A stretch of DNA of 64,000 nucleotides from Alteromonadaceae bacterium Bs31. Lineage in GTDB: Bacteria; Pseudomonadota; Gammaproteobacteria; Pseudomonadales; Cellvibrionaceae. The position numbers and the translations under genes are program-made. Location of the stretch: NCBI GenBank assembly GCA_900177435.1, contig FXAI01000006.1, forward strand, positions 124,001 through 188,000, read 5' to 3'. Below the pieces are notes generated by a model. That model saw only the letters and a program-made list of their open reading frames with translations, did not search any database and had not been told where the DNA came from. Below, in pieces: positions 1-64,000 of this stretch (position 1 is the stretch's first letter; each line of letters opens with the position of its first letter).

Positions 1-721
1 AGCCTGCTTGTATGTCGTCAACAATCAGGAGCACGCCGTGTTTCTTACAGACAGCTTGTAAATTTCTCAGCCATTCAAAACTGGCGGCATTAATACCTCC
101 TTCACCTTGTACCGTTTCAACCACAACGCCCGCTGGCGAATTAATACCACTGCTGGAATCTGACAATACCTTGTCCAGGTAAACTGTTGTATCGATGCCC
201 TCACCCAAGTATCCGTCAAAGGGAATACGATGCGTGCCGCTTAAGCTTACCCCTGCTGCATCCCGGTGATGAGAGTTACCGGTTGCCGCTAGCGAGCCAA
301 GGCTTACGCCATGAAAGCCATTTGTAAAAGTTACGATATTTTGCTGGCCTGTCACATTGCGTGCAATTTTAAGTGCAGCTTCAACTGCATTGGTACCCGT
401 TGGGCCGGTAAATTGCACCATGTATTCCATATTACGGGGTTTTAGTATTTTTTCGTTAAAGGTTTCGAGAAATTCACCTTTGGCTTTGGTGTGTAAATCC
501 AGGCCATGTGCAATGCCGTCGTTGCTAATATAGTCCAATAATTTTTCTTTAAAATTGGCGTTATTATGGCCGTAGTTTAGTGTGCCCGCCCCTGCTAGAA
601 AATCCAGATACTGGTTTCCTTCCTCATCATAGATATACTCTCCAAGGGCCCTGTTAAATACACGAGGGAATGCCCTTGCATAGCTTTGAACTTCCGATTC
701 AATTTCGTTAAATATTTTCAT
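1..721 (-). CDS. ectB: EctB, diaminobutyrate--2-oxoglutarate aminotransferase (C-terminal part lies beyond the left edge)
   Basis: EctB makes L-2,4-diaminobutyrate from aspartate semialdehyde using glutamate, the first committed step of ectoine synthesis in the cytoplasm. About 240 N-terminal residues are visible, starting at the ATG whose complement is 719-721; GGAAAA lies a few bases upstream as a modest ribosome site. Fold-type I PLP aminotransferase features seen are the N-terminal ARAFPRVF stretch, the NGFHGVSLGS segment, the VVVETVQGEGG loop and the IVDDIQAG aspartate motif that contacts the PLP ring. The PLP-binding lysine is outside the window. It follows ectA by 53 bp on the same strand, so they are probably cotranscribed, with ectC expected next beyond the edge. 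The only anomaly is the truncation by the window. Confidence 0.95.
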   Translation of the reverse strand, partial: MKIFNEIESEVQSYARAFPRVFNRALGEYIYDEEGNQYLDFLAGAGTLNYGHNNANFKEKLLDYISNDGIAHGLDLHTKAKGEFLETFNEKILKPRNMEYMVQFTGPTGTNAVEAALKIARNVTGQQNIVTFTNGFHGVSLGSLAATGNSHHRDAAGVSLSGTHRIPFDGYLGEGIDTTVYLDKVLSDSSSGINSPAGVVVETVQGEGGINAASFEWLRNLQAVCKKHGVLLIVDDIQAG

Positions 722-774
722 AAATATTTTTCCAATCTGGTGGTATTGGGTGAGAGGGGATGCGGCGTTTCGCT

Positions 775-1281
775 TTAGGTGCTTGGGCTGTTAAGAGGCC
801 CGATCTTTACCAGGATCTCGGAGTCATGATGACCCAAAAAATGTTTGTCCTGATGGAAGAGCAGCTCGCTAGATAATTGGCTGCCATGCTTTTCAGCGAT
901 ACGGCGAAATAAGCCCCAGGATGCCTCGTTTGTTTCTGTGATGGTCGTTTCAATGAAACGAAGAGATGTACAGCAATCGCGCTTAAGAATGTTATCTATC
1001 ATTTTCGAGGCTAAGCCTTGGCCGCGAGCGGTGCTGCTCACCGCGACCTGCCATATAAATAGCGTGTCTGGTCTGCCAGGCACAATGTAGCCGCTGGTAA
1101 AAGCCAATAGTTCACCTTGCAGCTTCACGGCAACAGAGGTTTCCGCGAAGTGGTGGCACTGGAGAAGGTTGCAGTAAGCTGAGTTTCGGTCGAGTGGCGG
1201 GCAAGCTTCGATAAGCTGTGAGACGGCCCAGCCATCTTCTTTGGATGGGCTGTGGAAGAGTAATGCTTGATTGGCACTCAT
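775..1281 (-). CDS. ectA: EctA, L-2,4-diaminobutyrate N-gamma-acetyltransferase
   Basis: This is a 168-residue GNAT-fold acetyltransferase that transfers acetyl from acetyl-CoA to diaminobutyrate, giving the substrate of ectoine synthase. The typical EctA opening is visible around residues 12-45 (a tryptophan-containing segment followed by LDRNSAYCNLL). The acetyl-CoA motif A appears as QVAVSSTARGQGLASKMI (roughly residues 78-95), followed by the ETTITETNEASW segment typical of EctA. The length matches the family. It is the first gene of the ect operon, transcribed leftward from the region 1282-1528 that it shares with the divergent MarR regulator. Osmotic control from that region is inferred from the family, not seen directly. 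Confidence 0.96.
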   Translation of the reverse strand: MSANQALLFHSPSKEDGWAVSQLIEACPPLDRNSAYCNLLQCHHFAETSVAVKLQGELLAFTSGYIVPGRPDTLFIWQVAVSSTARGQGLASKMIDNILKRDCCTSLRFIETTITETNEASWGLFRRIAEKHGSQLSSELLFHQDKHFLGHHDSEILVKIGPLNSPST

Positions 1282-1429
1282 AAACTAGCTGAAAACCTTA
1301 AAAATAATATACACATCTAAACATATTTGAGGCGAGTCAAAAATTGGATAACTCACAAAAACTCACTGAATATGTCGGTAAAATCGCCTTTTTCACCTGT
1401 CTGACTGCTAAGGCGGCAGGTGTACGTGC

Positions 1430-1441
1430 TTAGACGTCTAA
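1430..1441. promoter_or_regulatory. Perfect 12-bp palindrome between ectA and the MarR gene, candidate EctR operator
   Basis: TTAGACGTCTAA is identical on both strands and lies about 20 bp upstream of the likely promoter of the MarR gene. A related half-site, GTTTAG, recurs nearby at 1451-1460 (read on the minus strand), and GTTTAGATGTGTA occurs on the minus strand close to ectA. MarR-family dimers bind such short palindromes, and EctR proteins of halophilic methylotrophs are known to bind the ect promoter. Assignment as the operator is inference from position and symmetry. Confidence 0.5.
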
Positions 1442-1458
1442 ATATTGTACACTAAACG

Positions 1459-1486
1459 TTTGCGTGTTGCCACCGCAGTGTATAAT
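1459..1486 (+). promoter_or_regulatory. Candidate sigma-70 promoter of the MarR (EctR-like) gene
   Basis: A perfect TATAAT is at 1481-1486, preceded 16 bp upstream by TTTGCG at 1459-1464, which matches the -35 consensus only partly. Transcription would begin near 1493, about 35 bases ahead of the TTG start. The palindrome at 1430-1441 lies just upstream. Confidence 0.5.
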
Positions 1487-1528
1487 CACGGCAGTATGTA
1501 ACTGACTGATAAGTTAGAGGATTCTTAT

Positions 1529-2020
1529 TTGACCAATCTTGAAGAAGTGCTGGTGGCGTTGCGGCGGGTGATCCGCGCGACTGACTTACATTCAAAACAC
1601 CTGGCAAAAACAACAGGCCTTACCGCACCGCAAATTCTGCTGCTAAAAACCATTAAGGATAAAGGCGAGGTAACCATTGGCGAGCTGGCAAACAAAATAA
1701 GCCTTAGTCAGGCAACGGTTACCACGATTCTGGACCGTCTGGAAAAGCGTGGCTTTATTTATAGAGAGCGCTCAAAGGAGGACAAGCGTAAAGTGCATGC
1801 CTATCTTACTGATGCTGGCACCAGTATTTTGAAAGATGCCCCTATTCCGCTACAGGATCAATTCGCACGTCAATACAACGACTTACAGCAATGGGAGCAG
1901 ACCATGATCATATCGTCCCTACAGCGTATCGCTCAGATGATGGACGCTCAAAACATTGATGCATCGCCAGTGTTGGATCTAGGAACACTAGACCGGCAGG
2001 AGCTGGAGTCTAAAAACTAG
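1529..2020 (+). CDS. ectR: MarR-family regulator, EctR type
   Basis: This 163-residue winged-helix protein is divergently transcribed from ectA, the normal position of EctR, the regulator of ectoine genes. The DNA-binding core is clear at about residues 50-100: IGELANKISLSQATVTTILDRL is the helix-turn-helix, followed by GFIYRERSKEDKRKV, the wing with the conserved D-x-R element of MarR proteins. The start is a TTG at 1529, chosen because the purine-rich AGAGGA at 1515-1520 is at proper spacing and the MTNLEE N-terminus aligns with the usual MarR start. It probably represses or tunes the ect promoter and itself by way of the intergenic palindrome. The EctR name is inferred from context; the MarR family call is secure. 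Confidence 0.85.
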   Translation: MTNLEEVLVALRRVIRATDLHSKHLAKTTGLTAPQILLLKTIKDKGEVTIGELANKISLSQATVTTILDRLEKRGFIYRERSKEDKRKVHAYLTDAGTSILKDAPIPLQDQFARQYNDLQQWEQTMIISSLQRIAQMMDAQNIDASPVLDLGTLDRQELESKN

Positions 2021-2205
2021 AAAACTAGCCTATTAAGGCTTGGCGTGCGTTTGCTGCCTTGGCGTTTATGGCGCTAGAGAAGCAGCAACATTGGAGGATA
2101 GGTATCCACCCGCCGAGTTATTTCCCCGTTCACTGTGCATAAGCAGTATAGCGCTAAGCTTTTAATCGCGGGTTTTATTTGCCGCTCACTTAAAGAGGAT
2201 TTTTC

Positions 2206-3054
2206 GTGGAAGAAATTAGACACATTGTTGAACTGCTTGAGGCAACACGCTTGTTGGCCATCGTTAAGGCGCTGCTGCTTTTGCTGTTTGGCTATAGCGC
2301 CGGCAGGTTTGTGAGTTCAGCACTGGCGAAATTTTTCAACAAAAAATTGACCGTACATGGCTGCCAGATACTTAAACGATCAGTATTCTACAGTATCTTT
2401 ATATTGATGGCCGTCTCAGCATTGAGAGAGCTGGGTTTCGATCTTGGCGTTCTGTTGGGAGCCGCAGGTATTCTCACCGTGGCGATTGGCTTTGCTTCAC
2501 AAACCTCTGCTTCCAACCTGATTAGCGGCTTGTTCCTGCTGATCGAAAGGCCTTTTTCAATTACGGACGTGATTCGCGTTGGCGACACCACTGGCGAGGT
2601 GATATCTGTCGATTTGTTATCGGTAAAGTTGCGCACCTTTGACAATTTGTTTGTACGTATTCCCAACGAGACAATGATAAAAACGGAAGTCACAACTCTG
2701 ACCAAATTTCCCACACGCCGAGCAGACCTGTTCTTTGGTGTTGCCTACAAGGAAGATATTGAGCAGGTTAAGGCTGTATTGATGGAGATCGCGGAAAACA
2801 ACCCTCTGTGCTTGAAAGAACCACCACCACTTTTCATTTTTTCAGGCTTTGGAAGCTCCTCCGTTGATATACAGTTCTCCGTTTGGGCAGAGCGGGAAAA
2901 CTTTAGACAATTAAAAAACAGCATGCTGGAAACAATAAAACGGACATTTGATGAAAAAGGTATCGAGATCCCCTTCCCTCATGTCAGCCTTTACAGTGGT
3001 TCAAAAACTGAGCCTCTTCCTGTTTCTCTGGTGGGTGGCGAAAGAAAAAATTAA
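2206..3054 (+). CDS. Small-conductance mechanosensitive channel, MscS family
   Basis: This 282-residue inner-membrane protein should open under membrane tension to release solutes on hypo-osmotic shock, which fits its place beside the ectoine genes. Hydrophobic helices lie at about residues 15-35 and 55-75. The pore-lining helix is the Gly/Ala-rich segment LGAAGILTVAIGFASQTSAS around residues 83-102, followed by the beta domain (LIERPFSITDVIRVGD... RTFDNLFVRIPN). The C-terminal alpha/beta domain extends to about residue 265. The start is a GTG at 2206 preceded by AGAGGAT at 2194-2200. It is shorter than the longer MscK-like channels and close to the basic MscS length. Cotranscription with upstream or downstream genes is not evident. 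Confidence 0.92.
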   Translation: MEEIRHIVELLEATRLLAIVKALLLLLFGYSAGRFVSSALAKFFNKKLTVHGCQILKRSVFYSIFILMAVSALRELGFDLGVLLGAAGILTVAIGFASQTSASNLISGLFLLIERPFSITDVIRVGDTTGEVISVDLLSVKLRTFDNLFVRIPNETMIKTEVTTLTKFPTRRADLFFGVAYKEDIEQVKAVLMEIAENNPLCLKEPPPLFIFSGFGSSSVDIQFSVWAERENFRQLKNSMLETIKRTFDEKGIEIPFPHVSLYSGSKTEPLPVSLVGGERKN

Positions 3055-3151
3055 TCTGTTTTGAGGTAGTACAATAATCGCATGCAAACAGGCGCTTTTA
3101 ACCTTCGTCACAAGTCGCTATTTTGTCGAAAACCTTAATTGAAGTTAGTTT

Positions 3152-4708
3152 ATGAAAAATGCTCTATTAAAATTTAATACATTTTTTCTGGCACTGTTAG
3201 TTGTTGTGACAGTTGGGTGTGCCAGCGTTGATTATGATTATCCGCGCGAGGAGAGCTTTTCCCCGGATACATCGAAAACCCAAAATACCTATTTTGGTCG
3301 ATATTCCGCTACAGAGCTTCCTAAACACCCTGCTGGTATGTCAGGGTTTATGTTGTTGGGTGACGGTGTTGAGGCGTTCGCAGCGCGACTGATGATGGCT
3401 GACTGGGCTCAGCAAACTCTCGATGCCCAATATTATTTGCTAACCGACGATGTGATTGGTTATGCCTTTATCGCATCACTGCTTAAAGCAGCTGACAGAG
3501 GCGTACGCGTGCGACTGCTGTTGGATGATATGCTCACCCAGGGATATGACCTAGGTATGGTAGCGCTCGATTCCCACCCCAATATAGAGCTAAGAGTTTT
3601 TAACCCTTTTACCAGTCGAACATTTCGCCCTTTTGATTTACCAAAATTTTCGCGGCTCAACCGTCGTATGCACAATAAATCGTTTACCGTTGATAATCAG
3701 CTCACTTTAATTGGCGGCAGAAATATTGCCGGAGAGTACTTCGGTGCACGAGCTGATTTAAACTTTGGTGATCTTGATGTTGTTGCGCTCGGGCCGGTAG
3801 TTGAAGATGTATCTGTGATGTTTGATGAGTACTGGAATTCATCTGGCGCACTACCTGTTCCCGCATTCGCAAAGAGTTCCAAGCAGTCAAGCTCAGAGCT
3901 TGAAATTTTTAGAGCTAGGGTGAAGGAGAAGATTGACGCTGCGGTGGCGGGTGTCTATGTCGACGCATTGGGCGAAGATTACATGCGTCTATTGATGGAG
4001 GAGTCCGATCGTATTGAGTGGGCAAATTACAAGCTTATTTACGACGCGCCGAGTAAAGCTATATTGGGAGAAGATAGTGTTAAGCCCTATATTATTGAGG
4101 ATATTGAGAGCGCCATACGGCAAGGAGAAAAGGAGCTAATTCTGGTTTCTCCCTATTTTGTGCCACTGAAAGCCGGCGAGGCCTTTTTCCAGGAACTAGT
4201 AGACCGTGGCATGGATGTCATAATTGTTACCAATTCACTTGCGGCAAATAATCATGGCGCGGTGCATTCCGGCTATGCACCATCCAGAAATCGTTTGTTG
4301 GAAATGGGGGTTCGTTTATATGAAGTTAAGTCTCAGGGTATTAGCCAGGAATATGAGAGAGTGGGCCACGAGAACTCCCGCGCTACGCTCCACACAAAAG
4401 CATTTTTGGTTGATCGTAGCAAACTCTTTATTGGCTCCTTTAATTGGGACCCTAGGTCTATCAATATCAATACAGAAATGGGCGTATTAATAGACTCCCC
4501 TGAGCTGGGGAAAGTGGCAACAAGGAACTTTGATTTAAAGCTTGACGAAAAAACCTACGAAGTGGTGTTGAATGACAAAGGACAGCTTCGCTGGATAGAT
4601 CGCAGTGGTGATAATGAGTTGGTACTCAATAAAGAGCCAGACACCTCTTGGTGGAAGCGGTTTACAACCGGTTTTATGGGTATTCTTCCCATAAAAAGCC
4701 AGCTGTAA
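3152..4708 (+). CDS. Phospholipase D / cardiolipin synthase-like lipoprotein (ClsC/YmdC type)
   Basis: This 518-residue PLD-superfamily protein carries two HKD motifs: H174-x-K176-x4-D181 in MHNKSFTVDNQ and H414-x-K416-x4-D421 in LHTKAFLVDRS. It is therefore expected to be a catalytically complete phosphatidyltransferase or phospholipase acting through a phospho-histidine intermediate. The N-terminus is a lipoprotein signal with a lipobox-like VTVGC at about residues 19-23, so it should be anchored to a membrane, facing the periplasm. Overall it resembles the YmdC/ClsC branch, which in E. coli makes cardiolipin together with a partner protein. It is followed by an EEP-fold protein and a DUF5329 protein in the same direction. 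Reaction and lipid substrate are inferred. Confidence 0.88.
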   Translation: MKNALLKFNTFFLALLVVVTVGCASVDYDYPREESFSPDTSKTQNTYFGRYSATELPKHPAGMSGFMLLGDGVEAFAARLMMADWAQQTLDAQYYLLTDDVIGYAFIASLLKAADRGVRVRLLLDDMLTQGYDLGMVALDSHPNIELRVFNPFTSRTFRPFDLPKFSRLNRRMHNKSFTVDNQLTLIGGRNIAGEYFGARADLNFGDLDVVALGPVVEDVSVMFDEYWNSSGALPVPAFAKSSKQSSSELEIFRARVKEKIDAAVAGVYVDALGEDYMRLLMEESDRIEWANYKLIYDAPSKAILGEDSVKPYIIEDIESAIRQGEKELILVSPYFVPLKAGEAFFQELVDRGMDVIIVTNSLAANNHGAVHSGYAPSRNRLLEMGVRLYEVKSQGISQEYERVGHENSRATLHTKAFLVDRSKLFIGSFNWDPRSININTEMGVLIDSPELGKVATRNFDLKLDEKTYEVVLNDKGQLRWIDRSGDNELVLNKEPDTSWWKRFTTGFMGILPIKSQL

Positions 4709-4843
4709 ACAATTGCTCGATGTGGAGAAAAAACTGCCGCAATAATCATCATAGGCACACATTTTTTACAATAAGTGCATAAAGGCAATGAGCCTAAGTG
4801 TTGCTTTGGTTTTAGTCATAAAAAAAGGCCAAATAAAAATAGT

Positions 4844-5713
4844 ATGACAATTAACGGTATGCCCGTGTGGACAATAGCTTTTAGGTCAATGCTGGCTTTC
4901 TTCTGCGTTGTTTGTGTGCCTTTGTATTCCTGGTCGGGTGTTACGAACCATGATGCACCGGTTTATTTTGATTTGGATGGGTGTATTGCTGCGCTATCCC
5001 AGGATCATAAAGGTGACTCACCGGCAGTCACTGGGGACAAAGCATTAAGACTAGTGAGCTGGAATATTGAGAAAGGAAAAAATGAAGGCTGGCTGGAAGA
5101 GCTGAAAAAAGTTGCTGTTGGTTCGGACTTCGTGTTTTTGCAGGAAGCAATATTTATTGATGAAATGAAGCAGCCGAGCAACAAGGAAATATTTTGGAGC
5201 TTTTCGCCGGGTTATAAAACAGAACGTTACAGTAGTGGTGTTATGACGCTTAGCCGCGCTAAACCCGACCTGGTATGCTCCCTTGCTTCCAAAGAGCCGT
5301 GGTTAAGAACACCTAAGATGATATCTGTAGTGAGGCTTCCCGATACTCCTGCTGGCGGTGGCTTGCTTTTAATTAATGTACATGCCGTTAATTTTACCCT
5401 TGGCTTGAGTGCCTACCGGGCGCAACTGAAAATAATTGAAACATTGTTGTCCGCTTATACTTATCCAGTGGTTGTTGCCGGTGATATGAACACCTGGAGC
5501 GAAGCAAGAGAGAGCGAGTTAAAAACTCTCGCTCAAGAGCATGGCCTTGTTCCTGTCACCTTTGATCCCGATTGGCGTACACAGAAATTTGGAAGGCCCT
5601 TGGATCATATTCTAATCAGGGGTTTACTAGTTGAGCATAGCGAAGTTGTGAGTACGGCCACATCCGACCATAATCTACTCAAAGCAACCATTTCAGGTGA
5701 CAAAGGACAATAA
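4844..5713 (+). CDS. Endonuclease/exonuclease/phosphatase-fold protein, exported or membrane anchored
   Basis: EEP-family metal-dependent phosphodiesterase fold, about 289 residues from the ATG chosen here. Motifs in order are SWNIEKGK (metal-binding Asn/Glu), FVFLQEA, the NVHAVNF strand, VAGDMNTW (catalytic Asp and Asn), and the C-terminal DHILIRG and SDHNLLKA with the catalytic Asp-His. Family members are nucleases, sphingomyelinases or inositol-phosphate phosphatases, and sequence alone does not separate these. The hydrophobic segment near residues 10-30 suggests a signal peptide or anchor. The frame stays open upstream to a GTG at 4775, but that would place an odd charged stretch ahead of the signal, so ATG 4844 is preferred although no good ribosome site is seen. 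Its position after a PLD lipoprotein makes a role in lipid or phosphodiester turnover attractive. Confidence 0.8.
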   Translation: MTINGMPVWTIAFRSMLAFFCVVCVPLYSWSGVTNHDAPVYFDLDGCIAALSQDHKGDSPAVTGDKALRLVSWNIEKGKNEGWLEELKKVAVGSDFVFLQEAIFIDEMKQPSNKEIFWSFSPGYKTERYSSGVMTLSRAKPDLVCSLASKEPWLRTPKMISVVRLPDTPAGGGLLLINVHAVNFTLGLSAYRAQLKIIETLLSAYTYPVVVAGDMNTWSEARESELKTLAQEHGLVPVTFDPDWRTQKFGRPLDHILIRGLLVEHSEVVSTATSDHNLLKATISGDKGQ

Positions 5714-5714
5714 C

Positions 5715-6173
5715 ATGAGTAAAGGTAGTGCAGGTTTCATGTTTTGCACTTGGGTTTTTTCAGCGCTTGTTTTTGCTGGTGCCTCATATGCAGGCGACAA
5801 TCATGTGGCTAAGGTTGCAGGTGATGAAAAGGCAGCAGATAACAAACAGGTAGCAAGCAAGCACAGCGAAGTATCCATCGCAGAAAAAGAAATTTCAGCG
5901 CTGATACAAAGCGTAGAAAATAGCCGCTGTACCTTTCAGCGCAATGGAAAGGCGTATAAGGCCGACGAGGCAGCGGACCACCTCAGGCTCAAATGGCGCA
6001 GGGGAAAAAAATATGCAGGCAGTGCAGAGCTGTTTATCGAAAATCTTGCCAGTAAAAGTTCATGGAGCGGCAAGCCCTATTCCATGGACTGCCCAGAAAC
6101 TGGCATCCAAACGACCAATGCCTGGTTTCATCGTCAGCTAAAGAGTTTACGTGGCGTCTCAGTAAACGATTAA
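5715..6173 (+). CDS. DUF5329-family exported protein
   Basis: This protein of about 152 residues has an N-terminal signal peptide (hydrophobic from about residue 8 to the Ala-rich cut site near residue 26). The conserved region is near residues 60-145: a Ser-x-Cys-x-Phe (SRCTFQRNG), AADHLRLKW, and the ASKSSWSGKPY stretch with a second Cys (MDCP). The two cysteines could form a periplasmic disulfide. The pattern matches DUF5329, for which no function is known to me. The ATG at 5715 lies one base after the stop of the EEP gene, so translation is probably coupled; an alternative in-frame start at 5697 would overlap that gene. Together with the two preceding genes it forms a likely three-gene unit. 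Confidence 0.75.
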   Translation: MSKGSAGFMFCTWVFSALVFAGASYAGDNHVAKVAGDEKAADNKQVASKHSEVSIAEKEISALIQSVENSRCTFQRNGKAYKADEAADHLRLKWRRGKKYAGSAELFIENLASKSSWSGKPYSMDCPETGIQTTNAWFHRQLKSLRGVSVND

Positions 6174-6344
6174 GCGCTAAAGAGTAAGAGTATTAGTGCT
6201 TACTCCACTGCCCTATTCATTAGCTCAGTATGCGCTTTGTAAACAACGATTTTACTGACCATTCGTCGCTGTTAGTTTGCACGAAAAACAGCATGCCCCT
6301 AAGTTTGCGACATGGACGGACCTTACTGCTTTATAGCCGCTAGG

Positions 6345-6761
6345 TTAATAGCCGCTGGCACTTAAAGATGTTCTCGTATGGCGATGGGCCATGATCTCCC
6401 TGGTTTTGAAAATATGAGCCCCATCCAGTAAGCCTCTGTCCAGTAGTTCACATATAACAGCCCCCACCACTTTGGCATCATTCTTAAATTCACTTTCAAT
6501 TAGAGGGGCTTTTAGCGCTCTTGCACGCACAGCATCGTTTATGCGCTCTTGCATCTGCTCGATGTGGTAGGCAAATATCTGGGCAATGGATGGGTGTAAC
6601 CAGGAGTCTTTTTTGATGAAGAAAAACCAGAGGGTTTCCCTAAGCACTTCCACAGCCATCGGCGAGAAATTGGAAAAACACCAGCGCGCGTATTCTTCCG
6701 CCAGTGGATTTTCTACGGCGAGCTGTGTTTGTTCAAATGGCCAGTTTATGGTCTGCTTCAT
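6345..6761 (-). CDS. Hypothetical protein, mostly helical, about 138 residues
   Basis: I do not recognise this family. The frame runs on the minus strand between two plus-strand genes. The start chosen is the ATG whose complement is 6759-6761, because AAGGAA lies at good spacing upstream; the frame is open to 6809. The product begins MKQTINWPFEQTQ, contains an aromatic-rich helix (CFSNFSPM... LWFFFIKKDSW), a central ERINDAVRARALKAP helix and a C-terminal HRHTRTSLSAS tail. No signal peptide or membrane span is convincing. Residue composition looks like a real soluble protein, but no conserved motif supports a function. Confidence 0.55.
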   Translation of the reverse strand: MKQTINWPFEQTQLAVENPLAEEYARWCFSNFSPMAVEVLRETLWFFFIKKDSWLHPSIAQIFAYHIEQMQERINDAVRARALKAPLIESEFKNDAKVVGAVICELLDRGLLDGAHIFKTREIMAHRHTRTSLSASGY

Positions 6762-7244
6762 ATAAAGGTTCCTTGCAATTACCTGAGCCGTTTTGAGTAT
6801 AGTCTGCAATAGGCATTAACAAGGCGATGTGTGGTTTTTGGTGTCATCTGGCTCTCTATCCTGCATGGCGTATTTTGCAGCATCTCACTGAGTCGGCTTT
6901 CAAGAGAACCCTTGTGATGCTTTTAAGAGGGTGTTCCAGTAAGAGAGGCATGAAGTATGAAGGTCTCAAGCAGAGGGAAGATGAACACAACAATGCAACG
7001 AGAGCTCGTTATAGACTCCAAACTATAAATTCCCTGAAGTATTATTTTAGTTGTTGAAAATATAAATGTGATCTTCTAACCTGACACGTACGTAGAAACT
7101 ATCTTAGCAATAGCAACGATAGTGAACACGGAACCTCCAAAGCGATCACCGGACCTCCAAAAATAAATCTATAGTAGGCCTCAAGCCTCAAATAATCTAT
7201 TAACACACCCTATTTATAATGTACCGAGCGACAAGGAACAGCCC
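6762..7244. other. 483-bp gene-poor stretch upstream of the sulfatase gene, with a candidate promoter
   Basis: The region holds divergent upstream sequence for the hypothetical gene and the sulfatase. A TATAAT is present at 7215-7220, about 25 bp before the sulfatase start, without a convincing -35 element. AAGGAACA at 7233-7240 is the sulfatase ribosome site. A near-duplicate of about 12 bases (CGGAACCTCCAAA and CGGACCTCCAAAA) occurs between 7129 and 7162. A 76-codon open frame at 6827-7057 has no coding character and is left out. Confidence 0.45.
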
Positions 7245-8783
7245 ATGAATTATCCTAAACAAATCGTTTACTCATTTTTACTGCTTATGTTATCGGCTTT
7301 TTCGATAGCTGAAGAAGCAAAACCGAACATCTTGGTGATATGGGGCGATGATATTGGTCAAAGCAATATCAGCGCTTATACCTTCGGTTTAATGGGATAT
7401 AAAACCCCCAACATCGATCGTATTGCAAAAGAAGGCATGATGTTTACTGATTACTACGGTGAGCAGTCTTGCACGGCTGGTCGTTCTTCCTATATTACTG
7501 GCCAAAGCGTGTTTCGTACTGGCCTGTCCAAGGTCGGTTTGCCTGGCGCGGAGCTTGGGATGAGAGAAGAAGACCCCACTATTGCCGGCTTACTCAAAGC
7601 CTATGGCTATGCCACCGGCCAGTTCGGGAAAAATCATTTAGGCGACAGGGACGAACACTTACCTACCAACCATGGCTTTGATGAGTTCTTCGGCAACCTC
7701 TACCACTTAAATGCTGAAGAGGAACCGGAAAATCCTGATTACCCGAAAAACCCTGAATTCCGCAAAAATTTTGGCCCTAGAGGCGTTGTCCATAGTTTTG
7801 CCGACGGCAAAATTGAAGACACTGGCCCTCTAAGTAAAAAACGTATGGAAACTATCGACGATGAAACTGTCGATGCGGCCATTAAGTTCATTGAAAAAAA
7901 TCACAAAGCCAAGAAGCCTTTTTATGTGTGGTGGAACGGCACCAGAATGCATTTTCGCACGCACGTGAAGGATGAATTACGCGGTATCTCTGGTCAGGAT
8001 GAGTACTCCGATGGCATGGTGGAACACGACACCCACGTTGGTAAACTGCTTGCAACCTTAGATAAATTAGGCATCGCTGAAAATACCATTGTCCACTACT
8101 CCACTGACAACGGCCCCCACATGAATACCTGGCCGGATGCCGCCATGACTCCTTTCTACGGAGAGAAAAACACTAACTACGAGGGTGGGTGGCGCGTACC
8201 TTCCATGGTTCGTTGGCCCGGTAAAGTAGAAGCGGGTGTTGTCTCCAATGAAATAATGCATCACATGGATTGGCTGCCAACCTATCTTGCCGCTGCAGGT
8301 GCTGGGGACATTAAAGATCGCCTGAAAAAAGGTAAAGTTCGTTCAATCGGCAGAAAATATAAAGTGCACCTGGATGGCTACAACTTCTTACCCCATATAA
8401 CCGGCAAGGAAGAAGAAGGTCCACGAAAGGAAATTTTCTACTTCTCTGATGATGGTGATCTAACAGCACTGCGCTATGGAGATTGGAAACTAATTTTCCT
8501 TCAGCAAAAAGCCTACGCAACCTTAAGAGCCTGGATGGAGCCATGGACCGAGTTGCGTATTCCAATGATATTTAACCTGCGTAGAGACCCTTACGAGCGA
8601 GCTCATGTTACATCCAACACGTACTACGACTGGATGATCGATAGAGCTTTCTTCCTGGTTCCTGCCCAGGCTTACGTTGGTGATTTCCTCGGAACATTTA
8701 AAGAATTCCCTCCCAGGCAAAAAGCCGCGAGCTTTAGCCTTGATCAGGTAATGGAAAAAATGACCGAAGCTCCGGCACATTAG
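7245..8783 (+). CDS. Periplasmic type I (formylglycine) sulfatase / arylsulfatase
   Basis: This 512-residue sulfatase has a cleavable signal peptide (residues 1-22 or so, ending SIAEE). The N-terminal metal site is PNILVIWGDDIGQ. The formylglycine motif is C76-T-A-G-R80; the family form is C/S-x-P/A-x-R, so the cysteine should be converted to formylglycine by FGE or an anaerobic maturase, neither of which is in this window. The second metal-binding region is YSTDNGPH, with further active-site residues in WWNGTRMHF. It hydrolyses sulfate esters, and the family includes enzymes for sulfated algal polysaccharides; the substrate is unknown here. It ends at a good hairpin terminator before the MoxR operon, so it is a separate transcript. 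Sulfatase genes next to MoxR/VWA operons are a recurring arrangement. Confidence 0.92.
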   Translation: MNYPKQIVYSFLLLMLSAFSIAEEAKPNILVIWGDDIGQSNISAYTFGLMGYKTPNIDRIAKEGMMFTDYYGEQSCTAGRSSYITGQSVFRTGLSKVGLPGAELGMREEDPTIAGLLKAYGYATGQFGKNHLGDRDEHLPTNHGFDEFFGNLYHLNAEEEPENPDYPKNPEFRKNFGPRGVVHSFADGKIEDTGPLSKKRMETIDDETVDAAIKFIEKNHKAKKPFYVWWNGTRMHFRTHVKDELRGISGQDEYSDGMVEHDTHVGKLLATLDKLGIAENTIVHYSTDNGPHMNTWPDAAMTPFYGEKNTNYEGGWRVPSMVRWPGKVEAGVVSNEIMHHMDWLPTYLAAAGAGDIKDRLKKGKVRSIGRKYKVHLDGYNFLPHITGKEEEGPRKEIFYFSDDGDLTALRYGDWKLIFLQQKAYATLRAWMEPWTELRIPMIFNLRRDPYERAHVTSNTYYDWMIDRAFFLVPAQAYVGDFLGTFKEFPPRQKAASFSLDQVMEKMTEAPAH

Positions 8784-8806
8784 CCGCATGAATGAGTAAC
8801 TCAATT

Positions 8807-8830
8807 AGCCGGCCCTGTGTCGGCTTTTTT
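8807..8830 (+). terminator. Intrinsic terminator after the sulfatase gene
   Basis: AGCCG (8807-8811) pairs with CGGCT (8821-8825) around a nine-base loop and runs directly into a T tract to 8830. It sits 24 bases beyond the sulfatase stop and 20 bases before the MoxR start, so MoxR needs either read-through or a promoter overlapping this element. Confidence 0.75.
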
Positions 8831-8849
8831 GTTTAAATGGAGACAAGAA

Positions 8850-9824
8850 ATGCTAAGTGAAACCCAGGCACAAGTAAAACTACTTATTGATGAAATGGGC
8901 AAGTCAATTATCGGCCAGGATTATGTCGTACAAACCCTGGTGATCGCCCTGTTAAGCAACGGTAATGTGCTGCTGGAAGGCTTGCCAGGTACAGCAAAAA
9001 CCCGCTCCATTAAAGCCTTGGGTAAATGCCTAAACGCCTCTCTGGGAAGGGTTCAGTTTACACCGGACTTGCTTCCTTCGGATGTAACGGGTACGGAAGT
9101 GTATAGCGAGATAGAGGGTAAGCAACAACTTAATTTTCAGCAAGGCCCGCTGTTTAATAACCTTGTACTGGCGGATGAGATTAATCGCGCCCCGGCGAAG
9201 GTGCAATCGGCCTTGTTGGAGGCGATGGAAGAGCGGCAGGTAACGGTTGCGGGAAAAACCTACAAATTACCTGAGCTGTTTATGGTGTTGGCAACGCAAA
9301 ATCCCATTGAGCAGGAAGGTACCTATCCCCTGCCAGAAGCTCAGATGGATCGCTTTATTATGAAGATTAATGTGGATTACCCTGATGATGAGGCAGAAGC
9401 AAAAATTATTCGCTTAATGCGAAAGGAAGAAGATAGTAGGTCGAAATCACAAGGCTTGAGCCTGGATCAAAAAATTATTTTTGACGCCCGCAAGGAGATT
9501 GTGGCCTTGGAGGTCGCTGAAACTATTGATCAATACATGGTCGCCCTGACTATGGCAACACGGGACCCGCAACGTTATGCAAAATCTCCACTTGCCTCCT
9601 GGATTCATGTGGGTTCCAGCCCGAGGGCAAGTATTTCACTGGACCGCTGTGCACGCGCAAAAGCATGGTTAGCGGGAAAAACATTTGTCGACCCCGATGA
9701 CGTGCGCTCAGTGCTTCATTCTGTTCTAAGGCATCGCCTTATTCTCACTTACGATGCTATAGCCGAAGGCATTGGTAGCGATGAGGTTATTGATGAGATC
9801 CTTAAGCAAGTTGCTGTTGCCTAG
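8850..9824 (+). CDS. MoxR-family AAA+ ATPase
   Basis: This 324-residue AAA+ ATPase is of the MoxR class, whose members act as chaperones for VWA proteins and metalloenzyme maturation. Walker A is GLPGTAKT at residues 44-51. Walker B is NLVLADEINRA, followed by the typical KVQSALLEAMEERQVT and the sensor-1 ATQNP stretch; the arginine-finger region and a C-terminal lid (GSSPRASISL) are present. The start is ATG 8850 with GGAGACAA upstream; an upstream in-frame GTG at 8817 would begin inside the terminator and is rejected. It is the first gene of a seven-gene unit (MoxR, DUF58, DUF4381, two VWA proteins, TPR, BatD) reaching 15238 with overlapping or nearly abutting genes. Confidence 0.95.
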   Translation: MLSETQAQVKLLIDEMGKSIIGQDYVVQTLVIALLSNGNVLLEGLPGTAKTRSIKALGKCLNASLGRVQFTPDLLPSDVTGTEVYSEIEGKQQLNFQQGPLFNNLVLADEINRAPAKVQSALLEAMEERQVTVAGKTYKLPELFMVLATQNPIEQEGTYPLPEAQMDRFIMKINVDYPDDEAEAKIIRLMRKEEDSRSKSQGLSLDQKIIFDARKEIVALEVAETIDQYMVALTMATRDPQRYAKSPLASWIHVGSSPRASISLDRCARAKAWLAGKTFVDPDDVRSVLHSVLRHRLILTYDAIAEGIGSDEVIDEILKQVAVA

Positions 9825-9836
9825 CGGACTACAGTT

Positions 9837-10796
9837 ATGTTTCAGCACTTTAAAAAAGTCTCGCATAGTCCCTCGCACGCTACAGATGGTCGTGTCTACA
9901 CCCAGCTGAGCGAGCTAATAAAGCTTGAGCATTTTGCTCGTGGCTTTAGCTTCAAGCCAACGCAGCCAAGTCATAGCCCTTTAACAGGGCGGCATTCATC
10001 ACGCTTGCGCGGGCGAGGCTTAAATTTCGAAGAGTTACGGCATTACCGCGTGGGCGATGATATTCGCACGATGGACTGGAAGGTAACCAATCGAACGGGG
10101 AAGCCCCATGTGCGTGTATATACCGAAGAGCGTGAGCGTAATGTTTTTATCTTGCTGGACCAGCGCATAAGTATGTTCTTTGGCAGTGAGCAGTACATGA
10201 AATCGGTAGTGGCTGCAGAGATAGCTGCTTTAATAGCCTGGCGGGTCAGCTCAATGGGTGACAAGGTAGGCGGTGTAATATTCAATGACAGCGATATTTA
10301 TTCTCTGCGCCCACAGCGTAGTCGAAGTCATGTAATGCAGTGGTTATCTAAAATCGTAGCATTTAATACTGCGCTAAAAGCGGGAATACAGGCGCAGCCT
10401 AAAAAGCAAAATGCAGCGCTAAAAAAGCTGCTTCCCCTGCTTACCCATGACTCACTGTTAATTTTAATCAGTGATGGCAATGGCTGGACGGAGGCCGATA
10501 GCCGCAATATTCGAAAGCTGTCCCAGCACAATGATGTCATCGCCGTAAACGTTGTGGATGCCGGCGAACAAAAACTTCCCGGGATTGAGCACCTGGTAGT
10601 GAGTGATGGCAGCTTCCAGATTTCGCTTAACAGCACAGAGAAAACTATTCAAAAAGCATTTGACTCACAGTTGGCGCAGCGTTTTGGTCTTATGGAGCGG
10701 GCGTTAAAGCAAGCAGACATTCCCTTGTTAACGGTAAATACACTGGAGCCGGCACATGTGCAGCTTGCGCGCTTACTGGGTGGCAATCGCTCATGA
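9837..10796 (+). CDS. DUF58 domain protein
   Basis: This 319-residue cytoplasmic protein carries the DUF58 signature: GRGLNFEELRHYRVGDDIR, then the RMDW-like TMDWKVTNRTGKPHVR and the strand EERERNVFILLDQR, which starts a VWA-like fold with a degenerate metal site. DUF58 proteins nearly always follow MoxR ATPases and are thought to be their partners. The gene is 12 bp after moxR and overlaps the next gene by 4 bp (ATGA), so translation is coupled. No membrane segment is evident, unlike some longer DUF58 proteins. Confidence 0.93.
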   Translation: MFQHFKKVSHSPSHATDGRVYTQLSELIKLEHFARGFSFKPTQPSHSPLTGRHSSRLRGRGLNFEELRHYRVGDDIRTMDWKVTNRTGKPHVRVYTEERERNVFILLDQRISMFFGSEQYMKSVVAAEIAALIAWRVSSMGDKVGGVIFNDSDIYSLRPQRSRSHVMQWLSKIVAFNTALKAGIQAQPKKQNAALKKLLPLLTHDSLLILISDGNGWTEADSRNIRKLSQHNDVIAVNVVDAGEQKLPGIEHLVVSDGSFQISLNSTEKTIQKAFDSQLAQRFGLMERALKQADIPLLTVNTLEPAHVQLARLLGGNRS

Positions 10797-11305
10797 ATAT
10801 TGAGTTGTTTGGGCCCGGTTGGGGAAATTATTCTATTCGTGGCATTCTGGAAATAAGCCTGCCTAAAGATGTGTCCATGCTGCCGCAAACACTCGGCTGG
10901 AAGCTTATTGCCGTGTTGCTAATAATCTGGTTTTTCTACACCCTGGCGAAAAAAATCCGACGCTATTGGCGAAACCGGTATCGCCGTGTTGCCCTGGCGA
11001 ATCTGGAGCGAATCAAGCAGCAATATATTAGTGGTGAACTGGAGGCTGCTCGTGAGGTGGCGCGCCTTATTAAGGCAACCGCATTGCATTCGTTCCCCAG
11101 GGAGGAAGTTGCTAGTCTTAATGGTCGTCAATGGGAAATGTTTTTAGATCAGTGTTATGAGGGGCCGGAATTTTCACGCAGTGAAGCCGGTTTTTTAAAC
11201 TGCTGTGCTTATGCTCCTACCTGTGAACTGAAAGACGCGATTGGTCCCGAGCACTGGCAGCAACTTGCACTGTGGATAAAGAGCCACAGGAGTGCTTATG
11301 ATTGA
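10793..11305 (+). CDS. DUF4381 domain membrane protein
   Basis: This 170-residue protein has one strong membrane helix at about residues 37-52 (KLIAVLLIIWFFYTLA), preceded by a proline-containing N-terminus and followed by a basic KKIRRYWRNRYRR stretch that should be cytoplasmic. The rest is helical, with the REVARLIKATALHSFPREEVASL segment typical of DUF4381. It overlaps the DUF58 gene by 4 bp and the first VWA gene by 8 bp. DUF4381 proteins are regular components of MoxR/Bat operons, probably as membrane partners of the VWA proteins; no catalytic motif is visible. Confidence 0.88.
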   Translation: MNIELFGPGWGNYSIRGILEISLPKDVSMLPQTLGWKLIAVLLIIWFFYTLAKKIRRYWRNRYRRVALANLERIKQQYISGELEAAREVARLIKATALHSFPREEVASLNGRQWEMFLDQCYEGPEFSRSEAGFLNCCAYAPTCELKDAIGPEHWQQLALWIKSHRSAYD

Positions 11306-12284
11306 GTTCACTTACCTGTGGGTACTTGCACTGTTACCCTTGCCGCTACTTATCGCGTTAATGTTTCCTCCTTTTCGCGAAAGTAAAGATGCTTTGCAAG
11401 CCCCCTACTTCAGTCAATTGGTTGAAGTATCCGGTGAAAAACCAAAATTGGGCTCAAGCATAGCCAAACGAAACAAATTACAGGCGATTGTTTTAATTCT
11501 CGGGTGGCTATTACTGTTGCTCGCTCTGGCAAGACCGGAGTGGGTTGGAGCACCGGTGGAAATGAAAAAATCCGCACGGGATTTAATGCTAGCCGTAGAC
11601 TTGTCGGGTTCCATGGCCACGGAAGATTTTAAAAATGCTGAAGGCGCGGTGCAAAACCGGCTGGAGGCCGTAAAAGACGTTTTAGGTGAATTTATTAGTA
11701 CGCGCGACGGGGACCGTATAGGCCTGATCGTTTTCGGCGACGCCCCATACTTGCAGGCGCCATTTACGCAAGACCGCGCTGTTGTGGAAACGCTACTGGA
11801 TGAAACCGAAGTGGCAATGGCCGGGCAAAGCACCGCTTTTGGTGATGCCATAGGTTTGGCCATTAGTGTCTTTCAAGGTTCAGATACCAGTCACCGCGTA
11901 TTAATTGTATTGACCGACGGTAACGATAACGCCTCTAAAGTCCCACCCGTAGACGCCTCCCGTGTTGCTGCCGCTAATAAGGTAACCATCTACCCCATTG
12001 CTATGGGAGACCCCGGTACCGTTGGAGAAGAAGCTATAGATGTCGAGGTGTTAAAAAATATTGCTGAAATCAGTGGCGGGCAGTATTTTGAGGCGCTTGA
12101 TAGCAACACGCTAAGTGACACCTATAAAATTATAGATAAACTAGAGCCTGAACTCTATGAGTCCTTGTCTTACCGGCCGAGAGAATCCATTTTTTATTAT
12201 CCCCTGGCTGCGTTTGCATTGTTATTTCTTTTTAATATTCCCCTCTATATCGTTCTGGGAAAATGGGGGGCGCGCAGTGCCTAG
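11298..12284 (+). CDS. BatA-type VWA-domain membrane protein
   Basis: This von Willebrand A protein of 328 residues has the plan of BatA/BatB: two N-terminal membrane helices (about residues 3-20 and 58-76), a periplasmic VWA domain and a C-terminal helix (about residues 298-320). The MIDAS metal site is intact: D101-L-S103-G-S105, with a later conserved threonine and LTDGNDN. The start is the ATG at 11298, with CACAGGAG at good spacing; an upstream GTG at 11292 is in frame but too close to that site. It is likely to form a metal-dependent adhesion complex with the following VWA protein and to be acted on by MoxR. Bat proteins are linked to stress and oxygen tolerance in some bacteria; the client here is unknown. 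Confidence 0.92.
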   Translation: MIEFTYLWVLALLPLPLLIALMFPPFRESKDALQAPYFSQLVEVSGEKPKLGSSIAKRNKLQAIVLILGWLLLLLALARPEWVGAPVEMKKSARDLMLAVDLSGSMATEDFKNAEGAVQNRLEAVKDVLGEFISTRDGDRIGLIVFGDAPYLQAPFTQDRAVVETLLDETEVAMAGQSTAFGDAIGLAISVFQGSDTSHRVLIVLTDGNDNASKVPPVDASRVAAANKVTIYPIAMGDPGTVGEEAIDVEVLKNIAEISGGQYFEALDSNTLSDTYKIIDKLEPELYESLSYRPRESIFYYPLAAFALLFLFNIPLYIVLGKWGARSA

Positions 12285-13242
12285 CATGGAAAGCTTGCAA
12301 CACTTTCACTTTATTCGCCCCTATTGGCTCTTGCTCATCGTTCCTTTTGCGTTTCTGTTGTGGTGGCAAATAAAAAAGGCTGATTTACTGAGTCAATGGC
12401 GTGGGCATATTGCTGAACATTTATTGCAGCATATGATTGTTGCCGGTAATAATAAGCAGTTTTTCAGCCCTCTTTGGATACTGGCGTTTATTATAATTAT
12501 ACTGAGCGCAGCACTTGCTGGCCCAAGCTGGCAGCAGCGCCCTTCTCCTTTTTCTGAAGATAATGCAGCCTTAGTCATTGCGGTAGACTTAAGTGAAAGC
12601 ATGGAGCAACAAGATATACAACCTTCTCGTATTCAGCGTGCGAAGCAAAAAATTCAAGACCTGCTGGAAAAACGCGGGGATGCCTACACCGCCCTGCTTG
12701 CATATGCTGGCTCAGCTCACACAATAATCCCTTTATGTGACGATAAGAACGTATTGGCGCATTATTTGGACGCTCTAAACGTTGGTATATTGCCCCGTGA
12801 AGGTAAAGCCCCCGAAGAAGTATTGCCCTTACTTGATGAGCTATTAAAAAATACTGCGAGCCCTGCCACAATATTATTTATTACCGATGGTGCCACTGAG
12901 TTGTCGGCAGAAAAATTTCAAGGCTATTTTTCAAATAGCCCCCATCAATTGCTGATATGGGCTGTTGGCCAAACTGCAGGCGATGATTCAGAATTTGATA
13001 GCAATATTATTCCCTTGCAAGAATCGCTTCTTCAAGGTTTGGCTAAGGCAGGAGACGGCTATTACCAAGCGTTAACAATAAATAAAGACGATGTAGATAG
13101 TATTTATCGCCGTATAAACCGGGCTTTTCTCGCGGCAGAAGACGATAGCCGCCCCTGGCTGGATGCAGGTTATTACCTGGTTTGGCCTTTGGCGCTAATG
13201 TACCTGCTTTGGTTTCGACGAGGGTGGACCCTTAAATGGTAG
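12277..13242 (+). CDS. BatB-type VWA-domain membrane protein
   Basis: This is the second VWA protein, about 322 residues, with two N-terminal membrane helices and one near the C-terminus (WPLALMYLLWF). The MIDAS starts at D104 in AVDLSESM, a Ser-Glu-Ser variant of the DxSxS motif, and TDGATE follows as the third site. The start is debatable. GTG 12277 has a G-run at 12265-12270 as a ribosome site and overlaps the upstream stop, while ATG 12286 lacks one; the frame is open back to 12157, within the previous gene. The upstream VWA protein is its nearest relative here, and the pair probably arose by duplication. Confidence 0.88.
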   Translation: MPSMESLQHFHFIRPYWLLLIVPFAFLLWWQIKKADLLSQWRGHIAEHLLQHMIVAGNNKQFFSPLWILAFIIIILSAALAGPSWQQRPSPFSEDNAALVIAVDLSESMEQQDIQPSRIQRAKQKIQDLLEKRGDAYTALLAYAGSAHTIIPLCDDKNVLAHYLDALNVGILPREGKAPEEVLPLLDELLKNTASPATILFITDGATELSAEKFQGYFSNSPHQLLIWAVGQTAGDDSEFDSNIIPLQESLLQGLAKAGDGYYQALTINKDDVDSIYRRINRAFLAAEDDSRPWLDAGYYLVWPLALMYLLWFRRGWTLKW

Positions 13243-13946
13243 AGCTAAGGCCCAATAGCGGTTATGCCGCCTATTTAAAGAAAAAACGCAAAAAAATTGC
13301 TTTGCTATGCCTTGTGAGTTTTCTATGCTGGGCGCTAGTGTACCCCACTAAGTTTATACATTTATGGCTCACACCCGACCAGTACGGGCAGGTCTTATTT
13401 AAGCTGGGTTACTATCAACAATCTGCAGCTGCATATGAAACACCCTATCGCAAAGCGCTTGCATATTATGCTAGTGAGGACTTTTCAAAATCCGCCAGTT
13501 TGTTTTCTCAATATAACGACTTTAATGCCCTGCTTGGTCGAGCGAACGCACTTGCCCACGAGCGCAATTACGTACCCGCAGTTCGTCTCTATAGAGATAT
13601 TTTAACGCGATACCCGGAAAGACGTGAGCTTCAAACCAATATCGATATTGTTCAGGCGCTCATTGATGCAAATACGCAAATGTCTGAAAGCCAGTTGGCT
13701 GAACAAGGTGATAGCAGCTCATCCCAGCAAGATGGTCCGCAGTCTTCAGAGGGCGATGATCGGCAGTTTTTTGAAACACAGCCAGTAGAGCAACTCTCTG
13801 CAGAACAGCTTTTGCAGAACCCCTCGCTCACGGAAATGTGGATGCGACAGGTGCAGAAAGACCCGTCAGGCTTTTTACAGGTTAAATTTTATATGCAATT
13901 GGAGCGGCAAAACCAAGGAGAAGCTAGCAAGGAGGAGCAGCAGTGA
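13236..13946 (+). CDS. TPR-repeat membrane protein, BatC-like
   Basis: This 236-residue protein has a basic N-terminus and a membrane helix at about residues 20-40, then TPR-like helices: GQVLFKLGYYQQSAAAYETP, KALAYYASEDFSKSASLFSQ, ALAHERNYVPAVRLYRDIL. A Gln/Ser-rich, low-complexity acidic stretch follows (about residues 150-190), and the C-terminal tail contains EMWMRQVQKDPSGFLQVKF, a typical BatC ending. It overlaps the previous gene by 7 bp and the next by 4 bp. It is likely to be the scaffold subunit of the Bat membrane complex. Confidence 0.85.
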   Translation: MVELRPNSGYAAYLKKKRKKIALLCLVSFLCWALVYPTKFIHLWLTPDQYGQVLFKLGYYQQSAAAYETPYRKALAYYASEDFSKSASLFSQYNDFNALLGRANALAHERNYVPAVRLYRDILTRYPERRELQTNIDIVQALIDANTQMSESQLAEQGDSSSSQQDGPQSSEGDDRQFFETQPVEQLSAEQLLQNPSLTEMWMRQVQKDPSGFLQVKFYMQLERQNQGEASKEEQQ

Positions 13947-15238
13947 AAACTATTGTTTGTATGCTGCTTGCCTTTGTTACGACTGTTATTATCACAGCGA
14001 TAAGACCAGTTTTTGCGCAAACATTGGACGAATATATTCAGCAGGAAAAGCTGGTTTTAGAGATGGGTATTTCTACAGACGAACCCTTTGTTGTTAAACA
14101 GGGTATTCATATCTGGGTTGATGTGGGTTTTTATCATCTTTTTGCTCGCGGCACGAAGGTGAAGATAGTTAACGCTGCCGATGTTGTTGTAATTCCTGCA
14201 TCCGAATTTGCAACGAATTATTCCAAAACAATTAAGGGCGAAACCTGGTCTGTTCAGCGCTGGAGTTACACTATTTATGCTAGCGAAGCCGGTATCTTGG
14301 AGTTGCCGCCCATTGAGGTCTTTGTATCCCTTAAAGGGCAAAACGATACCGCTGTAGAGGGTAATTTACAGCTAGTTGCTAAACCACTTGATATCGTCGA
14401 GCCTGAATCTACCCCTTCCGTCGATCAATGGGTTGCAGCGCCTGAGTACTCTGTCGAGCAAAGCTGGCAAGGAGAGAAAGAGGTGTATCAAGCAGGTGAT
14501 GCGCTAATTCGCACAATTAAACAGCGTGTCGCTGATACCCCGGCAATGATGCTCATTCCGCCACTTACGGCAGAAATAGACGGTTTGGCTTTGTATAAAG
14601 AACAGCCCCGCTTGGAGGACAGGCGCAATCGAGGCGATTTAGTGGGTTATAGAACCGACAGGTTTATTTATACGATAGAGAAAGATGGGAAATATGAGCT
14701 GACTAGCTATACCTTTTATTGGTGGGACAGTAAGCAGCAATCTTTTAAAAGCATTGAACTTGAGTCTTTTACATTAAACGCTAGCGGATCTTTACGTCGT
14801 GCAACTCCTGCGCAGCAAGATTCAAGCTTGTTGAAAAATAAAGTGTTGTGGGCTTTGTTGCTCTTGATCTTTCTCGCTCTTATTGCAGCGCTTAGCGTGA
14901 AAAGACGAATGCCAGCCAAAAATAAGTCGCAAGCAATAGAAATAGAAAAGCTTTTCTTAAAACAGATACGCATGCAACAATATAGCGCAGCGCTTAGTAC
15001 GCTTTACCGTGTGCTGCAGCAGACTAAGGGCGTTTACAGCATCGAGGATGCACTTAATACGGAAGATGCGTTGAGCACTTTGCACTTGCTTAAGGCGTGT
15101 GCACTGCGCAAGGAATGCAAATCAGATGTAAGCTATGAGCAGGCAAAACAGCTTCTTCGCGCACTGAGAATCGGAAAAGCTGTAGTCTGGCCATGGCAAA
15201 AAAGAATCAACTTATTGTTAAACCCAGCATCGCAATAA
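13943..15238 (+). CDS. BatD-like exported membrane protein
   Basis: This 431-residue protein has a signal peptide (about residues 1-27), a long periplasmic beta-rich region with the paired VKQG... VEVFVSLKG pattern seen in BatD, a membrane helix at about residues 296-315 (KNKVLWALLLLIFLALIAAL), and a cytoplasmic helical C-terminal domain. It ends the MoxR/Bat operon. BatD is described as an oxygen-tolerance protein in Bacteroides, but the biochemical role remains unknown. About 250 bp separate it from the cytochrome gene, so cotranscription with that gene is uncertain. Confidence 0.82.
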   Translation: MKTIVCMLLAFVTTVIITAIRPVFAQTLDEYIQQEKLVLEMGISTDEPFVVKQGIHIWVDVGFYHLFARGTKVKIVNAADVVVIPASEFATNYSKTIKGETWSVQRWSYTIYASEAGILELPPIEVFVSLKGQNDTAVEGNLQLVAKPLDIVEPESTPSVDQWVAAPEYSVEQSWQGEKEVYQAGDALIRTIKQRVADTPAMMLIPPLTAEIDGLALYKEQPRLEDRRNRGDLVGYRTDRFIYTIEKDGKYELTSYTFYWWDSKQQSFKSIELESFTLNASGSLRRATPAQQDSSLLKNKVLWALLLLIFLALIAALSVKRRMPAKNKSQAIEIEKLFLKQIRMQQYSAALSTLYRVLQQTKGVYSIEDALNTEDALSTLHLLKACALRKECKSDVSYEQAKQLLRALRIGKAVVWPWQKRINLLLNPASQ

Positions 15239-15491
15239 TTTAAAAAATTCCGGTTTAAGGGGCTGCAGAGGCAGAAATCCGCATCAATTTCTACTTTTAT
15301 TGAAACGCAATAGAGTCTTGCTTATAGGGGCTGTCATCTGGATTCATTTTTTGTGTGATGGCGGTTCACTCGCTCCTTGTAAATACGACAAAAAGCTTTG
15401 ATTGCTATACCATGTACGCAACTAAAAGCGTAAGACATTACAATTAGCGCTTTGTGCGCACATTCACAAGAAACACACCATTGGTTAAACT

Positions 15492-17711
15492 ATGACCACC
15501 AACTTAAAGCCTTCTTGTTTAGCCAAACTCGCTTTGCTAGACCTTGTCCCTTTGCTTGTTCTTTGTTTGATCACTCTGTCTCCCCTATCACACTCGGCCT
15601 GGGTTGGCTCTGGCGCCTGCAAGTCATGTCACGAACAGCAATATGAAGACTGGTCTGGCTCAGATCACTTTAAAGCCATGGCTGAGGCGAGCCCAGAAAC
15701 CGTGCTTGGTGATTTTTCCAATAAAACACTTACTTTTCATAATATTGACCACCGCTTTTTTATTAAGGAAGGTAAATACTACGTAGAGACAATAGGTAAT
15801 GGTGGCAAAAAGGAAGTGTTTCATATTCCCTATACCTTTGGTTGGTTCCCTTTGCAGCAGTATCTTGCCGATATTGGTGATGGCCACCTACAGGCGATGA
15901 ACGTAAGCTGGGATAGCCGCAGTAAAGAGGACGGCGGGCAGCGCTGGTTTCACTTGCAGCCAGACGAGGACATTAACGCCAGCAATCCATTCTTTTGGGG
16001 CGCACATGTCCAGAACTGGAATAGCCGTTGTGCTGAATGTCACTCTACTAATTTGCAAAGAAATTATAAGGCGAGTGATCACAGCTATAACACGACATGG
16101 TCTGAAATAAATGTGGCTTGCGAGGCCTGTCATGGCCAAGGGGACAAGCATATCGACTTGGTAAATAGCAAAACCTTTTCTAACACGAATACCGGCCTGA
16201 GTTACGCTTCCGATGCGGAGGATAAAGGTGCAAATCATATTAATATGTGTGGCGGTTGCCACTCACGCCGCTATGGAGTTGATGACCCCAATAAATTTGC
16301 CGACTATCACGATAAATATCGCTTGCAGACGCTAATTAATGGCTTATATCACTCAGACGGCCAGATTCTGGATGAAGTTTATGTGCTGGGTTCTTTCATG
16401 CAAAGTAAGATGCACGCAGCAGGAGTTACTTGCACCAACTGCCACAACCCACACAGTGGTAAGTTAATTGCCGAACCTCAGGCTGTTTGCGCGCAATGTC
16501 ACGATGCAAAAACTTATGATAAGGCCTCACATCATTTGCACCCACAAAAAGAAAATGTGCTTTGTGTCGATTGCCATATGCCAGAAAAGACCTACATGGT
16601 TGTTGATCCTCGTCGCGATCATAGCTTTGTTATTCCGAACCCCCAGGCCTCTATTGACTATGACGTACCAAATGCGTGTATGGATTGTCATGAGGAAAAA
16701 GGAAATGAGTGGGCCGTTGAGGCCTTGGCTAAAAGTGGTATCAAACCAGAGGCAGAAAGTTGGTTAAAGCCAATCGAACAAGCGCGTAATTTTGATGTGC
16801 TTTCTGTAAGAGCCCTTTCCAATATTGTTTACGATGAAACTATTCCGCCGCTTATTAGAGCAACAGCTATAGAAAGCATTGGCGCCTTTCCTTCCCGGGT
16901 AAGTCTCGAAGCAGCCAGCCACGCATTGCAATCAAAGGACCCTCTTGTACGTAGATCTGCAATTGCGGCTATCAGCTTTGCAGAACCAGACATGAGGTGG
17001 ACCTTGCTACAACCTCTATTAACAGATGAGGTAAGATTTGTTCGCAACGAAGCGGCTATGACACTTGCTGATATTTACTATCAGCTTAGCCCGGTGCAGC
17101 GCAAACCCCTTGAGAAGGCAATCTCTGAGACTATGCAAAGCCTGCAGCAAGATGCTGACAGGCCCTCTGCACAATTAAATTTAGCGTTTTTACATACGCA
17201 GATGGGGGCTTATGACAAAGCGGAAAAGGCCTACCTGCACGCTTTAAAAATATACCCGGTGTACGTTCCTGCTTTATTGAATTATGCGGAATTTTTACGT
17301 AATGCCGGCAAAGGAAGTAAGGAATTACCGCTTTACGAAAAGGCGATGTCAGTAATGCCGGATAGCGCTTCAGTAAACCATGCAATGGGTTTGTACTACA
17401 TTCGCAATCAAAACTATCAAAAAGCGCTACCACTATTAGCAGCGTCTGCGGGCGATTTATTGGATGCCAGCCCTCGCTTTGCTTATGTATACGCCGTCGC
17501 TTTGTTCGACCTGGGGCATAAAGATAAAGCCGTTAATGAGTTAATCAAATCCAACAAGCGGTGGATAAATCGCTACGACACTCTGGCCTTGTTAATACAC
17601 TACCTTGAACAAACGGGTCGATCGAAGGAAGTGTATCCCTATCTGAGCCAGCTTTCTTTTATTGCTCCCGGCTCACCGCAGGTTAAGGAGTGGATCAATA
17701 AATACCGTTGA
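15492..17711 (+). CDS. Octahaem-type cytochrome c with HEAT-like and TPR repeats
   Basis: This 739-residue exported protein has a signal peptide (about residues 1-36, ending SHSAW) and eight CxxCH haem-binding motifs between about residues 40 and 400: CKSCH, CAECH, CEACH, CGGCH, CTNCH, CAQCH, CVDCH and CMDCH. Spacing and the CHSTN and GACK context resemble cytochrome c554-like modules. Residues of roughly 430-540 form HEAT-like helices (RSAIAAISFAEPDMRW), and residues 560-735 are TPR repeats (YDKAEKAYLHALKIYPVYVPAL). No catalytic site beyond the haems can be named; it may transfer electrons in the periplasm or act on nitrogen or sulfur compounds as related multihaem proteins do. No dedicated cytochrome maturation genes are nearby. 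Confidence 0.85.
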   Translation: MTTNLKPSCLAKLALLDLVPLLVLCLITLSPLSHSAWVGSGACKSCHEQQYEDWSGSDHFKAMAEASPETVLGDFSNKTLTFHNIDHRFFIKEGKYYVETIGNGGKKEVFHIPYTFGWFPLQQYLADIGDGHLQAMNVSWDSRSKEDGGQRWFHLQPDEDINASNPFFWGAHVQNWNSRCAECHSTNLQRNYKASDHSYNTTWSEINVACEACHGQGDKHIDLVNSKTFSNTNTGLSYASDAEDKGANHINMCGGCHSRRYGVDDPNKFADYHDKYRLQTLINGLYHSDGQILDEVYVLGSFMQSKMHAAGVTCTNCHNPHSGKLIAEPQAVCAQCHDAKTYDKASHHLHPQKENVLCVDCHMPEKTYMVVDPRRDHSFVIPNPQASIDYDVPNACMDCHEEKGNEWAVEALAKSGIKPEAESWLKPIEQARNFDVLSVRALSNIVYDETIPPLIRATAIESIGAFPSRVSLEAASHALQSKDPLVRRSAIAAISFAEPDMRWTLLQPLLTDEVRFVRNEAAMTLADIYYQLSPVQRKPLEKAISETMQSLQQDADRPSAQLNLAFLHTQMGAYDKAEKAYLHALKIYPVYVPALLNYAEFLRNAGKGSKELPLYEKAMSVMPDSASVNHAMGLYYIRNQNYQKALPLLAASAGDLLDASPRFAYVYAVALFDLGHKDKAVNELIKSNKRWINRYDTLALLIHYLEQTGRSKEVYPYLSQLSFIAPGSPQVKEWINKYR

Positions 17712-18098
17712 GTTAACTGTTTTACTGCAATCCTTTAGTCTTACGTTTTTTGTTTATAGTTTGACTTAAGTGCTATAGCTATCGGCAATATTTTTCTTCC
17801 ATTAGCGAACTCCAGGAGTCGCCGATTTGCTAATTAAAGCGCTCTAAAATTCTTCTCCTTATAGCTAATTGTCTTATTTACCATTACTAATATGTGTTCC
17901 ATTCACATCTTGTTGTTGTAGACCAGATATTCATTTGTATATTTAAATTCAGATGGATAGTATCGGGCTACTCTGAACGCCTGCTACGTTCGGATGCATT
18001 TACTGCGCTGCTACCAAAGTGTGATTTTTTATTGAGCACAACGATAGACACACTCCTAGTGGTAAAGCTTATCTAGTCAGAAGGAGAAACTATTAATA
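17712..18098. other. 387-bp leader region of the GH74 xyloglucanase gene
   Basis: No coding frame here is credible. A weak promoter-like pair, TTGTAT (17935-17940) and TAGTAT (17958-17963) with 17-bp spacing, could drive the GH74 gene. A short inverted repeat, ATGTG at 17892-17896 and CACAT at 17904-17908, has 7-bp spacing, which is one base short of a CRP site. AGAAGGAG at 18079-18086 is a strong ribosome site for the GH74 start. Confidence 0.3.
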
Positions 18099-21000
18099 AT
18101 GAAAATAAACAAAATGAAAAACCCTCTGTCTCGTTTGGTAAAAAGTTCTTGTCTCGCATTGAGCTTAAGTTTGGCTGCTACCGCAGCACACTCTGTTACT
18201 GAACAGCCATATACATGGGAAAACGTACGAATAGATGGTGGCGGCTATGTGCCGGGTATCATCTTCAACCAATCTGAGCCCAACTTAATCTACGCTCGTA
18301 CAGACATAGGTGGCGCGTACCGTTGGAACGAAGCAGAACAGGAATGGGATCCAATGCTCGATTGGGTCGGCTGGGATAACTGGGGCTATAACGGTGTTTT
18401 AAGCCTGGCTACCGACCCTGTGGATACCGACCGCGTGTATGCAGCTGTTGGTATGTACACCAACGATTGGGATCCAAATAATGGTGCAATCATTCGCTCC
18501 ACTAATCGCGGTGAAACATGGCAGGTCACCGAGCTGCCATTTAAAGTGGGCGGCAACATGGTCGGTCGTGGCATGGGTGAGCGTTTGCGTATCGACCCGA
18601 ACGACAACAGCACCATTTACTTCGGCGCGGAATTGGGTGAAGGCTTGTGGCGCTCGACTGACTATGGGGTTAACTGGAGTGAGGTTACAAACTTCCCCAA
18701 CCCAGGCACTTACGCGCAAGATCCAGACGACGAGTGGGATTACCTGAATAAATTGCAGGGTGTTGTTTGGGTACTCTTCGATAAAACTTCCGGTTCAGCG
18801 GGCAGCGGCTCCGATCGTATCTTTGTCGGTGTTGCCGACCTTGGTGATTCGCTCTATCAAAGTCTTGATGGCGGCCAAACCTGGAGCACGATTCCAGGCG
18901 CCCCTACCGGATATATCCCTCGTAAAGGCGTAGTAGACCACGAAAATGGTTTTTTGTACGTTGCCAGAAGTAATACCGGTGGCCCCTATGACGGTTCCGA
19001 GGGTGACGTATGGCGCTATAACTACAACACCGGTGAATGGGTAAATATTTCACCTGTAAGCGGCGCAGACCTCTACTACGGCTATACCGGCTTGACGATT
19101 GACCGCCAGAACCCCGGCACCATCATGGTGGCATCCGGTATTTCATGGTGGCCAGACATGATTATGTTCCGGTCAAATGACAGTGGCGAAACCTGGACCC
19201 GCAACTGGGATTGGGCAGGCTATCCTTCGCGCTCATTGCGCTATGAAATGGATATCAGTTCTGCACCCTGGTATGGCGCAATGCCCGCACCCCAACCTCC
19301 TGAAGCCAGTCCAAAAATGGGTTTCATGAACGATGCTGTGGAAATCGATCCCTTCAATTCCGACCGTTTTATGTATGGCACCGGCGGCACGCTTTACGGC
19401 ACCAACAATTTAACCAATTGGGACGACGGTGCAGCTAAAGTTATCATCCAGCCAATGGTGAAAGGTCTGGAAGAAACTGCTATTCAAGAGCTCGTCAGTC
19501 CGCCTGAAGGCGCTCACCTCTTCTCTGCAATGTACGATACTGGCGGCTTCAAACACGAAGACATTGATCAAACACCAGCCTCGATGTATCAGAGCCCCTA
19601 CCATGGTTCAACCATCAGTATTGATTACGCTGAATTGAAGCCAGCAACGATGGTGCGTGTTGGTCAGGCAGTGGGTACTGTGCCGGATAACTTCAAATAT
19701 ATCGGTATTTCTACCACTTCTGGTGATACTTGGTGGGAAGGCGCTAACGCCGGTACCCCAACGGGTGCAGGTACTGTTGCTCTGGCTGCAGATGGCGGCA
19801 CCATTGTCTGGAGCCCCGGTGGTTCTACTGTGCATTACTCAACAACTTACGGATCGAACTGGGTCGCATCTACAGGGGTTCCCGCTGAAGCGAAGGTTGA
19901 GTCAGACCGGGTTAACCCGACGCTTTTCTACGCCTTCAGTGGTGGCAACTTTTATTACTCTACTGACGGTGGTGCGTCGTTCACTCAATCTGCTGCTACA
20001 GGCTTGCCCTCTGCTGGACACCTTAAGTTCAGAGCGGTACCTGGTTATGAAGGCCACGTCTGGTTAGCGGGCGGGTTCATCGATGACGAGAACACCACAA
20101 GCCATGGCCTCTGGCGCTCTACCGATGGCGGTGAAACCTTTACTCAAATGCCCTTGGTTGATGAAGGCGACAATGTTGGCTTCGGTAAGGCTGCTCCCGG
20201 TTCGGACTACCCGGCAATCTACCTGGTTGCCCAGGTTGAGGGCGTTCGCGGTGTATTCCGTTCTGACGACCAAGGTGACAGCTGGGTGCGCATCAATGAT
20301 GACGCCAACCAGTTTGGCAACATGGGTGAAGCTATTACCGGTGACCCACGTATCTATGGCCGTGTTTACCTGGGAACCAACGGGCGCGGTATTATGTATG
20401 CCGACCCAGCAGGTGGAAGCACCAGCTCCACCACTTCCAGCTCATCCAGCAGCTCGTCCAGCTCTTCAAGCAGTAGTAGCAGCTCCTCATCCAGCAGCTC
20501 ATCTTCCAGTAGCAGTTCAAGTGGCGGCAGTACGAGCTCCTCCAGCTCAAGTTCAAGCTCGTCTTCAAGTTCAAGCAGTTCCAGTTCTTCGAGCAGCTCT
20601 AGTTCCAGTAGCGGTGCAGCAGGAAATTGCAGTGGCGTTAATGTCTATCCAAACTGGACCTCAAAAGACTGGGAAGGCGGCGAATACAACCATGCAGAAG
20701 CCGGCGACAAAATGGTTTATCAGAGCACGCTTTACCAAGCCAGCTGGTATACCAACAGTGTTCCCGGTAGCGACTACTCATGGACCAACCTTGGCCCCTG
20801 TGGAACAGGCAGTAGCTCAAGTTCTTCCAGTTCCAGTAGCTCCAGTTCTAGCTCATCGTCAAGTTCTAGCAGCTCTAGCTCCAGTAGTTCATCTTCGGGA
20901 GCCTCAAGTAGTTCGAGCTCAAGTTCCTCAAGCAGCTCTAGCTCTTCATCAAGCTCAAGCTCATCCAGCAGTTCCAGCTCCTCGTCTAGCTCTGGCGGCA

Positions 21001-21257
21001 CGGGTGAAGTGACGGCCTCTATTGATGTGACCAATGACTGGGGTGGCGGTTACTGTGCTAACCTCATTGTGGAAAACAATAGTGATAGCGCTGTGACCTG
21101 GGAAGTGGAACTTGCTATAGAGGGTGAAGTAAGCAATATGTGGAACGGCACATGGAGTCAGTCTGGCTCTGTTTTGACCGTATCCGGTATTAGCTGGAAC
21201 GCGACTTTACAAGCAGGGCAATCCAACTCCTCTATCGGTTTCTGCGCCGACAGATAA
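18099..21257 (+). CDS. Secreted GH74 endo-xyloglucanase with CBM5/12-like and CBM2 modules
   Basis: This 1052-residue secreted enzyme should cut the xyloglucan main chain outside the cell. Domains in order: signal peptide (about 1-32); two seven-bladed GH74 propeller halves (about 35-765); poly-serine linker 1 (about 772-840); a CBM5/12-like module (about 843-900, aromatic pairs in YPNWTSKDW and YSWTNLG); poly-serine linker 2 (about 904-966); and a CBM2 cellulose-binding module (968-1052) ending WNATLQAGQSNSSIGFC. The catalytic aspartates of GH74 are recognisable as D69 in RTDIGGAYRW and D480 or so in YDTGGFKH. Sortilin/BNR-like GxTW repeats recur throughout. CBM2 is slightly short for the family. 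It is followed by a strong terminator, so it is transcribed separately from the downstream GH35 gene. Confidence 0.95.
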   Translation: MKINKMKNPLSRLVKSSCLALSLSLAATAAHSVTEQPYTWENVRIDGGGYVPGIIFNQSEPNLIYARTDIGGAYRWNEAEQEWDPMLDWVGWDNWGYNGVLSLATDPVDTDRVYAAVGMYTNDWDPNNGAIIRSTNRGETWQVTELPFKVGGNMVGRGMGERLRIDPNDNSTIYFGAELGEGLWRSTDYGVNWSEVTNFPNPGTYAQDPDDEWDYLNKLQGVVWVLFDKTSGSAGSGSDRIFVGVADLGDSLYQSLDGGQTWSTIPGAPTGYIPRKGVVDHENGFLYVARSNTGGPYDGSEGDVWRYNYNTGEWVNISPVSGADLYYGYTGLTIDRQNPGTIMVASGISWWPDMIMFRSNDSGETWTRNWDWAGYPSRSLRYEMDISSAPWYGAMPAPQPPEASPKMGFMNDAVEIDPFNSDRFMYGTGGTLYGTNNLTNWDDGAAKVIIQPMVKGLEETAIQELVSPPEGAHLFSAMYDTGGFKHEDIDQTPASMYQSPYHGSTISIDYAELKPATMVRVGQAVGTVPDNFKYIGISTTSGDTWWEGANAGTPTGAGTVALAADGGTIVWSPGGSTVHYSTTYGSNWVASTGVPAEAKVESDRVNPTLFYAFSGGNFYYSTDGGASFTQSAATGLPSAGHLKFRAVPGYEGHVWLAGGFIDDENTTSHGLWRSTDGGETFTQMPLVDEGDNVGFGKAAPGSDYPAIYLVAQVEGVRGVFRSDDQGDSWVRINDDANQFGNMGEAITGDPRIYGRVYLGTNGRGIMYADPAGGSTSSTTSSSSSSSSSSSSSSSSSSSSSSSSSSSSSGGSTSSSSSSSSSSSSSSSSSSSSSSSSSSGAAGNCSGVNVYPNWTSKDWEGGEYNHAEAGDKMVYQSTLYQASWYTNSVPGSDYSWTNLGPCGTGSSSSSSSSSSSSSSSSSSSSSSSSSSSSSGASSSSSSSSSSSSSSSSSSSSSSSSSSSSSSGGTGEVTASIDVTNDWGGGYCANLIVENNSDSAVTWEVELAIEGEVSNMWNGTWSQSGSVLTVSGISWNATLQAGQSNSSIGFCADR
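20419..20996 (+). repeat. Two poly-serine linker tracts of mixed AGC/TCC/TCA/AGT serine codons
   Basis: Two near-pure serine runs flank the CBM5/12 module, roughly 20419-20615 and 20809-20993. Each is 55-65 residues with occasional Gly, Thr and Ala. Both serine codon families are mixed, which limits replication slippage while keeping a pure serine product. Flexible poly-serine linkers of this length are a hallmark of Cellvibrio, Saccharophagus and Teredinibacter secreted carbohydrate enzymes. The reverse strand and shifted frames give long Leu/Glu- or Ala/Pro-rich open frames that are artefacts. Confidence 0.9.
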
Positions 21258-21283
21258 ATATCGCATTGTGTCAGAGGCGATAT

Positions 21284-21311
21284 GGGCGGCATTTTTGCCG
21301 CCCTTTTTTTT
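21284..21311 (+). terminator. Intrinsic terminator after the GH74 gene
   Basis: GGGCGGC (21284-21290) pairs perfectly with GCCGCCC (21297-21303) around a six-base loop, followed by eight T residues. It lies 27 bases beyond the stop codon. Confidence 0.92.
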
Positions 21312-21453
21312 GTCTGCCTCCTACTAGGCCGTATACGAATTAACCGCTTTTAGATCCGCTTGCACCCAACTTCAAAACGCTGAAGCTAAAGCCCCGCTTT
21401 TATTGCACAAAATAAAACCAAAAAACACCCTTGCTGTAGGGCTTAATGTCTTT

Positions 21454-21484
21454 TTGACTATTTGTCGTTGTGCGGGGCTATAAA
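21454..21484 (+). promoter_or_regulatory. Candidate sigma-70 promoter of the GH35-GH31 pair
   Basis: TTGACT at 21454-21459 matches five of six -35 consensus bases, and TATAAA at 21479-21484 is a good -10 with 19-bp spacing (18 bp if CTATAA is used). Transcription would start about 90 bases before the GH35 ATG. The rest of the 320-bp space between the GH74 and GH35 genes holds the terminator and no other clear element. Confidence 0.5.
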
Positions 21485-21578
21485 ATACCCTAAGCTACTG
21501 CCCAGAAAAAAATTCTACTAATAATCAAAGAATAAGTAGGGCCTTGCGCCCTGTTTCTTGCATAGCACGAGGAATGGC

Positions 21579-23252
21579 ATGTTGAGAAAGATCGTTCTAT
21601 TACTTCCCTTAATTGTTCTTGCACTCTGTCAGAATCTTTCTGCTGCAAAACTCCCCGAACTGCATACCCAAAATGGAAAGCACGCGCTCTTTGTTGACGG
21701 TAAACCCTATCTTATCCTCGGCGCTCAGGTTAACAATTCCAGCAACTATCCTGCTGCCCTGGCCAAGGTGTGGCCAACAGTTGAAGCCATTCACGCGAAC
21801 ACTTTGGAAATTAATATTGCATGGGAACAAGTAGAGCCCAAAGAGGGTGAATTTGATTTTTCGTTCCTAGACACGCTTTTAAAGCAAGCGCGAGAAAGAG
21901 ATGTCCGTTTAATTTTACTGTGGTTTGCTAGCTGGAAAAATAACGCCCCGCACTACGCCCCTTCCTGGGTAAAGCTGGATGATCAGCGTTTTCCTCGCGT
22001 TCAGAAGCAAGACGGTACAACGCTAAATTCTTTGTCGCCAATTCATCGCTCTACTTTAGACGCAGATAAAAAAGCTTTTGTAGCCTTAATGAAACACCTG
22101 AAAAAGGTGGATAAGAAACATACGGTCATCACTGTACAGGTTCAAAATGAGGTGGGCACCTACGGCTCAGCGCGTGATTATTCTGAGGCCGCCGAGCATT
22201 TGTTCCAGGCGGAAGTGCCTCAATTTTTACAACAAAAGTTAGGTCTGCAGAGCGGAAATTGGAAACAGGTATTTGGTGATGATGCCGATGAGTTTTTCCA
22301 TGCCTATCACATTGCGCGCTACTGCAACGAAATTGCCGCAGCGGGTAAAGAGGTACTGCCGCTACCCATGAATGTGAACGTGGCACTGAGAAACCCATTT
22401 ACACCTGGTAAGCCAGGGCAATACTCAAGTGGCGGCCCTACCGATAATACAATACCAATATGGAAGGCTGCAGCTCCTTCCATTGATATGATTTCACCGG
22501 ATATTTATTTTCGTGACTATAAAACGGTTACAAAAATACTTGATATTTACTCCCGGCCAGACAACCCGCTCTTTGTGGCGGAAATCGGAAATGCTCAACC
22601 CTTTGCTCGATTCTTTTTCGAAACTCTTGGTCATCAAGGTATAGGCTTTGCGCCCTTCGGTATGGATACGACCGGCTATACTAATTACCCTCTTGGCGCC
22701 CAGGATTATTCTGAGCAAACGTTTGCCGTTTTTGGCGAGATTTATAAATTAATGGCTCCATGGGCAGGAGTGTGGGCCAAACTGAGTTTTGAGGGAGAAA
22801 CATGGGGCGTAGCGGAGCCAGCAGATACTAGCGAGACATTAGAGGTTTGGAATGCCAAAAATACCAAACGCAGCGACGCAGAGAAAAAAGAGCTAGCCGA
22901 TAAACTCACTCAAAAAATAGACCTGGGCCTTTGGGATGCGGAAGTGACCTACGGTCGCCCAATGTTCTGGATCGACCCTCCCAAGGGCAACAACCCCTCT
23001 TCTGGCGGAGCCCTAATTGCCAAACTCTCTGAAAATGAATTTCTGGTAACCGCACTTCGCGCTCGCGTAAGCTTCAGTACTTCGTCTGAATTAAAAGAAA
23101 AGCGCTATATGATTGAACGAGTTGAAGAAGGGCATTTTAACGCTAAAGGCGAATGGGTTTTTGAGCGTGTCTGGAATGGCGATCAAACTGATTGGGGCCT
23201 TAATTTTGATAATCAACACCACCTCCTAAAGATACGTATGGCTACTTACTAG
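21579..23252 (+). CDS. bgl35A: GH35 beta-galactosidase with DUF5597 C-terminal domain (Bgl35A-like)
   Basis: This 557-residue exported enzyme should remove galactose from xyloglucan side chains in the periplasm. A signal peptide covers about residues 1-22. The GH35 TIM barrel shows INIAWEQVEPKEGEFDF, the acid/base Glu191 in QVQNEVG and the nucleophile Glu335 in FVAEIGN. The C-terminal third matches DUF5597, the form seen in Cellvibrio japonicus Bgl35A. The ATG at 21579 is chosen because AGGA lies 6-9 bases ahead; an upstream TTG at 21558 is in frame but has no ribosome site. It is 38 bp before the alpha-xylosidase gene, and the same GH35-GH31 pair occurs in the characterised Cellvibrio xyloglucan locus. 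Confidence 0.92.
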   Translation: MLRKIVLLLPLIVLALCQNLSAAKLPELHTQNGKHALFVDGKPYLILGAQVNNSSNYPAALAKVWPTVEAIHANTLEINIAWEQVEPKEGEFDFSFLDTLLKQARERDVRLILLWFASWKNNAPHYAPSWVKLDDQRFPRVQKQDGTTLNSLSPIHRSTLDADKKAFVALMKHLKKVDKKHTVITVQVQNEVGTYGSARDYSEAAEHLFQAEVPQFLQQKLGLQSGNWKQVFGDDADEFFHAYHIARYCNEIAAAGKEVLPLPMNVNVALRNPFTPGKPGQYSSGGPTDNTIPIWKAAAPSIDMISPDIYFRDYKTVTKILDIYSRPDNPLFVAEIGNAQPFARFFFETLGHQGIGFAPFGMDTTGYTNYPLGAQDYSEQTFAVFGEIYKLMAPWAGVWAKLSFEGETWGVAEPADTSETLEVWNAKNTKRSDAEKKELADKLTQKIDLGLWDAEVTYGRPMFWIDPPKGNNPSSGGALIAKLSENEFLVTALRARVSFSTSSELKEKRYMIERVEEGHFNAKGEWVFERVWNGDQTDWGLNFDNQHHLLKIRMATY

Positions 23253-23290
23253 CTAATTGTTTATTGATAATTCTCAAGGTAAAAAAAACG

Positions 23291-26206
23291 ATGAAAATAC
23301 TCTTGAAAAAGACAGTTTTTACAACGCTGATCATGTGTTTTTTTGTTGCTTCGTGCTCACAGGAAAATGCAGATGAATCAGGCTCGGCAACCAGCAAAAA
23401 CTATTCAAAAATTGAAAATGGCATATTGGTTGCCCCAGAAACCGGTGAAGCAAAGGCTCTGCGTTTACAGGTATATGGTGACAATGTTATTCGGGTAAGT
23501 GCTTCTGCTACGGAGAGTATCGCTACACCGGAAAGCATCATGGTCACTGCGCAAGCCGGCGGAGCCCCGTTCAGTGTGTCCGATACTGATGACACGGTTA
23601 CCCTGGCGACTGAAAAAATGCGTGCAGAAGTGTCCTTAATAGATGGTACTGCTAGGTTTTTTGACAAAAATGGAGAGCTACTTGTTAGCCCAAGCAATAG
23701 CGGCAGTTTTTCTACTGTAAGCAAAGATCCCGATGGCGCAAAACCAGGCTCATATGCACTGCAACAAACCTTTAAGCGAAACGGCGATGAAGCACTTTAT
23801 GGTCTCGGTCAACAGCAAAATGGCGCTGTTAACCTTGCAGGTGAGAACCTTTACCTCACCACATACAATTTGATCATTACTATCCCCTACCTTGTTTCCA
23901 CTAATAATTACGGCATCCTCTGGGACAACAATTCAGACTCCCGCTTCGGTACCCCCAGTGAACCTAAAATCCTGGCAGAGAATTTCACCTTGTTTGATGC
24001 GGATGGAAAAGAAGGTGGTTTAACCGCTCGTTACTTTGATGGTGAAACGCTCTTGCTTGAACGGCTTGAAAAAGATCTCGATTATCAATTCCTAAGCAAC
24101 AACACCAATCGTGAAATTCCCATGCCCGAAGAAACCAAGGACGCAAAGAACTTGCGTATCGAGTGGCTTGGCAGCATCAGCAGCAGCGTTTCTGGAAACC
24201 ACGAATTCTTAATGTACTCCAGTGGTTATGCAAAGTTAAGTATCGACGGCGTAGAGAAGCTGGATCGTTGGCGCATGAACTGGAATCCCTGGTATCACAA
24301 TCTAAAAGTAGATATGAAAGCGGGTGAGAAGAGACAGCTAAAAATTGATTGGACGCCACAAGTGGGTTATTTCCGTTTGCTCAGTCATGCTCCCTCAAAA
24401 GAGTCAGCTGGCGAGCAAATTACTTTCAGTTCGGATACCGGTAAAGCCATCGATTATTACGTGGTTGCAGGAGAGAACACTGATCAGTTAATCAGCGGTT
24501 ACCGTAAACTTACCGGTAAATCGGTCATGCTACCTCGCTGGGCTTATGGTTTCTGGCAGAGCCGCGAGCGCTATAAGTCACAAGACGAACTCTTAAACGC
24601 GTTAAAAGAATACCGCGCACGTAAAATACCCATCGATAATATTGTCCTGGATTGGTCCTACTGGCCCGAGGATGCCTGGGGTAGTCATGATTTTGATGCA
24701 GAGTTTTTCCCGGACCCAAAAGCCATGGTTGATGAAGTACACGAAAACAATGCGCAAATAATGATTTCAGTTTGGCCTAAGTTCTACCCCACTACAGAGA
24801 ATTATAAAGAACTGAATGCGAAAGGTTATATGCTGAATAAAAACATCGAGGTAGGAAATCTCGATTGGATTGGTCCTGGCTACCTCAATGCTTTTTACGA
24901 TGCCTACAACCCTGAAGCGCGTCAAATGTATTGGGATCAGCTAAACAAAAAAGTAAATGTACATGGCTTTGATGCCTGGTGGCTGGACGCTGTTGAGCCG
25001 GATATGCATTCAAATGTTAGCTGGGTTCAGCGTAAGGAATTTATGAGCCCTAATCATTTAGGTAATGGTGCTGAAGTCTTTAACGCCTATGCTGTGCCCC
25101 ATGCTGAATCAGTCTATAAAAATGATCGTGCCTCTGCACCAGATACACGTGTATTTATTCTTACACGTTCCGGCTTTGGCGGGATTCAGCGCACCGCCTC
25201 GGCCATATGGAGTGGCGATACTGTTTCTCGTTGGTCCAACCTTTACGAACAAATAGCCGCTGGTATCAATACGGCTATGGCCGGTGTACCAAACTGGACG
25301 TTTGATATCGGAGGCTTTACGCCAGAAGATCGTTTTCGCAGTAATAAAGGTGAATTTGTCGGCCCTTACACCGAGTTGGACAAAAATGAGCTTGCTGAAT
25401 GGCAGGAACTAAATACGCGCTGGTATCAGTTTGGCGCTTTCATTCCGCTATACCGCGCCCACGGACAAAACCCCTATCGAGAAATCTACAATATTTCTGA
25501 AGAAGGCTCACCGACTTATGAGAGCATGGTGTGGTATACCAAATTGCGCTATCGCCTGATGCCTTATATCTATTCCATAGCAGGCGACATGTATCACAAA
25601 GACGCGACACTTATGCGTGGTTTGGCAATGGACTTTGCCCATGATGCTAATGCTCTCGATATCAATGATCAATATATGTTTGGCCCTGCCTTCCTTGTTA
25701 ATCCGGTTTACGAGATGGGCGCACGTTCACGCGAGGTATACCTCCCTGCTGGATCAAGCTGGTACGATTTTTATTCCGGTAAAAATTTCCAGGGCGGACA
25801 AACAATTACCGCAGAGGCGCCCTACTCTCGAATGCCTCTTTTCGTTAAATCAGGCTCGCTATTGGTAACCGGCCCGGAAGCACAGTATGCAGACGCCACA
25901 GCAAACGCGGACCTCACTATTACTGTTTACACCGGTGCAAATGGTGAATTCGAGTTGTATGAAGATGACGGCCGCAGTTACGGCTACGAAAAAGGTGCTT
26001 GGACACGTATACCCATTATCTATGATGAGACCAGCGGTATTTTAAGTATCGGTGCTCGTCAGGGCGCTTTTGAAGGAATGGCCGAGCAGAGAAGTATTAA
26101 TGTTCGTTGGGTTAGCGGTGAGCTTGCTGAGGCCGATAATTTTGCCAGTAACATAACTCAAAGCCTTACTTACCAGGGTTCACCCATTGCCTTTAAAAAG
26201 CCTTAA
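23291..26206 (+). CDS. xyl31A: GH31 alpha-xylosidase lipoprotein with PA14 insert (Xyl31A-like)
   Basis: This 971-residue GH31 enzyme should release the non-reducing alpha-xylose of xyloglucan oligosaccharides. A lipobox (FVASC, Cys22) predicts an outer-membrane or periplasmic lipoprotein. Modules in order: N-terminal beta-sandwich; a PA14 domain inserted at about residues 236-370 (LTARYFDGETLL to VGYFRLLSHA); the catalytic barrel with nucleophile D566 in WWLDAVEPDM and acid/base D643 in SGDTVSRW; and two C-terminal beta domains. The PA14 insert is the feature of the Cellvibrio alpha-xylosidase specialised for larger xyloglucan oligosaccharides. ATG 23291 is preferred over an in-frame TTG at 23264. 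It probably shares a transcript with the GH35 gene and ends at a hairpin near 26272. Confidence 0.93.
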   Translation: MKILLKKTVFTTLIMCFFVASCSQENADESGSATSKNYSKIENGILVAPETGEAKALRLQVYGDNVIRVSASATESIATPESIMVTAQAGGAPFSVSDTDDTVTLATEKMRAEVSLIDGTARFFDKNGELLVSPSNSGSFSTVSKDPDGAKPGSYALQQTFKRNGDEALYGLGQQQNGAVNLAGENLYLTTYNLIITIPYLVSTNNYGILWDNNSDSRFGTPSEPKILAENFTLFDADGKEGGLTARYFDGETLLLERLEKDLDYQFLSNNTNREIPMPEETKDAKNLRIEWLGSISSSVSGNHEFLMYSSGYAKLSIDGVEKLDRWRMNWNPWYHNLKVDMKAGEKRQLKIDWTPQVGYFRLLSHAPSKESAGEQITFSSDTGKAIDYYVVAGENTDQLISGYRKLTGKSVMLPRWAYGFWQSRERYKSQDELLNALKEYRARKIPIDNIVLDWSYWPEDAWGSHDFDAEFFPDPKAMVDEVHENNAQIMISVWPKFYPTTENYKELNAKGYMLNKNIEVGNLDWIGPGYLNAFYDAYNPEARQMYWDQLNKKVNVHGFDAWWLDAVEPDMHSNVSWVQRKEFMSPNHLGNGAEVFNAYAVPHAESVYKNDRASAPDTRVFILTRSGFGGIQRTASAIWSGDTVSRWSNLYEQIAAGINTAMAGVPNWTFDIGGFTPEDRFRSNKGEFVGPYTELDKNELAEWQELNTRWYQFGAFIPLYRAHGQNPYREIYNISEEGSPTYESMVWYTKLRYRLMPYIYSIAGDMYHKDATLMRGLAMDFAHDANALDINDQYMFGPAFLVNPVYEMGARSREVYLPAGSSWYDFYSGKNFQGGQTITAEAPYSRMPLFVKSGSLLVTGPEAQYADATANADLTITVYTGANGEFELYEDDGRSYGYEKGAWTRIPIIYDETSGILSIGARQGAFEGMAEQRSINVRWVSGELAEADNFASNITQSLTYQGSPIAFKKP

Positions 26207-26269
26207 ACCGATAAAACTATAGATCTGTATGATCGGATGTTTGCCAGGTTTGTAGTTTGTCTGCTTAAT

Positions 26270-26307
26270 AGCATCGCCGTACTTAGTTCGTGCGGCGATG
26301 TCTTTCC
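26270..26307 (+). terminator. Strong hairpin after xyl31A, probable terminator
   Basis: CATCGCCG (26272-26279) pairs perfectly with CGGCGATG (26293-26300); one G-U and two more pairs extend the stem to 11 with a seven-base loop. The tail TCTTTCC is only moderately T-rich, so termination efficiency is uncertain. It is 65 bases past the stop codon. The rest of 26207-26547 shows no gene and no clear promoter. Confidence 0.5.
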
Positions 26308-26547
26308 TCGTGTTGCTTATTTGTTGAGCTCTTTGTACACTCGCAAGCGGAGCAATAAATGATGAAAAAGCATCCCCTCTTTCTTTAAACTCGTCAATGG
26401 CGGCCCACTCAGGCTGTTCCACGTACGCGTTTTCGAATATTTATCGGGCTTGAAGGGCTAGCTCGCCGCTGAATATTCGACCCATGTTCTAAGTTGCTCG
26501 TTTATGTCAACTCGTCCAACAAAACTATTATAAAAAAGTGTGCAAGC

Positions 26548-27561
26548 ATGTTGAAAAATAAGTGGTTTTTAAACAGCGATCAGCCATTAAGCCCTCTCGC
26601 TTTTGGCTCAGCGCCGATTGGTAAACTCTATGAGAGCCTAAGCGACGACTTAGCCCTAGACACTGTTAATGCGGCATTAAAGGCCGGCATGAATGTCATC
26701 GATACCGCTCCGTACTATGGTTTTGGCTTAAGTGAAAAACGTCTTGGCCAAGCACTTTATGATAGAGCCAAGCCTTTTATTTCCACTAAGGTGGGAAGGC
26801 TATTGGTGCCAAATAATAGTGTTGCCAGTTCGACAGAGGGTGAGCCCTTTCAGTCCATTTTTGACTACAGCTATGACGGTGTAATGCGTTCGATTGAGTC
26901 GAGCATGAAAAGACTTAACACAGACTATATTGATTTAGTGCTAGCCCACGACATTGATAAAGCAACTCATGGCGATCAATACAAGGCAGCCCATCGCACT
27001 TTTTTTGACAGCGGCTACCAGGCGTTGGCTGAATTGAAAGAGTGTGGTGCGGTGGGCTCCATAGGCATTGCCACGCAGGACTGTGAGGTGCTGGTGGACG
27101 CAGCAAAAGAAACAGCCTTTGATTGTTTTCTGGTGGCTGGGCGCTACACCCTTCTCGATTGCAGTGCAAACCAGGAGTTATTTCCTGTATGCCAGGAACG
27201 GGGCATTAAAATCATCGTCGCTGCGCCCTTTAATTCGGGGATTTTGGCTAGCGGCGTGAGCGGTACTACAAGGCCTCACTACAACTATGGAACGGCCCCC
27301 ACGCATATCATCCAGCAGGTACAAAAGATACAAGATGTGTGTGTGCAGTTTTCTACCACACTGCCAGCGGCTGCCTTGCAGTTTTCAATGGCTCACCCGC
27401 AAGTATCGTGTGTTGTTGCCGGCTTTTCTAGCCCTGCTGAAATTAAGCAGGCAATGCGCGCTTCATCACAAACTATCCCCGAAGAGTTCTGGCATACCCT
27501 CATAGAAAAGAGGCTTATCGCTCCGGAGCTTCCTGTTCCGCAATCGAGTGTCGCCTGCTGA
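26548..27561 (+). CDS. Aldo/keto reductase, D-threo-aldose (L-fucose-type) dehydrogenase subfamily
   Basis: This cytoplasmic NAD(P)-dependent oxidoreductase has about 337 residues. The AKR tetrad is visible in order: Asp in VIDTAPYYG, Tyr in the same motif, Lys in ISTKVGR and His in LAHDIDKA. The C-terminal NADP-loop region is AAAPFNSGIL followed by the LQFSMAHPQVSCVVAGF stretch typical of the D-threo-aldose 1-dehydrogenase / pyridoxal dehydrogenase branch. The frame opens at a TTG at 26494; ATG 26548 starts just before the conserved LSPLAFGSAPIG strand and is preferred, though its ribosome site is poor. Beside xyloglucan enzymes, oxidation of released L-fucose or galactose is a reasonable role; this is inference from context and subfamily only. 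Confidence 0.8.
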   Translation: MLKNKWFLNSDQPLSPLAFGSAPIGKLYESLSDDLALDTVNAALKAGMNVIDTAPYYGFGLSEKRLGQALYDRAKPFISTKVGRLLVPNNSVASSTEGEPFQSIFDYSYDGVMRSIESSMKRLNTDYIDLVLAHDIDKATHGDQYKAAHRTFFDSGYQALAELKECGAVGSIGIATQDCEVLVDAAKETAFDCFLVAGRYTLLDCSANQELFPVCQERGIKIIVAAPFNSGILASGVSGTTRPHYNYGTAPTHIIQQVQKIQDVCVQFSTTLPAAALQFSMAHPQVSCVVAGFSSPAEIKQAMRASSQTIPEEFWHTLIEKRLIAPELPVPQSSVAC

Positions 27562-27607
27562 GCGTATTCGCTTGATTCCGGAGCGGTGACGTAGAATAAT
27601 CCTCGGC

Positions 27608-27889
27608 ATGAGGCCCGCCAGTATCTCAAAACTCACGCTAGCACTGTTCCTTGCGCTCTATATCGCAGGGCAATTTGCTATTGCTGAACATTCTCTGCAC
27701 CATGACGATACAGAGCACTGTAGTGTGTGTATCAGTTATGGTCAGCCTGTACTGGCAGGCCCCTGTCATGACCTTGTCATTAAGCGCTTGCCTCTGGCGC
27801 ATGGTGTACCCTTTGTACTGACCAGTGCTCCGCAAACAAGCTTCTACAGCTCGCACTTACAGCGCGGCCCTCCCTACTCCTACAGCTAG
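27608..27889 (+). CDS. Small exported His/Cys-containing protein upstream of a zinc receptor
   Basis: This 93-residue protein has an N-terminal signal-like hydrophobic stretch (about residues 8-27) followed by EHSLHHDDTEHCSVCIS, a compact cluster of His, Asp and a C-x-x-C pair. The remainder is short and hydrophobic with no fold I can name. Small proteins with this plan, sometimes annotated as zinc-uptake accessory or chaperone proteins (DUF2946/DUF2607-like), occur beside TonB receptors and zinc transporters. It lies 74 bp upstream of such a receptor, in the same direction. The metal-binding function is inferred from the residues and the context. Confidence 0.65.
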   Translation: MRPASISKLTLALFLALYIAGQFAIAEHSLHHDDTEHCSVCISYGQPVLAGPCHDLVIKRLPLAHGVPFVLTSAPQTSFYSSHLQRGPPYSYS

Positions 27890-27963
27890 TTTATTTTTTT
27901 ATTCTTTTTGGCGGCTGCTGTCTGTTAGTCCGCTGTGCATTGTTGGTTGTATTGGAGGCAAAA

Positions 27964-30375
27964 ATGGGTAATTACACCTACGTAAGCGCACTTGTAAGCG
28001 CACTATTCCTGTATCTTTTTTCCGCGCACTGCTTAGCGCTGTCGGGTCGTGTCACCGATGTAGACGGAGCACCCATTGCTGGCGCTACAGTCGAACTTAT
28101 TGGCCTGGGTATAAACTTAAGCACTGATAGTGATGGAAGGTTTTCTAGTGAACATGATGATGTTGAAGAGATTCACCTAGAAGCAAAAGGCTTCACACAC
28201 AAAGTTGTTCATATTCATGAATTTGATGAAAAAGAAATTTTAGTTGAATTAGGCCGATCTGCTCTTGAGCAGGTGGACGTTTACGGCCTGCCTCTCCATG
28301 CATCCGTTATGGAGTCGGCTCAGCCTATTTCGGTTATCAGCGATGATGCGCTGCGTAATCGGCAGGCTTCCACACTGGGCGAAACACTCAAAAGTCAAAT
28401 CGGTGTGCATTCAAGTTACTTCGGCCCGGTGTCCAGCAGTCCCATTATACGAGGCCTGGATGGCCCGAGAGTCTTAATTACTCAAAATGGTCTGGATGCC
28501 GGTGACGCCTCACGCGTTGGCCCCGATCACGTGGTTTCAACGGAATCTACAACGGCAACACAAATTGAAATTTTGCGTGGTCCCAGCACTTTGTTTTATG
28601 GTTCCGGTGCTATCGGTGGCGTTGTTAATATTGTGGATGATCGCGTTCCCTCCGGGGAAAATATTAATACTTCCTATTCTGCACAATACAATACGGTCTC
28701 AAACGAACGAGAAGCTTCGGCGGCTCATAGTAATGTTATTGGTAGTATCGCTTACCATGTAGACGGTTTTTGGCGCGATGGCGACAATTATTCCATTCCT
28801 GACGATGCCTTTGATTCTGACGATAATAATTCTGAATTAGAAAACAGCGCTTCCCAAAGCGAGGGTTTTAACCTTGGCGGCAGCACGCTATTTGATGCGG
28901 GTTATATTGGGCTATCCTACGGTCATTTAAGCCGAGTAAACGGTATTCCTGGCCATTCCCATGAGGAGCATGACGAGGACGAGCACGATGATGAGGAGCA
29001 TGACGAGGAGGAACATGACGAGGAGGAACATGGGGAAGAGCAAGTCCAGTCCGATATGACGCAAGACCGCTGGCAAATGATTAGTGAAATAAACGTGGAT
29101 AACCGCCTGATCTCCGAGCTACATACTCGCATTGGTTTCACTGATTATGAACATACTGAACTGCATGTTCTCGAAAGCGGCGGCACTGAAATCGCAACTC
29201 AATTTTATAATGAAACGCTGCAGGCACGGGTGGATATGCTTCATCAAGAGCTATCTCACTGGCGAGGTGCATTTTCTATCGATGCTAAACAGGTAGATTT
29301 TAAAGCTGTCGGTGAAGAAGCATTTACCGCGCCTTCTACAACACGCTCCTTTGCGGTGGCGGTAATGGAAGAGCGCCATAGTGGCGATTATTTATGGCAA
29401 CTTGGCGCCCGAATCGAATCTACGACCATTGAAGCGGAACCTTTGATGCTGGATATGCATCATGAAGAGGAGCATCAGGAAGAAGATCATCACGACGAGC
29501 AATTACCGGGTACACAGCAACGCTTTACGCCGCTGAGCCTTTCCGCAGGTATGGTTTGGGATGTAATGCCCCAGTACAAAATTAGTGCTGCCTTAACCCA
29601 CGCTCAAAGAGCGCCTTCTGCTGCGGAGCTTTATTCCCTCGGCCCTCACATTGGCGCTGGATCTTTTGAAGTTGGGGCGCTCTATAGTATTCATCAAGAG
29701 GATGACGAACTGCACCTGGACTACAACGACCAAGCAAAAATTGAACGCTCCAATAATATTGATCTTAGCTTTCGAAAGCACGAAGGAAACTTTGGCTTTC
29801 TCCTTAACGCGTATTACAACCAGATAGATAATTTCTATTTCCAGCAATATACGGGTTATACCACTGAAGACCTTCTGCCGCACGACGAAATAGAGGCCGC
29901 TGACACTGAACAGGAACATCATCATGAAGAGGCCTTGCCGGTTTATATTTTTCGTCAGGCAGATTCAACATTGTATGGTGTGGAGTTTGATCTCGCCTGG
30001 CAGCTTAACCAAAAATTAAAATGGCGAATATGGGGAGATAGTATCCGAGGCGAATTAAATAATGGGGAGAACCTGCCTCGCATTCCGCCTGCTCGCCTCG
30101 GGAATACCTTGGAAGTAAAATACAATAAATGGTTTTTAGAGCTTAATTCTGCGTATAACTTTGAGCAGGACACTATCTCACAAAACGAAACTACAACGGA
30201 CGCTTACCATATGGTAGATGCCATGGCTTCTTATGGGTTTTCCGATGGTTTTGTGGTGTTTGTTAAAATTAATAATATGCTGGACGAGTTGGGTTTTGTT
30301 CATTCTTCCTTTATCAAAGAGGAGGCACCGCTGCCAGGAAGGGCTTATAGCGTTGGCATTCGAGGGAGTTTCTAA
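27964..30375 (+). CDS. TonB-dependent outer-membrane receptor with His/Glu-rich loops, zinc type (ZnuD-like)
   Basis: This 803-residue outer-membrane receptor has a signal peptide (about 1-24), a carboxypeptidase-regulatory-like domain (about 25-95, with GAPIAGATVEL), a plug (about 105-220: VSVISDDALRNRQASTLGE, RGLDGPRVLI, EILRGPSTLFYGSGAIGGVVN) and a beta-barrel ending RGSF. Surface loops are packed with His, Asp and Glu: about residues 330-360, 497-513 and around 650. Such loops are characteristic of ZnuD-type zinc receptors. ATG 27964 follows TTGGAGG; a TTG at 27940 is in frame. It is closely similar over its whole length to the receptor encoded at 34842-37259. No Zur-like palindrome is visible directly upstream. 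Confidence 0.9.
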   Translation: MGNYTYVSALVSALFLYLFSAHCLALSGRVTDVDGAPIAGATVELIGLGINLSTDSDGRFSSEHDDVEEIHLEAKGFTHKVVHIHEFDEKEILVELGRSALEQVDVYGLPLHASVMESAQPISVISDDALRNRQASTLGETLKSQIGVHSSYFGPVSSSPIIRGLDGPRVLITQNGLDAGDASRVGPDHVVSTESTTATQIEILRGPSTLFYGSGAIGGVVNIVDDRVPSGENINTSYSAQYNTVSNEREASAAHSNVIGSIAYHVDGFWRDGDNYSIPDDAFDSDDNNSELENSASQSEGFNLGGSTLFDAGYIGLSYGHLSRVNGIPGHSHEEHDEDEHDDEEHDEEEHDEEEHGEEQVQSDMTQDRWQMISEINVDNRLISELHTRIGFTDYEHTELHVLESGGTEIATQFYNETLQARVDMLHQELSHWRGAFSIDAKQVDFKAVGEEAFTAPSTTRSFAVAVMEERHSGDYLWQLGARIESTTIEAEPLMLDMHHEEEHQEEDHHDEQLPGTQQRFTPLSLSAGMVWDVMPQYKISAALTHAQRAPSAAELYSLGPHIGAGSFEVGALYSIHQEDDELHLDYNDQAKIERSNNIDLSFRKHEGNFGFLLNAYYNQIDNFYFQQYTGYTTEDLLPHDEIEAADTEQEHHHEEALPVYIFRQADSTLYGVEFDLAWQLNQKLKWRIWGDSIRGELNNGENLPRIPPARLGNTLEVKYNKWFLELNSAYNFEQDTISQNETTTDAYHMVDAMASYGFSDGFVVFVKINNMLDELGFVHSSFIKEEAPLPGRAYSVGIRGSF
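28961..29040 (+). repeat. Imperfect 15-bp tandem repeats encoding the acidic/His metal loop
   Basis: Units of the form GACGAGGAGGAACAT recur about five times with small changes, giving alternating His and Asp/Glu residues in a receptor loop. Because the unit length is a multiple of three, expansion or loss would lengthen or shorten the loop without breaking the frame. Confidence 0.75.
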
Positions 30376-30398
30376 GCGTTTGCCGGGCTAAGATCAAA

Positions 30399-30428
30399 AG
30401 AAAAGCCCTCAGTGCTGAGGGCTTTTCT
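30399..30428. terminator. Bidirectional terminator between convergent genes
   Basis: A perfect inverted repeat with 14-base arms (30399-30412 and 30415-30428) contains GCCCTCAG/CTGAGGGC flanked by AAAA and TTTT. Either strand therefore reads as a GC-rich stem followed by T residues. It separates the receptor gene (ending 30375) from the convergent PepSY gene (ending 30463). Confidence 0.9.
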
Positions 30429-30462
30429 CTGTGACTGGTGAGGGGCAAGTACTTGCTGTTGC

Positions 30463-31587
30463 CTACTGTGCAGGTTTGCGTTGGCTGGATTTTCTATGGC
30501 GGATAATCCATATGCATAGACCTGTGATCGCTAACAGGAATGGTGACAGGCCAAGTGTACACCACACTATTTTACTGGTAAGCCCAGCGAAAGAACCAAA
30601 ATGAAGCTCTCGAAAGCTATCTACGAGCTGTGTAGTGGCCGTTGCGTTTCTCCCGTCCGTCGCCGCAAGGAATTCGCCTGAATTTCGGTCGTAGCTTACA
30701 GTGGAGGAATATTGGCTTGCAAAGGGGTTTATTCCCGGTTGGTGGCCAAACACCATAATATTTACTTTTGGCTCATAGGGGTACAGTAAATAGCTTGGTG
30801 TGAATTTTTCCAGTTGTAGCTGGCTGTCATCAAGCAGGCTTTGAAAGTCGATGTGTTGTGCGTAGAGTGCTTCACTTGCGTGATAATGTTCTTCTTCCCC
30901 GTGTTCAAACACTTCGTGGAAATACCCCATGGCGTTAAAGTAAATCCCCGTAATGCCAAGTATTAGAATGACTGGCGAGGACCATGCACCCAGTAGTCGA
31001 TGAATATCTCCCGAGACAATACGTAGAGATTTATTTACCCGAAGTTTAAATAGATGTAACCAGAATTTTCGATGAATAATCAAACCGCTGACACCCAAAA
31101 ACGTAAGGATAATAGCCGTAATCAGGCCAATAAGTGTGCCGAGTTGACCGTGTTCATCGCCGATGCCGTTGAGAAGAAACGTATAGTGTAAGGTCAATAG
31201 CCAATCGGTCACGTTACTTGTAAGGCTTACGGGTTCGCTCAATATTTTGTTCGCGAAGGGGTCGAAATATATTTTATGCCATTTATCGCTGCCTTTTTTT
31301 ATTAAATAAACTCTATCCGCTTCTTTTCCATCATCAAACAATTCCCAGGACCCAAGAACAAAATTGGGGAAACGGTCCTCAATGGTTTGCTGGAGAACAT
31401 TGTGATTTTGACGATTAAGTTTGGCGCCAGAGGATTGATGATGCTGTAAAGCTGCTACTTCTGGCATGAGTAACTGGTCAATTTCGGTTTTAAATACCAA
31501 TATGCTTCCCGTTATAGAAACAATAACCAAAGGGATTAGCGCCAGTAGTGAAAAATAGCTGTGCAGCTTAAATAATGTCTTTCGCAT
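30463..31587 (-). CDS. PepSY-associated membrane protein, iron-uptake type
   Basis: This inner-membrane protein of about 374 residues has PepSY-associated TM helices at about residues 10-35 (SYFSLLALIPLVIVSITGSIL), 140-165 (LIGLITAIILTFLGVSGLII), 185-205 and 340-360. His residues near helix ends (KLHSYFS, DWLLTLHYTFL, IHRLLGAW) could ligate haem or iron, as proposed for the FoxB/PiuB group that reduces ferric siderophores in the periplasm. The frame opens at 31638; ATG with complement 31585-31587 is preferred since the signal-like RKTLFKLH starts there, though no strong ribosome site is seen. It follows the siderophore receptor gene by 77 bp on the same strand. Confidence 0.8.
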   Translation of the reverse strand: MRKTLFKLHSYFSLLALIPLVIVSITGSILVFKTEIDQLLMPEVAALQHHQSSGAKLNRQNHNVLQQTIEDRFPNFVLGSWELFDDGKEADRVYLIKKGSDKWHKIYFDPFANKILSEPVSLTSNVTDWLLTLHYTFLLNGIGDEHGQLGTLIGLITAIILTFLGVSGLIIHRKFWLHLFKLRVNKSLRIVSGDIHRLLGAWSSPVILILGITGIYFNAMGYFHEVFEHGEEEHYHASEALYAQHIDFQSLLDDSQLQLEKFTPSYLLYPYEPKVNIMVFGHQPGINPFASQYSSTVSYDRNSGEFLAATDGRNATATTQLVDSFRELHFGSFAGLTSKIVWCTLGLSPFLLAITGLCIWIIRHRKSSQRKPAQ

Positions 31588-31664
31588 AGTTTTGTATCTT
31601 GGGGCAAGGGTGCCTAGCCGTTTTTCTCTGCTAGGCACCCAAGGTTTATCGGGGTTATCCGCTG

Positions 31665-33734
31665 TTAATATTTCCAGCGAACTGAGGCGCTAAGCTTACG
31701 TGGTGTGCCGTAGTAGCCTTGATCCCAATACAGGCTGTTTATGTATTTTTCGTTAGTTACGTTGCCAATGTTAATGGATGCACCCACGCTATCGCTGATT
31801 TGATAGTGGAACGCTAAATCCACTAGCGTGTATGCGCCCTGCTCCACACGCTTGTCTGCGGTAGTGATGTCGTCTTGCCATTTTGCAATGCCGCCAATGC
31901 GCAGCTTTGGCATTGAAGGGAAGGCATAGGTGGCAGACAGTTTTAATAACCTTGATGGTATGAACACGCGTGCGTCATCGCCATTTTCGTCTCTAATATC
32001 CACATAGGTATACCCAGCGCCGATGTTCAAACCATCTGTGAGCTCGCCTGAAAACTCTAACTCATAGCCACTGCTTTCTAACATCTGCCCTTCGTAAACT
32101 GCGATATCAGCAACGCGCTCTATAAAAACACCAAAGTTTTCTTGATTAGACGTGAAACGAGCAAGGCTGAGAGTGGCGCGTTCATTATTAAACGATTTTT
32201 TTATGCCCACTTCGCTGGAATCCCCGATGGTCGGCCCAAGCGGTTTTAAATCACTGTTAACCCAGGTTTGTTGTTTAAACACTTCACTGTAACTGCCGTA
32301 CACCATCAGCGAATCGAATAGCTCCCAGGTAAGTCCAAAATAGGGAACTGTTTCATTTGCATCAGCGTTTGCTTCACCACCATAACTAATACCGGCCTGC
32401 TCCAATTTTGTTGAGCGGGCACCGAGCAGTACAGCGGCGTTATCCAGTATGTTCCAGCGGGTGGCAAGATAGACGGCTTCTTGAGTAATATCAACATCGC
32501 TCGCTTGTGTTTCCGGGTCATGGGAATCGAAAACCATAGCTGGCGTGTTTCCCTCAGCCCAATCGGCTCCTAATACCGGAAAACCATTGTTTAAATCTGA
32601 AGATGATTTTTCTCTTAGCTGTGTATCAGAATAGCTGTAGCCAAACACTACTTGATGGGCTCTACCCCAAAGGTTTAAATCGCCATTTAAAAATAATTCG
32701 GCGTTGTTTTGCTCTTCATCTCTTTTGTAGGCACTGGACCATCCGTAAAGGCCTATTTCTGTTTTCGGGTCAGGAGCTCCATACACATAAAACAACTCCG
32801 AATCGTAAGTGCCTGTGTTTTGAATCAGGTGCGCATTAAACCGCCAGCCTTTTGTTAGCGTTTGGGTGAACTCCAGGAAGGTTTGCTGTTGTTCATTATC
32901 GGCATAGGTCCATTCTGGCGCAGTGCTTGTGGAGACCTTGTAATCAGTTCTCGTACCATCGGAATACAAGAGTGGAAGTGCTCCCCAGAGAACGCCGGTA
33001 GAGTAAGAATTGTCATAACTATGGCCAATAGTCAGCTTGCTTGAATCAGTGAAATTAAAATCTAGAACACCATAGGCAAGCCGGGTTTGGTCTTTGTGGC
33101 GGTCGAGATAGGATTCGCCGTCATCGTATGCCACAACCACCCGGCCATTAACGTGGGAAGAAATAGCACCTGAAATATCGCCATCTAAACGTTTGCCTTG
33201 CCACTGCTCCAGTGAAATGGACGTGCTTGCGTAGAGTTCTTCTGTTGGTCGTTTGCGTACATAGTTAATGGTTGCAGAGGGGTTTGCCAGCCCTGTAATT
33301 AGTCCGGCCGCCCCTTTTACAACTTCTACGCGCTGATAGATAGCCGTATCTTGTTGGCCCAAATTTAGCCCGGAGATAAATGGAATACCCACTCCGTCGT
33401 ATTGAAAATTAACGATATCAAAACCGCGAGCCGTATAGTATGTGCGGTCAGTTTCAACTTCCTCCACTGTTAACCCGGGGGAATAATCCAAAACGCTAGC
33501 AATATTGGTGAGCGCAAAATCGTCGATCTGCTGGCGAGAAATGCTGGTGATGGTTTGGGGCGTTTCCATGATGGTAAGTTCAAGCTTGGTTGCAACATCG
33601 GTTTTCCCGCTCTCACCATACACTTGAAGCTCTTCCAGCACGGGCATCGTGCTCTGGTTAGTCTGGCTCCATGCGGGTAAAATCAGGCAGGATATATAAA
33701 CGCTTATAATCCTGAAATAAGTAGATGAAATCAT
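31665..33734 (-). CDS. TonB-dependent siderophore receptor (FhuE/FoxA-like)
   Basis: This 689-residue outer-membrane receptor has a signal peptide (about 1-24), a TonB-box-like VLEELQVYG, and a plug with ETPQTITSISRQQIDD and ASVLDYSPGLTV. The TARGFDIVNFQYDGVGIPF and VEVVKGAAGLITGLANPSATINYVRKRP stretches are typical of hydroxamate siderophore receptors of the FhuE/FoxA/FpvA group. The barrel ends in an aromatic-terminated SVRWKY. There is no extra N-terminal signalling domain. A Fur box lies 43-61 bases upstream. With the PepSY protein it forms a two-gene iron-uptake unit set on the opposite strand inside the zinc region. The siderophore ligand cannot be read from the sequence. Confidence 0.9.
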   Translation of the reverse strand: MISSTYFRIISVYISCLILPAWSQTNQSTMPVLEELQVYGESGKTDVATKLELTIMETPQTITSISRQQIDDFALTNIASVLDYSPGLTVEEVETDRTYYTARGFDIVNFQYDGVGIPFISGLNLGQQDTAIYQRVEVVKGAAGLITGLANPSATINYVRKRPTEELYASTSISLEQWQGKRLDGDISGAISSHVNGRVVVAYDDGESYLDRHKDQTRLAYGVLDFNFTDSSKLTIGHSYDNSYSTGVLWGALPLLYSDGTRTDYKVSTSTAPEWTYADNEQQQTFLEFTQTLTKGWRFNAHLIQNTGTYDSELFYVYGAPDPKTEIGLYGWSSAYKRDEEQNNAELFLNGDLNLWGRAHQVVFGYSYSDTQLREKSSSDLNNGFPVLGADWAEGNTPAMVFDSHDPETQASDVDITQEAVYLATRWNILDNAAVLLGARSTKLEQAGISYGGEANADANETVPYFGLTWELFDSLMVYGSYSEVFKQQTWVNSDLKPLGPTIGDSSEVGIKKSFNNERATLSLARFTSNQENFGVFIERVADIAVYEGQMLESSGYELEFSGELTDGLNIGAGYTYVDIRDENGDDARVFIPSRLLKLSATYAFPSMPKLRIGGIAKWQDDITTADKRVEQGAYTLVDLAFHYQISDSVGASINIGNVTNEKYINSLYWDQGYYGTPRKLSASVRWKY

Positions 33735-33776
33735 AATGCTCGATACTCCAAAAGCTAGGACCTGTATTTAATTGAT

Positions 33777-33795
33777 GCAAATGCTAATCGTTATC
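33777..33795 (-). promoter_or_regulatory. Fur box upstream of the siderophore receptor
   Basis: Read on the minus strand the 19-mer is GATAACGATTAGCATTTGC, 14 of 19 matches to the classic Fur consensus by my count. The location just upstream of the receptor start fits iron repression. Confidence 0.7.
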
Positions 33796-34476
33796 ATGTA
33801 GATTTGCAATGGTTCCAGATCAAAGTCCCTGCCCTTTGGGCAATGCTTCTGTAGGCCTTCGGAGAGTAAAACAGAGAAATTCTGCTAGTTTCCCCCCTAA
33901 GTTGGATGCCATATGGTTTCGTCTTTTAGACAAAATCGATTTGCTGTAGGGCGGCGCGGTTGAGGGCGTTAGAACGAAATCACTTGATTTTTTGTGGCTT
34001 GAAACTCTATTACTCGAGCCGCTTGATGGCTTTTGTGATCACCTGGAATCCACACGGTGTGCCGTTAGCCGTTAACTGGCCGCCCTTCCCCCTTTCGCTG
34101 CTTGTCTCAAACAATAAACAGGCGAAACCTGTAAACTTCTTAGGCTTATAATTTGCGGCATTAATTGTTTTTCTGACATAAAGCCCTGTGGAAGATATGG
34201 ATAACAGCATGTCTCACTTGAATTCTCCCGTTGCTCACAATGCGCAGTTCTGGACCCGCTAATTGCCATTGTCGATTAAATATTTCAGCTCTAGCATTAA
34301 ATCCCTGCTTTTTTTCGCGCTACGCTTTGCGCTCTCTGCAGCTTGTAGATTGTTTGCGCTAATGGTCGAAGTATTGGTTAGCGGCAAAAATTAACCTCCC
34401 GTACTCAGTTGCTGTTGTAACTCCCGTCTCTAATCCGTGATACAGGCCTTGACAAAGAGACTGACTTCAAATCAGA

Positions 34477-34493
34477 ATGATATGGTATATCAT
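34477..34493. promoter_or_regulatory. Candidate Zur operator upstream of the second zinc receptor
   Basis: ATGATATGGTATATCAT is symmetric in its outer seven bases on each side around a GGT centre. Against a gammaproteobacterial Zur consensus of TGTTATA-N-TATAACA, I count 11 of 14 matches. It overlaps a likely promoter (CTGACT at 34461-34466 with GTATAT at 34485-34490). A related site is found at 42519-42535. Binding by the zur product of this region is inferred. Confidence 0.6.
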
Positions 34494-34790
34494 ATCCGAT
34501 TAGGTGTGGTGTTGCGTGGTTTAGGGTTTTTGATCTGTTCGTGAGATGAAATCTGGGTTGAAGCAGTTATAGCTCACGCCAGGGATAAAAGTTCGAGTGT
34601 CAGTAAAAGAGACGATTGCTATTGCGCTTAGTGGATTTTTTAACTTGTCGTTTACTGTGCGCTAGCTCTTTAGATCAATTAACTAAAAGTGTGCTTGAGC
34701 AACGGCGGCGCGTACAGGAGAGAAAGCTTTTTTTGCTTAGATATCTTGCCCGAATAACGAGGCCGCAAGGCTTAGAAATTCAAAAAATTT

Positions 34791-34820
34791 AAACGTAAAC
34801 GTAAACGTAAATGTAAGTGT
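34791..34820 (+). repeat. Hexanucleotide tandem repeat just upstream of the receptor start codon
   Basis: Three exact AAACGT units are followed by AAATGT and AAGTGT, ending about 22 bases before the ATG at 34842 and just before the GGAG ribosome site at 34830-34833. Length changes by slippage would alter leader spacing but not the reading frame. Confidence 0.7.
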
Positions 34821-34841
34821 TAAAACCATTGGAGTTACCCC

Positions 34842-37259
34842 ATGAAGTACCAAGCATTGGCAGCAGCGATTATGCTCGCCACCGCACATGTTCACGCGCT
34901 TGAAGGTAAAGTCGTCAACAGCCTTGGCGAGCCTGTTGCAGGCGCAAAAATAAAATCTACATCCGCAATACATAGCGTTTTGACGAATGAGGCTGGTCAG
35001 TTCGAAGTCGCCGACGATATCGATGAATTACACATTACCGCCGCTGGCTATAGTCATCGCATTGTTCATTTGCATGATCATGATGAGCACGAGCTTGTTA
35101 TACGCTTATCTTCCACCGTCATTGAGCAAGTTGACGTAATCGGCCTCCCTATTCATGCATCAGTCATTGAGTCGGCTATACCGATTGCTGTGTTAAGTGG
35201 AGAAGCATTACGTAAGCAACAGGCAGCCACTTTGGGGGACACTCTGGAGCGTCAGCCTGGCGTAAATACAAATTTCCATGGCAACGTTGCCAGTACACCA
35301 GTAATACGGGGTTTAAGTGGGCCAAGAGTGCTGATTACCCAAAACAGTCTGGATGTTAGCGATGTTTCTCGAGTGGGCCCTGACCATGCGGTAGCATCTG
35401 AAGTTTCCACCGCACAACAAGTAGAAATCCTAAGAGGCCCTGCAACCTTGTTTTATGGCAGTGGAGCGATTGGAGGTGTAGTCAACGTGGTTGATCAGCG
35501 TGTGCCGAGCGAGCACGGATCAGGCGCTGAAGTGCTGCTAAGTCACGATTCGGTGAATAGCCAAGACCTCGTCTCGTTCAACGCAACAAGCGCTGTGCAA
35601 AGCTGGGCTTTTTATGCCGATGGTTTTTGGCGAGATGCGGACGACTATGAGGTGCCCATTGAAGCCGAACAAGTGCAACATGATGACGATCACGCGGCCG
35701 AACATGGCGAAAAGTATTTCGTTGCAAATAGCGCGGAAGAGTCCAGCGGTTTTACGCTGGGAACAAGTTATTTACTACACAATGGTTTTGTTGGTTTTGC
35801 CTATGAGCGTTTGGATCGAGAATACGGTATTCCGGGTCACAGTCATGGCGGGCATGATGATGAGCCTGGCGGTGAAGTGGACGTGTACGCAGATCTTGAG
35901 CAAGACCGCTTTCAACTACAAAGTGAATTATTGTTGGGTTTATCTTGGCTTCAGGCCATTAACACGCGCGCAGCCTATGCTGACTACACCCATATTGAAT
36001 TCGAGAACGGTGAGCCCGGTACTACATTTTCAAATCAAACCTCGGAATTGCGTGTGGATCTCCTTCACCAAGAGTGGCAGCACTGGAAAGGCGGTGTCAA
36101 TCTCCATTATAAAAACAGCGAAATTTCTGCAGAGGGTAATGAGGCCTTCACGCCACCCTCCACGGCTGAAACCTTCGCGATTGCATTAATGGAGGAAAAG
36201 CATATCGGCGATGTGTTACTGCAATTTGGTGCCAGGGCCGAGCGAGTCACGATCACGGCAAAAAATGTATTGTTACCACCGCTCGAAGCTCACGGCCATG
36301 ATGGCGAAGGCGAAACCGATGAGCACGACCATGGTGTTACTCATGAAGAAGACATTCGCGTGTTTGCAGTAGACCAGGAATATACCCCCGTCAGCCTTTC
36401 ATTGGGAGCAGTCTGGGACTTCACGCCAGGTTACAACCTGGGCTTCGCTTTATCCCACGCGCAACGTGCACCCTCTGCATCGGAATTGCTTTCATTCGGT
36501 CCTCACATCGGAACGCGCACTTATGAAGTGGGTGCGCTTTTTGGCTTGCATGAGGAAAATGGTGAGTCCCATTTTGAACTTAGTGACAAAGATATACGCA
36601 TGGAAAGCTCAAACAATATCGACCTGAGTTTCCGAAAGCATGAGGGTGATTTGGGTATTATCCTCAATGCCTATTTCAATAAAATCGATGATTATTACTA
36701 TCAACAGGCAACTGGCCTATTTGCTGAAAGTGGGCACGACCACGAAGACGAACATGCGCATGATCACGGTGATGAAGGTGGCGCCGAGGAAGACGAACAT
36801 GCTGATGAATTACCCGTGTTTCTTTTCACACATGAAGACGCCGAATTTTACGGGCTCGAAGCCCAGCTAATTTGGAAGCTGAACAATTACTGGCAAACAA
36901 CATTTTTCTCGGATTTTGTTCACGCTGAGCTCAGTGATGGGCGTTATCTGCCAAGAACACCTCCTTTTCGATTTGGTACAGACATCGATTTCAGCTATGA
37001 GCGCTTAAAAGCCAACCTGAGTTGGACTCACTATGCAGAGCAGGACAAGGTCGCTGAGTTAGAAACCGCCACCAAGGGTTACGACATGGTGGACGCCTCT
37101 GTGGCTTATCAATTACCACTGAGCGCAATGGATCTCTCTGTTTTTATCAAAGCTGAAAACCTTACGGACACCGAAGCTCGTGTGCATACCTCATTTATTA
37201 AAGATGTGGCGCCACGCCCTGGTCGTAATTTCATTGTAGGTCTTCGTGGATATTTTTAA
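34842..37259 (+). CDS. TonB-dependent zinc-type receptor with His-rich loops (paralogue of the one at 27964)
   Basis: This 805-residue outer-membrane receptor has the same plan as its paralogue: signal peptide (about 1-19), carboxypeptidase-regulatory-like domain (about 20-92), plug (EILRGPATLFYGSGAIGGVVN) and a barrel ending GLRGYF. His/Asp/Glu-rich loops lie at about residues 276-290, 333-345, 483-504 and 630-656 (for example DEHAHDHGDEGG). ZnuD-type receptors use such loops to bind zinc at the surface. The upstream Zur-like palindrome and the downstream AztD-like gene support zinc as the substrate. The loop positions correspond to those of the paralogue but the loop sequences differ, suggesting different affinity or specificity. 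Confidence 0.92.
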   Translation: MKYQALAAAIMLATAHVHALEGKVVNSLGEPVAGAKIKSTSAIHSVLTNEAGQFEVADDIDELHITAAGYSHRIVHLHDHDEHELVIRLSSTVIEQVDVIGLPIHASVIESAIPIAVLSGEALRKQQAATLGDTLERQPGVNTNFHGNVASTPVIRGLSGPRVLITQNSLDVSDVSRVGPDHAVASEVSTAQQVEILRGPATLFYGSGAIGGVVNVVDQRVPSEHGSGAEVLLSHDSVNSQDLVSFNATSAVQSWAFYADGFWRDADDYEVPIEAEQVQHDDDHAAEHGEKYFVANSAEESSGFTLGTSYLLHNGFVGFAYERLDREYGIPGHSHGGHDDEPGGEVDVYADLEQDRFQLQSELLLGLSWLQAINTRAAYADYTHIEFENGEPGTTFSNQTSELRVDLLHQEWQHWKGGVNLHYKNSEISAEGNEAFTPPSTAETFAIALMEEKHIGDVLLQFGARAERVTITAKNVLLPPLEAHGHDGEGETDEHDHGVTHEEDIRVFAVDQEYTPVSLSLGAVWDFTPGYNLGFALSHAQRAPSASELLSFGPHIGTRTYEVGALFGLHEENGESHFELSDKDIRMESSNNIDLSFRKHEGDLGIILNAYFNKIDDYYYQQATGLFAESGHDHEDEHAHDHGDEGGAEEDEHADELPVFLFTHEDAEFYGLEAQLIWKLNNYWQTTFFSDFVHAELSDGRYLPRTPPFRFGTDIDFSYERLKANLSWTHYAEQDKVAELETATKGYDMVDASVAYQLPLSAMDLSVFIKAENLTDTEARVHTSFIKDVAPRPGRNFIVGLRGYF

Positions 37260-37320
37260 TGAGCCAAGACTACAAACAACGATTACTTGTGAAAATATAT
37301 TTCGAACTTAGAGGAAACAC

Positions 37321-38694
37321 ATGAAAATTTTTTTTAATAGGCCACTTTTACTTTCACTGGCAGTAAGTGCCAGTATGGTGCTCACTGGCTGTGGCGATGT
37401 AAAAACAACCATCAACGAAAAAGCTTCGATTCCGGTTGATGACGACCACGATCATGATGGTGGTGAGCCCGGAGGCGTCTCTGCCGGCCGATTGCTGATT
37501 GTTAATACCGTGGATATTGAGGCCGAGGTATACGATCTAAGCGACAGCGATTTGCTTGCTACAGTTAGTCTAGATGCACTGCCGGGTGCTGTGTATGCCA
37601 CCGGTGGTTACCGCTATGCAGCCTTGATAGAACGTAACGCAGACAAAGTCGGTTTTATTGACGGCGGCTTATGGCAAGAAGCCCACGATGACCATTTTGA
37701 TTTATTCACAACAATGCCAAGCTTATCGAACTTCAGTTTAAGCGGCAGCCGCCCCACACATTTTGTCCCGCACGATGGGCAAGTGGCGGTGTTTATGGAT
37801 GGCGATGCCACTACCGGCGCGAATGCCGGAGTGCAAGTGTTTGACGATCATATGATTGAAGAAAGCGATACACCATTGGCGGTAGAGTTTTCTATGCCTC
37901 AGCACGGTGTTGCAGAGCCTCGCGGTGAACATTTGCTGGCAAGCCTTCGCCGTGATGATGCTGAATCTACATCGTCTAACCCTATTTTACCCGACCAAGT
38001 GGGCGTTTATCACCTTCACGATGGCAGTTATGAATTGGAGCAAACTTTTGATGTTCCCTGCCCCGATTTACACGGCGCTGCACAAAACGAGACACATGTC
38101 GTTTTTGCTTGCAGCGACGGTGTGTTGTTAGTGACTGATAATGGCGATGATACTTACAGCGCACAAAAATTGTTAAACTCTGACGAAATGGCGGAAGGTC
38201 TGCGCATTGGTAGTTTGTGGGGGCATCATGAGAGCGGCCAATTAATCGGTCAAGCAAGCGCGCGCACAAGTGATGCGATTCAGTTTTTTTCAATTGACCC
38301 AGCCGAAGCCAATATGGAACTTATTGATTGGCAGCCTATGGCCGGTGCCATGCCGCTAGCGCGTGAGTTTACCTATGAAGCTGAACAATTCGCTATTTTG
38401 GATGATCAAGGTTACCTCACCTTGATTGAGCCACACCTCGATGGAGGTCACACCCATTGGGAATACGGCGCGCGTCTGGACGTCTCCAATGCTGATGTAA
38501 GCACGATGCCTGAGGGTATGAATTTTTCCATGACCCTGGCTAAGAACGGACATTCGGCTTATATCGCCGACCCAATTGAGCAACACGTGTTAATCATCGA
38601 TTTGGAGATCTTACAAATCGTCGGCGATATTGAGCTTGAATATGCACCGGCAATGATTACCTGGTTAGGCATAGCTGAAGCTCATGATCATTAA
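37321..38694 (+). CDS. AztD-like periplasmic zinc-chaperone lipoprotein
   Basis: This 457-residue protein has a lipoprotein signal (SMVLTGC, Cys24) and an N-terminal VDDDHDHDGGEPGG metal-binding stretch. Most of the protein is a repeated beta pattern consistent with a seven-bladed propeller (GRLLIVNTVDIEAEVYDL, GGYRYAALIERNADKVGFID, YIADPIEQHVLIIDLE). His and Asp residues cluster in several loops. AztD of the AztABCD zinc transporter is a propeller chaperone of this type that hands zinc to a solute-binding protein. It lies 61 bp after the receptor gene, with TTAGAGGAAAC as a strong ribosome site, and is closed by a terminator at 38734. No AztC-like binding protein is in the window. Confidence 0.75.
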   Translation: MKIFFNRPLLLSLAVSASMVLTGCGDVKTTINEKASIPVDDDHDHDGGEPGGVSAGRLLIVNTVDIEAEVYDLSDSDLLATVSLDALPGAVYATGGYRYAALIERNADKVGFIDGGLWQEAHDDHFDLFTTMPSLSNFSLSGSRPTHFVPHDGQVAVFMDGDATTGANAGVQVFDDHMIEESDTPLAVEFSMPQHGVAEPRGEHLLASLRRDDAESTSSNPILPDQVGVYHLHDGSYELEQTFDVPCPDLHGAAQNETHVVFACSDGVLLVTDNGDDTYSAQKLLNSDEMAEGLRIGSLWGHHESGQLIGQASARTSDAIQFFSIDPAEANMELIDWQPMAGAMPLAREFTYEAEQFAILDDQGYLTLIEPHLDGGHTHWEYGARLDVSNADVSTMPEGMNFSMTLAKNGHSAYIADPIEQHVLIIDLEILQIVGDIELEYAPAMITWLGIAEAHDH

Positions 38695-38733
38695 TTAATC
38701 ATTAACACAAATTTGCCTCTCCATGGGCTTTTC

Positions 38734-38762
38734 GCGGAAGCCTTGCTTCCGCTTCTTTTCTT
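38734..38762 (+). terminator. Intrinsic terminator after the AztD-like gene
   Basis: GCGGAAGC (38734-38741) pairs with GCTTCCGC (38745-38752) across a three-base loop; the tail TTCTTTTCTT follows. It separates the receptor/AztD unit from the zrgA-zur unit. Confidence 0.75.
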
Positions 38763-38766
38763 AACA

Positions 38767-38794
38767 TTGGCCTTAGACATAGCAGAGTTACACT
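38767..38794 (+). promoter_or_regulatory. Candidate promoter of the zrgA-zur operon, very close to the start codon
   Basis: TTGGCC (38767-38772) and TACACT (38789-38794) are spaced 16 bp. Transcription would begin within a base or two of the ATG at 38801, and no ribosome site is present, so the first gene may be translated from a leaderless mRNA. No Zur-like palindrome is recognisable here. Confidence 0.4.
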
Positions 38795-38800
38795 GCAGCT

Positions 38801-39382
38801 ATGAAGCTAAAATCGATTATTATATTTGTGATATACGGGACACTTGGTTCCGTAGGTGCATTTGCTCAGCACAGCCAAGATGCTCATACACATGGTCAAG
38901 CCCACGTTACTCTGGTGTTTGAAAATAGGCACTTAGTGGTAGAAATGACGACACCTGCGGCCAATATGCTGGGTTTTGAGCATCAACCACGCTCAGATCC
39001 ACAATGGAAGGTACATGAGAAGCTCAATCAAAAACTCCAGCGACCCGATGAGCTTATTGTGTTGCAGCCTGCATGTGTGTTGGAAAGTAGTATGGTTGAA
39101 CTACCTTTCAAAAGGCCGGAACACGACAAGTCACATGAGCAACACCTTAGTCAGGCACATCACCATAATCATGAACAGGATGGTGAGGCTTACGCAGAGC
39201 ACCGCGATATCTACTCGCGATATGAGTGGCTTTGTGAACATACGGCTATTCCTAAACTCAATTTTAGGTATTTTAATGAATACCCCGATTTTAAGGCCAT
39301 TAGTGTGCTCTGGATAATAAATGGTAAGCAAGGTATGAGCGAATTGAATAAAAGAACACGCACCTTGGAGATAGTGCAATGA
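38801..39382 (+). CDS. zrgA: ZrgA-type zinc-uptake protein (DUF2796)
   Basis: This 193-residue exported protein has a signal peptide (about residues 1-21) and the DUF2796 start HTHGQAHVTLVFENRHLVVEM, followed by TPAANMLGFEHQP. A central His-rich stretch, HDKSHEQHLSQAHHHNHEQD, covers about residues 107-126. ZrgA of Vibrio is a periplasmic zinc-uptake protein with this domain, linked to an ABC transporter in the ZrgABCDE system. The gene overlaps zur by 4 bp. It is the first gene of a tight five-gene unit (zrgA, zur, merC-like, hisI, COG0523) ending at 41730, and the matching ABC genes are at 42.5-44.5 kb. Confidence 0.85.
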   Translation: MKLKSIIIFVIYGTLGSVGAFAQHSQDAHTHGQAHVTLVFENRHLVVEMTTPAANMLGFEHQPRSDPQWKVHEKLNQKLQRPDELIVLQPACVLESSMVELPFKRPEHDKSHEQHLSQAHHHNHEQDGEAYAEHRDIYSRYEWLCEHTAIPKLNFRYFNEYPDFKAISVLWIINGKQGMSELNKRTRTLEIVQ

Positions 39383-39846
39383 AAAAACAAGAGATGAACA
39401 AGATTATGGGCAAAGCTGAAGATATATGCGCCCTTTCGGGCGGACGATTAACGGAAAAGCGTAAACGCATATTGGAATTATTATTGCGCTCAAATTCGCC
39501 AATGTCTGCTTACGAGGTAGCCGATGCTTACAATAGGTCGTCCGACACCAGTATGCCGACGATGTCGGTATATCGCATTCTGGATTTTTTAGAAGCGGAG
39601 TTGTTGGTTCATAAGTTAAGCTCTGCTAACAAGTATGTCGCCTGTTCGCATATTGCTTGCGACCATGCCCACGAGATTCCGCAGTTTTTGATCTGTGGAA
39701 AATGCCAGAATGTGAAAGAAATTGCAATTTCAAAAAAGATAGTTGATGAGTTGGGTATGCAAGTGGCTAGAGCAGGTTACAAACTCATGAACTCTCAAAT
39801 TGAACTGCAGTGTCTCTGTGATAGTTGTTTAGACAATGCCGCTTAA
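39379..39846 (+). CDS. zur: Zur, zinc-responsive Fur-family repressor
   Basis: This 155-residue Fur-family protein has a winged-helix DNA-binding half (LTEKRKRILELLLRSNSPMSAYEV to MPTMSVYRILDFLEAE) and a C-terminal dimerisation half. The structural zinc site is given by the C-x-x-C pairs LICGKCQNV and LCDSCL. The S-x-N-K-Y-x-A-C segment and HEIPQFLICG are typical of Zur rather than Fur, as is the placement among zinc genes. It starts in the ATGA overlap with zrgA. It should repress zinc-uptake genes when zinc is plentiful, through palindromes like those at 34477 and 42519, and may also control its own operon. Confidence 0.9.
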   Translation: MKKQEMNKIMGKAEDICALSGGRLTEKRKRILELLLRSNSPMSAYEVADAYNRSSDTSMPTMSVYRILDFLEAELLVHKLSSANKYVACSHIACDHAHEIPQFLICGKCQNVKEIAISKKIVDELGMQVARAGYKLMNSQIELQCLCDSCLDNAA

Positions 39847-39858
39847 GGACCCCCTGTT

Positions 39859-40272
39859 TTGATAAAAATTTCGTATTTTTCAGATAAAGCGGCTATTGCT
39901 TTGTCGCTGCTGTGTACGCTTCACTGTTTGGCGCTACCTCTTTTGTTGGTTTTGCTTCCAAGTATGGCATCGTTAAACCTCGACACCGAAGCATTTCATT
40001 TTTGGATGTTTCTCGTCGTTTTTCCAACCAGTATTTATGCCCTGTCGCTCGGCTGTAAAAAACACAAGCGAGTACATCTCCTGGCCGTAGGTGCGTGTGG
40101 GCTGGTTTTCTTGTTGCTCGCGGTAAGCTTAGAGCCGATTTTGGGGCTGGCGGGTGAAAAGCTCTTTACGCTGGTTGGGGCGACGCTCATTGCTTATGGT
40201 CACTTTAGAAACTACAGGCTTTGTCAGCACGATGAGAATTGTGCATGCTCTGAGCATGAAGCGCCTGAATAG
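39859..40272 (+). CDS. MerC-like integral membrane protein
   Basis: This 137-residue protein has four membrane helices (about 8-30, 44-64, 72-92, 98-115) and the MerC-type first helix LLCTLHCLALPLLL with two cysteines. The C-terminal tail, CQHDENCACSEHEAPE, is Cys/His rich and could bind metal. MerC-domain proteins in zinc operons are thought to help metal transport across the inner membrane, but are uncharacterised. The start is TTG 39859, following AAGGA at 39845-39849; no ATG gives the full first helix. Spacing of 12 bp from zur supports cotranscription. Confidence 0.78.
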   Translation: MIKISYFSDKAAIALSLLCTLHCLALPLLLVLLPSMASLNLDTEAFHFWMFLVVFPTSIYALSLGCKKHKRVHLLAVGACGLVFLLLAVSLEPILGLAGEKLFTLVGATLIAYGHFRNYRLCQHDENCACSEHEAPE

Positions 40273-40285
40273 CAGGTTGAATACT

Positions 40286-40723
40286 ATGAAATGTCAGTTC
40301 TTTCAGTCTATTGAACTCGCTAACTGTGGTGAAGCTTTTACCTTGGAAAATATCATTGATCAACTTGCTTTTAATGAGTACGGTTTAATACCGGTTGTGA
40401 CTCAAGATGCAGAGACTCACCAGGTGCTGATGCTGGCATATATGAATAAAGATGCGTTAAATAAGACCCTGTTAACAAAGCGTGTTACCTATTGGTCAAG
40501 AAGCAGGCGGAAGTTGTGGGAAAAGGGTGAAACAAGTGGCCATAGCCAAAACCTAGTGTCGATGTCATTTGATTGTGATGGCGACGCCATATTATGCAAA
40601 GTTAATCAGTCGGGCTCCGCGTGTCATACAGGGCGTTCTAGTTGTTTCTATTTGAATGTCGACCGAAACCAGAGGCAAATGATTGTCTCTGGTAATCCAA
40701 ACACTATAAAGCAAGCCAAATGA
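40286..40723 (+). CDS. hisI: HisI-type phosphoribosyl-AMP cyclohydrolase, second copy in a zinc operon
   Basis: This 145-residue protein has the HisI core: GLIPVVTQDAETHQVLMLAYMN, TYWSRSRRKLWEKGETSG and FDCDGDAILCKVNQSG, then ACHTGRSSCF. HisI opens the phosphoribosyl-AMP ring in histidine synthesis and is a zinc enzyme. The three zinc-ligand cysteines (in DCDGD, ACHTG and SCF) are all present, so it is not obviously zinc independent. HisI paralogues in Zur-linked clusters are a known theme, thought to keep histidine synthesis running under zinc starvation. It has the long N-terminal extension CQFFQSIELANCGEAFTL, not typical of plain HisI. ATG 40286 follows GCAGGTTG; the gene overlaps the GTPase gene by 4 bp. 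Confidence 0.88.
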   Translation: MKCQFFQSIELANCGEAFTLENIIDQLAFNEYGLIPVVTQDAETHQVLMLAYMNKDALNKTLLTKRVTYWSRSRRKLWEKGETSGHSQNLVSMSFDCDGDAILCKVNQSGSACHTGRSSCFYLNVDRNQRQMIVSGNPNTIKQAK

Positions 40724-41730
40724 AGCATAGCCAGCAAAGTATTAGTCGAGTTCCCACAAACATAATTACGGGTTTTCTAGGTGTGGGTAAAACGACAGTA
40801 ATTCTGAACTTACTTAAACAAAAGTCTGTTAATGAAAGATGGGCTGTCTTGGTTAACGAGTTTGGCGAAATAGGCGTTGATGGCGGTTTAATTCAGGGCG
40901 GACATAGCGAAAGCGATGGTATATATGTACGTGAAGTGCCTGGCGGTTGCATGTGCTGCGCTGCGGGATTACCGATGCAGATAGCATTAAATCAATTACT
41001 TACTCGAGCGAAACCCGATCGTTTATTAATTGAACCCACGGGGCTGGGTCACCCTAAAGAGGTTTTGGAAGTCCTGAGTGCAGAGCATTATCAAGACGTA
41101 TTGAATATCCAGCAATGTATCACCTTAGTGGATGCGCGAAAAATTGCCGATACCCGCTACACAGAGCACGAAACCTTTAATCAACAAATTGATATGGCTG
41201 ATGTTATCGTCGGCCATAAAGCTGACTTGTATAGTGAAAAATCTCAGCAAGAGTTAATTGATTATGTCACCTCGCGTCGAGATCAATCGGTACCCATCCA
41301 TTTTGCTGTGAAAGGCAATGTTGATACCGCCGTACTAAGCGGTAAATCAATAGTGGCGAAAAATCTTAAGCACCACCACCATCATAATCACTCAATGAAC
41401 CCGGCTGCAAATGCTAACGACCAAGAAATTCCAGAAAGCGGCTTCCTTCGTGTAGAAAATTCAGGAGAAGCTTACCAGAGTATCGGCTGGCGTTTTTCGC
41501 CCGATAAATTGTTTAATCGCACTGCCCTGTTTGCCTGGTTAAGCGGATTAGGAGTGGAGCGCGCAAAAGGCGTCTTTATCACAAGGGAAGGTGTTTTTGG
41601 TTACAACCTGACATCTGACACCATGACCGAAATGGAATTGGATGATTGTAGTGAAAGTCGCTTAGAGATAATTTTCCGTGGTAGCAAGCTAGTCGACGAA
41701 AATGAACTGCTACAGTGTATCGAAAAATAG
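40720..41730 (+). CDS. COG0523 G3E-family metal-chaperone GTPase
   Basis: This 336-residue GTPase has Walker A GFLGVGKTT (about residues 18-26), the metal site GGCMCC (C77-M-C79-C80), Walker B/Glu IEPTGLGHP, the GTP-base motif GHKAD (about residues 166-170) and a C-terminal CobW_C domain. A linker HHHHHNHS near residues 218-225 adds metal-binding capacity. Zur-linked COG0523 proteins deliver zinc to client enzymes when zinc is short. Its immediate neighbour HisI, a zinc enzyme, is an attractive client. The gene starts inside the end of hisI (ATGA), so the two are coupled. Confidence 0.92.
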   Translation: MKHSQQSISRVPTNIITGFLGVGKTTVILNLLKQKSVNERWAVLVNEFGEIGVDGGLIQGGHSESDGIYVREVPGGCMCCAAGLPMQIALNQLLTRAKPDRLLIEPTGLGHPKEVLEVLSAEHYQDVLNIQQCITLVDARKIADTRYTEHETFNQQIDMADVIVGHKADLYSEKSQQELIDYVTSRRDQSVPIHFAVKGNVDTAVLSGKSIVAKNLKHHHHHNHSMNPAANANDQEIPESGFLRVENSGEAYQSIGWRFSPDKLFNRTALFAWLSGLGVERAKGVFITREGVFGYNLTSDTMTEMELDDCSESRLEIIFRGSKLVDENELLQCIEK

Positions 41731-41760
41731 TTCGCTCAGGTGATGACATGAGAGGGAGTT

Positions 41761-42492
41761 TTATTCGCGCTCAAATTCATCTTCTTGAGAAACAAATTCC
41801 GTATAGGGTTCTATTGCAGAGACTGTTAACGAGTAGGCTGCTGTTGCCATGTCGTTTTCTACCATGTTTGTAGTCAGGGTGCCGTTAATCCAGAAGGGAT
41901 CATACAGGGCTTCCAGCCGCATGCCAGGTTCATACTCGGCATAAATAATCTGGTTGGGTGGTGGTGGCGGCATGTGTATACAAGCCCCGAAAAAAGGTAC
42001 CAGGAAAAAAGTTGTTATAGTTTGAAGGTCGTCGAATTCGAGCGGAACGATGAAGCCGGGAATCCGCACATGGCGGCCATTGAACTCTGGTCTGATATCT
42101 TGTGACGTGAGAGCTTGTTGGTAGCGGTGTTCGATTGCACTGCCGCTGCTTCCCTCGCTGCTATTAGCTGAGGCTTCTGCTTTGAGTTGGCTTGGAAGTT
42201 GATCATCCTCGCTGCCGTCTACGATATTCGCAAGGTATTCGGGCGGATTTTCAAGCGCCTCCAAATCGTGGTCCGGCAAAAGATCGGTCCACTCTATTGG
42301 AGTGTAACTAATAGCCCCGTGGGATGTGTCGTTGGCTTTATTTAGATGTTTATTGGTACTTAAATTGCGTTCAACGTTTGAATCTTTCACTCTACTGGCA
42401 GGCTCATTGTTTTCTTTTTGGGAGCATCCCGAAAATATAGCAATAGTGCACAGGCAGAAAAAGTGGATTGTTGAATAGAGCGCTTGATTCAT
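41761..42492 (-). CDS. DUF3299 lipoprotein of the zinc ABC system
   Basis: This 243-residue protein has a lipoprotein signal (IAIFSGC, Cys23), a long low-complexity N-terminal region (about 24-130) and a conserved C-terminal DUF3299 domain (about 135-230). The domain includes GRHVRIPGFIVPLEFDD, the FFLVPFFGACIHMPPPPPNQ stretch with a Cys, His and proline run, and the NGTLTTNMVEND segment. DUF3299 proteins pair with DUF2796 proteins and ABC genes in zinc systems of the Zrg type. The gene is divergent from the ABC ATPase with only 44 bp between them, and the candidate Zur site lies in that space. Confidence 0.85.
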   Translation of the reverse strand: MNQALYSTIHFFCLCTIAIFSGCSQKENNEPASRVKDSNVERNLSTNKHLNKANDTSHGAISYTPIEWTDLLPDHDLEALENPPEYLANIVDGSEDDQLPSQLKAEASANSSEGSSGSAIEHRYQQALTSQDIRPEFNGRHVRIPGFIVPLEFDDLQTITTFFLVPFFGACIHMPPPPPNQIIYAEYEPGMRLEALYDPFWINGTLTTNMVENDMATAAYSLTVSAIEPYTEFVSQEDEFERE

Positions 42493-42518
42493 AAGGCTTA
42501 TCTTTAGTACTCAAATAT

Positions 42519-42535
42519 TAGATATATCGTATCAT
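42519..42535. promoter_or_regulatory. Second candidate Zur operator, between the DUF3299 and ABC genes
   Basis: Read on the minus strand the site is ATGATACGATATATCTA, 13 of 17 identical to the palindrome at 34477-34493. It ends one base before the ABC ATPase start codon and is 27 bases from the divergent DUF3299 start. A repressor here could block both promoters at once. Confidence 0.6.
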
Positions 42536-42536
42536 T

Positions 42537-43280
42537 ATGTCTGAGCAGAAAGAAGGTATACCACCTCAACAACAAATGGCGCCCTCCTGTGAGCCGGCGA
42601 TAGAGATTTCATCGCTTGTCTTTCGCTACCCCACGGCGGAGGTAGATGCGCTGTCTATTGATCAATGGCGGGTAGCTTCAGGGGAGCATATTTTTTTGCA
42701 CGGCGTATCTGGCTGCGGGAAGAGCACGCTGTTACAGCTTCTTTGTGGTCTTCGTGTTGGGCTTGGGCAATTATCAATCGCCGGAACTCAAATAGCCGGT
42801 TTAACTAAGGCAAAACGTGATCGTTTCCGATCGCTGCGAATTGGTATGGTATTCCAACAATTTAACCTGATGCCGTATTTGTCGGTACTTGATAATGTGG
42901 TACTGGCGGCCAGCTTGGCCGGCTTAACTAAACATGCGAAAGGGAGGGCCGAACAGCTATTAGTACAAGTAGGCTTAACAAAACATGTTTGGAAACAAAA
43001 AGCAAATGCATTAAGTATTGGGCAACAGCAACGTGTGGCCATTGCCCGCGCACTCATTAATTCACCAGAGCTCCTATTATTTGACGAGCCAACTTCAGCT
43101 TTGGATACGTGTAATCAAAAGCAATTCATGACAGTGCTCATGAATCACCTGTCGCTTAACCCCGCCACAACTGTCGTATTCGTTAGCCATGACAAGCGCC
43201 TTGCCCCCTATTTTCGGCAAACAATAGATTTATCGGATATTTCCACCAGCGCCATTTCATTGAAGACAACTAGTGGGTAA
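42537..43280 (+). CDS. ABC transporter ATP-binding protein (LolD/MacB type)
   Basis: This 247-residue ATPase has Walker A GVSGCGKST, Q-loop VFQQFNL, the signature LSIGQQQR (a Ser-Ile-Gly variant of LSGGQ), Walker B LLLFDEPTSALD and an H-loop in VFVSHDKR. The sequence groups with the LolD/MacB class that pairs with FtsX-like permeases. The next gene encodes such a permease and the stop and start regions adjoin. The start ATG at 42537 has no ribosome site and the candidate operator abuts it, so either the mRNA is leaderless or a later start such as ATG 42576 is used. Confidence 0.9.
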   Translation: MSEQKEGIPPQQQMAPSCEPAIEISSLVFRYPTAEVDALSIDQWRVASGEHIFLHGVSGCGKSTLLQLLCGLRVGLGQLSIAGTQIAGLTKAKRDRFRSLRIGMVFQQFNLMPYLSVLDNVVLAASLAGLTKHAKGRAEQLLVQVGLTKHVWKQKANALSIGQQQRVAIARALINSPELLLFDEPTSALDTCNQKQFMTVLMNHLSLNPATTVVFVSHDKRLAPYFRQTIDLSDISTSAISLKTTSG

Positions 43281-43284
43281 AAGA

Positions 43285-44496
43285 ATGCTTATAAAGCTTG
43301 CGTGGCAAAGCCTTTGTTTTCGGCGTGGTGCAGTACTGATAACTGTTGCAGCGCTCGCTGTTAGCGTTTTTACACTACTCAGTATTGAGTACCTGCGCTA
43401 TACCGCTAAACAGAGTTTTAGCAGCACTGTATCGGGCGTCGATTTACTTGTGGGGCCTCGCACGGGCGATATTAATTTATTGTTGACTACGGTTTTTCGT
43501 ATTGGTCAACCCTCGCAAAACATGTCCTTGAAAAGCTATCAGTATTTGACAAACCTTCCTGACGTGTCGTGGAGTATTCCTATCAGCTTGGGAGATTCCC
43601 ACCGCGGGTTTCGCGTTGTTGGGACGGAAAAACAATTCTTTACCCGCTTTCAATACGGCCAGTCTCGGCCTTTAGTTTTCTCTCAGGGAAAAGCGTTTAC
43701 CGATACCTATGAGGTAGTTCTGGGTGCAAGTGTTGCTCGCGATCTTGGTTACAAAAATGGTCAAAAACTTGTTATTGCGCACGGGCTAGGCAAGACGAGT
43801 TTTAAGACGCATGATGCTTTTCCTTTTATAGTAAGCGGCCTCTTAGAGCCCACCGGAACACCGGTGGACAATGCACTGTATGTTAGGCTCGCAGGCTTAG
43901 ACGCAATACATCACACATCAGCAGCACACTTACATAATGCAGAAATGAAGGAGATTGAACCAAAAAGTATTTCAGCGGCGATGGTGGGTTTAAGCACTAA
44001 GCTTTCCACCTTTAAAGTGCAGCGCGAGATAAATACATCCGTCGTTGAACCTCTTACGGCAATTTTGCCTGGTGTGACATTGACACAATTGTGGCAAATG
44101 AGCCGGGGGATAGAAAGCGTAATAGATCTAATGGCGAAATTGATTTTATTCGCTTCTTTGTTGGGGATGGGCGCGGTAATGATAGCGACTTTGCGTGAGA
44201 GATTTTATGAGTTCTCTGTATTACGTACATTGGGCGCCGGGGTTTTCTTAATATTTATTTTAATTCAGGTAGAAGGAGTATTAATTGGCGCGCTTGGCTT
44301 AGCTTTAGGAGGGGCAACGTTTCTTTTGGCGATTAGACTATTTGGCGAGGATTTGGCCATAGCATATGGTATCGATATTGCTACCTACCGCATTTTATCA
44401 ATTTATTTTCTCGTAGCCCTGTACGTATTAATTGGAGCGCTCATTGTTGGTATTGTTCCGGCGTCGACGGGGTATCTTCGCGCCAGGAAACTGTAA
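43285..44496 (+). CDS. FtsX/MacB-type ABC permease
   Basis: This inner-membrane protein of about 403 residues has one N-terminal helix (about 18-38), a large periplasmic MacB-like domain (about 45-270) and three C-terminal helices (about 277-300, 320-350, 370-395), the layout of FtsX/MacB permeases. These systems usually do not import solutes but move lipoproteins or transmit force. In Zrg-type zinc systems such a pair works with DUF2796 and DUF3299 proteins by an unknown mechanism. ATG 43285 is chosen over an in-frame GTG at 43273 because the G-run at 43275-43277 can serve as its ribosome site. Confidence 0.88.
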   Translation: MLIKLAWQSLCFRRGAVLITVAALAVSVFTLLSIEYLRYTAKQSFSSTVSGVDLLVGPRTGDINLLLTTVFRIGQPSQNMSLKSYQYLTNLPDVSWSIPISLGDSHRGFRVVGTEKQFFTRFQYGQSRPLVFSQGKAFTDTYEVVLGASVARDLGYKNGQKLVIAHGLGKTSFKTHDAFPFIVSGLLEPTGTPVDNALYVRLAGLDAIHHTSAAHLHNAEMKEIEPKSISAAMVGLSTKLSTFKVQREINTSVVEPLTAILPGVTLTQLWQMSRGIESVIDLMAKLILFASLLGMGAVMIATLRERFYEFSVLRTLGAGVFLIFILIQVEGVLIGALGLALGGATFLLAIRLFGEDLAIAYGIDIATYRILSIYFLVALYVLIGALIVGIVPASTGYLRARKL

Positions 44497-45304
44497 GCAC
44501 TTGGTTTGAAAATTCGTGTTTCGTCTGAGTTTCCTGCGGGGAATAGCCAGAAACTGTTATTACATTCAATAACAGGTCTCTAGCCCAGCCTAGTTACAAA
44601 ATGTATGATTTTGAATCACTTGTTTGGAAGCTACCGGCACCTTGCCTTAGGCGTGCTCTACTCTGTAAATGTTAAAAAATGTTAATCTGTTCTAAAAGGT
44701 TTTCTCTTTGGGGTCTGAAACCCCACCCACATCAAAGATTGTTTTTCGAGCTCTTTGCTGCATAGTGCTCTATCCAAAAGAGGCCTCTCCTTTCCTTTTG
44801 CTGTGTAATGCTTATTCTGGTCTTGTTACATCCTGTTTAAATGGATAGTCCAAGGTAGCTCCCTAATGTGACAAGACCCGCCTATAAGTGCGTGGATTAT
44901 CTGGTATGCCCCGGCGCATGTGGATAAGCGCAGATCATAAGTGCGCAAAGCCCTTGTTGCCTGCACAATGCCTACAGGGTGTATAGCGAGTAATGTCTAT
45001 TTTCAGGTACTGTACTGGCCACCTTGTTTTGGGTGTATCAGGGGCAGGTGCCGCGCTAAGGCCTGGACGTTGGAAAATGATATGCCCGAAACAAGCGGTA
45101 ACTGTGGGTAACTCCTTCATTCCTTGTCACATGCGACACTTATTCGTGGGTGTTTTTTCTTGTTACTTTTAACTTTCATACTTGGGCGGTAGCCAAATAA
45201 GCTGGCTACCGCTAGAATTCGCCAGTCTTTCCCTGGATTTACATCCTTGCACCAAGTTTAGGAGCTGCTAGTAGGTAGTGTGAGCTGCGTAACAGCTATC
45301 GGTT
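44497..45304. other. 808-bp region without a credible gene, containing several inverted repeats
   Basis: Seen here are a perfect 8-bp inverted repeat CTGTTATT-N6-AATAACAG (44554-44575); a small hairpin TGGGGT-ctgaa-ACCCCA (44709-44725); and a near-perfect 10-bp inverted pair CTTGTTACAT (44822-44831) and ATGTGACAAG (44865-44874), with the complementary form CTTGTCACAT again at 45123-45132. A 61-codon minus-strand frame at 44935-45120 is not convincing. The hairpins lack clear T tails. No tRNA or mobile-element signature was seen. Confidence 0.45.
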
Positions 45305-46162
45305 ATGAAATTAAAAGAAATACCTGGAGCACTACTTAATCAACTTTTGCTGGAAGCGATTCCAGTGGGGCAGTTGCTGGAGACAGAGTGTGAGCGCAGA
45401 CCTGTTGTTGTTTCGCTAACTACCATTCCAACGCGTTTGTCGTATGTGCACATAACGATTCGGAGCCTGCTGCGCCAAACGGTGTTACCAGAGAAGATCA
45501 TCCTTTGGTTAAATGCTGAACTGCGGCATTCAGTGCCAAAGAAGCTCAAGCGCTTGCAAAGCGAGCTTTTTGAGATCCGCTACTCAAACCTTACCTGTCC
45601 CCACAGGAAGCTGATTCACTCTCTCGATGCTTTTCCTGGCAGTGTGATTGTCACCTGTGATGATGACGCCATGTATGAGAGAACCTGGCTCGAAAACCTG
45701 TTTCAAGAGCACCTTCTTTACCCCGAACAAATTATAACCAATCGCGGCCACCTGATAACTTACGATAAAGAGGGTAATACCCTGCCCTACCTTGAGTGGC
45801 AAAAAATAAGGCGCAATGGACATAGTTCCCCTGCACTCATGCCCGCTGGCTATGGCGGTGTACTCTATCCCGCAGGTTGTTTTATGGATGAAGTGACAAA
45901 TCAGGAACTCTTTCTCAAGCTGGCGCCTACCGCTGATGACCTCTGGTTTAAAGCTATGTCCTACCTTAAAGGCACCCTCTGTCGCTGCAGCATGAATCCG
46001 GGCAAAAAGCCCGTCACAATACTTGGAACACAGAGCTTTCGCCTAGGGCACACGAATATACATCTCGACCAAAACCGGGAACAGTGGAATGCGCTGCTCA
46101 AGCACTTCAACTTTACTACGCCTCAACCTGAGCTGGTGCAAGATAATACAACTCGTGTTTGA
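45305..46162 (+). CDS. Glycosyltransferase-like protein (GT-A fold)
   Basis: This soluble protein of 285 residues begins like a GT-A nucleotide-sugar transferase: VVVSLTTIPTRLSYVHITIRSLL, then QTVLPEKIILWLN. A DxD-type metal motif is present as D119-D120-D121 in VTCDDDAMY, and an acidic DDLWFKAM segment occurs near residues 214-221 where a catalytic base is often placed. This is the pattern of small glycosyltransferases with an N-terminal TTIP(S/T)R motif. It precedes the kinase/ATP-grasp cassette by about 160 bp in the same direction, so membership in that unit is possible but not shown. Donor and acceptor are unknown. Confidence 0.75.
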   Translation: MKLKEIPGALLNQLLLEAIPVGQLLETECERRPVVVSLTTIPTRLSYVHITIRSLLRQTVLPEKIILWLNAELRHSVPKKLKRLQSELFEIRYSNLTCPHRKLIHSLDAFPGSVIVTCDDDAMYERTWLENLFQEHLLYPEQIITNRGHLITYDKEGNTLPYLEWQKIRRNGHSSPALMPAGYGGVLYPAGCFMDEVTNQELFLKLAPTADDLWFKAMSYLKGTLCRCSMNPGKKPVTILGTQSFRLGHTNIHLDQNREQWNALLKHFNFTTPQPELVQDNTTRV

Positions 46163-46319
46163 GTACCGCCTTGTCTGGCGTCGTGAGACAATACTTATAT
46201 TCCATACTTAATCAGAGGTTCCTTAAGTTTAAGTCGTTAAGTTCATGACGACCGGGCAGATTTTAGAAAGAATTGACGTCCACCTTGAATTACTTCATTA
46301 GCATTACAGGTAAAGGTTA

Positions 46320-47978
46320 ATGGCCCGGTCTCTGCCAAAGGCTGTAAAAGAGAATCTTCATTTCTTATGTGTTGAGGTGGATTCGCAGCTAAATCTACTA
46401 CAACAATTCTTCAGCACTAGCCCTACGCTCTCTATTGCGCGCAGAATTATGGATCGCAGTGGTTATGTCTATAATCTCAAATTGCGCATTCATACGGCCT
46501 GTATCGATACCTTGGCCGATAGGAGGCAAAAAAGCACTTTAGAACGCCTTCGTTTCCGCAGTGTCGATTTAATTGCAACTGACCTGGAAAGGATCGCTGA
46601 ACTCAGTCGCGGTTGTGTAAAACAAGCCGATCTGGTGAATGATTTCGCGGCTATTCCACAAAAAGGAACCGTAAATTCAATAAGAAAAATACGTGCAGGC
46701 GTAGCATTAATCGAACCCGCGCTGGAGCAGAGTAATTCTGCTAAAGCCATACGGCTTGGCCAGGTGGAAACACAGTTAGATAAAAGCTACAGAAAGCTTC
46801 TCTCCGATTACCAATCATCTGCGCAGACGAAAAAACACTCAGAAGATGGAATACATGCACTTTTTATCGCTTGGCACATCAAGCAAATGGGAGAAACCCT
46901 GGTTAATATCAGTGAAGCGCTCATATCAGCAAACATAGGCCAACCGGTTAACTTTGAGCGATATTATTCCTTGCAGTCAATGATGGGGAGTTTAGAATCC
47001 GACCAACAAGGACTTCAGATAGAACACATTGCGGATACGCGTTCTGGCAGTGCTGTTTCAGGCATAGCATCAAACAAGCGCAGTAATGATAGTAGTAATG
47101 ATAACTATATTGCAATTTTTAAGGATGGATTAAAACGAAAGGTAAAAGAGGAGCGTGAAGGCGTTGAAAGCTGGCATGAAGTTTACCCGGGTTTGGCGCC
47201 TAAGATACTGGCCTATAAAAAACGTGGCCAATCAGCAGCAATTCTTATAGAGCATTTGCCCGGCTTAACTTTTGAGCAAATTGTGTTAAATGAATCGGAC
47301 GAGCTTGTTAAAGAAGCCTTTCGGAAAATTTGCGATACGCTTCGCTCTGTGTGGCGGGAAACTCAAACAAATAAAGCGATTTCAGCCAGTTTTATGGGGC
47401 AGATGGATACACGGATGGCAGAGGTATACAAACTGCACCCGGAGTTCTGCCAAACTAAAAGCAAAATTTGCGAGCTAAGTCTATTGCCCTTCGATACGCT
47501 TGTAAGACGCTGTCAAAGTATTGAAGCAAAGCTTTTTGCTCCTTTTTCTGTGTATATCCACGGTGATTTTAATGTAGATAATATTATATTTGACCCAATC
47601 GAAAAGCGGGTTAACTTTATTGATTTGCATCGCTCATGCTACATGGACTATGCGCAAGATGTTTCGGTTTTTATGGTAAGTAACTATCGTTTACAAACCT
47701 TAGACGCAGGTTTAAGAAAGCGCATAATGTCGGTTGCCATAGATTTTTACCGCAGTACCCGTCGATATGCCAAAAGCCAGAATGATATTACCTTCGATAT
47801 TAGGTTAGCACTGGGTCTGGCGCGCTCCTTTGCGACATCAACCCGCTTTATATTAGACAACACTCTGGCCCGTGATATGTTTTTCCGCTCACGGTATTTA
47901 ATGGAGAAAATACTGGACGCAGACCTAAGTAAGCCGGAAAAATTCAAATTGAATGTGAAGGAGGTTTTCGTTGACTGA
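46320..47978 (+). CDS. PhoU-like helical domain fused to an aminoglycoside-phosphotransferase-type kinase
   Basis: This 552-residue protein is in two parts. Residues 1-230 or so are all-helical with features of PhoU-like three-helix bundles (LERLRFRSVDLIATDLERIAEL and later MGETLVNISEALISANIG). Residues 255-540 form an APH/choline-kinase-type domain: YIAIFKDGLKRKVKEE with the ATP-binding lysine region, AILIEHLPGLTFEQIV as hinge, the catalytic loop H414-G-D416-F-N-V-D-N and the metal-binding D435 in NFIDLHRS. It is a small-molecule-type kinase that should be active; substrate unknown. ATG 46320 follows AGGTAAAGG. The end overlaps the ATP-grasp gene by 8 bp, so the two are coupled. Confidence 0.82.
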   Translation: MARSLPKAVKENLHFLCVEVDSQLNLLQQFFSTSPTLSIARRIMDRSGYVYNLKLRIHTACIDTLADRRQKSTLERLRFRSVDLIATDLERIAELSRGCVKQADLVNDFAAIPQKGTVNSIRKIRAGVALIEPALEQSNSAKAIRLGQVETQLDKSYRKLLSDYQSSAQTKKHSEDGIHALFIAWHIKQMGETLVNISEALISANIGQPVNFERYYSLQSMMGSLESDQQGLQIEHIADTRSGSAVSGIASNKRSNDSSNDNYIAIFKDGLKRKVKEEREGVESWHEVYPGLAPKILAYKKRGQSAAILIEHLPGLTFEQIVLNESDELVKEAFRKICDTLRSVWRETQTNKAISASFMGQMDTRMAEVYKLHPEFCQTKSKICELSLLPFDTLVRRCQSIEAKLFAPFSVYIHGDFNVDNIIFDPIEKRVNFIDLHRSCYMDYAQDVSVFMVSNYRLQTLDAGLRKRIMSVAIDFYRSTRRYAKSQNDITFDIRLALGLARSFATSTRFILDNTLARDMFFRSRYLMEKILDADLSKPEKFKLNVKEVFVD

Positions 47979-48864
47979 TTTAAAGGTTGCTGTGGTTGGA
48001 GTACCGGGAAAATGGTCTACCGAAACGCTTGCGGACTGTTTGGAAGAAAAAACAGGCTACAGACTGGTCATCGATATGGCCGAGGTGGAATTGGACTTGC
48101 AACGCGGTGAACTGCGGTATGGGGATTTCGACCTGTGCAGTTTGGATGGGATTGCGGTTAAAAAAATTAGTGCTGAATACAGCCCTGCAGCCTTGGACAG
48201 GCTTGAGCTACTGCGTTACGCAGAGCAAAAGGGTGTTCGTGTGTTTAGCCCCGTAGGATCTATGCTTGGCATGCTCAACCGTGCAAGTTGTACTGTCAGC
48301 ATGGCGGCGGCTGGTATTCCTATGCCAGAAACGGTGCTAACGGAGAACGTGCAAGTAGCAATGCAGGCAGTGCACACCTTTAAAGCAGCTGTTTTTAAGC
48401 CCCTGTTCTCGACTAAAGCTCGCGGTATGTGCGTATTAGAGAAAGATCAGCAAGATCTAGCCACAGCTATAGCAGTATTTAAGCAAGACAACCCCATGAT
48501 GTATATTCAAAAGAAAGTTGAGTTGCCGGGGCGCGATCTTGGGCTGGTATTTCTTGGCGGAAAATATCTTGGTGCTTATGCTCGTGTTGCGCAAACTGAC
48601 AGCTGGAATACCACTATCAACAGTGGTGGCCGCTATGAAAATGCAGAATTGCCGCAAGCCTATATCGAGCTGGGCTATAAGGCCCAGGCTCTATTTAATA
48701 TGGACTTCACCACTGTGGACTTGGCAGAAACAGATCAGGGCCCAATAATTTTTGAAGTATCTGCTTTTGGCGGTTTTAAGGGAGCGTTAGAGGGCACTGG
48801 GTTAAATGCGGCCAGCAGGTACAGCGATTATATCGTTGACCAGCTGCGGCAAGGCCCAAACTAG
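47971..48864 (+). CDS. RimK-like ATP-grasp ligase (GAK-system type)
   Basis: This 297-residue ATP-grasp enzyme has AVFKPLFSTKARGM as the ATP-binding lysine and glycine loop, MYIQKKVELPGRDLGLVFLGG as the hinge and central strand, and FTTVDLAETDQGPIIFEVSAFGG carrying the Asp/Glu metal ligands. The N-terminal pre-ATP-grasp domain includes LDGIAVKKIS. Such enzymes join an acid to an amine or add glutamate residues, via an acyl phosphate. The start is a TTG at 47971, fixed by an excellent AAGGAGG at 47958-47964; no ATG is available before residue 20. It matches my recollection of the ATP-grasp member of the GAK cassette. Substrate unknown. Confidence 0.85.
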   Translation: MTDLKVAVVGVPGKWSTETLADCLEEKTGYRLVIDMAEVELDLQRGELRYGDFDLCSLDGIAVKKISAEYSPAALDRLELLRYAEQKGVRVFSPVGSMLGMLNRASCTVSMAAAGIPMPETVLTENVQVAMQAVHTFKAAVFKPLFSTKARGMCVLEKDQQDLATAIAVFKQDNPMMYIQKKVELPGRDLGLVFLGGKYLGAYARVAQTDSWNTTINSGGRYENAELPQAYIELGYKAQALFNMDFTTVDLAETDQGPIIFEVSAFGGFKGALEGTGLNAASRYSDYIVDQLRQGPN

Positions 48865-48922
48865 ACCTCGGCACTGCTTAAAAGCAGTGGTAATTAGACA
48901 GTACACTATCGGACAGAAAAAA

Positions 48923-50026
48923 ATGATTATCGATAACACGGCGCTCACTGTAGCGGATGTACAGAATCAGCTGCAAGGTTCTCTGGCGCTATGTGATGCA
49001 CAGCTGCTGCTGGATATGGGCCGGGTTTCTTTGCGCGTAAGAAGTAACTCTGCTGAACTTATTAAAATTTTAAGCCGCTATTTTAAAGCAAGCATACAAC
49101 AGGGCCAGTGTAGCAAAGAAGTCCTCGAAGTGAGGGCGATTGAGTGCCCTGCGCCTTCACTCGATGTTGAATATCAGGAATGGCAAAGAGAAGCAGGGAA
49201 AATAGGCAGAAAAGACAGTTACAGTGATATTGAGGGCGGCCGAATAATACGGAAAGTGCGCACTGGAATGGTCTTTCTGCAGAGTAAAAACCTGTGTTTG
49301 GCAGCGGGGCCTTGTATCGCGTATAACAATCAAGTAATCAATTTTATAAACACACAATATATTACTTACTTGCAACAACGAGGCTGGTTGATCTGTCATG
49401 CAGCGGCTTTATCGAAAAATCAACGGGGCCTTGCGCTGGCTGGCTTATCCGGTGGAGGGAAATCCTCGCTGATGTTGCATTTGCTGGATAATAAACAATG
49501 GAATTACCTAACAAATGATCGTCTGCTGATCGATAAAAAGGATGACACCGTGTGCGCTGCAGGTATCCCAAAGCTCCCGCGAATAAACCCGGGAACCATC
49601 GTAAACAACCCTCGTCTGCACGCCTTATTAAGCTGCGAACAACATGAGCAATTTTCGGCTATGTCCAAAGAAGAACTTTGGTTACACGAAGAAAAATACG
49701 ATGTAAATATCGAACAGCACTATGGAGAAAACCGTTTGAGCACAGAGGCTGAATTAGCGGCCTTTGTGGTATTAAACTGGCAGTTTGCTCCCGGTGATGG
49801 AACACAGCTAACACAAATTGATCTTCGGCAGAGACCCGATTTATTGCAGGCAATTATGAAATCCCCCGGGCCATTTCACCAAAAACTGGATGGTAGTTTC
49901 AACAGCCAAGACCCCGGTTTTAACAACATCGCCTACCTGGAAATGCTGAGTTCTACGCCTGTATACGAAATAACAGGAGATAGGAATTTTACTGAAGCTT
50001 GTACCTTGATTGAGCAATTATTCTGA
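48923..50026 (+). CDS. HprK-related P-loop kinase (type B)
   Basis: This protein of 367 residues has an N-terminal region of about 165 residues with no recognised motif, then a HprK-like kinase core: GWLICHAAALSKNQRGLALAG and the P-loop GLSGGGKSS at 174-182, then NYLTNDRLLI and the GIPKLPRINPGT loop where HPr kinases carry the catalytic aspartate. HprK phosphorylates a serine on HPr in classical systems; the related A and B families have unknown targets. The ATG at 48923 is preferred; the open frame extends back to 48806 inside the previous gene. The ribosome site is weak (GGACAG). It stands 58 bp after the ATP-grasp gene and 8 bp before the Nudix gene. Confidence 0.83.
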   Translation: MIIDNTALTVADVQNQLQGSLALCDAQLLLDMGRVSLRVRSNSAELIKILSRYFKASIQQGQCSKEVLEVRAIECPAPSLDVEYQEWQREAGKIGRKDSYSDIEGGRIIRKVRTGMVFLQSKNLCLAAGPCIAYNNQVINFINTQYITYLQQRGWLICHAAALSKNQRGLALAGLSGGGKSSLMLHLLDNKQWNYLTNDRLLIDKKDDTVCAAGIPKLPRINPGTIVNNPRLHALLSCEQHEQFSAMSKEELWLHEEKYDVNIEQHYGENRLSTEAELAAFVVLNWQFAPGDGTQLTQIDLRQRPDLLQAIMKSPGPFHQKLDGSFNSQDPGFNNIAYLEMLSSTPVYEITGDRNFTEACTLIEQLF

Positions 50027-50034
50027 GCACGGCA

Positions 50035-51006
50035 ATGATCGAACTGCAACTGTATAGGCCCGGAAAAGGCAAGTCCACCAATAAGCAGGAATTAAAGAAA
50101 GCCAGTAAACTCTCTGCACAATTGCTGGGGAACTACTTGCTTGGTCAGGGGCTCACGCCCGATTACGTTTTTTACTCTGAATGCAAGCCCGCTTCTTCTG
50201 CTTCTACATCTGCTTTGCGTACCAGTGCAGAAAAATGCTGCAAAGTAATGGGTTACCCAATAAATGAAATTCGTAGGGTAGATTCCCCTTTCTTCCTGGA
50301 TGAAGAAAAATTTATGGAATTTTTATTGGTCGCATCAGGGAATAACATTCATAGCAAGAAAAAGGTTCTGCTTGTTGCAGATAAAGCTACTCTTAAGCGC
50401 GTAGTTCTTGGGCTGTTAAAGAACATAAAGTGTAAAATCACATTTGCCAGAAACTCTCTGCTGAGATTAGATGTAAACACTTCAGGCGGGTCAGATTCAA
50501 AAACAGTGTGTGCGAGCCAAACCAGCGCCCCACTCCATTTAGGCCAATTACCGAAAACATTTGCTTACCCTACACCGGCTTCTAAAGAGCAAAGGCTACG
50601 CCCTGCATATTATTACAATCAATCTGCAGCAATACCCTATCGAACCGGGGAAAACGGATTGGAGGTAATGTTGGTTGGTTCCAGTGGTCACTTCCACAAG
50701 GGCATTCCCAAGGGCATAATTGACCCGGGCTTAAGTGCTTGTGAGTCTGCCGAAAAAGAAGCTTGGGAAGAAGCTGGAGTAAAAGGAAAGATAAAGAAAA
50801 AGGCACTGGGTAGTTTTCAATATCAAAAATGGGGCGCGCAGTGCAGTGTGGAAGTGTTTTCACTGGCAGTAAGCGAAGTTTGCGATGAGGCAGCATGGCT
50901 GGAGCGCCATCGCGGTAGAGAGTGGCTAAGTGTCGCCAGCGCTTGCGAGCTTATTAAATATAAGCAGCTTATCCCCTTTTTACACCAATTAGAAAAAACA
51001 ATATGA
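50035..51006 (+). CDS. Degenerate SixA-like phosphatase domain fused to a Nudix domain
   Basis: This is a 323-residue fusion. Residues 1-150 or so look like the SixA histidine-phosphatase fold, but the catalytic RHG is replaced: IELQLYRPGKGKS has Pro where the phospho-accepting His should be. The C-terminal half (about 190-323) is a Nudix domain with SAAIPYR and the box region PKGIIDPGLSACESAEKEAWEEAGV. The KEAWEEAGV portion fits REUxEExGU except Lys for Arg, while the earlier Glu of the box is a Leu. So the first half is probably inactive and possibly a binding module, and the Nudix part may have altered chemistry. Its stop codon overlaps a new ATG (ATGA) that opens the broken gene downstream. 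Confidence 0.75.
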   Translation: MIELQLYRPGKGKSTNKQELKKASKLSAQLLGNYLLGQGLTPDYVFYSECKPASSASTSALRTSAEKCCKVMGYPINEIRRVDSPFFLDEEKFMEFLLVASGNNIHSKKKVLLVADKATLKRVVLGLLKNIKCKITFARNSLLRLDVNTSGGSDSKTVCASQTSAPLHLGQLPKTFAYPTPASKEQRLRPAYYYNQSAAIPYRTGENGLEVMLVGSSGHFHKGIPKGIIDPGLSACESAEKEAWEEAGVKGKIKKKALGSFQYQKWGAQCSVEVFSLAVSEVCDEAAWLERHRGREWLSVASACELIKYKQLIPFLHQLEKTI

Positions 51007-51461
51007 CACGCATTGCCATCGCACTGCTTCGTAATGGGGTCATAGAGCAGCGTTCAGACCTACCGCGATAAGCCTGAGGTTTTTTTTTGCAAAATGTTAG
51101 CAGGCTATGTAAGCATCAAGCCAAAGCGATACAGCTGCGCGCCTAAGCCTGGAGCACGGTGTTAGGCACTCAAACCAGCTGCTTAAAAGTCAAATCAAAC
51201 AAGATCTTTTCACCTTTGATTATGGTAACAGTGGCAAACATGATGCGAACACAGTATCGCGCAGTGTCTTTGCCGCTAACCGAACTGGGGCTTACTCGGC
51301 TGCACAGGATGGGTATTCATGCAATAGTCCAAGGGCATAGGAGTCGTCTGCAGGGCCAAAGGTTGGCACTGCGTCAGGGCCAGCTCCATATCGAGTGCGA
51401 TACCACACAGGATAGAAACTCCCGCGCTAAAAAAGGTCTGCAAGGTGTGCTTTCGAGATAA
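51003..51461 (+). pseudogene. Broken gene in the kinase cassette, C-terminal part metallophosphoesterase-like
   Basis: A start codon at 51003 overlaps the Nudix stop as ATGA, the usual sign of a coupled next gene. Its frame gives MTRIAIALLRNGVIEQ and then hits stops at 51069, 51075 and 51144. The same frame reopens from a GTG at 51159 to a stop at 51459-51461; the product ends with HRMGIHAIVQGHRSRLQGQRL followed by RQGQLHIECDTTQDRNSR. The QGHR and IECD elements resemble the end of metallophosphoesterase-like proteins as I remember them. The simplest reading is a decayed gene with deletions and nonsense changes. The 100-residue tail could still be translated, since GGAG precedes the GTG. Family identity is a low-certainty inference. 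Confidence 0.5.
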
Positions 51462-51541
51462 TAAGATTATTAGTATCAGTGACGATTACCCCTTTGCTAA
51501 AATGGTAGTCTCCGAAACATTTAGACTAAGCGCGGTTTGCC

Positions 51542-51808
51542 ATGCAGCAGAATAAAAATCTTTTTACCCATGAATCCCTACAGGATGCTCAGTCCATTCA
51601 GGATATTCTCAAAGCTGTTACCAAAGGCTTGGCCAAGGGCAAGCTCAATTTTAGCGATGAGGATGGCGAGGTCGTATTAAAACCTGAGGGTTTGCTAAAC
51701 CTGAAAGTGACCGCGCGCCGAGAAAATGCAAATAATCGGCTGGACCTGCGCATAAGTTGGCGTGACGAAGAAAAGCTTATTGAAAAGAAGAACCTGCGAG
51801 TAGAGTGA
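51542..51808 (+). CDS. Amphi-Trp domain protein
   Basis: This 88-residue protein consists almost wholly of the amphi-Trp domain: HESLQDAQSIQDILKAVTKG, then KGKLNFSDEDGEVVLKPEGLLNLKVTARR and the end LDLRISWRDEE with the conserved Trp. The domain is named for an amphipathic strand with a conserved tryptophan, and occurs in cassettes with HprK-related kinases and ATP-grasp proteins. Its function is unknown to me; it may be the substrate or carrier handled by the enzymes. No strong ribosome site precedes the ATG. It is separated from the Nudix gene by the broken gene and about 80 bp. Confidence 0.85.
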   Translation: MQQNKNLFTHESLQDAQSIQDILKAVTKGLAKGKLNFSDEDGEVVLKPEGLLNLKVTARRENANNRLDLRISWRDEEKLIEKKNLRVE

Positions 51809-51921
51809 AAGGCCACTAGCTTGAATTGCAATGATTTGTAAAAGAGTGAAGCGTCCGACTGAGGTTATTATATACTGGCTGTTATTAGCACAATAAGCCA
51901 AGGCTTTGGCCGGGAGCGTAG

Positions 51922-54162
51922 ATGTCTAATTACCCTACATGTCTGAAAATTCTACTAGCCCTCCCCTTCGCGATCATTGCCGCATGTGGTGGTGGAGACG
52001 GTTCTACCCCTGGACCTACTATTGAGGCGCCAACTTCGACGCCCAGCCAAGAGCCGACACTACAGCCCACCAGCCTGCAACCTACACAACAGCCCAGTCA
52101 AGAACCCGGTGCTGCGCTTACTCGACATTCAAACACCTCTTGCCTGGCGCCCGCGCAAATTTCAAGTGGAGACGGTGATTTTCAATTGATCCCCGCCTTT
52201 CCTGATCTGCCGGCGCTTAACGGCTTACTTGGCTTGTACCAGGCACCGGGTCGGGATAGCCATTGGTATGCCTTGTTGCGTGAAGGGCAAATTATTCGCT
52301 TTCAAAATTCACCAGACACCAGCAGCTACGAAACGCTAGTAGATATCAGCGCGAGTGTTAGAACCGGTTTTGAACGCGGAGCCTTGGGTTTTGCTTTTCA
52401 TCCCGATTTTGCCAGGAAAGGTTATTTTTATATCTCTTACATCAACTCAGAAGACTATTCCATTATCTCGAGGTTTACCTTTAGCGGTAGCCTGCCAGTT
52501 GCTGGCTCTACAGAAAAAGAAATTCTGCGCTTGCTGCAGCCCGCGGGAAATCATAATGGTGGCAATATTGCTTTTGGCCCGGATAACTACCTGTATATAG
52601 GCTTTGGCGACGGTGGCGGTTCTAATGACCAATACGGTCACGGACAGCGCACATCAAGCCTGCACAGCACGCTCTTGCGTATCGATGTGGACAACGGCGA
52701 GCCCTACGCCATACCCAGCGACAATCCCTTTGTTGGCAATGATGCTTTTTTGCCAGAAATTTACGCCTACGGTTTACGCAACCCCTGGCGCTGGAGTTTT
52801 GATACGCAATCCGGTGAGCTTTGGTTGGCCGATGTGGGGCAAGGTTCTTATGAAGAACTTGATATAGTGAAAGCGGGAGATAACCTTGGCTGGCCGCTTA
52901 TGGAAGGAAATCACTGTTTTGCCGGGCAAAGTTGTAGCACGAGCGGATTGACGCTGCCCGTGCACGAGTACAGTCAAAGCGGTTGTGCTTCTGTTACCGG
53001 CGGTTTTGTATACAGAGGAACCCAGAGCCCGGAAATAAATGGCCATTATTTTTACGCAGATTATTGTACCGGTGAAATTTCTCGCATTTGGCGCAATGGT
53101 GAAAACTATGAAAATGAAACTGTCGCTAATGCGCCTACAAACGTTGCCAGCTTCGCCCAGGCTAACGATGGAGAAGTTTATGTGCTTGCGATCAATGGCT
53201 CGGCAGGCAATGGTATTTACCAAATTGTTTACAGTGAAAATAGCTCCATCAGTATTGCTCAACAGCTATCACAAACAGGTTGTTTTTCTTCCACTCCCGA
53301 CCTGCAAGCAGCAGAAGGCGTGGTTCCCTATAGCATAAAGTCCAAGCTGTGGTCAGACGGCGCTGATAAAACCCGTTATTTTGCAATTCCAGATGGTACA
53401 AAAATTAGCATCGATACCAGTGGCGACTTTCTTTTCCCTACTGGCTCTGTGCTGATTAAAAACTTTTTCGACGGGGAAAGTATTATAGAAACCCGTCTTT
53501 TAATGAATCACAACACTGGTTGGGCCGGTTACAGCTATCAATGGCTGGAAGCTAAAAATGATGCAATATTATTGGATAAAGAAACACAGCTTAACACGGG
53601 CAATTTTATTCACACCTTCCCCTCCCAAGCTCAGTGTAATGTGTGTCATACCGGTGCGGCGCAGGTGTCTTTGGGGATAGAAGCCAGTCAATTAGATACT
53701 GAACACAGCTATGCGCAAAGCGGCATCACATCCAATCAAAATGACGCGCTATATCAGGCGGGCTATTTATACTCCCTGCCAACAGCGACTCAAGTGAGTG
53801 AATTAGCTGATATCAACGACAATTCAGCCAGTACAGCACTGCGAGCAAGAAGTTATTTGCACTCCAATTGCAGTGGTTGCCACCGGCCGAACAGTACAGC
53901 AGCACAGATCGATTTACGTATTCAAACATCCCTAGCGGATACTGGAATTTGTGATGTAGCACCTATTGATGGCAATTGGGGGCTTACTAATGCACGGGTC
54001 GTCGCTCCCGGCTCTGCAGCTTCGTCTGTACTTTACGAAAGAATGGCTACTGCGGACGACCATAGGATGCCGCCGTTGGGAACAAATCTTATCGATCAGG
54101 CGGCGCTCAGTGTGATAGAAAGCTGGATCGACAATATGGCTGATTGCACAGGACGCTACTAG
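51922..54162 (+). CDS. Lipoprotein PQQ-type sugar dehydrogenase (SGDH fold) with two c-type haem motifs
   Basis: This 746-residue protein has a lipoprotein signal (IIAAC, Cys22), a Thr/Pro/Gln/Ser-rich linker (about 25-70), an SGDH-like six-bladed propeller (about 75-430) and a C-terminal haem region. SGDH hallmarks are NHNGGNIAFGPDNYLYIGFGDGG, the YAYGLRNPWRWSFD strand and WLADVGQGSYEELD. CxxCH motifs occur at C572-N-V-C-H576 and C650-S-G-C-H654, with a possible axial Met in RMPPLG. It should oxidise aldose sugars in the periplasm or on the surface and pass electrons through the haems to the respiratory chain. No PQQ synthesis genes are in the window. It does not appear to share a transcript with neighbours. 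Confidence 0.85.
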   Translation: MSNYPTCLKILLALPFAIIAACGGGDGSTPGPTIEAPTSTPSQEPTLQPTSLQPTQQPSQEPGAALTRHSNTSCLAPAQISSGDGDFQLIPAFPDLPALNGLLGLYQAPGRDSHWYALLREGQIIRFQNSPDTSSYETLVDISASVRTGFERGALGFAFHPDFARKGYFYISYINSEDYSIISRFTFSGSLPVAGSTEKEILRLLQPAGNHNGGNIAFGPDNYLYIGFGDGGGSNDQYGHGQRTSSLHSTLLRIDVDNGEPYAIPSDNPFVGNDAFLPEIYAYGLRNPWRWSFDTQSGELWLADVGQGSYEELDIVKAGDNLGWPLMEGNHCFAGQSCSTSGLTLPVHEYSQSGCASVTGGFVYRGTQSPEINGHYFYADYCTGEISRIWRNGENYENETVANAPTNVASFAQANDGEVYVLAINGSAGNGIYQIVYSENSSISIAQQLSQTGCFSSTPDLQAAEGVVPYSIKSKLWSDGADKTRYFAIPDGTKISIDTSGDFLFPTGSVLIKNFFDGESIIETRLLMNHNTGWAGYSYQWLEAKNDAILLDKETQLNTGNFIHTFPSQAQCNVCHTGAAQVSLGIEASQLDTEHSYAQSGITSNQNDALYQAGYLYSLPTATQVSELADINDNSASTALRARSYLHSNCSGCHRPNSTAAQIDLRIQTSLADTGICDVAPIDGNWGLTNARVVAPGSAASSVLYERMATADDHRMPPLGTNLIDQAALSVIESWIDNMADCTGRY

Positions 54163-54190
54163 CAATTAGGTTCTGTCAATTAGGTTCTGG
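54163..54190. repeat. 14-bp tandem duplication directly after the sugar dehydrogenase stop
   Basis: CAATTAGGTTCTGT (54163-54176) is followed at once by CAATTAGGTTCTGG (54177-54190), and a third partial copy, CAAATTAG, follows. It adjoins the stop codon and could be a slippage product. Confidence 0.7.
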
Positions 54191-54358
54191 CAAATTAGCC
54201 ATTGGCAATAAGATACCAACAGCAAGGTATTAAAACCGGTGGTCGATAGAATTCTCGTGGCCGTTTCCGTGAATAAAATCTTTACCGTTTATATTTAACG
54301 AGCGTATAAGCACAAAAAATTACATTAATGCGTGGCTATTTAAAGTTCAAAAATCCAA

Positions 54359-55363
54359 CTACATGTCCTTCTCAGCTTTTGATATTTCTCCAGGAGAGAA
54401 GCCATAAGCTTTTCGAAAAGCCAGAGAAAAGTTGGACGCCTGCTTGTATCCGGCTAAAAACGCAGCCTCTCCGATAGTGAAATTTCGTTCTTTCATTGCA
54501 TTTAAAGCATTTGCTAGTTTTGCCTGGCGAATGTGTTTTAACAGGCTCTCGCCAAAGCATTTTTTCGCTATGCGCTGCATACTACTGGCACTGGTACCCA
54601 GTGACTTTGCCAGTTCGTCTACTTGAAGATCTGATAGTTGTATATTTTCCCGCATAACGATATCGCGTACACAAGCCTGTACTCTTTGCTCGAGCGTTTC
54701 CGGTGCCTGGGGTGCATGTGCATGTTTAAGAAGGCAACGTACCCCTTTATCAAGCTCTTCTCCTGCGGCTGAAAGCAAGGTGGCGATATTAGACATTTGC
54801 TGAAACTTTTGTTGCACGCTGGTCTCGTTCGGTAACGCGAGTAATGAATTTACTGCGGTGACGATTTCATCAGTGGCTGCAAACTTTTGTAGCTGAGGTT
54901 GGCCTTGGCACATGAGAGTCTCTAGCCCCATACACGTAAGCCACGCACCAGTGGTACCCAAGGTAAATTTGTGTACGCGAGCCCTCGCCTTAAATCGTCG
55001 TCTTAAGCGCAGTGGTGCTGCGTTGGAAAAGCAAAAAGCCAAAGGGGCCTCTGCTTTTAAACTGTGCGGGCAACCATTAATCTCAAGTTGTAATTCCCCT
55101 TCGTACAGTAAGCCGAAAGTCATACCTGCTTGTACCTCAAAGCTTACTTCTGCATTTTTGCTGGCATGGGCTTCGGCGTAATGCCAATGCCAATCACTGG
55201 TAATCCTGGCACTTCGTACCACGCCCGCTAGTATCGGCTTGTTCTTTACCTCTTTACGCCAGAGCACATCCCTACTTTGGCCTGCCGCTAACATGAGTAA
55301 CTGTTGTTTGCTTAAGTCGGGGCTTTGTTGACGCTCCTGAATAGCATATTGACTGTTTTTCAT
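54359..55363 (-). CDS. AraC-family regulator, PchR/siderophore-type
   Basis: This 334-residue protein has an N-terminal sensing half (about 1-215) and a C-terminal AraC domain (about 225-330). Both helix-turn-helix units are clear: LSDLQVDELAKSLGTSASSMQRIAKKCFGESL and the second, FTIGEAAFLAGYKQASNFSLAFRKAYGFSP. This length and the position divergent from a TonB receptor match the PchR-like activators that sense a ferri-siderophore. A Fur box lies in the 94-bp divergent space. It is likely to activate the receptor operon to its right. Confidence 0.88.
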   Translation of the reverse strand: MKNSQYAIQERQQSPDLSKQQLLMLAAGQSRDVLWRKEVKNKPILAGVVRSARITSDWHWHYAEAHASKNAEVSFEVQAGMTFGLLYEGELQLEINGCPHSLKAEAPLAFCFSNAAPLRLRRRFKARARVHKFTLGTTGAWLTCMGLETLMCQGQPQLQKFAATDEIVTAVNSLLALPNETSVQQKFQQMSNIATLLSAAGEELDKGVRCLLKHAHAPQAPETLEQRVQACVRDIVMRENIQLSDLQVDELAKSLGTSASSMQRIAKKCFGESLLKHIRQAKLANALNAMKERNFTIGEAAFLAGYKQASNFSLAFRKAYGFSPGEISKAEKDM

Positions 55364-55414
55364 ATGGATTAGCCCTTACTCCTGTGTGCGATATACGTAA
55401 AATGAGCTCCCAAT

Positions 55415-55433
55415 GTAAATCATTCTCATTCGC
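55415..55433. promoter_or_regulatory. Fur box between the AraC gene and the receptor gene
   Basis: Minus-strand 19-mer GCGAATGAGAATGATTTAC matches 13 of 19 consensus positions by my count; the GAATGAGAATGATTT core is typical. It is 25 bases before the receptor ATG and about 50 from the regulator start, so it could govern both genes. Confidence 0.65.
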
Positions 55434-55457
55434 ACATAAAGAGGTATTGAGGTATCT

Positions 55458-57575
55458 ATGCATATTTTGCTAAAAAAGAACCCTCTAGTACTGGCCATAG
55501 CGGCTTGTATTAGTACGTTCGCTAGCGCTGAAGAAGTAAAGCCCGCGATCGAAGAAGTCCAGGTATGGAGCACCAAAGTTAAGGCATCGTCCCTGGACTT
55601 GGGCGAAGAGGCCATTGCTATTCGTCAGGCTGACCATATCAGTGACCTGCTGCGCTTCATTCCCGGCGTGGATGTGGGTGGAGCACACTCGTTAAATCAG
55701 CGTATCACTATCAGGAGCCTCGACGATAAAGATTTGAACGTTACGATCGATGGCGCCGTGCAAAATACCTATATGTTCCACCACATGGGCAATCTACAGA
55801 TCCATTCTGATATCTTGCGAGAAGCCGATATTGAGGTGGGCAATAACTCTGTACTCTCTGGCAGTCTTGGTGGCGTAGCCCGTTTTAAAACCCGCTCTGC
55901 GAAAGATATGCTCAGTGATGGAAAACGTTTTGGAGCGCGCATTAACGCAACTTACGCGGCCAATGCTTCTGAGCGCGCTTCGATTGCCGGCTTTGGCCAA
56001 CTGAGTGAATCCATCGATGTCCTTGCCTACGTTAACCGAGTGGAGAGCGATAACTACGAAGTGGGAGGCGGCGAAATCAAGGATAGCGATGGAGTGGTCA
56101 TAGCGGGAACTGACGGCACAGTGCGAGGATTGGAAGGCTCCCTTACAGATAGTTTGTTAAAAGTAGGCTTTGACATAACAGATAATCAGCGCGTAAAAGT
56201 GGGCTACGAAATTTATAAAGATGAGGGTGACTACAGCTCCCGGCCGGATATGGGGCTTGCTACCGATATTGCTATTGGTGCGCGATTAGGTGTCGATGGC
56301 TTGCCGCAACTCTACCCCACGACATTTACGCGCGATACAGCAACGCTTAATTACGATGCTAATTTTAATAATGTAAGCATTGAGGCAGTAGTGTTTAACA
56401 ATGTCAGCTCGCTGGAGCGGGAGGAGGCTTACGTCTGGCAAGGTAGTCTGGTGGAAGAGCACAACAAGGGTGAAGCGACTAATACCGGTGCGAGTATATT
56501 GTTTGAGCAGCGGCTGGGTGGCAATGTTGAGCACACACTTACCTATGGACTGGAAACTGTAAAATATAAAACCCAGTACACAGGAGTGAACCTCACAAGC
56601 AACACATCACAACAAAGCCGGGAAGAGGCGCACTCCAGTGCAGTCTATATACAAGATCGTATTGCGCTGGGAAACCTCAGTATTATCCCTGGGGCGCGAT
56701 TTAATCACTGGGTAATTGATAGCAAGCTCGTGGATAAAACCTATTCTGAGCCCACCTTTGCTCTTGCCCTGGAGTATGCAATAGATAGTGCAACAAGTAT
56801 CAAATTGAGCACAACCGAGCTGTTCAAAGGCCCCAAATTATCTGAAGTATTCGTGGGAGCAGGTATCGGTGATGTTTACAATCAAGATATTAAGGCAGAA
56901 ACAGGCCGTAATACCGAAATTGGAATTAGCCATCAAGGGCAGACATTCCGAACGGGATTAACCGCGTTTGACACTCAAATTAATGATTACATCTACGATT
57001 ACATTAACTACACCCTCAGTGCGGCTCCCTACCCCAAAGATAATATCGGTGATATGCAGCTGCAAGGTATTGAAGCTTTCTGGGGCTTTACGTTAGATAG
57101 CTTGGACGTGCTGCTGACCTACTCCGATGTTAATAGTGAGCTCAGTGCCTACGAACCTTATATCGAGTTACCTTTTGAAGGCGTGGTGCAAGAGGGATTC
57201 GATGGCGCAAGAACGGATCGAAGCTATGGCAGTACTTACGGCTTGAATATTGATTATTTCTTTAGCGATAAAGATATTCATCTGCATTACGACATCATGC
57301 ACGTAGGCAGTCTGCCTGCGGGAAAAGATTTAGACGGAGCGGGTCTGGATAACTCTAAAAACGCATACACCGTGCATAACGTTTCTGCTCAGTGGCAAGT
57401 TGCAGGTGTTGAAGGTCTAAGCATAACCTTGGGCATCGATAATATTTTTGACGAGTACTATGCCTCGCAAGCCTCTCGCACCGGAGCTTCATTTCATCCA
57501 GTTTTTGGCGAGCTTTACCTGACTGACTATGAGCCTGGCCGCAACTTGAAAGCCAGTGTTGCTTATCAGTTTTAG
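55458..57575 (+). CDS. TonB-dependent outer-membrane receptor, Fur/AraC-controlled
   Basis: This 705-residue receptor has a signal peptide (about 1-24), a TonB-box-like IEEVQVWSTK, a plug (QADHISDLLRFIPGVDVGGAHSLNQRITIRSL; VGNNSVLSGSLGGVARFKTR) and a barrel ending SVAYQF. The FKGPKLSEVFVG stretch and the ITLGIDNIFDEYYASQAS end are typical of haem or siderophore receptors. It is followed by PepSY, DUF2271 and DUF4198 genes, a set found with iron-uptake receptors. Ligand not determined from sequence. It differs clearly from the His-rich zinc receptors and from the FhuE-like receptor elsewhere in the window. Confidence 0.88.
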   Translation: MHILLKKNPLVLAIAACISTFASAEEVKPAIEEVQVWSTKVKASSLDLGEEAIAIRQADHISDLLRFIPGVDVGGAHSLNQRITIRSLDDKDLNVTIDGAVQNTYMFHHMGNLQIHSDILREADIEVGNNSVLSGSLGGVARFKTRSAKDMLSDGKRFGARINATYAANASERASIAGFGQLSESIDVLAYVNRVESDNYEVGGGEIKDSDGVVIAGTDGTVRGLEGSLTDSLLKVGFDITDNQRVKVGYEIYKDEGDYSSRPDMGLATDIAIGARLGVDGLPQLYPTTFTRDTATLNYDANFNNVSIEAVVFNNVSSLEREEAYVWQGSLVEEHNKGEATNTGASILFEQRLGGNVEHTLTYGLETVKYKTQYTGVNLTSNTSQQSREEAHSSAVYIQDRIALGNLSIIPGARFNHWVIDSKLVDKTYSEPTFALALEYAIDSATSIKLSTTELFKGPKLSEVFVGAGIGDVYNQDIKAETGRNTEIGISHQGQTFRTGLTAFDTQINDYIYDYINYTLSAAPYPKDNIGDMQLQGIEAFWGFTLDSLDVLLTYSDVNSELSAYEPYIELPFEGVVQEGFDGARTDRSYGSTYGLNIDYFFSDKDIHLHYDIMHVGSLPAGKDLDGAGLDNSKNAYTVHNVSAQWQVAGVEGLSITLGIDNIFDEYYASQASRTGASFHPVFGELYLTDYEPGRNLKASVAYQF

Positions 57576-57642
57576 CGATGTGCATATCATGTAGTGGCTA
57601 AAGGATTGGCCGCTACTAAAAAATGAATCCCAGGGTAAGACT

Positions 57643-58368
57643 ATGATCTACTGCTACTCTAGCGCTGTAAAAAAGGCCCTGCTGGGCTATCTGAGTGGCA
57701 ATTTTGCTGATAACAATCAAGGCGGTCTTACTTTAAATAAAAAGTCGACCCGGCGGTATAAAGCTTTTTACAAGGTTTCGCGCGTGGTGCACATCTATAT
57801 TTCAATGGTGTTGCTCACCTTACTTGCGTTTTTTTGTTTGACCGGAATATTTCTTAACCATAATGAGTGGTTTACAAATAATTATACGGAGCAATCGGTG
57901 TTGATTGATGTGAATGGACCTCTGCACGCTGCTATTGCAGAGACTCTATCGCTTGCTGATGCCCCTACTCAAGAGATACAAACGCTGCTGGCGAAGCGCT
58001 ATAACCTAAGCACCTTAAACCAAATGAATTTTGACAGTGAAAGCGGCGAGCTTGTGTTTGACTACCAGTTGCCGGCCGGTTATGCCACCGCTTATTTTAG
58101 CCGGGAGGGTGATGCAACACTGGAGTACCGAAAGGGTTCAATCATTACCATTCTTAATGATTTGCATAAGGGTCGACATAGTGGGCCGGTATGGTCCTGG
58201 CTTATCGATATTAGTGCGGTATTTATGCTGGTTTTTTCTGTTGCTGGATTAGTGATTCTCATCCAAAACAAAAAATATCGGAAAGCCGGCTTGGTTCTAG
58301 GTGCCTTTGGCTTTGCCTTGCCGCTTGTAATCTATTTCTTGTGGGTCCCGTTTATTGCTGGAGTATGA
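57643..58368 (+). CDS. PepSY-domain membrane protein
   Basis: This 241-residue inner-membrane protein has helices at about 55-78 (HIYISMVLLTLLAFFCLTGIFL), 188-206 (WSWLIDISAVFMLVFSVAGLVIL) and 215-235. Between them is a periplasmic PepSY-like domain (ETLSLADAPTQEIQTLL; FDSESGELVFDYQLP). It resembles the smaller PepSY proteins next to TonB receptors, thought to aid iron release in the periplasm. It is followed one base after its stop by the DUF2271 gene. Confidence 0.82.
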   Translation: MIYCYSSAVKKALLGYLSGNFADNNQGGLTLNKKSTRRYKAFYKVSRVVHIYISMVLLTLLAFFCLTGIFLNHNEWFTNNYTEQSVLIDVNGPLHAAIAETLSLADAPTQEIQTLLAKRYNLSTLNQMNFDSESGELVFDYQLPAGYATAYFSREGDATLEYRKGSIITILNDLHKGRHSGPVWSWLIDISAVFMLVFSVAGLVILIQNKKYRKAGLVLGAFGFALPLVIYFLWVPFIAGV

Positions 58369-58369
58369 A

Positions 58370-58885
58370 ATGAAGCTAGCACACCTTTTATTCCTTTTAT
58401 GCCTGTTGTTGATGGTAAGTGTTAAAGCATTAGCCCAAAAAACGGACGGGGGTCAAACGAAGATCGATATTAAGCTCAACTTACCCAAGCTCGATGCTCA
58501 CCCCTATCACAAGCCCTTTGTTGCGGTTTGGCTCGAGACGAAAGAGCGTTCTGCCATAGAAACAATCGCTATTTGGTATGACGACGCCGAATGGTTAAAA
58601 GATCTGCGGCAGTGGTGGAGAAAACTGGGGCGAAAACAGCATGCCAGCAGCCAGCTGGATGGGATAAGTGGCGCCACACAAAAACCGGGCGTGCACCATA
58701 TTGAATGGCAAGGTTCGTTATTAGAGGATCACGCCTACCTCAATTTTGAAGTGGTACGGGAGGAAGGTGGTCGCAGCTATCATCGTGAGTTAATACAGTT
58801 AAAAACAACAGGTAGTTATACCGTTAAAGAAGACCATGAGTTCGGCGAAATAGAAATACAGGTCAATCACATCGCTAATCCTTGA
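58370..58885 (+). CDS. DUF2271 exported protein
   Basis: This 171-residue protein has a signal peptide (about 1-22, ending ALAQK). The DUF2271 core includes KPFVAVWLETKERSAIETIAIWYDD and WLKDLRQWWRKLG, then DGISGATQKPGVH and the closing HEFGEIEIQVNHI. DUF2271 proteins are found in receptor/PepSY operons for iron; the RQWWRKL segment resembles flavin-binding FMN proteins in some relatives. ATG 58370 follows GGAG at 58360-58363; an in-frame TTG at 58355 overlaps the previous gene. Confidence 0.8.
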   Translation: MKLAHLLFLLCLLLMVSVKALAQKTDGGQTKIDIKLNLPKLDAHPYHKPFVAVWLETKERSAIETIAIWYDDAEWLKDLRQWWRKLGRKQHASSQLDGISGATQKPGVHHIEWQGSLLEDHAYLNFEVVREEGGRSYHRELIQLKTTGSYTVKEDHEFGEIEIQVNHIANP

Positions 58886-58978
58886 CGTAGAGCTTTTGTG
58901 CGAGTTACCCGAAAATGATGGGGCGCCGAGCTAATAATGTACGGGAAAGTGAAGTATCAATAACGAGTGGGAAAAGTT

Positions 58979-59881
58979 ATGAATATTTTTGCAAGCATTA
59001 AAACAATCAGTACTTCTGCAGTCTGTGTGTTGGCTATAAATAGTCTCTATACCGTGCCCGCCAATGCCCATTCTCGTTGGGTTATTCCTAGTCATACCGT
59101 TGTGTCCGGGGATAAGCCCATGAGTATCAGCCTGGATTACAGTATTTCCAATGATATTTTTCACCCGGATATTGCCTTGGGGGGCGCGAGTCTCAGCGGA
59201 GAGAAGCAGACTAAGGAGCAAGGCGCAAACCCAATGGCCGCCTTAATGATGCAAACGCAGGCCAGCGTAGTAACACCAGTAGGCGAAATTATCTCCCTTT
59301 CCAGTGTCAACCTTGGGCGTAAAACCAGCACGTTTTTTACGGCAGACAAAGCAGGTACCTATCGTGTAGAAATTTCTCAGCCCGCTATCGATGTAACACT
59401 CTACAAAACGGATAAAGGGGAAGCGCAGCGCTTATTTGGGACCTACGAGGCCGTTAAGTCCAGGCTTCCAAAAGATGCCAACGCAATTGACGCCCTGCAA
59501 TTTATTAATCGAATACAAACTTTTGTTACACACAATGAAATAAGCACGAAAAACCTGAGACCTTCTGGCGAAGGCCTTGAATTGACACATGGCACACACC
59601 CCAATGAATTATTTGCTCTGGAGCAAACCAGGTATCAATTAATGTTAAATGGCAGGCCTATCGGCGATAACAAAAATAGCCACGTTAAAATCACCAAAGC
59701 GGGGACGCGATTTCGTAATCAACGTGCTAGCTTGCAACCCTCTATTTCCAGTAAAGGAGAATTTCAGATCACCTGGCCAGAGGCTGGTGTGTACTTGCTA
59801 GAGGCCGACTACGAAATTGAGAGCGAAAGTGGAAAAGTCGTGTATGCCCTCTTTCTCACCCTTGAAGTTCATCCCGAATAG
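58979..59881 (+). CDS. DUF4198 exported protein
   Basis: This protein of 300 residues has a signal peptide (about 1-29) ending NAHSRWVIPS, with the mature N-terminus beginning near the conserved His, as in DUF4198/NikK-like proteins. Such proteins bind metal with an N-terminal His. Two beta-sandwich repeats follow (MSISLDYSISNDIFHPDIAL; FQITWPEAGVYLLEADYEI). It is probably a periplasmic metal-binding component of the receptor operon. ATG 58979 is used; an in-frame GTG at 58967 lies just upstream. A hairpin at 59982 may end the operon. Confidence 0.82.
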   Translation: MNIFASIKTISTSAVCVLAINSLYTVPANAHSRWVIPSHTVVSGDKPMSISLDYSISNDIFHPDIALGGASLSGEKQTKEQGANPMAALMMQTQASVVTPVGEIISLSSVNLGRKTSTFFTADKAGTYRVEISQPAIDVTLYKTDKGEAQRLFGTYEAVKSRLPKDANAIDALQFINRIQTFVTHNEISTKNLRPSGEGLELTHGTHPNELFALEQTRYQLMLNGRPIGDNKNSHVKITKAGTRFRNQRASLQPSISSKGEFQITWPEAGVYLLEADYEIESESGKVVYALFLTLEVHPE

Positions 59882-59981
59882 CGGCGCGGTATAGCCGCAA
59901 GTCTTTTGGGGCAATTGATTCATTATAGTTCGCTAAAAACCTTTGGTTTAAGCGCGAGAAACGCGGTTTAAGGCATTAAGT

Positions 59982-60012
59982 AAGCGCCGCGCAACGACGA
60001 ATAGGCGCTTTT
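59982..60012 (+). terminator. Possible terminator of the receptor/PepSY/DUF2271/DUF4198 operon
   Basis: AAGCGCC (59982-59988) pairs with GGCGCTT (60004-60010) with a 15-base loop and a four-T tail. The long loop makes it weaker than the others. The surrounding stretch 59882-60235 shows no gene. Confidence 0.45.
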
Positions 60013-60176
60013 CACGAACAACCCTTCGGGCCAATTGCCGTTTTCTCGTGTACTGCTTTACCGCTCGTTTATTTATATCAACTACATATCACTCACTGCG
60101 CCTTAATTAAAAACATATGCTCACTGGCGCAGCAGAAGCAAAAAAGGCAGTGACAACATGCCCTGGCTTAAACAAA

Positions 60177-60201
60177 AAAAGCGCTATAAAAGAGCGCTTT
60201 T
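60177..60201 (-). terminator. Intrinsic terminator of the outer-membrane protein gene
   Basis: AAAAGCGCT (60177-60185) and AGCGCTTTT (60193-60201) form a nine-pair stem with a seven-base loop. On the minus strand it is followed by a long T run, complementary to the A tract at 60174-60180. It is 35 bases past the stop. Confidence 0.85.
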
Positions 60202-60235
60202 AATAATCACTGGAGAAGAAAACTAATTCGTTGGG

Positions 60236-60790
60236 CTAGAAAGTAATTGCAGCACCGACGGAAATCATACTCAGGTCAGCTTCGCCGGCATCAAACAACT
60301 CGTATTCCGCACGCACAGCAAAGGAAGCAAATTGGAATTTGGCGCCAATTCCGTATGCGGGGTCGCTGCCGTCTTCTTTTCCTTTGAGGTCTTCTTCAAG
60401 GTCAGAAATATTAAACTCTGTTTCCCAGGAAACCATACCAGCCTTTGCGAAAAAGCCAACCGGCCCCATATTTACACCTACCAAGCCAAATACATCCCAT
60501 GCACTTGAACTTGTTTCAATTTTACCGCCATCAAAACTTGCGGAAGTGTCACCAAAGTCTACATAGGAGCCTTCTACCGCCAAATCAAACAGGGGTACCC
60601 AGCCGAAGTTATAACCGGCAAACACTTTGTAGGCTGAAGCGTCGTCGTCCAGGTTTACATCGCCTACAGATACTTCATTGCCGGCGGTACCCAATGAACC
60701 ACCTAAATAGATTCCGGTATCTTTACCTGCAAAGGCAGCGGTAGATAGCCCAAACAATAATACTGAGATGAAAAGCTTGTAATTACTCAT
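60236..60790 (-). CDS. Small outer-membrane beta-barrel protein
   Basis: This 184-residue protein has a signal peptide (about 1-21, ending AFAGK) and a repeating beta pattern with alternating aromatic and Gly residues typical of eight-stranded barrels: YLGGSLGTAG, YKVFAGYNFGW, DLAVEGSYVDFGD, VFGLVGVNMGPVGFFAKAG, then a C-terminal strand ending in Phe (VGAAITF). It resembles the OmpA-like membrane or Opa-like porin group. It is alone on its transcript, with a terminator just after it. No specific function can be given. Confidence 0.82.
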   Translation of the reverse strand: MSNYKLFISVLLFGLSTAAFAGKDTGIYLGGSLGTAGNEVSVGDVNLDDDASAYKVFAGYNFGWVPLFDLAVEGSYVDFGDTSASFDGGKIETSSSAWDVFGLVGVNMGPVGFFAKAGMVSWETEFNISDLEEDLKGKEDGSDPAYGIGAKFQFASFAVRAEYELFDAGEADLSMISVGAAITF

Positions 60791-61046
60791 GGTTGTTCAC
60801 CCTTAATTCAGAAAGCGATTTGCGATAGATCGAAGTGTTTTCTTGGAATGGAAGGAAGCAGCATCTATATTCCTCGATAGACCGTTCCAGAGGCGATTAT
60901 ACGCCATTTTAAGTGATTTGTTTGTGCTCCAGTGAGCGCTTTCATTTGGCGTAAAATAATACATTCGAGCGTCTGAAGTATTGAGCGGCATAAAGTACAA
61001 AACATTCTGGCTCGCGTGTATGACAGCCGTAACTCACCAATAATTG

Positions 61047-63059
61047 CTATTGCTGCAGTTTGAGTGATGAAATCTGGTCTCGAATGGAGGCAGCTTTCTC
61101 AAACTCCAAATTTTTGGCGGCCTCAAACATATCCTTTTCAAGGTCCTGGATATGGTGCCAAAGATCTTTGCCTTGCGGTAATTCTGCATCGTAGCGGCCC
61201 GGTTTTTCGGCGACACGCCGTTTAGATCCTGGCCTGCCACCAGGCGCTCGCGCGCCTTCCATAATATCGGCAACAGATTTAATGATGCCCTGAGGGGTGA
61301 TGCCGTGTTTGTCGTTAAATTCTATTTGTTTTTGTCGGCGGCGTTCTGTTTCATCGATGGCGCGTTGCATTGAACCGGTTATTCTGTCCGCATATAGAAT
61401 AGCTTTGCCTTTAACATTGCGCGCCGCCCGGCCGATGGTTTGAATGAGCGAGCGGTCGGAGCGAAGGAAGCCCTCTTTGTCCGCATCGAAGATGGCAACC
61501 AGGGACACTTCAGGCATATCCAAACCCTCTCGCAAGAGATTGATACCCACCAGTACATCAAATTCCCCCAAGCGCAAATCTCGTATGATTTCCACCCTTT
61601 CTACCGTATCTATATCCGAGTGCAGGTAACGTACTCGTACACCATGCTCCATCAAAAACTCGGTCAAATCCTCGGCCATTCTCTTGGTTAACACAGTAAT
61701 CAATATACGTTCATCGTTCACTGCTCGACGATTAATTTCACTTAAGCAGTCATCCACCTGTGTCGTTGCAGGTCGTACCTCAAGCTCCGGGTCTAGCAAA
61801 CCCGTTGGTCGAACCACCTGCTCCACCACTTGTCCCTGGTGCTCTGCTTCGTAGTTGCCTGGCGTGGCTGAAACGAATATTTTCTGAGGCGCTAAGCGCT
61901 CCCACTCGTCGAAGCGCAAGGGTCGATTATCCAAGGCTGAGGGTAGACGAAAACCGTATTCAACAAGGGTTTCTTTTCTTGATCTGTCTCCCTTGTACAT
62001 GCCGCCTATCTGCGGAACGCTCACATGGCTTTCGTCAATAACCAGCAGGGAATCTGGCGGCAAATAATCAAAAAGCGTAGGTGGGGCTTGGCCGGGATCT
62101 CGCCCCGAAAGATAGCGGGAGTAGTTTTCTATACCGGTGCAATAACCCAGCTCTCGCATCATTTCAAGGTCATATTTGGTACGCTGTTCTATCCTCTGCG
62201 CTTCAACCAGTTTATCCATTTCACGAAACTGTTCTACACGGGATTTTAGTTCGTCCTCTATGGTGGAAACGGCATCCAGAATAGTTTGTCGCGGAGTTGC
62301 ATAATGAGTTTTTGGGTAGATGGTAATGCGGGGTACCTTGTTAAAAACCTCTCCTGTCAGCGGGTCGAAAATGGAAAGCTGTTCTATTTCATTGTCAAAA
62401 AGCTCCAGGCGTACTGCTTGAGCTTCCGAATCAGCGGGAAATATATCAATAACTTCTCCGCGAACTCTGTATGTGCCGCGGTGAAAGTCAATATCGTTTC
62501 TTGTGTACTGAAGTTCCGCTAGCCGGCGCAATATCGTGCGCTGATCAATCTGATCACCGCGCACTAAATGTAGCATCATTTTTAAATACGCATCCGGGTC
62601 CCCAAGGCCGTAGATAGCAGAAACGGTAGCAACAATGAGTGCATCTTTTCTTTCCATTAATGCTTTGGTTGCCGATAAGCGCATCTGTTCAATATGCTCA
62701 TTTACCGAGGAATCTTTATCAATAAAGGTATCTGACGAGGGTACGTAAGCTTCGGGTTGATAATAATCGTAGTAGGAAACAAAGTATTCAACTGCATTAT
62801 CCGGAAAGAAATCTTTAAATTCACCGTATAGCTGAGCTGCCAGTGTTTTATTGTGGGCCATTACCAATGTCGGGCGCTGCACTTTCTCCACCAGGTTGGC
62901 AATGGTAAATGTTTTCCCCGAGCCCGTAACACCGAGTAGTGTTTGCGCAGCCAAGCCATCCTGCACACCTTCATACAAGGCTTTAATTGCTTCGGGTTGA
63001 TCGCCCGCCGGCTTGTACTTGGAGTGAACTTTAAAAGGTTTGTGCATTTTTGTATTCAT
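61047..63059 (-). CDS. uvrB: UvrB, excinuclease ABC subunit B
   Basis: This 670-residue protein works with UvrA and UvrC in nucleotide-excision repair. UvrB features in order: Walker [10 protein letters not shown] (about residues 41-49), the beta-hairpin region [15 protein letters not shown], helicase motif [25 protein letters not shown], motif III SATP, motif [18 protein letters not shown], motif [11 protein letters not shown], and a C-terminal UVR motif ([24 protein letters not shown]). Length matches the family. Its start lies 10 bp after the rlmKL stop, so transcription from upstream is likely; no LexA box is visible in that gap. Confidence 0.98.
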
Positions 63060-63068
63060 TGGTGTCGA

Positions 63069-64000
63069 CTAAGGTATGTTCGCTGAGCTTATTTTCCAGC
63101 AATTGTGAATTTTGGGGTTGCCCTGGTAATCCATGTCGAGGCTCTGGCGAGTAATATCTTGTACTTGATATTTTTCAGGCAGAGAAGCGTCCATTTTGAA
63201 AGAGCGCAGATTATTGGAAAAATATAAAACTCCACCTGGTTTCAAAAGCTCCATGCAGCGGGTAATCAGAATAACATGGTCTTTTTGTACATCGAGCACC
63301 TCGCTCATTTTCTTGGAGTTTGAAAAGCTGGGTGGGTCTAACATAATAATGTCAAAACCCTCTCGGCATTGTTTAAGCCAATCAAAACAGTTGGCTCGAA
63401 CCAGCTGGTGCTGCTTTGCACTAAGATTATTCATGTTGAAATTGCGCTGGGCCCAGGTAAGGTAGGTATTCGACATATCGACACTTACCGAAGAGCTGGC
63501 ACCGGCACAAGCGGCATGAACGGTGGCACTGGCGGTATAACAAAACAAATTCAGGAAGCTTTTGCCCTTAGAGGATTGAGCAATCATTTTACGTACGGGT
63601 CTGTGGTCCAAAAACAGGCCTGAATCAATGTAATCGCTCAGGTTTATTTCAAGCCTGCAATCACCCTCTTGCACGTGAAATGTGTTTGAGCTACTTGGAG
63701 AGTTTTGTTTTTCATACTGCTGTTTGCCACGGTTTCTACGCCGTGTTTTAGTGAAAATTGCATCGTTATCCAGTTCAAAAACTGATTTACAGGCGAGAAC
63801 CAATTCGTCAAACCGTGTGGCTGCCTTATGCTCGTTTATTGTCTTTGGCGGTGCGTACTCCTGAATGTGCAGATAGGGTTCGTCGTTTATGGATGTGTAG
63901 AGATCTATGGCCGCTGCATACTCTGGCATATCGGCATCGTAGACGCGATAGCAGCTAATATTGTCTTTTTTCAGCCATTTACCATATTTTTTCAGGTTTT
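63069..64000 (-). CDS. rlmL: RlmKL C-terminal region, 23S rRNA methyltransferase (5' end beyond the right edge)
   Basis: About 310 C-terminal residues are visible, running off the window with no start, since the frame stays open through 64000 as NLKKYGKWLKKDNISCYRVYDADMPEY. This is the RlmK half of the fused RlmKL enzyme, which makes m7G2069 in E. coli 23S rRNA, while the missing N-terminal half makes m2G2445. Motifs are FLDHRPVRKMI, the SAM site FLNLFCYTASATVHAACAG, SVDMSNTYLTWAQRNF and the catalytic LDPPSFSNSKKM. An internal ATG at 63929 is not the true start. Confidence 0.95.
   Translation of the reverse strand, partial: NLKKYGKWLKKDNISCYRVYDADMPEYAAAIDLYTSINDEPYLHIQEYAPPKTINEHKAATRFDELVLACKSVFELDNDAIFTKTRRRNRGKQQYEKQNSPSSSNTFHVQEGDCRLEINLSDYIDSGLFLDHRPVRKMIAQSSKGKSFLNLFCYTASATVHAACAGASSSVSVDMSNTYLTWAQRNFNMNNLSAKQHQLVRANCFDWLKQCREGFDIIMLDPPSFSNSKKMSEVLDVQKDHVILITRCMELLKPGGVLYFSNNLRSFKMDASLPEKYQVQDITRQSLDMDYQGNPKIHNCWKISSANIP

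Follow-up and report, generated by a model that had tools for sequence, protein, structure and literature searches.

What does a run of kinase, ATP-grasp, hydrolase and amphi-Trp genes do, and does a copy that has lost some of its parts still do it? This question is raised by a locus of Alteromonadaceae bacterium Bs31, analyzed here within a window of 64,000 nt (contig FXAI01000006.1, positions 124,001-188,000, forward strand). To our knowledge no function has been described for this gene set, although it has a name in a protein-family database.

Identification of the GAK cassette

All parts of the cassette were located at 46320-51808 on the + strand of the window, with the coordinates of the preliminary description. 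The following features were identified:

46320-47978, + strand: 552-aa fusion of a PhoU domain and an APH/choline-kinase-like kinase, encoded by the first cassette gene (PF01636 40 bits, PF01895 39.9 bits)
47971-48864, + strand: GAK-type ATP-grasp, 297 aa, overlapping the kinase gene (TIGR04356 426 bits, cut-off 300)
48806-50026, + strand: ORF of HprK-related kinase B (TIGR04355 342 bits, cut-off 200)
50035-51006, + strand: SixA-Nudix fusion (Nudix half PF00293 27 bits; SixA half through relatives and alignment)
51003-51071, + strand: possible N-terminal scrap of a histidine phosphatase (MTRIAIALLRNG..., stop after 22 codons; from position and the gene order of relatives)
51152-51504, + strand: metallophosphatase pseudogene, a C-terminal remnant in three frames that includes the open stretch 51159-51461 (tblastn)
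51542-51808, + strand: amphi-Trp protein, 88 aa (TIGR04354 67 bits, cut-off 31; PF20068 31 bits)

The locus is a reduced copy of the cassette that NCBIfam names GAK. The preliminary description had used this name correctly, the models TIGR04356, TIGR04355 and TIGR04354 all scoring above their curated cut-offs. The order of PhoU-APH kinase, ATP-grasp, HprK-related kinase B, SixA-Nudix fusion, decayed gene and amphi-Trp on one strand was likewise borne out.

The preliminary description had made its case depend on the co-occurrence of these families, and the survey was strongly positive. In a set of 398 genomes from the phylum, the 14 that encode the GAK ATP-grasp (E<=1e-60) all fell within the 16 that encode HprK-related kinase B (E<=1e-30; Fisher p ~5e-24), and the amphi-Trp protein was found in 13 of these 16 vs 8 of the 382 others (p ~1e-16). 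Co-occurrence of the GAK genes is thus far above chance. A search of the openly licensed PMC literature returned no paper naming GAK, and none of relevance for amphi-Trp, HprK-related or the TIGR and PF accessions; we know of no enzymatic activity for any cassette protein. Models of anti-phage defence systems (PADLOC) assigned none of eight proteins to a family. In viral contigs 30 pattern matches to the GAK ATP-grasp were found, of which none was confirmed, and phages gave only two distant matches (28% and 24% identity).

Gene content in relatives and losses in the window

Cassettes were examined in the best 80 of at least 493 confirmed stretches, 81 loci with the window. Gene content was counted in the 58 of these, window included, that had enough flank, the remaining loci being short of it. 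A histidine phosphatase and a PPP-like metallophosphatase belong to the usual cassette as well (54/58 each), and Nudix hydrolases and divergent CofD-like genes are frequent additions; a homolog of the PhoU-APH kinase was present in 58/58. The picture of four enzymes plus an amphi-Trp protein therefore describes the reduced copy in the window and falls short as a general account. A CofD-like gene was located near 34 of the 62 loci with enough upstream flank (again from the best 80 of at least 493, plus the window). The Nudix hydrolase was counted in 36 loci, a figure possibly inflated by matches to the SixA-Nudix fusion, and in 33/81 loci by ORF clustering. Apparent absence of the phosphatases from two Roseibium loci (L072 and L123) was shown by tblastn to be an artefact of ORF calling. 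In relatives the metallophosphatase carries DxH, GGDCxDKG, GNHD and GH motifs and a PPP-like fold; the folds nearest to its model were those of protein Tyr and Ser/Thr phosphatases (best match 1v73, E=1.5e-8; followed by PP5, PP1, PP2A and others).

Both phosphatases are absent in intact form from the window. A remnant is all that is left of the metallophosphatase: the stretch 51152-51504 matched the cassette metallophosphatases with a best tblastn E of 9e-27, and further pieces lay in two other frames; the decayed coupled gene noted earlier is therefore real and is this remnant, and the open stretch 51159-51461 is ruled out as a small gene in its own right. Taken alone, the scrap at 51003-51071 falls short of significance (tblastn E 0.09-0.15, with chance matches elsewhere in the window at 0.02-0.04). 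The SixA half gave no HMM match in the window, and in relative L057 it scored 57 bits with TIGR00249, below the model cut-off of 74.5. RHG or RHA was found in 48/55 rows and HN in 48/55; in the window RHG is RPG and HN is DK, so that both catalytic motifs of a SixA phosphohistidine phosphatase are gone. The Nudix box residues of the fusion are kept. There is no stand-alone Nudix gene in the window copy, and no match to the CofD-like protein (TIGR04357) in the window genome, which is one of 13 without it among 17 cassette-bearing genomes, some of these incomplete. From their sequences the kinases, ligase, Nudix box and amphi-Trp protein look intact. The window copy is in effect a natural experiment, in which phosphatases, CofD and Nudix could be lost while two kinases, ligase and amphi-Trp were kept.

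Kinases, ligase and amphi-Trp protein

The PhoU domain of the first gene is full length, PDB PhoU chains matching profile positions ~15-220, and the kinase keeps the motifs HGDFNxDNII and IDLHRS. The PDB relatives of the ATP-grasp are RimK and LysX, and its best-scoring family after GAK is MptN (148 bits, under the model cut-off of 350). Since these are its best relatives, a reading of this protein as an inositol kinase was dropped. The D-E-N metal site of RimK is D..E..S here, with Ser for Asn in 14/14 members found by profile and in 69/69 of a scan set that includes the window, the scan pattern itself being FEVSAFGG. Because this Mg-ligand Asn is Ser and the Arg of the DIR motif is Gly, it is not certain that the enzyme works as a carboxylate-amine ligase.

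HprK-related kinase B retains the P-loop GLSGGGKS(S) and the catalytic acid in ND, the features (GxxxxGKS and acid) sought in an HPr kinase. An in-frame ATG lies at 48923, and in relatives the called starts fall close to where the ATP-grasp gene ends. A PDB sequence search gave a single match (E=1.2).

For the amphi-Trp protein AlphaFold2 predicted a helix and four strands, with pLDDT 85 for the top model and between 73 and 42 for the remaining four; when the PDB was searched with this fold, nothing matched at better than E=2. Set A3 comprises 30 of the 40 amphi-Trp ORFs in the cluster, and the rows L126, L139, L143 and L144 were left out as wrong-frame. The GAK-linked proteins, 39 of which were counted, share an F-x-H-x-S-L-Q motif (F8 39/39, H10 37/39, S12 37/39, Q14 34/39). 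At nine loci of non-GAK genomes six amphi-Trp sequences were legible, and H-x-S-L-Q was absent from all six. A universal phosphosite at Ser12 is weakened, since it is Ala in G196 and G212, both of which have the cassette.

Phosphate control and gene neighbourhood

A Pho-box matrix was built from 17 training sites in 29 pstS upstreams (score >=10 on the plus strand against an E. coli consensus, without duplicates; the short pstS locus L146 left out). It was applied to 63 non-redundant of 69 GAK upstreams, without the window, and to 484 control upstreams. At >=15 bits there were 10/63 vs 0/484 (p=2e-10), and at >=10 bits 20/63 vs 25/484; an earlier control within the same loci had given 12/70 vs 6/295 at >=14 bits. 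A further Thalassospira locus (L106), outside the 10, has a box of 19.6 bits when a longer upstream stretch is taken. The remaining 53/63 upstreams were below 15 bits, and in 7 of the 10 top cases box and operon are on opposite strands. In a de novo search for dyads the Pho box was not ranked first: the top dyads were TGGG N11 TGTT and others, which may come from CofD coding sequence within the upstream stretches, and TGTC N9 TAAC came lower (8 observed vs 0.4 expected).

Genes for phosphate or polyphosphate (Pi/polyP) metabolism were found within 10 kb of 15 of the best 80 of at least 493 GAK loci, vs 1/60 random 20-kb stretches of GAK genomes (p=0.001; 60 of 64 drawn regions), and of 7/46 loci with full flanks (p=0.012). 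These p-values are optimistic, because related gammaproteobacterial MAGs contribute most of the signal and because six of the 17 queries were themselves proteins encoded next to GAK cassettes. Pfam checks of selected neighbours identified NptA with a PhoU domain, PHO4, CHAD, PPK1, PPX, DUF47 and a PhoB-type regulator; in G071 a Na/Pi cotransporter is 3 kb from the ATP-grasp gene. The probable phosphate-starvation control or phosphate-storage neighbours in several relatives therefore suggest a role in phosphate stress. The proposed relevance of phosphate conditions is supported in relatives but not in the window itself: no Pho box was found upstream of its cassette (best 5.0 bits) and no Pi/polyP gene within 10 kb of it. 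Its genome has neither pst nor pit. Roseibium GAK loci likewise gave no Pho box (best 5.3 bits, 7/8 loci scanned) and no such neighbour within 10 kb.

Proposed function

We give a probability of about 0.5 to GAK being a phosphate-stress phospho-modification module that works as follows. Low phosphate would, probably through PhoB and in some lineages at least, turn the cassette on. A small-molecule kinase, presumably gated by its PhoU domain, the HprK-like kinase and the ATP-grasp ligase would then place phosphate and an amide-type bond on a target; this could be a small molecule or else a protein, perhaps amphi-Trp. The histidine phosphatase, PPP-like phosphatase and Nudix/SixA hydrolases would remove phosphate again, with amphi-Trp as a putative carrier or adaptor. 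The Pho boxes and Pi/polyP neighbours of relatives and the full PhoU domain count in favor of this model, as do the Pi inhibition described for Brucella HprK and the PhoP-controlled ppk-CHAD-Nudix operon of Streptomyces. Against it count the low scores of most GAK upstreams, the boxes on the opposite strand, the dyad ranking and the lack of both signals in the window copy and in Roseibium. The reduced copy in the window may still work, in the building direction only and outside PhoB control. A doubtful extension is that GAK is a so far undescribed phosphate-starvation pathway which assembles and dismantles a novel phosphorylated conjugate, a bacterial counterpart in logic to inositol-pyrophosphate signalling: the ATP-grasp and other kinases would build, the histidine phosphatase, Nudix and PPP enzymes erase, and PhoU sense. 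The window copy would then be a natural "write-only" version, having lost erasers and kept writers in a genome that also gave up the Pst and Pit transporters.

Alternatively, in a more specific form of the preliminary description's proposal, HprK-related kinase B could phosphorylate the Ser of F-x-H-x-S-L-Q in amphi-Trp, with reversal by the PPP-like phosphatase, as in the HprK/P-HPr/Crh switch. Conservation of this motif in GAK-linked proteins and its absence from the six others, the protein-phosphatase-like fold of the metallophosphatase model and the P-loop and acid of the kinase all favor such a switch; we nevertheless regard it as unlikely, given that it leaves the ATP-grasp and APH kinase without a role, that Ser12 is replaced in two cassette-bearing genomes and that the kinase lacks the EVRG-type signature. 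The affinity of the ATP-grasp to MptN and the CofD-like gene beside many loci would instead fit a metabolite or cofactor pathway, in which kinases, a RimK/MptN-like ligase and the CofD-like protein build an F420-style phosphodiester-amino-acid tail and the phosphatases proof-read or recycle. With TIGR04357 in only 4/17 cassette genomes, some incomplete, and the altered metal site of the ligase, this is quite improbable.

The window copy might also be a functionless relic on its way out, the full cassettes elsewhere alone being at work. Three phosphatase activities, CofD, stand-alone Nudix, Pho box, pst and pit are all missing, and a GAK ATP-grasp above cut-off was found in 0/7 same-genus genomes examined. 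Against this, the remaining genes except the SixA half are open over their full length and keep nearly all family-invariant residues, unlike free decay, which makes a relic an unlikely reading. For a phosphate-stress module, the likely PhoB link and the Pi/polyP neighbours make the question of the substrate a testable one.

Comparison with known systems

Compared with the GAK system of NCBIfam (TIGR04354-TIGR04357), the window has ATP-grasp, HprK-related kinase B and amphi-Trp above cut-off in the usual order, and core-gene order is the same in three annotated Rhodobacterales plasmid copies. It differs by the missing CofD-like protein, histidine phosphatase, metallophosphatase and Pho box and by the dead SixA half.

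The ligases RimK, LysX and MptN belong to the same enzyme family by profile, RimK aligning over positions 23-284; the GAK protein differs in the Asn and Arg replacements given above and in WNTTIHSGG for the FRSNLHRGG of RimK.

In Firmicutes, yvcI-yvcJ-yvcK-crh may form a parallel to the Nudix/CofD-like gene set of GAK. Like HprK/P with HPr/Crh, GAK has a P-loop kinase, related distantly and weakly by profile (70% probability, pairwise E=4e-5), a small partner protein of ~88 aa, and companion genes for Nudix and CofD-like proteins. Unlike it, the kinase consensus lacks the EVRGLG signature and C-terminal PVAPGRN region present in 4/4 HprK/P, and amphi-Trp has a predicted helix and four strands, a possible further difference from HPr. 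Brucella HprK, a distant relative, is described as inhibited by Pi (PMC2937029).

The ppk-pptA(CHAD)-Nudix operon of Streptomyces, described as PhoP-controlled and part of the Pho regulon (PMC8003754), resembles GAK in its Nudix hydrolase and probably in its phosphate control, and CHAD and PPK adjoin some GAK loci; the set of kinase, ATP-grasp, HprK and amphi-Trp is not described in the accessible part of that paper.

Cassette of the window and its counterparts in relatives

The preliminary description listed a broken gene besides five intact ones at 46320-51808, and all of them were borne out. The name GAK, which that description had used, is already a database name, since NCBIfam places three proteins of the window above curated cut-offs: GAK ATP-grasp (426 bits), HprK-related kinase B (HprK-B; 342 bits) and amphi-Trp (67 bits). 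The name was found in no paper of the literature searched (open-licence PMC papers). In gene 1 a complete PhoU domain is fused to an APH kinase (PhoU-APH; Pfam and PDB profiles), and a Nudix domain was matched in gene 4 (Pfam).

Features of the window
42537-44496, upstream of the cassette: ABC ATPase and MacB-like permease pair
46320-51808, plus strand: GAK cassette
51003: possible scrap of a histidine phosphatase, scoring no better than chance
51152-51504: C-terminal remnant of the metallophosphatase, in three frames (E=9e-27)
51922-54162, directly 3' of amphi-Trp: glucose/sorbosone dehydrogenase domain fused to an SO2930-type diheme cytochrome c (cytochrome part 253 bits, under its model's cut-off)
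54359-57575: AraC-type regulator adjoining a TonB-dependent receptor on the opposite strand

Cassettes of relatives were collected by a scan of named genomes, from which the best 80 of 493 confirmed stretches were taken. Based on clustering and tblastn, the usual order is a divergent CofD-like gene, Nudix, PhoU-APH, ATP-grasp, HprK-B, SixA-Nudix, histidine phosphatase, metallophosphatase and amphi-Trp.

Genes in the 58 cassettes that have sufficient flanking sequence, the window's among them (from the best 80 of 493 stretches plus the window)
PhoU-APH: 58/58
ATP-grasp: 58/58
HprK-B: 57/58
amphi-Trp: 55/58
Histidine phosphatase: 54/58
Metallophosphatase: 54/58
SixA-Nudix: 39/58
Nudix: 36/58 (may take in cross-matches)
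CofD-like: 28/58

The ATP-grasp also occurs in five Rhodobacterales plasmid records. Three of these plasmids, one per species, have the core genes annotated in the usual order, with a CofD-like gene in two and a Nudix gene in one; they are predicted to be non-mobilizable (L261-L263). In two genomes, G212 (L032/L130) and G196 (L033/L127), the CofD-like gene lies distant from the cassette, and their amphi-Trp has Ala at the usual Ser position. A typical proteobacterial cassette was present in a record titled Halobacteria archaeon (L096), a label that is possibly a binning error.

The ATP-grasp is rare, exceeding its cut-off in 3 of 58 genomes in a search of relatives and, across the phylum, in 13 of 398, the window's genome being counted both times. 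At looser limits it was found in 14 and HprK-B in 16 of the 398, and all 14 ATP-grasp genomes fall within the 16, so that the families co-occur across genomes. Amphi-Trp was detected in 21 of the 398, namely 13 of the 16 HprK-B genomes and 8 of the 382 others. Six legible sequences from these eight (L136, L138, L140-L142, L145) are without the H-x-S-L-Q motif typical of GAK-linked members.

Reduction of the window copy and phosphate uptake

The window cassette is a reduced copy of GAK. Of the metallophosphatase only the remnant is left, the histidine phosphatase is absent from the cassette save the possible scrap, and a search of the window's genome for a CofD-like gene gave no match. In the SixA half, RPG stands at the place of the RHG or RHA seen in 48 of 55 aligned rows, and DK at that of HN, likewise seen in 48; the Nudix box residues of the fusion are retained, as are nearly all family-invariant residues of the kinases and the ligase. 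Among the 58 cassettes (best 80 of 493 plus the window), both phosphatase genes are missing besides the window only from L085 and L089, where the SixA catalytic motifs are present, and from L114, which has lost HprK-B and amphi-Trp as well. Both SixA motifs are lost too in L104 and L121, yet these keep the two phosphatase genes.

The window's genome has PhoB and three Na/Pi cotransporter loci. No PstC or Pit exceeded its cut-off in it (congener G006 likewise is without Pit), and no TIGR02136-type PstS was found at E<=1e-20, a limit reached in 30 of 31 genomes searched (above cut-off in 12). The pstSCAB-phoU block of congener G001 is missing at the syntenic place (G000:C27:452042-465145, outside the window; L193-L194), on a contig otherwise largely collinear with G001. 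All seven congeners have PstC and none has the GAK ATP-grasp above cut-off.

Pho boxes and phosphate-gene neighbours

Pho boxes were scored with an 18-base matrix of 17 pstS promoter sites from cassette-bearing genomes, chosen with an E. coli consensus. A match of at least 15 bits lies in 10 of 63 non-redundant GAK upstreams (best 80 of 493); among 484 control upstreams, drawn from random stretches of genomes that bear a cassette, none reaches this score. The ten belong to Zhongshania (three), Thalassospira or near it (three), Gilvimarinus (two) and MAGs (two), the box being on the strand opposing the operon in seven. Outside the ten, another Thalassospira (L106) scored -0.6 bits in the tested stretch and 19.6 in a widened one. 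The three plasmid copies scored 13.2, 8.3 and 8.5, the maximum in Roseibium was 5.3 bits (seven loci scanned out of eight), and the window cassette has no Pho box (5.0 bits).

Phosphate or polyphosphate (polyP) genes lie within 10 kb of 15 of 80 loci (best 80 of 493) versus 1 of 60 random 20-kb stretches, based on 17 query proteins, six of them taken from beside cassettes; these loci are not independent because they are mostly gammaproteobacterial MAGs. Pfam confirmed chosen neighbours as CHAD, PPK1, PPX, DUF47, PHO4 and a Na/Pi cotransporter with PhoU domain, and also a PhoB-type response regulator and a second histidine phosphatase. Leaving out a 12-locus cluster of probably antisense ORFs, the commonest non-cassette clusters were Na/Pi cotransporter and CorC-like (by eye), each at 11 of 81 loci (best 80 of 493 plus the window). 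At G071:C1:369396-373674 a Na/Pi cotransporter gene is about 3 kb from the ATP-grasp gene. CHAD proteins flank eight loci (L063, L066, L071, L082, L083, L087, L096, L104), mostly gammaproteobacterial MAGs plus Aestuariispira, and a ParA-like ATPase accompanies six of them.

Active sites, proposed role and comparison with known systems

In RimK, the Asp, Glu and Asn of the metal site and the Arg of GxDIR have functional roles. Compared with RimK/LysX, the GAK ATP-grasp retains the Asp and Glu, but the Asn is replaced by Ser and this Arg by Gly. Both changes occur in 14 of 14 profile-found members; the 69 scan-set members (best 80 of 493) agree, the scan pattern itself having included that stretch. 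The relationship of HprK-B to HPr kinase/phosphorylase is no more than distant (profile probability 70%, E=4e-5), and the EVRG-type signature of that enzyme is missing from HprK-B. The metallophosphatase of relatives has a confident predicted fold (pLDDT 88), nearest to a Shewanella protein-tyrosine phosphatase (best E=1.5e-8), followed by RDGC, PP5, PP1, PP2A and the phosphatase domain of Pnkp; the three best matches have TM-scores of 0.37-0.42 on the query. For amphi-Trp one helix and four strands are predicted, the confidence of the five models varying widely from 85 to 42, and a fold search with the model found no PDB relative.

The best-supported reading of GAK is a phosphate-stress module of writers and erasers whose chemistry we infer. 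PhoU-APH, HprK-B and the ATP-grasp would be the writers, the histidine phosphatase, the PPP-like phosphatase and SixA/Nudix the erasers, and amphi-Trp their putative partner protein. Two published precedents fit such a role: the kinase activity of Brucella HprK is inhibited by phosphate (PMC2937029), and Streptomyces has a ppk-CHAD-Nudix operon controlled by PhoR/PhoP (PMC8003754). CHAD is a polyP-binding domain (PMC6537752).
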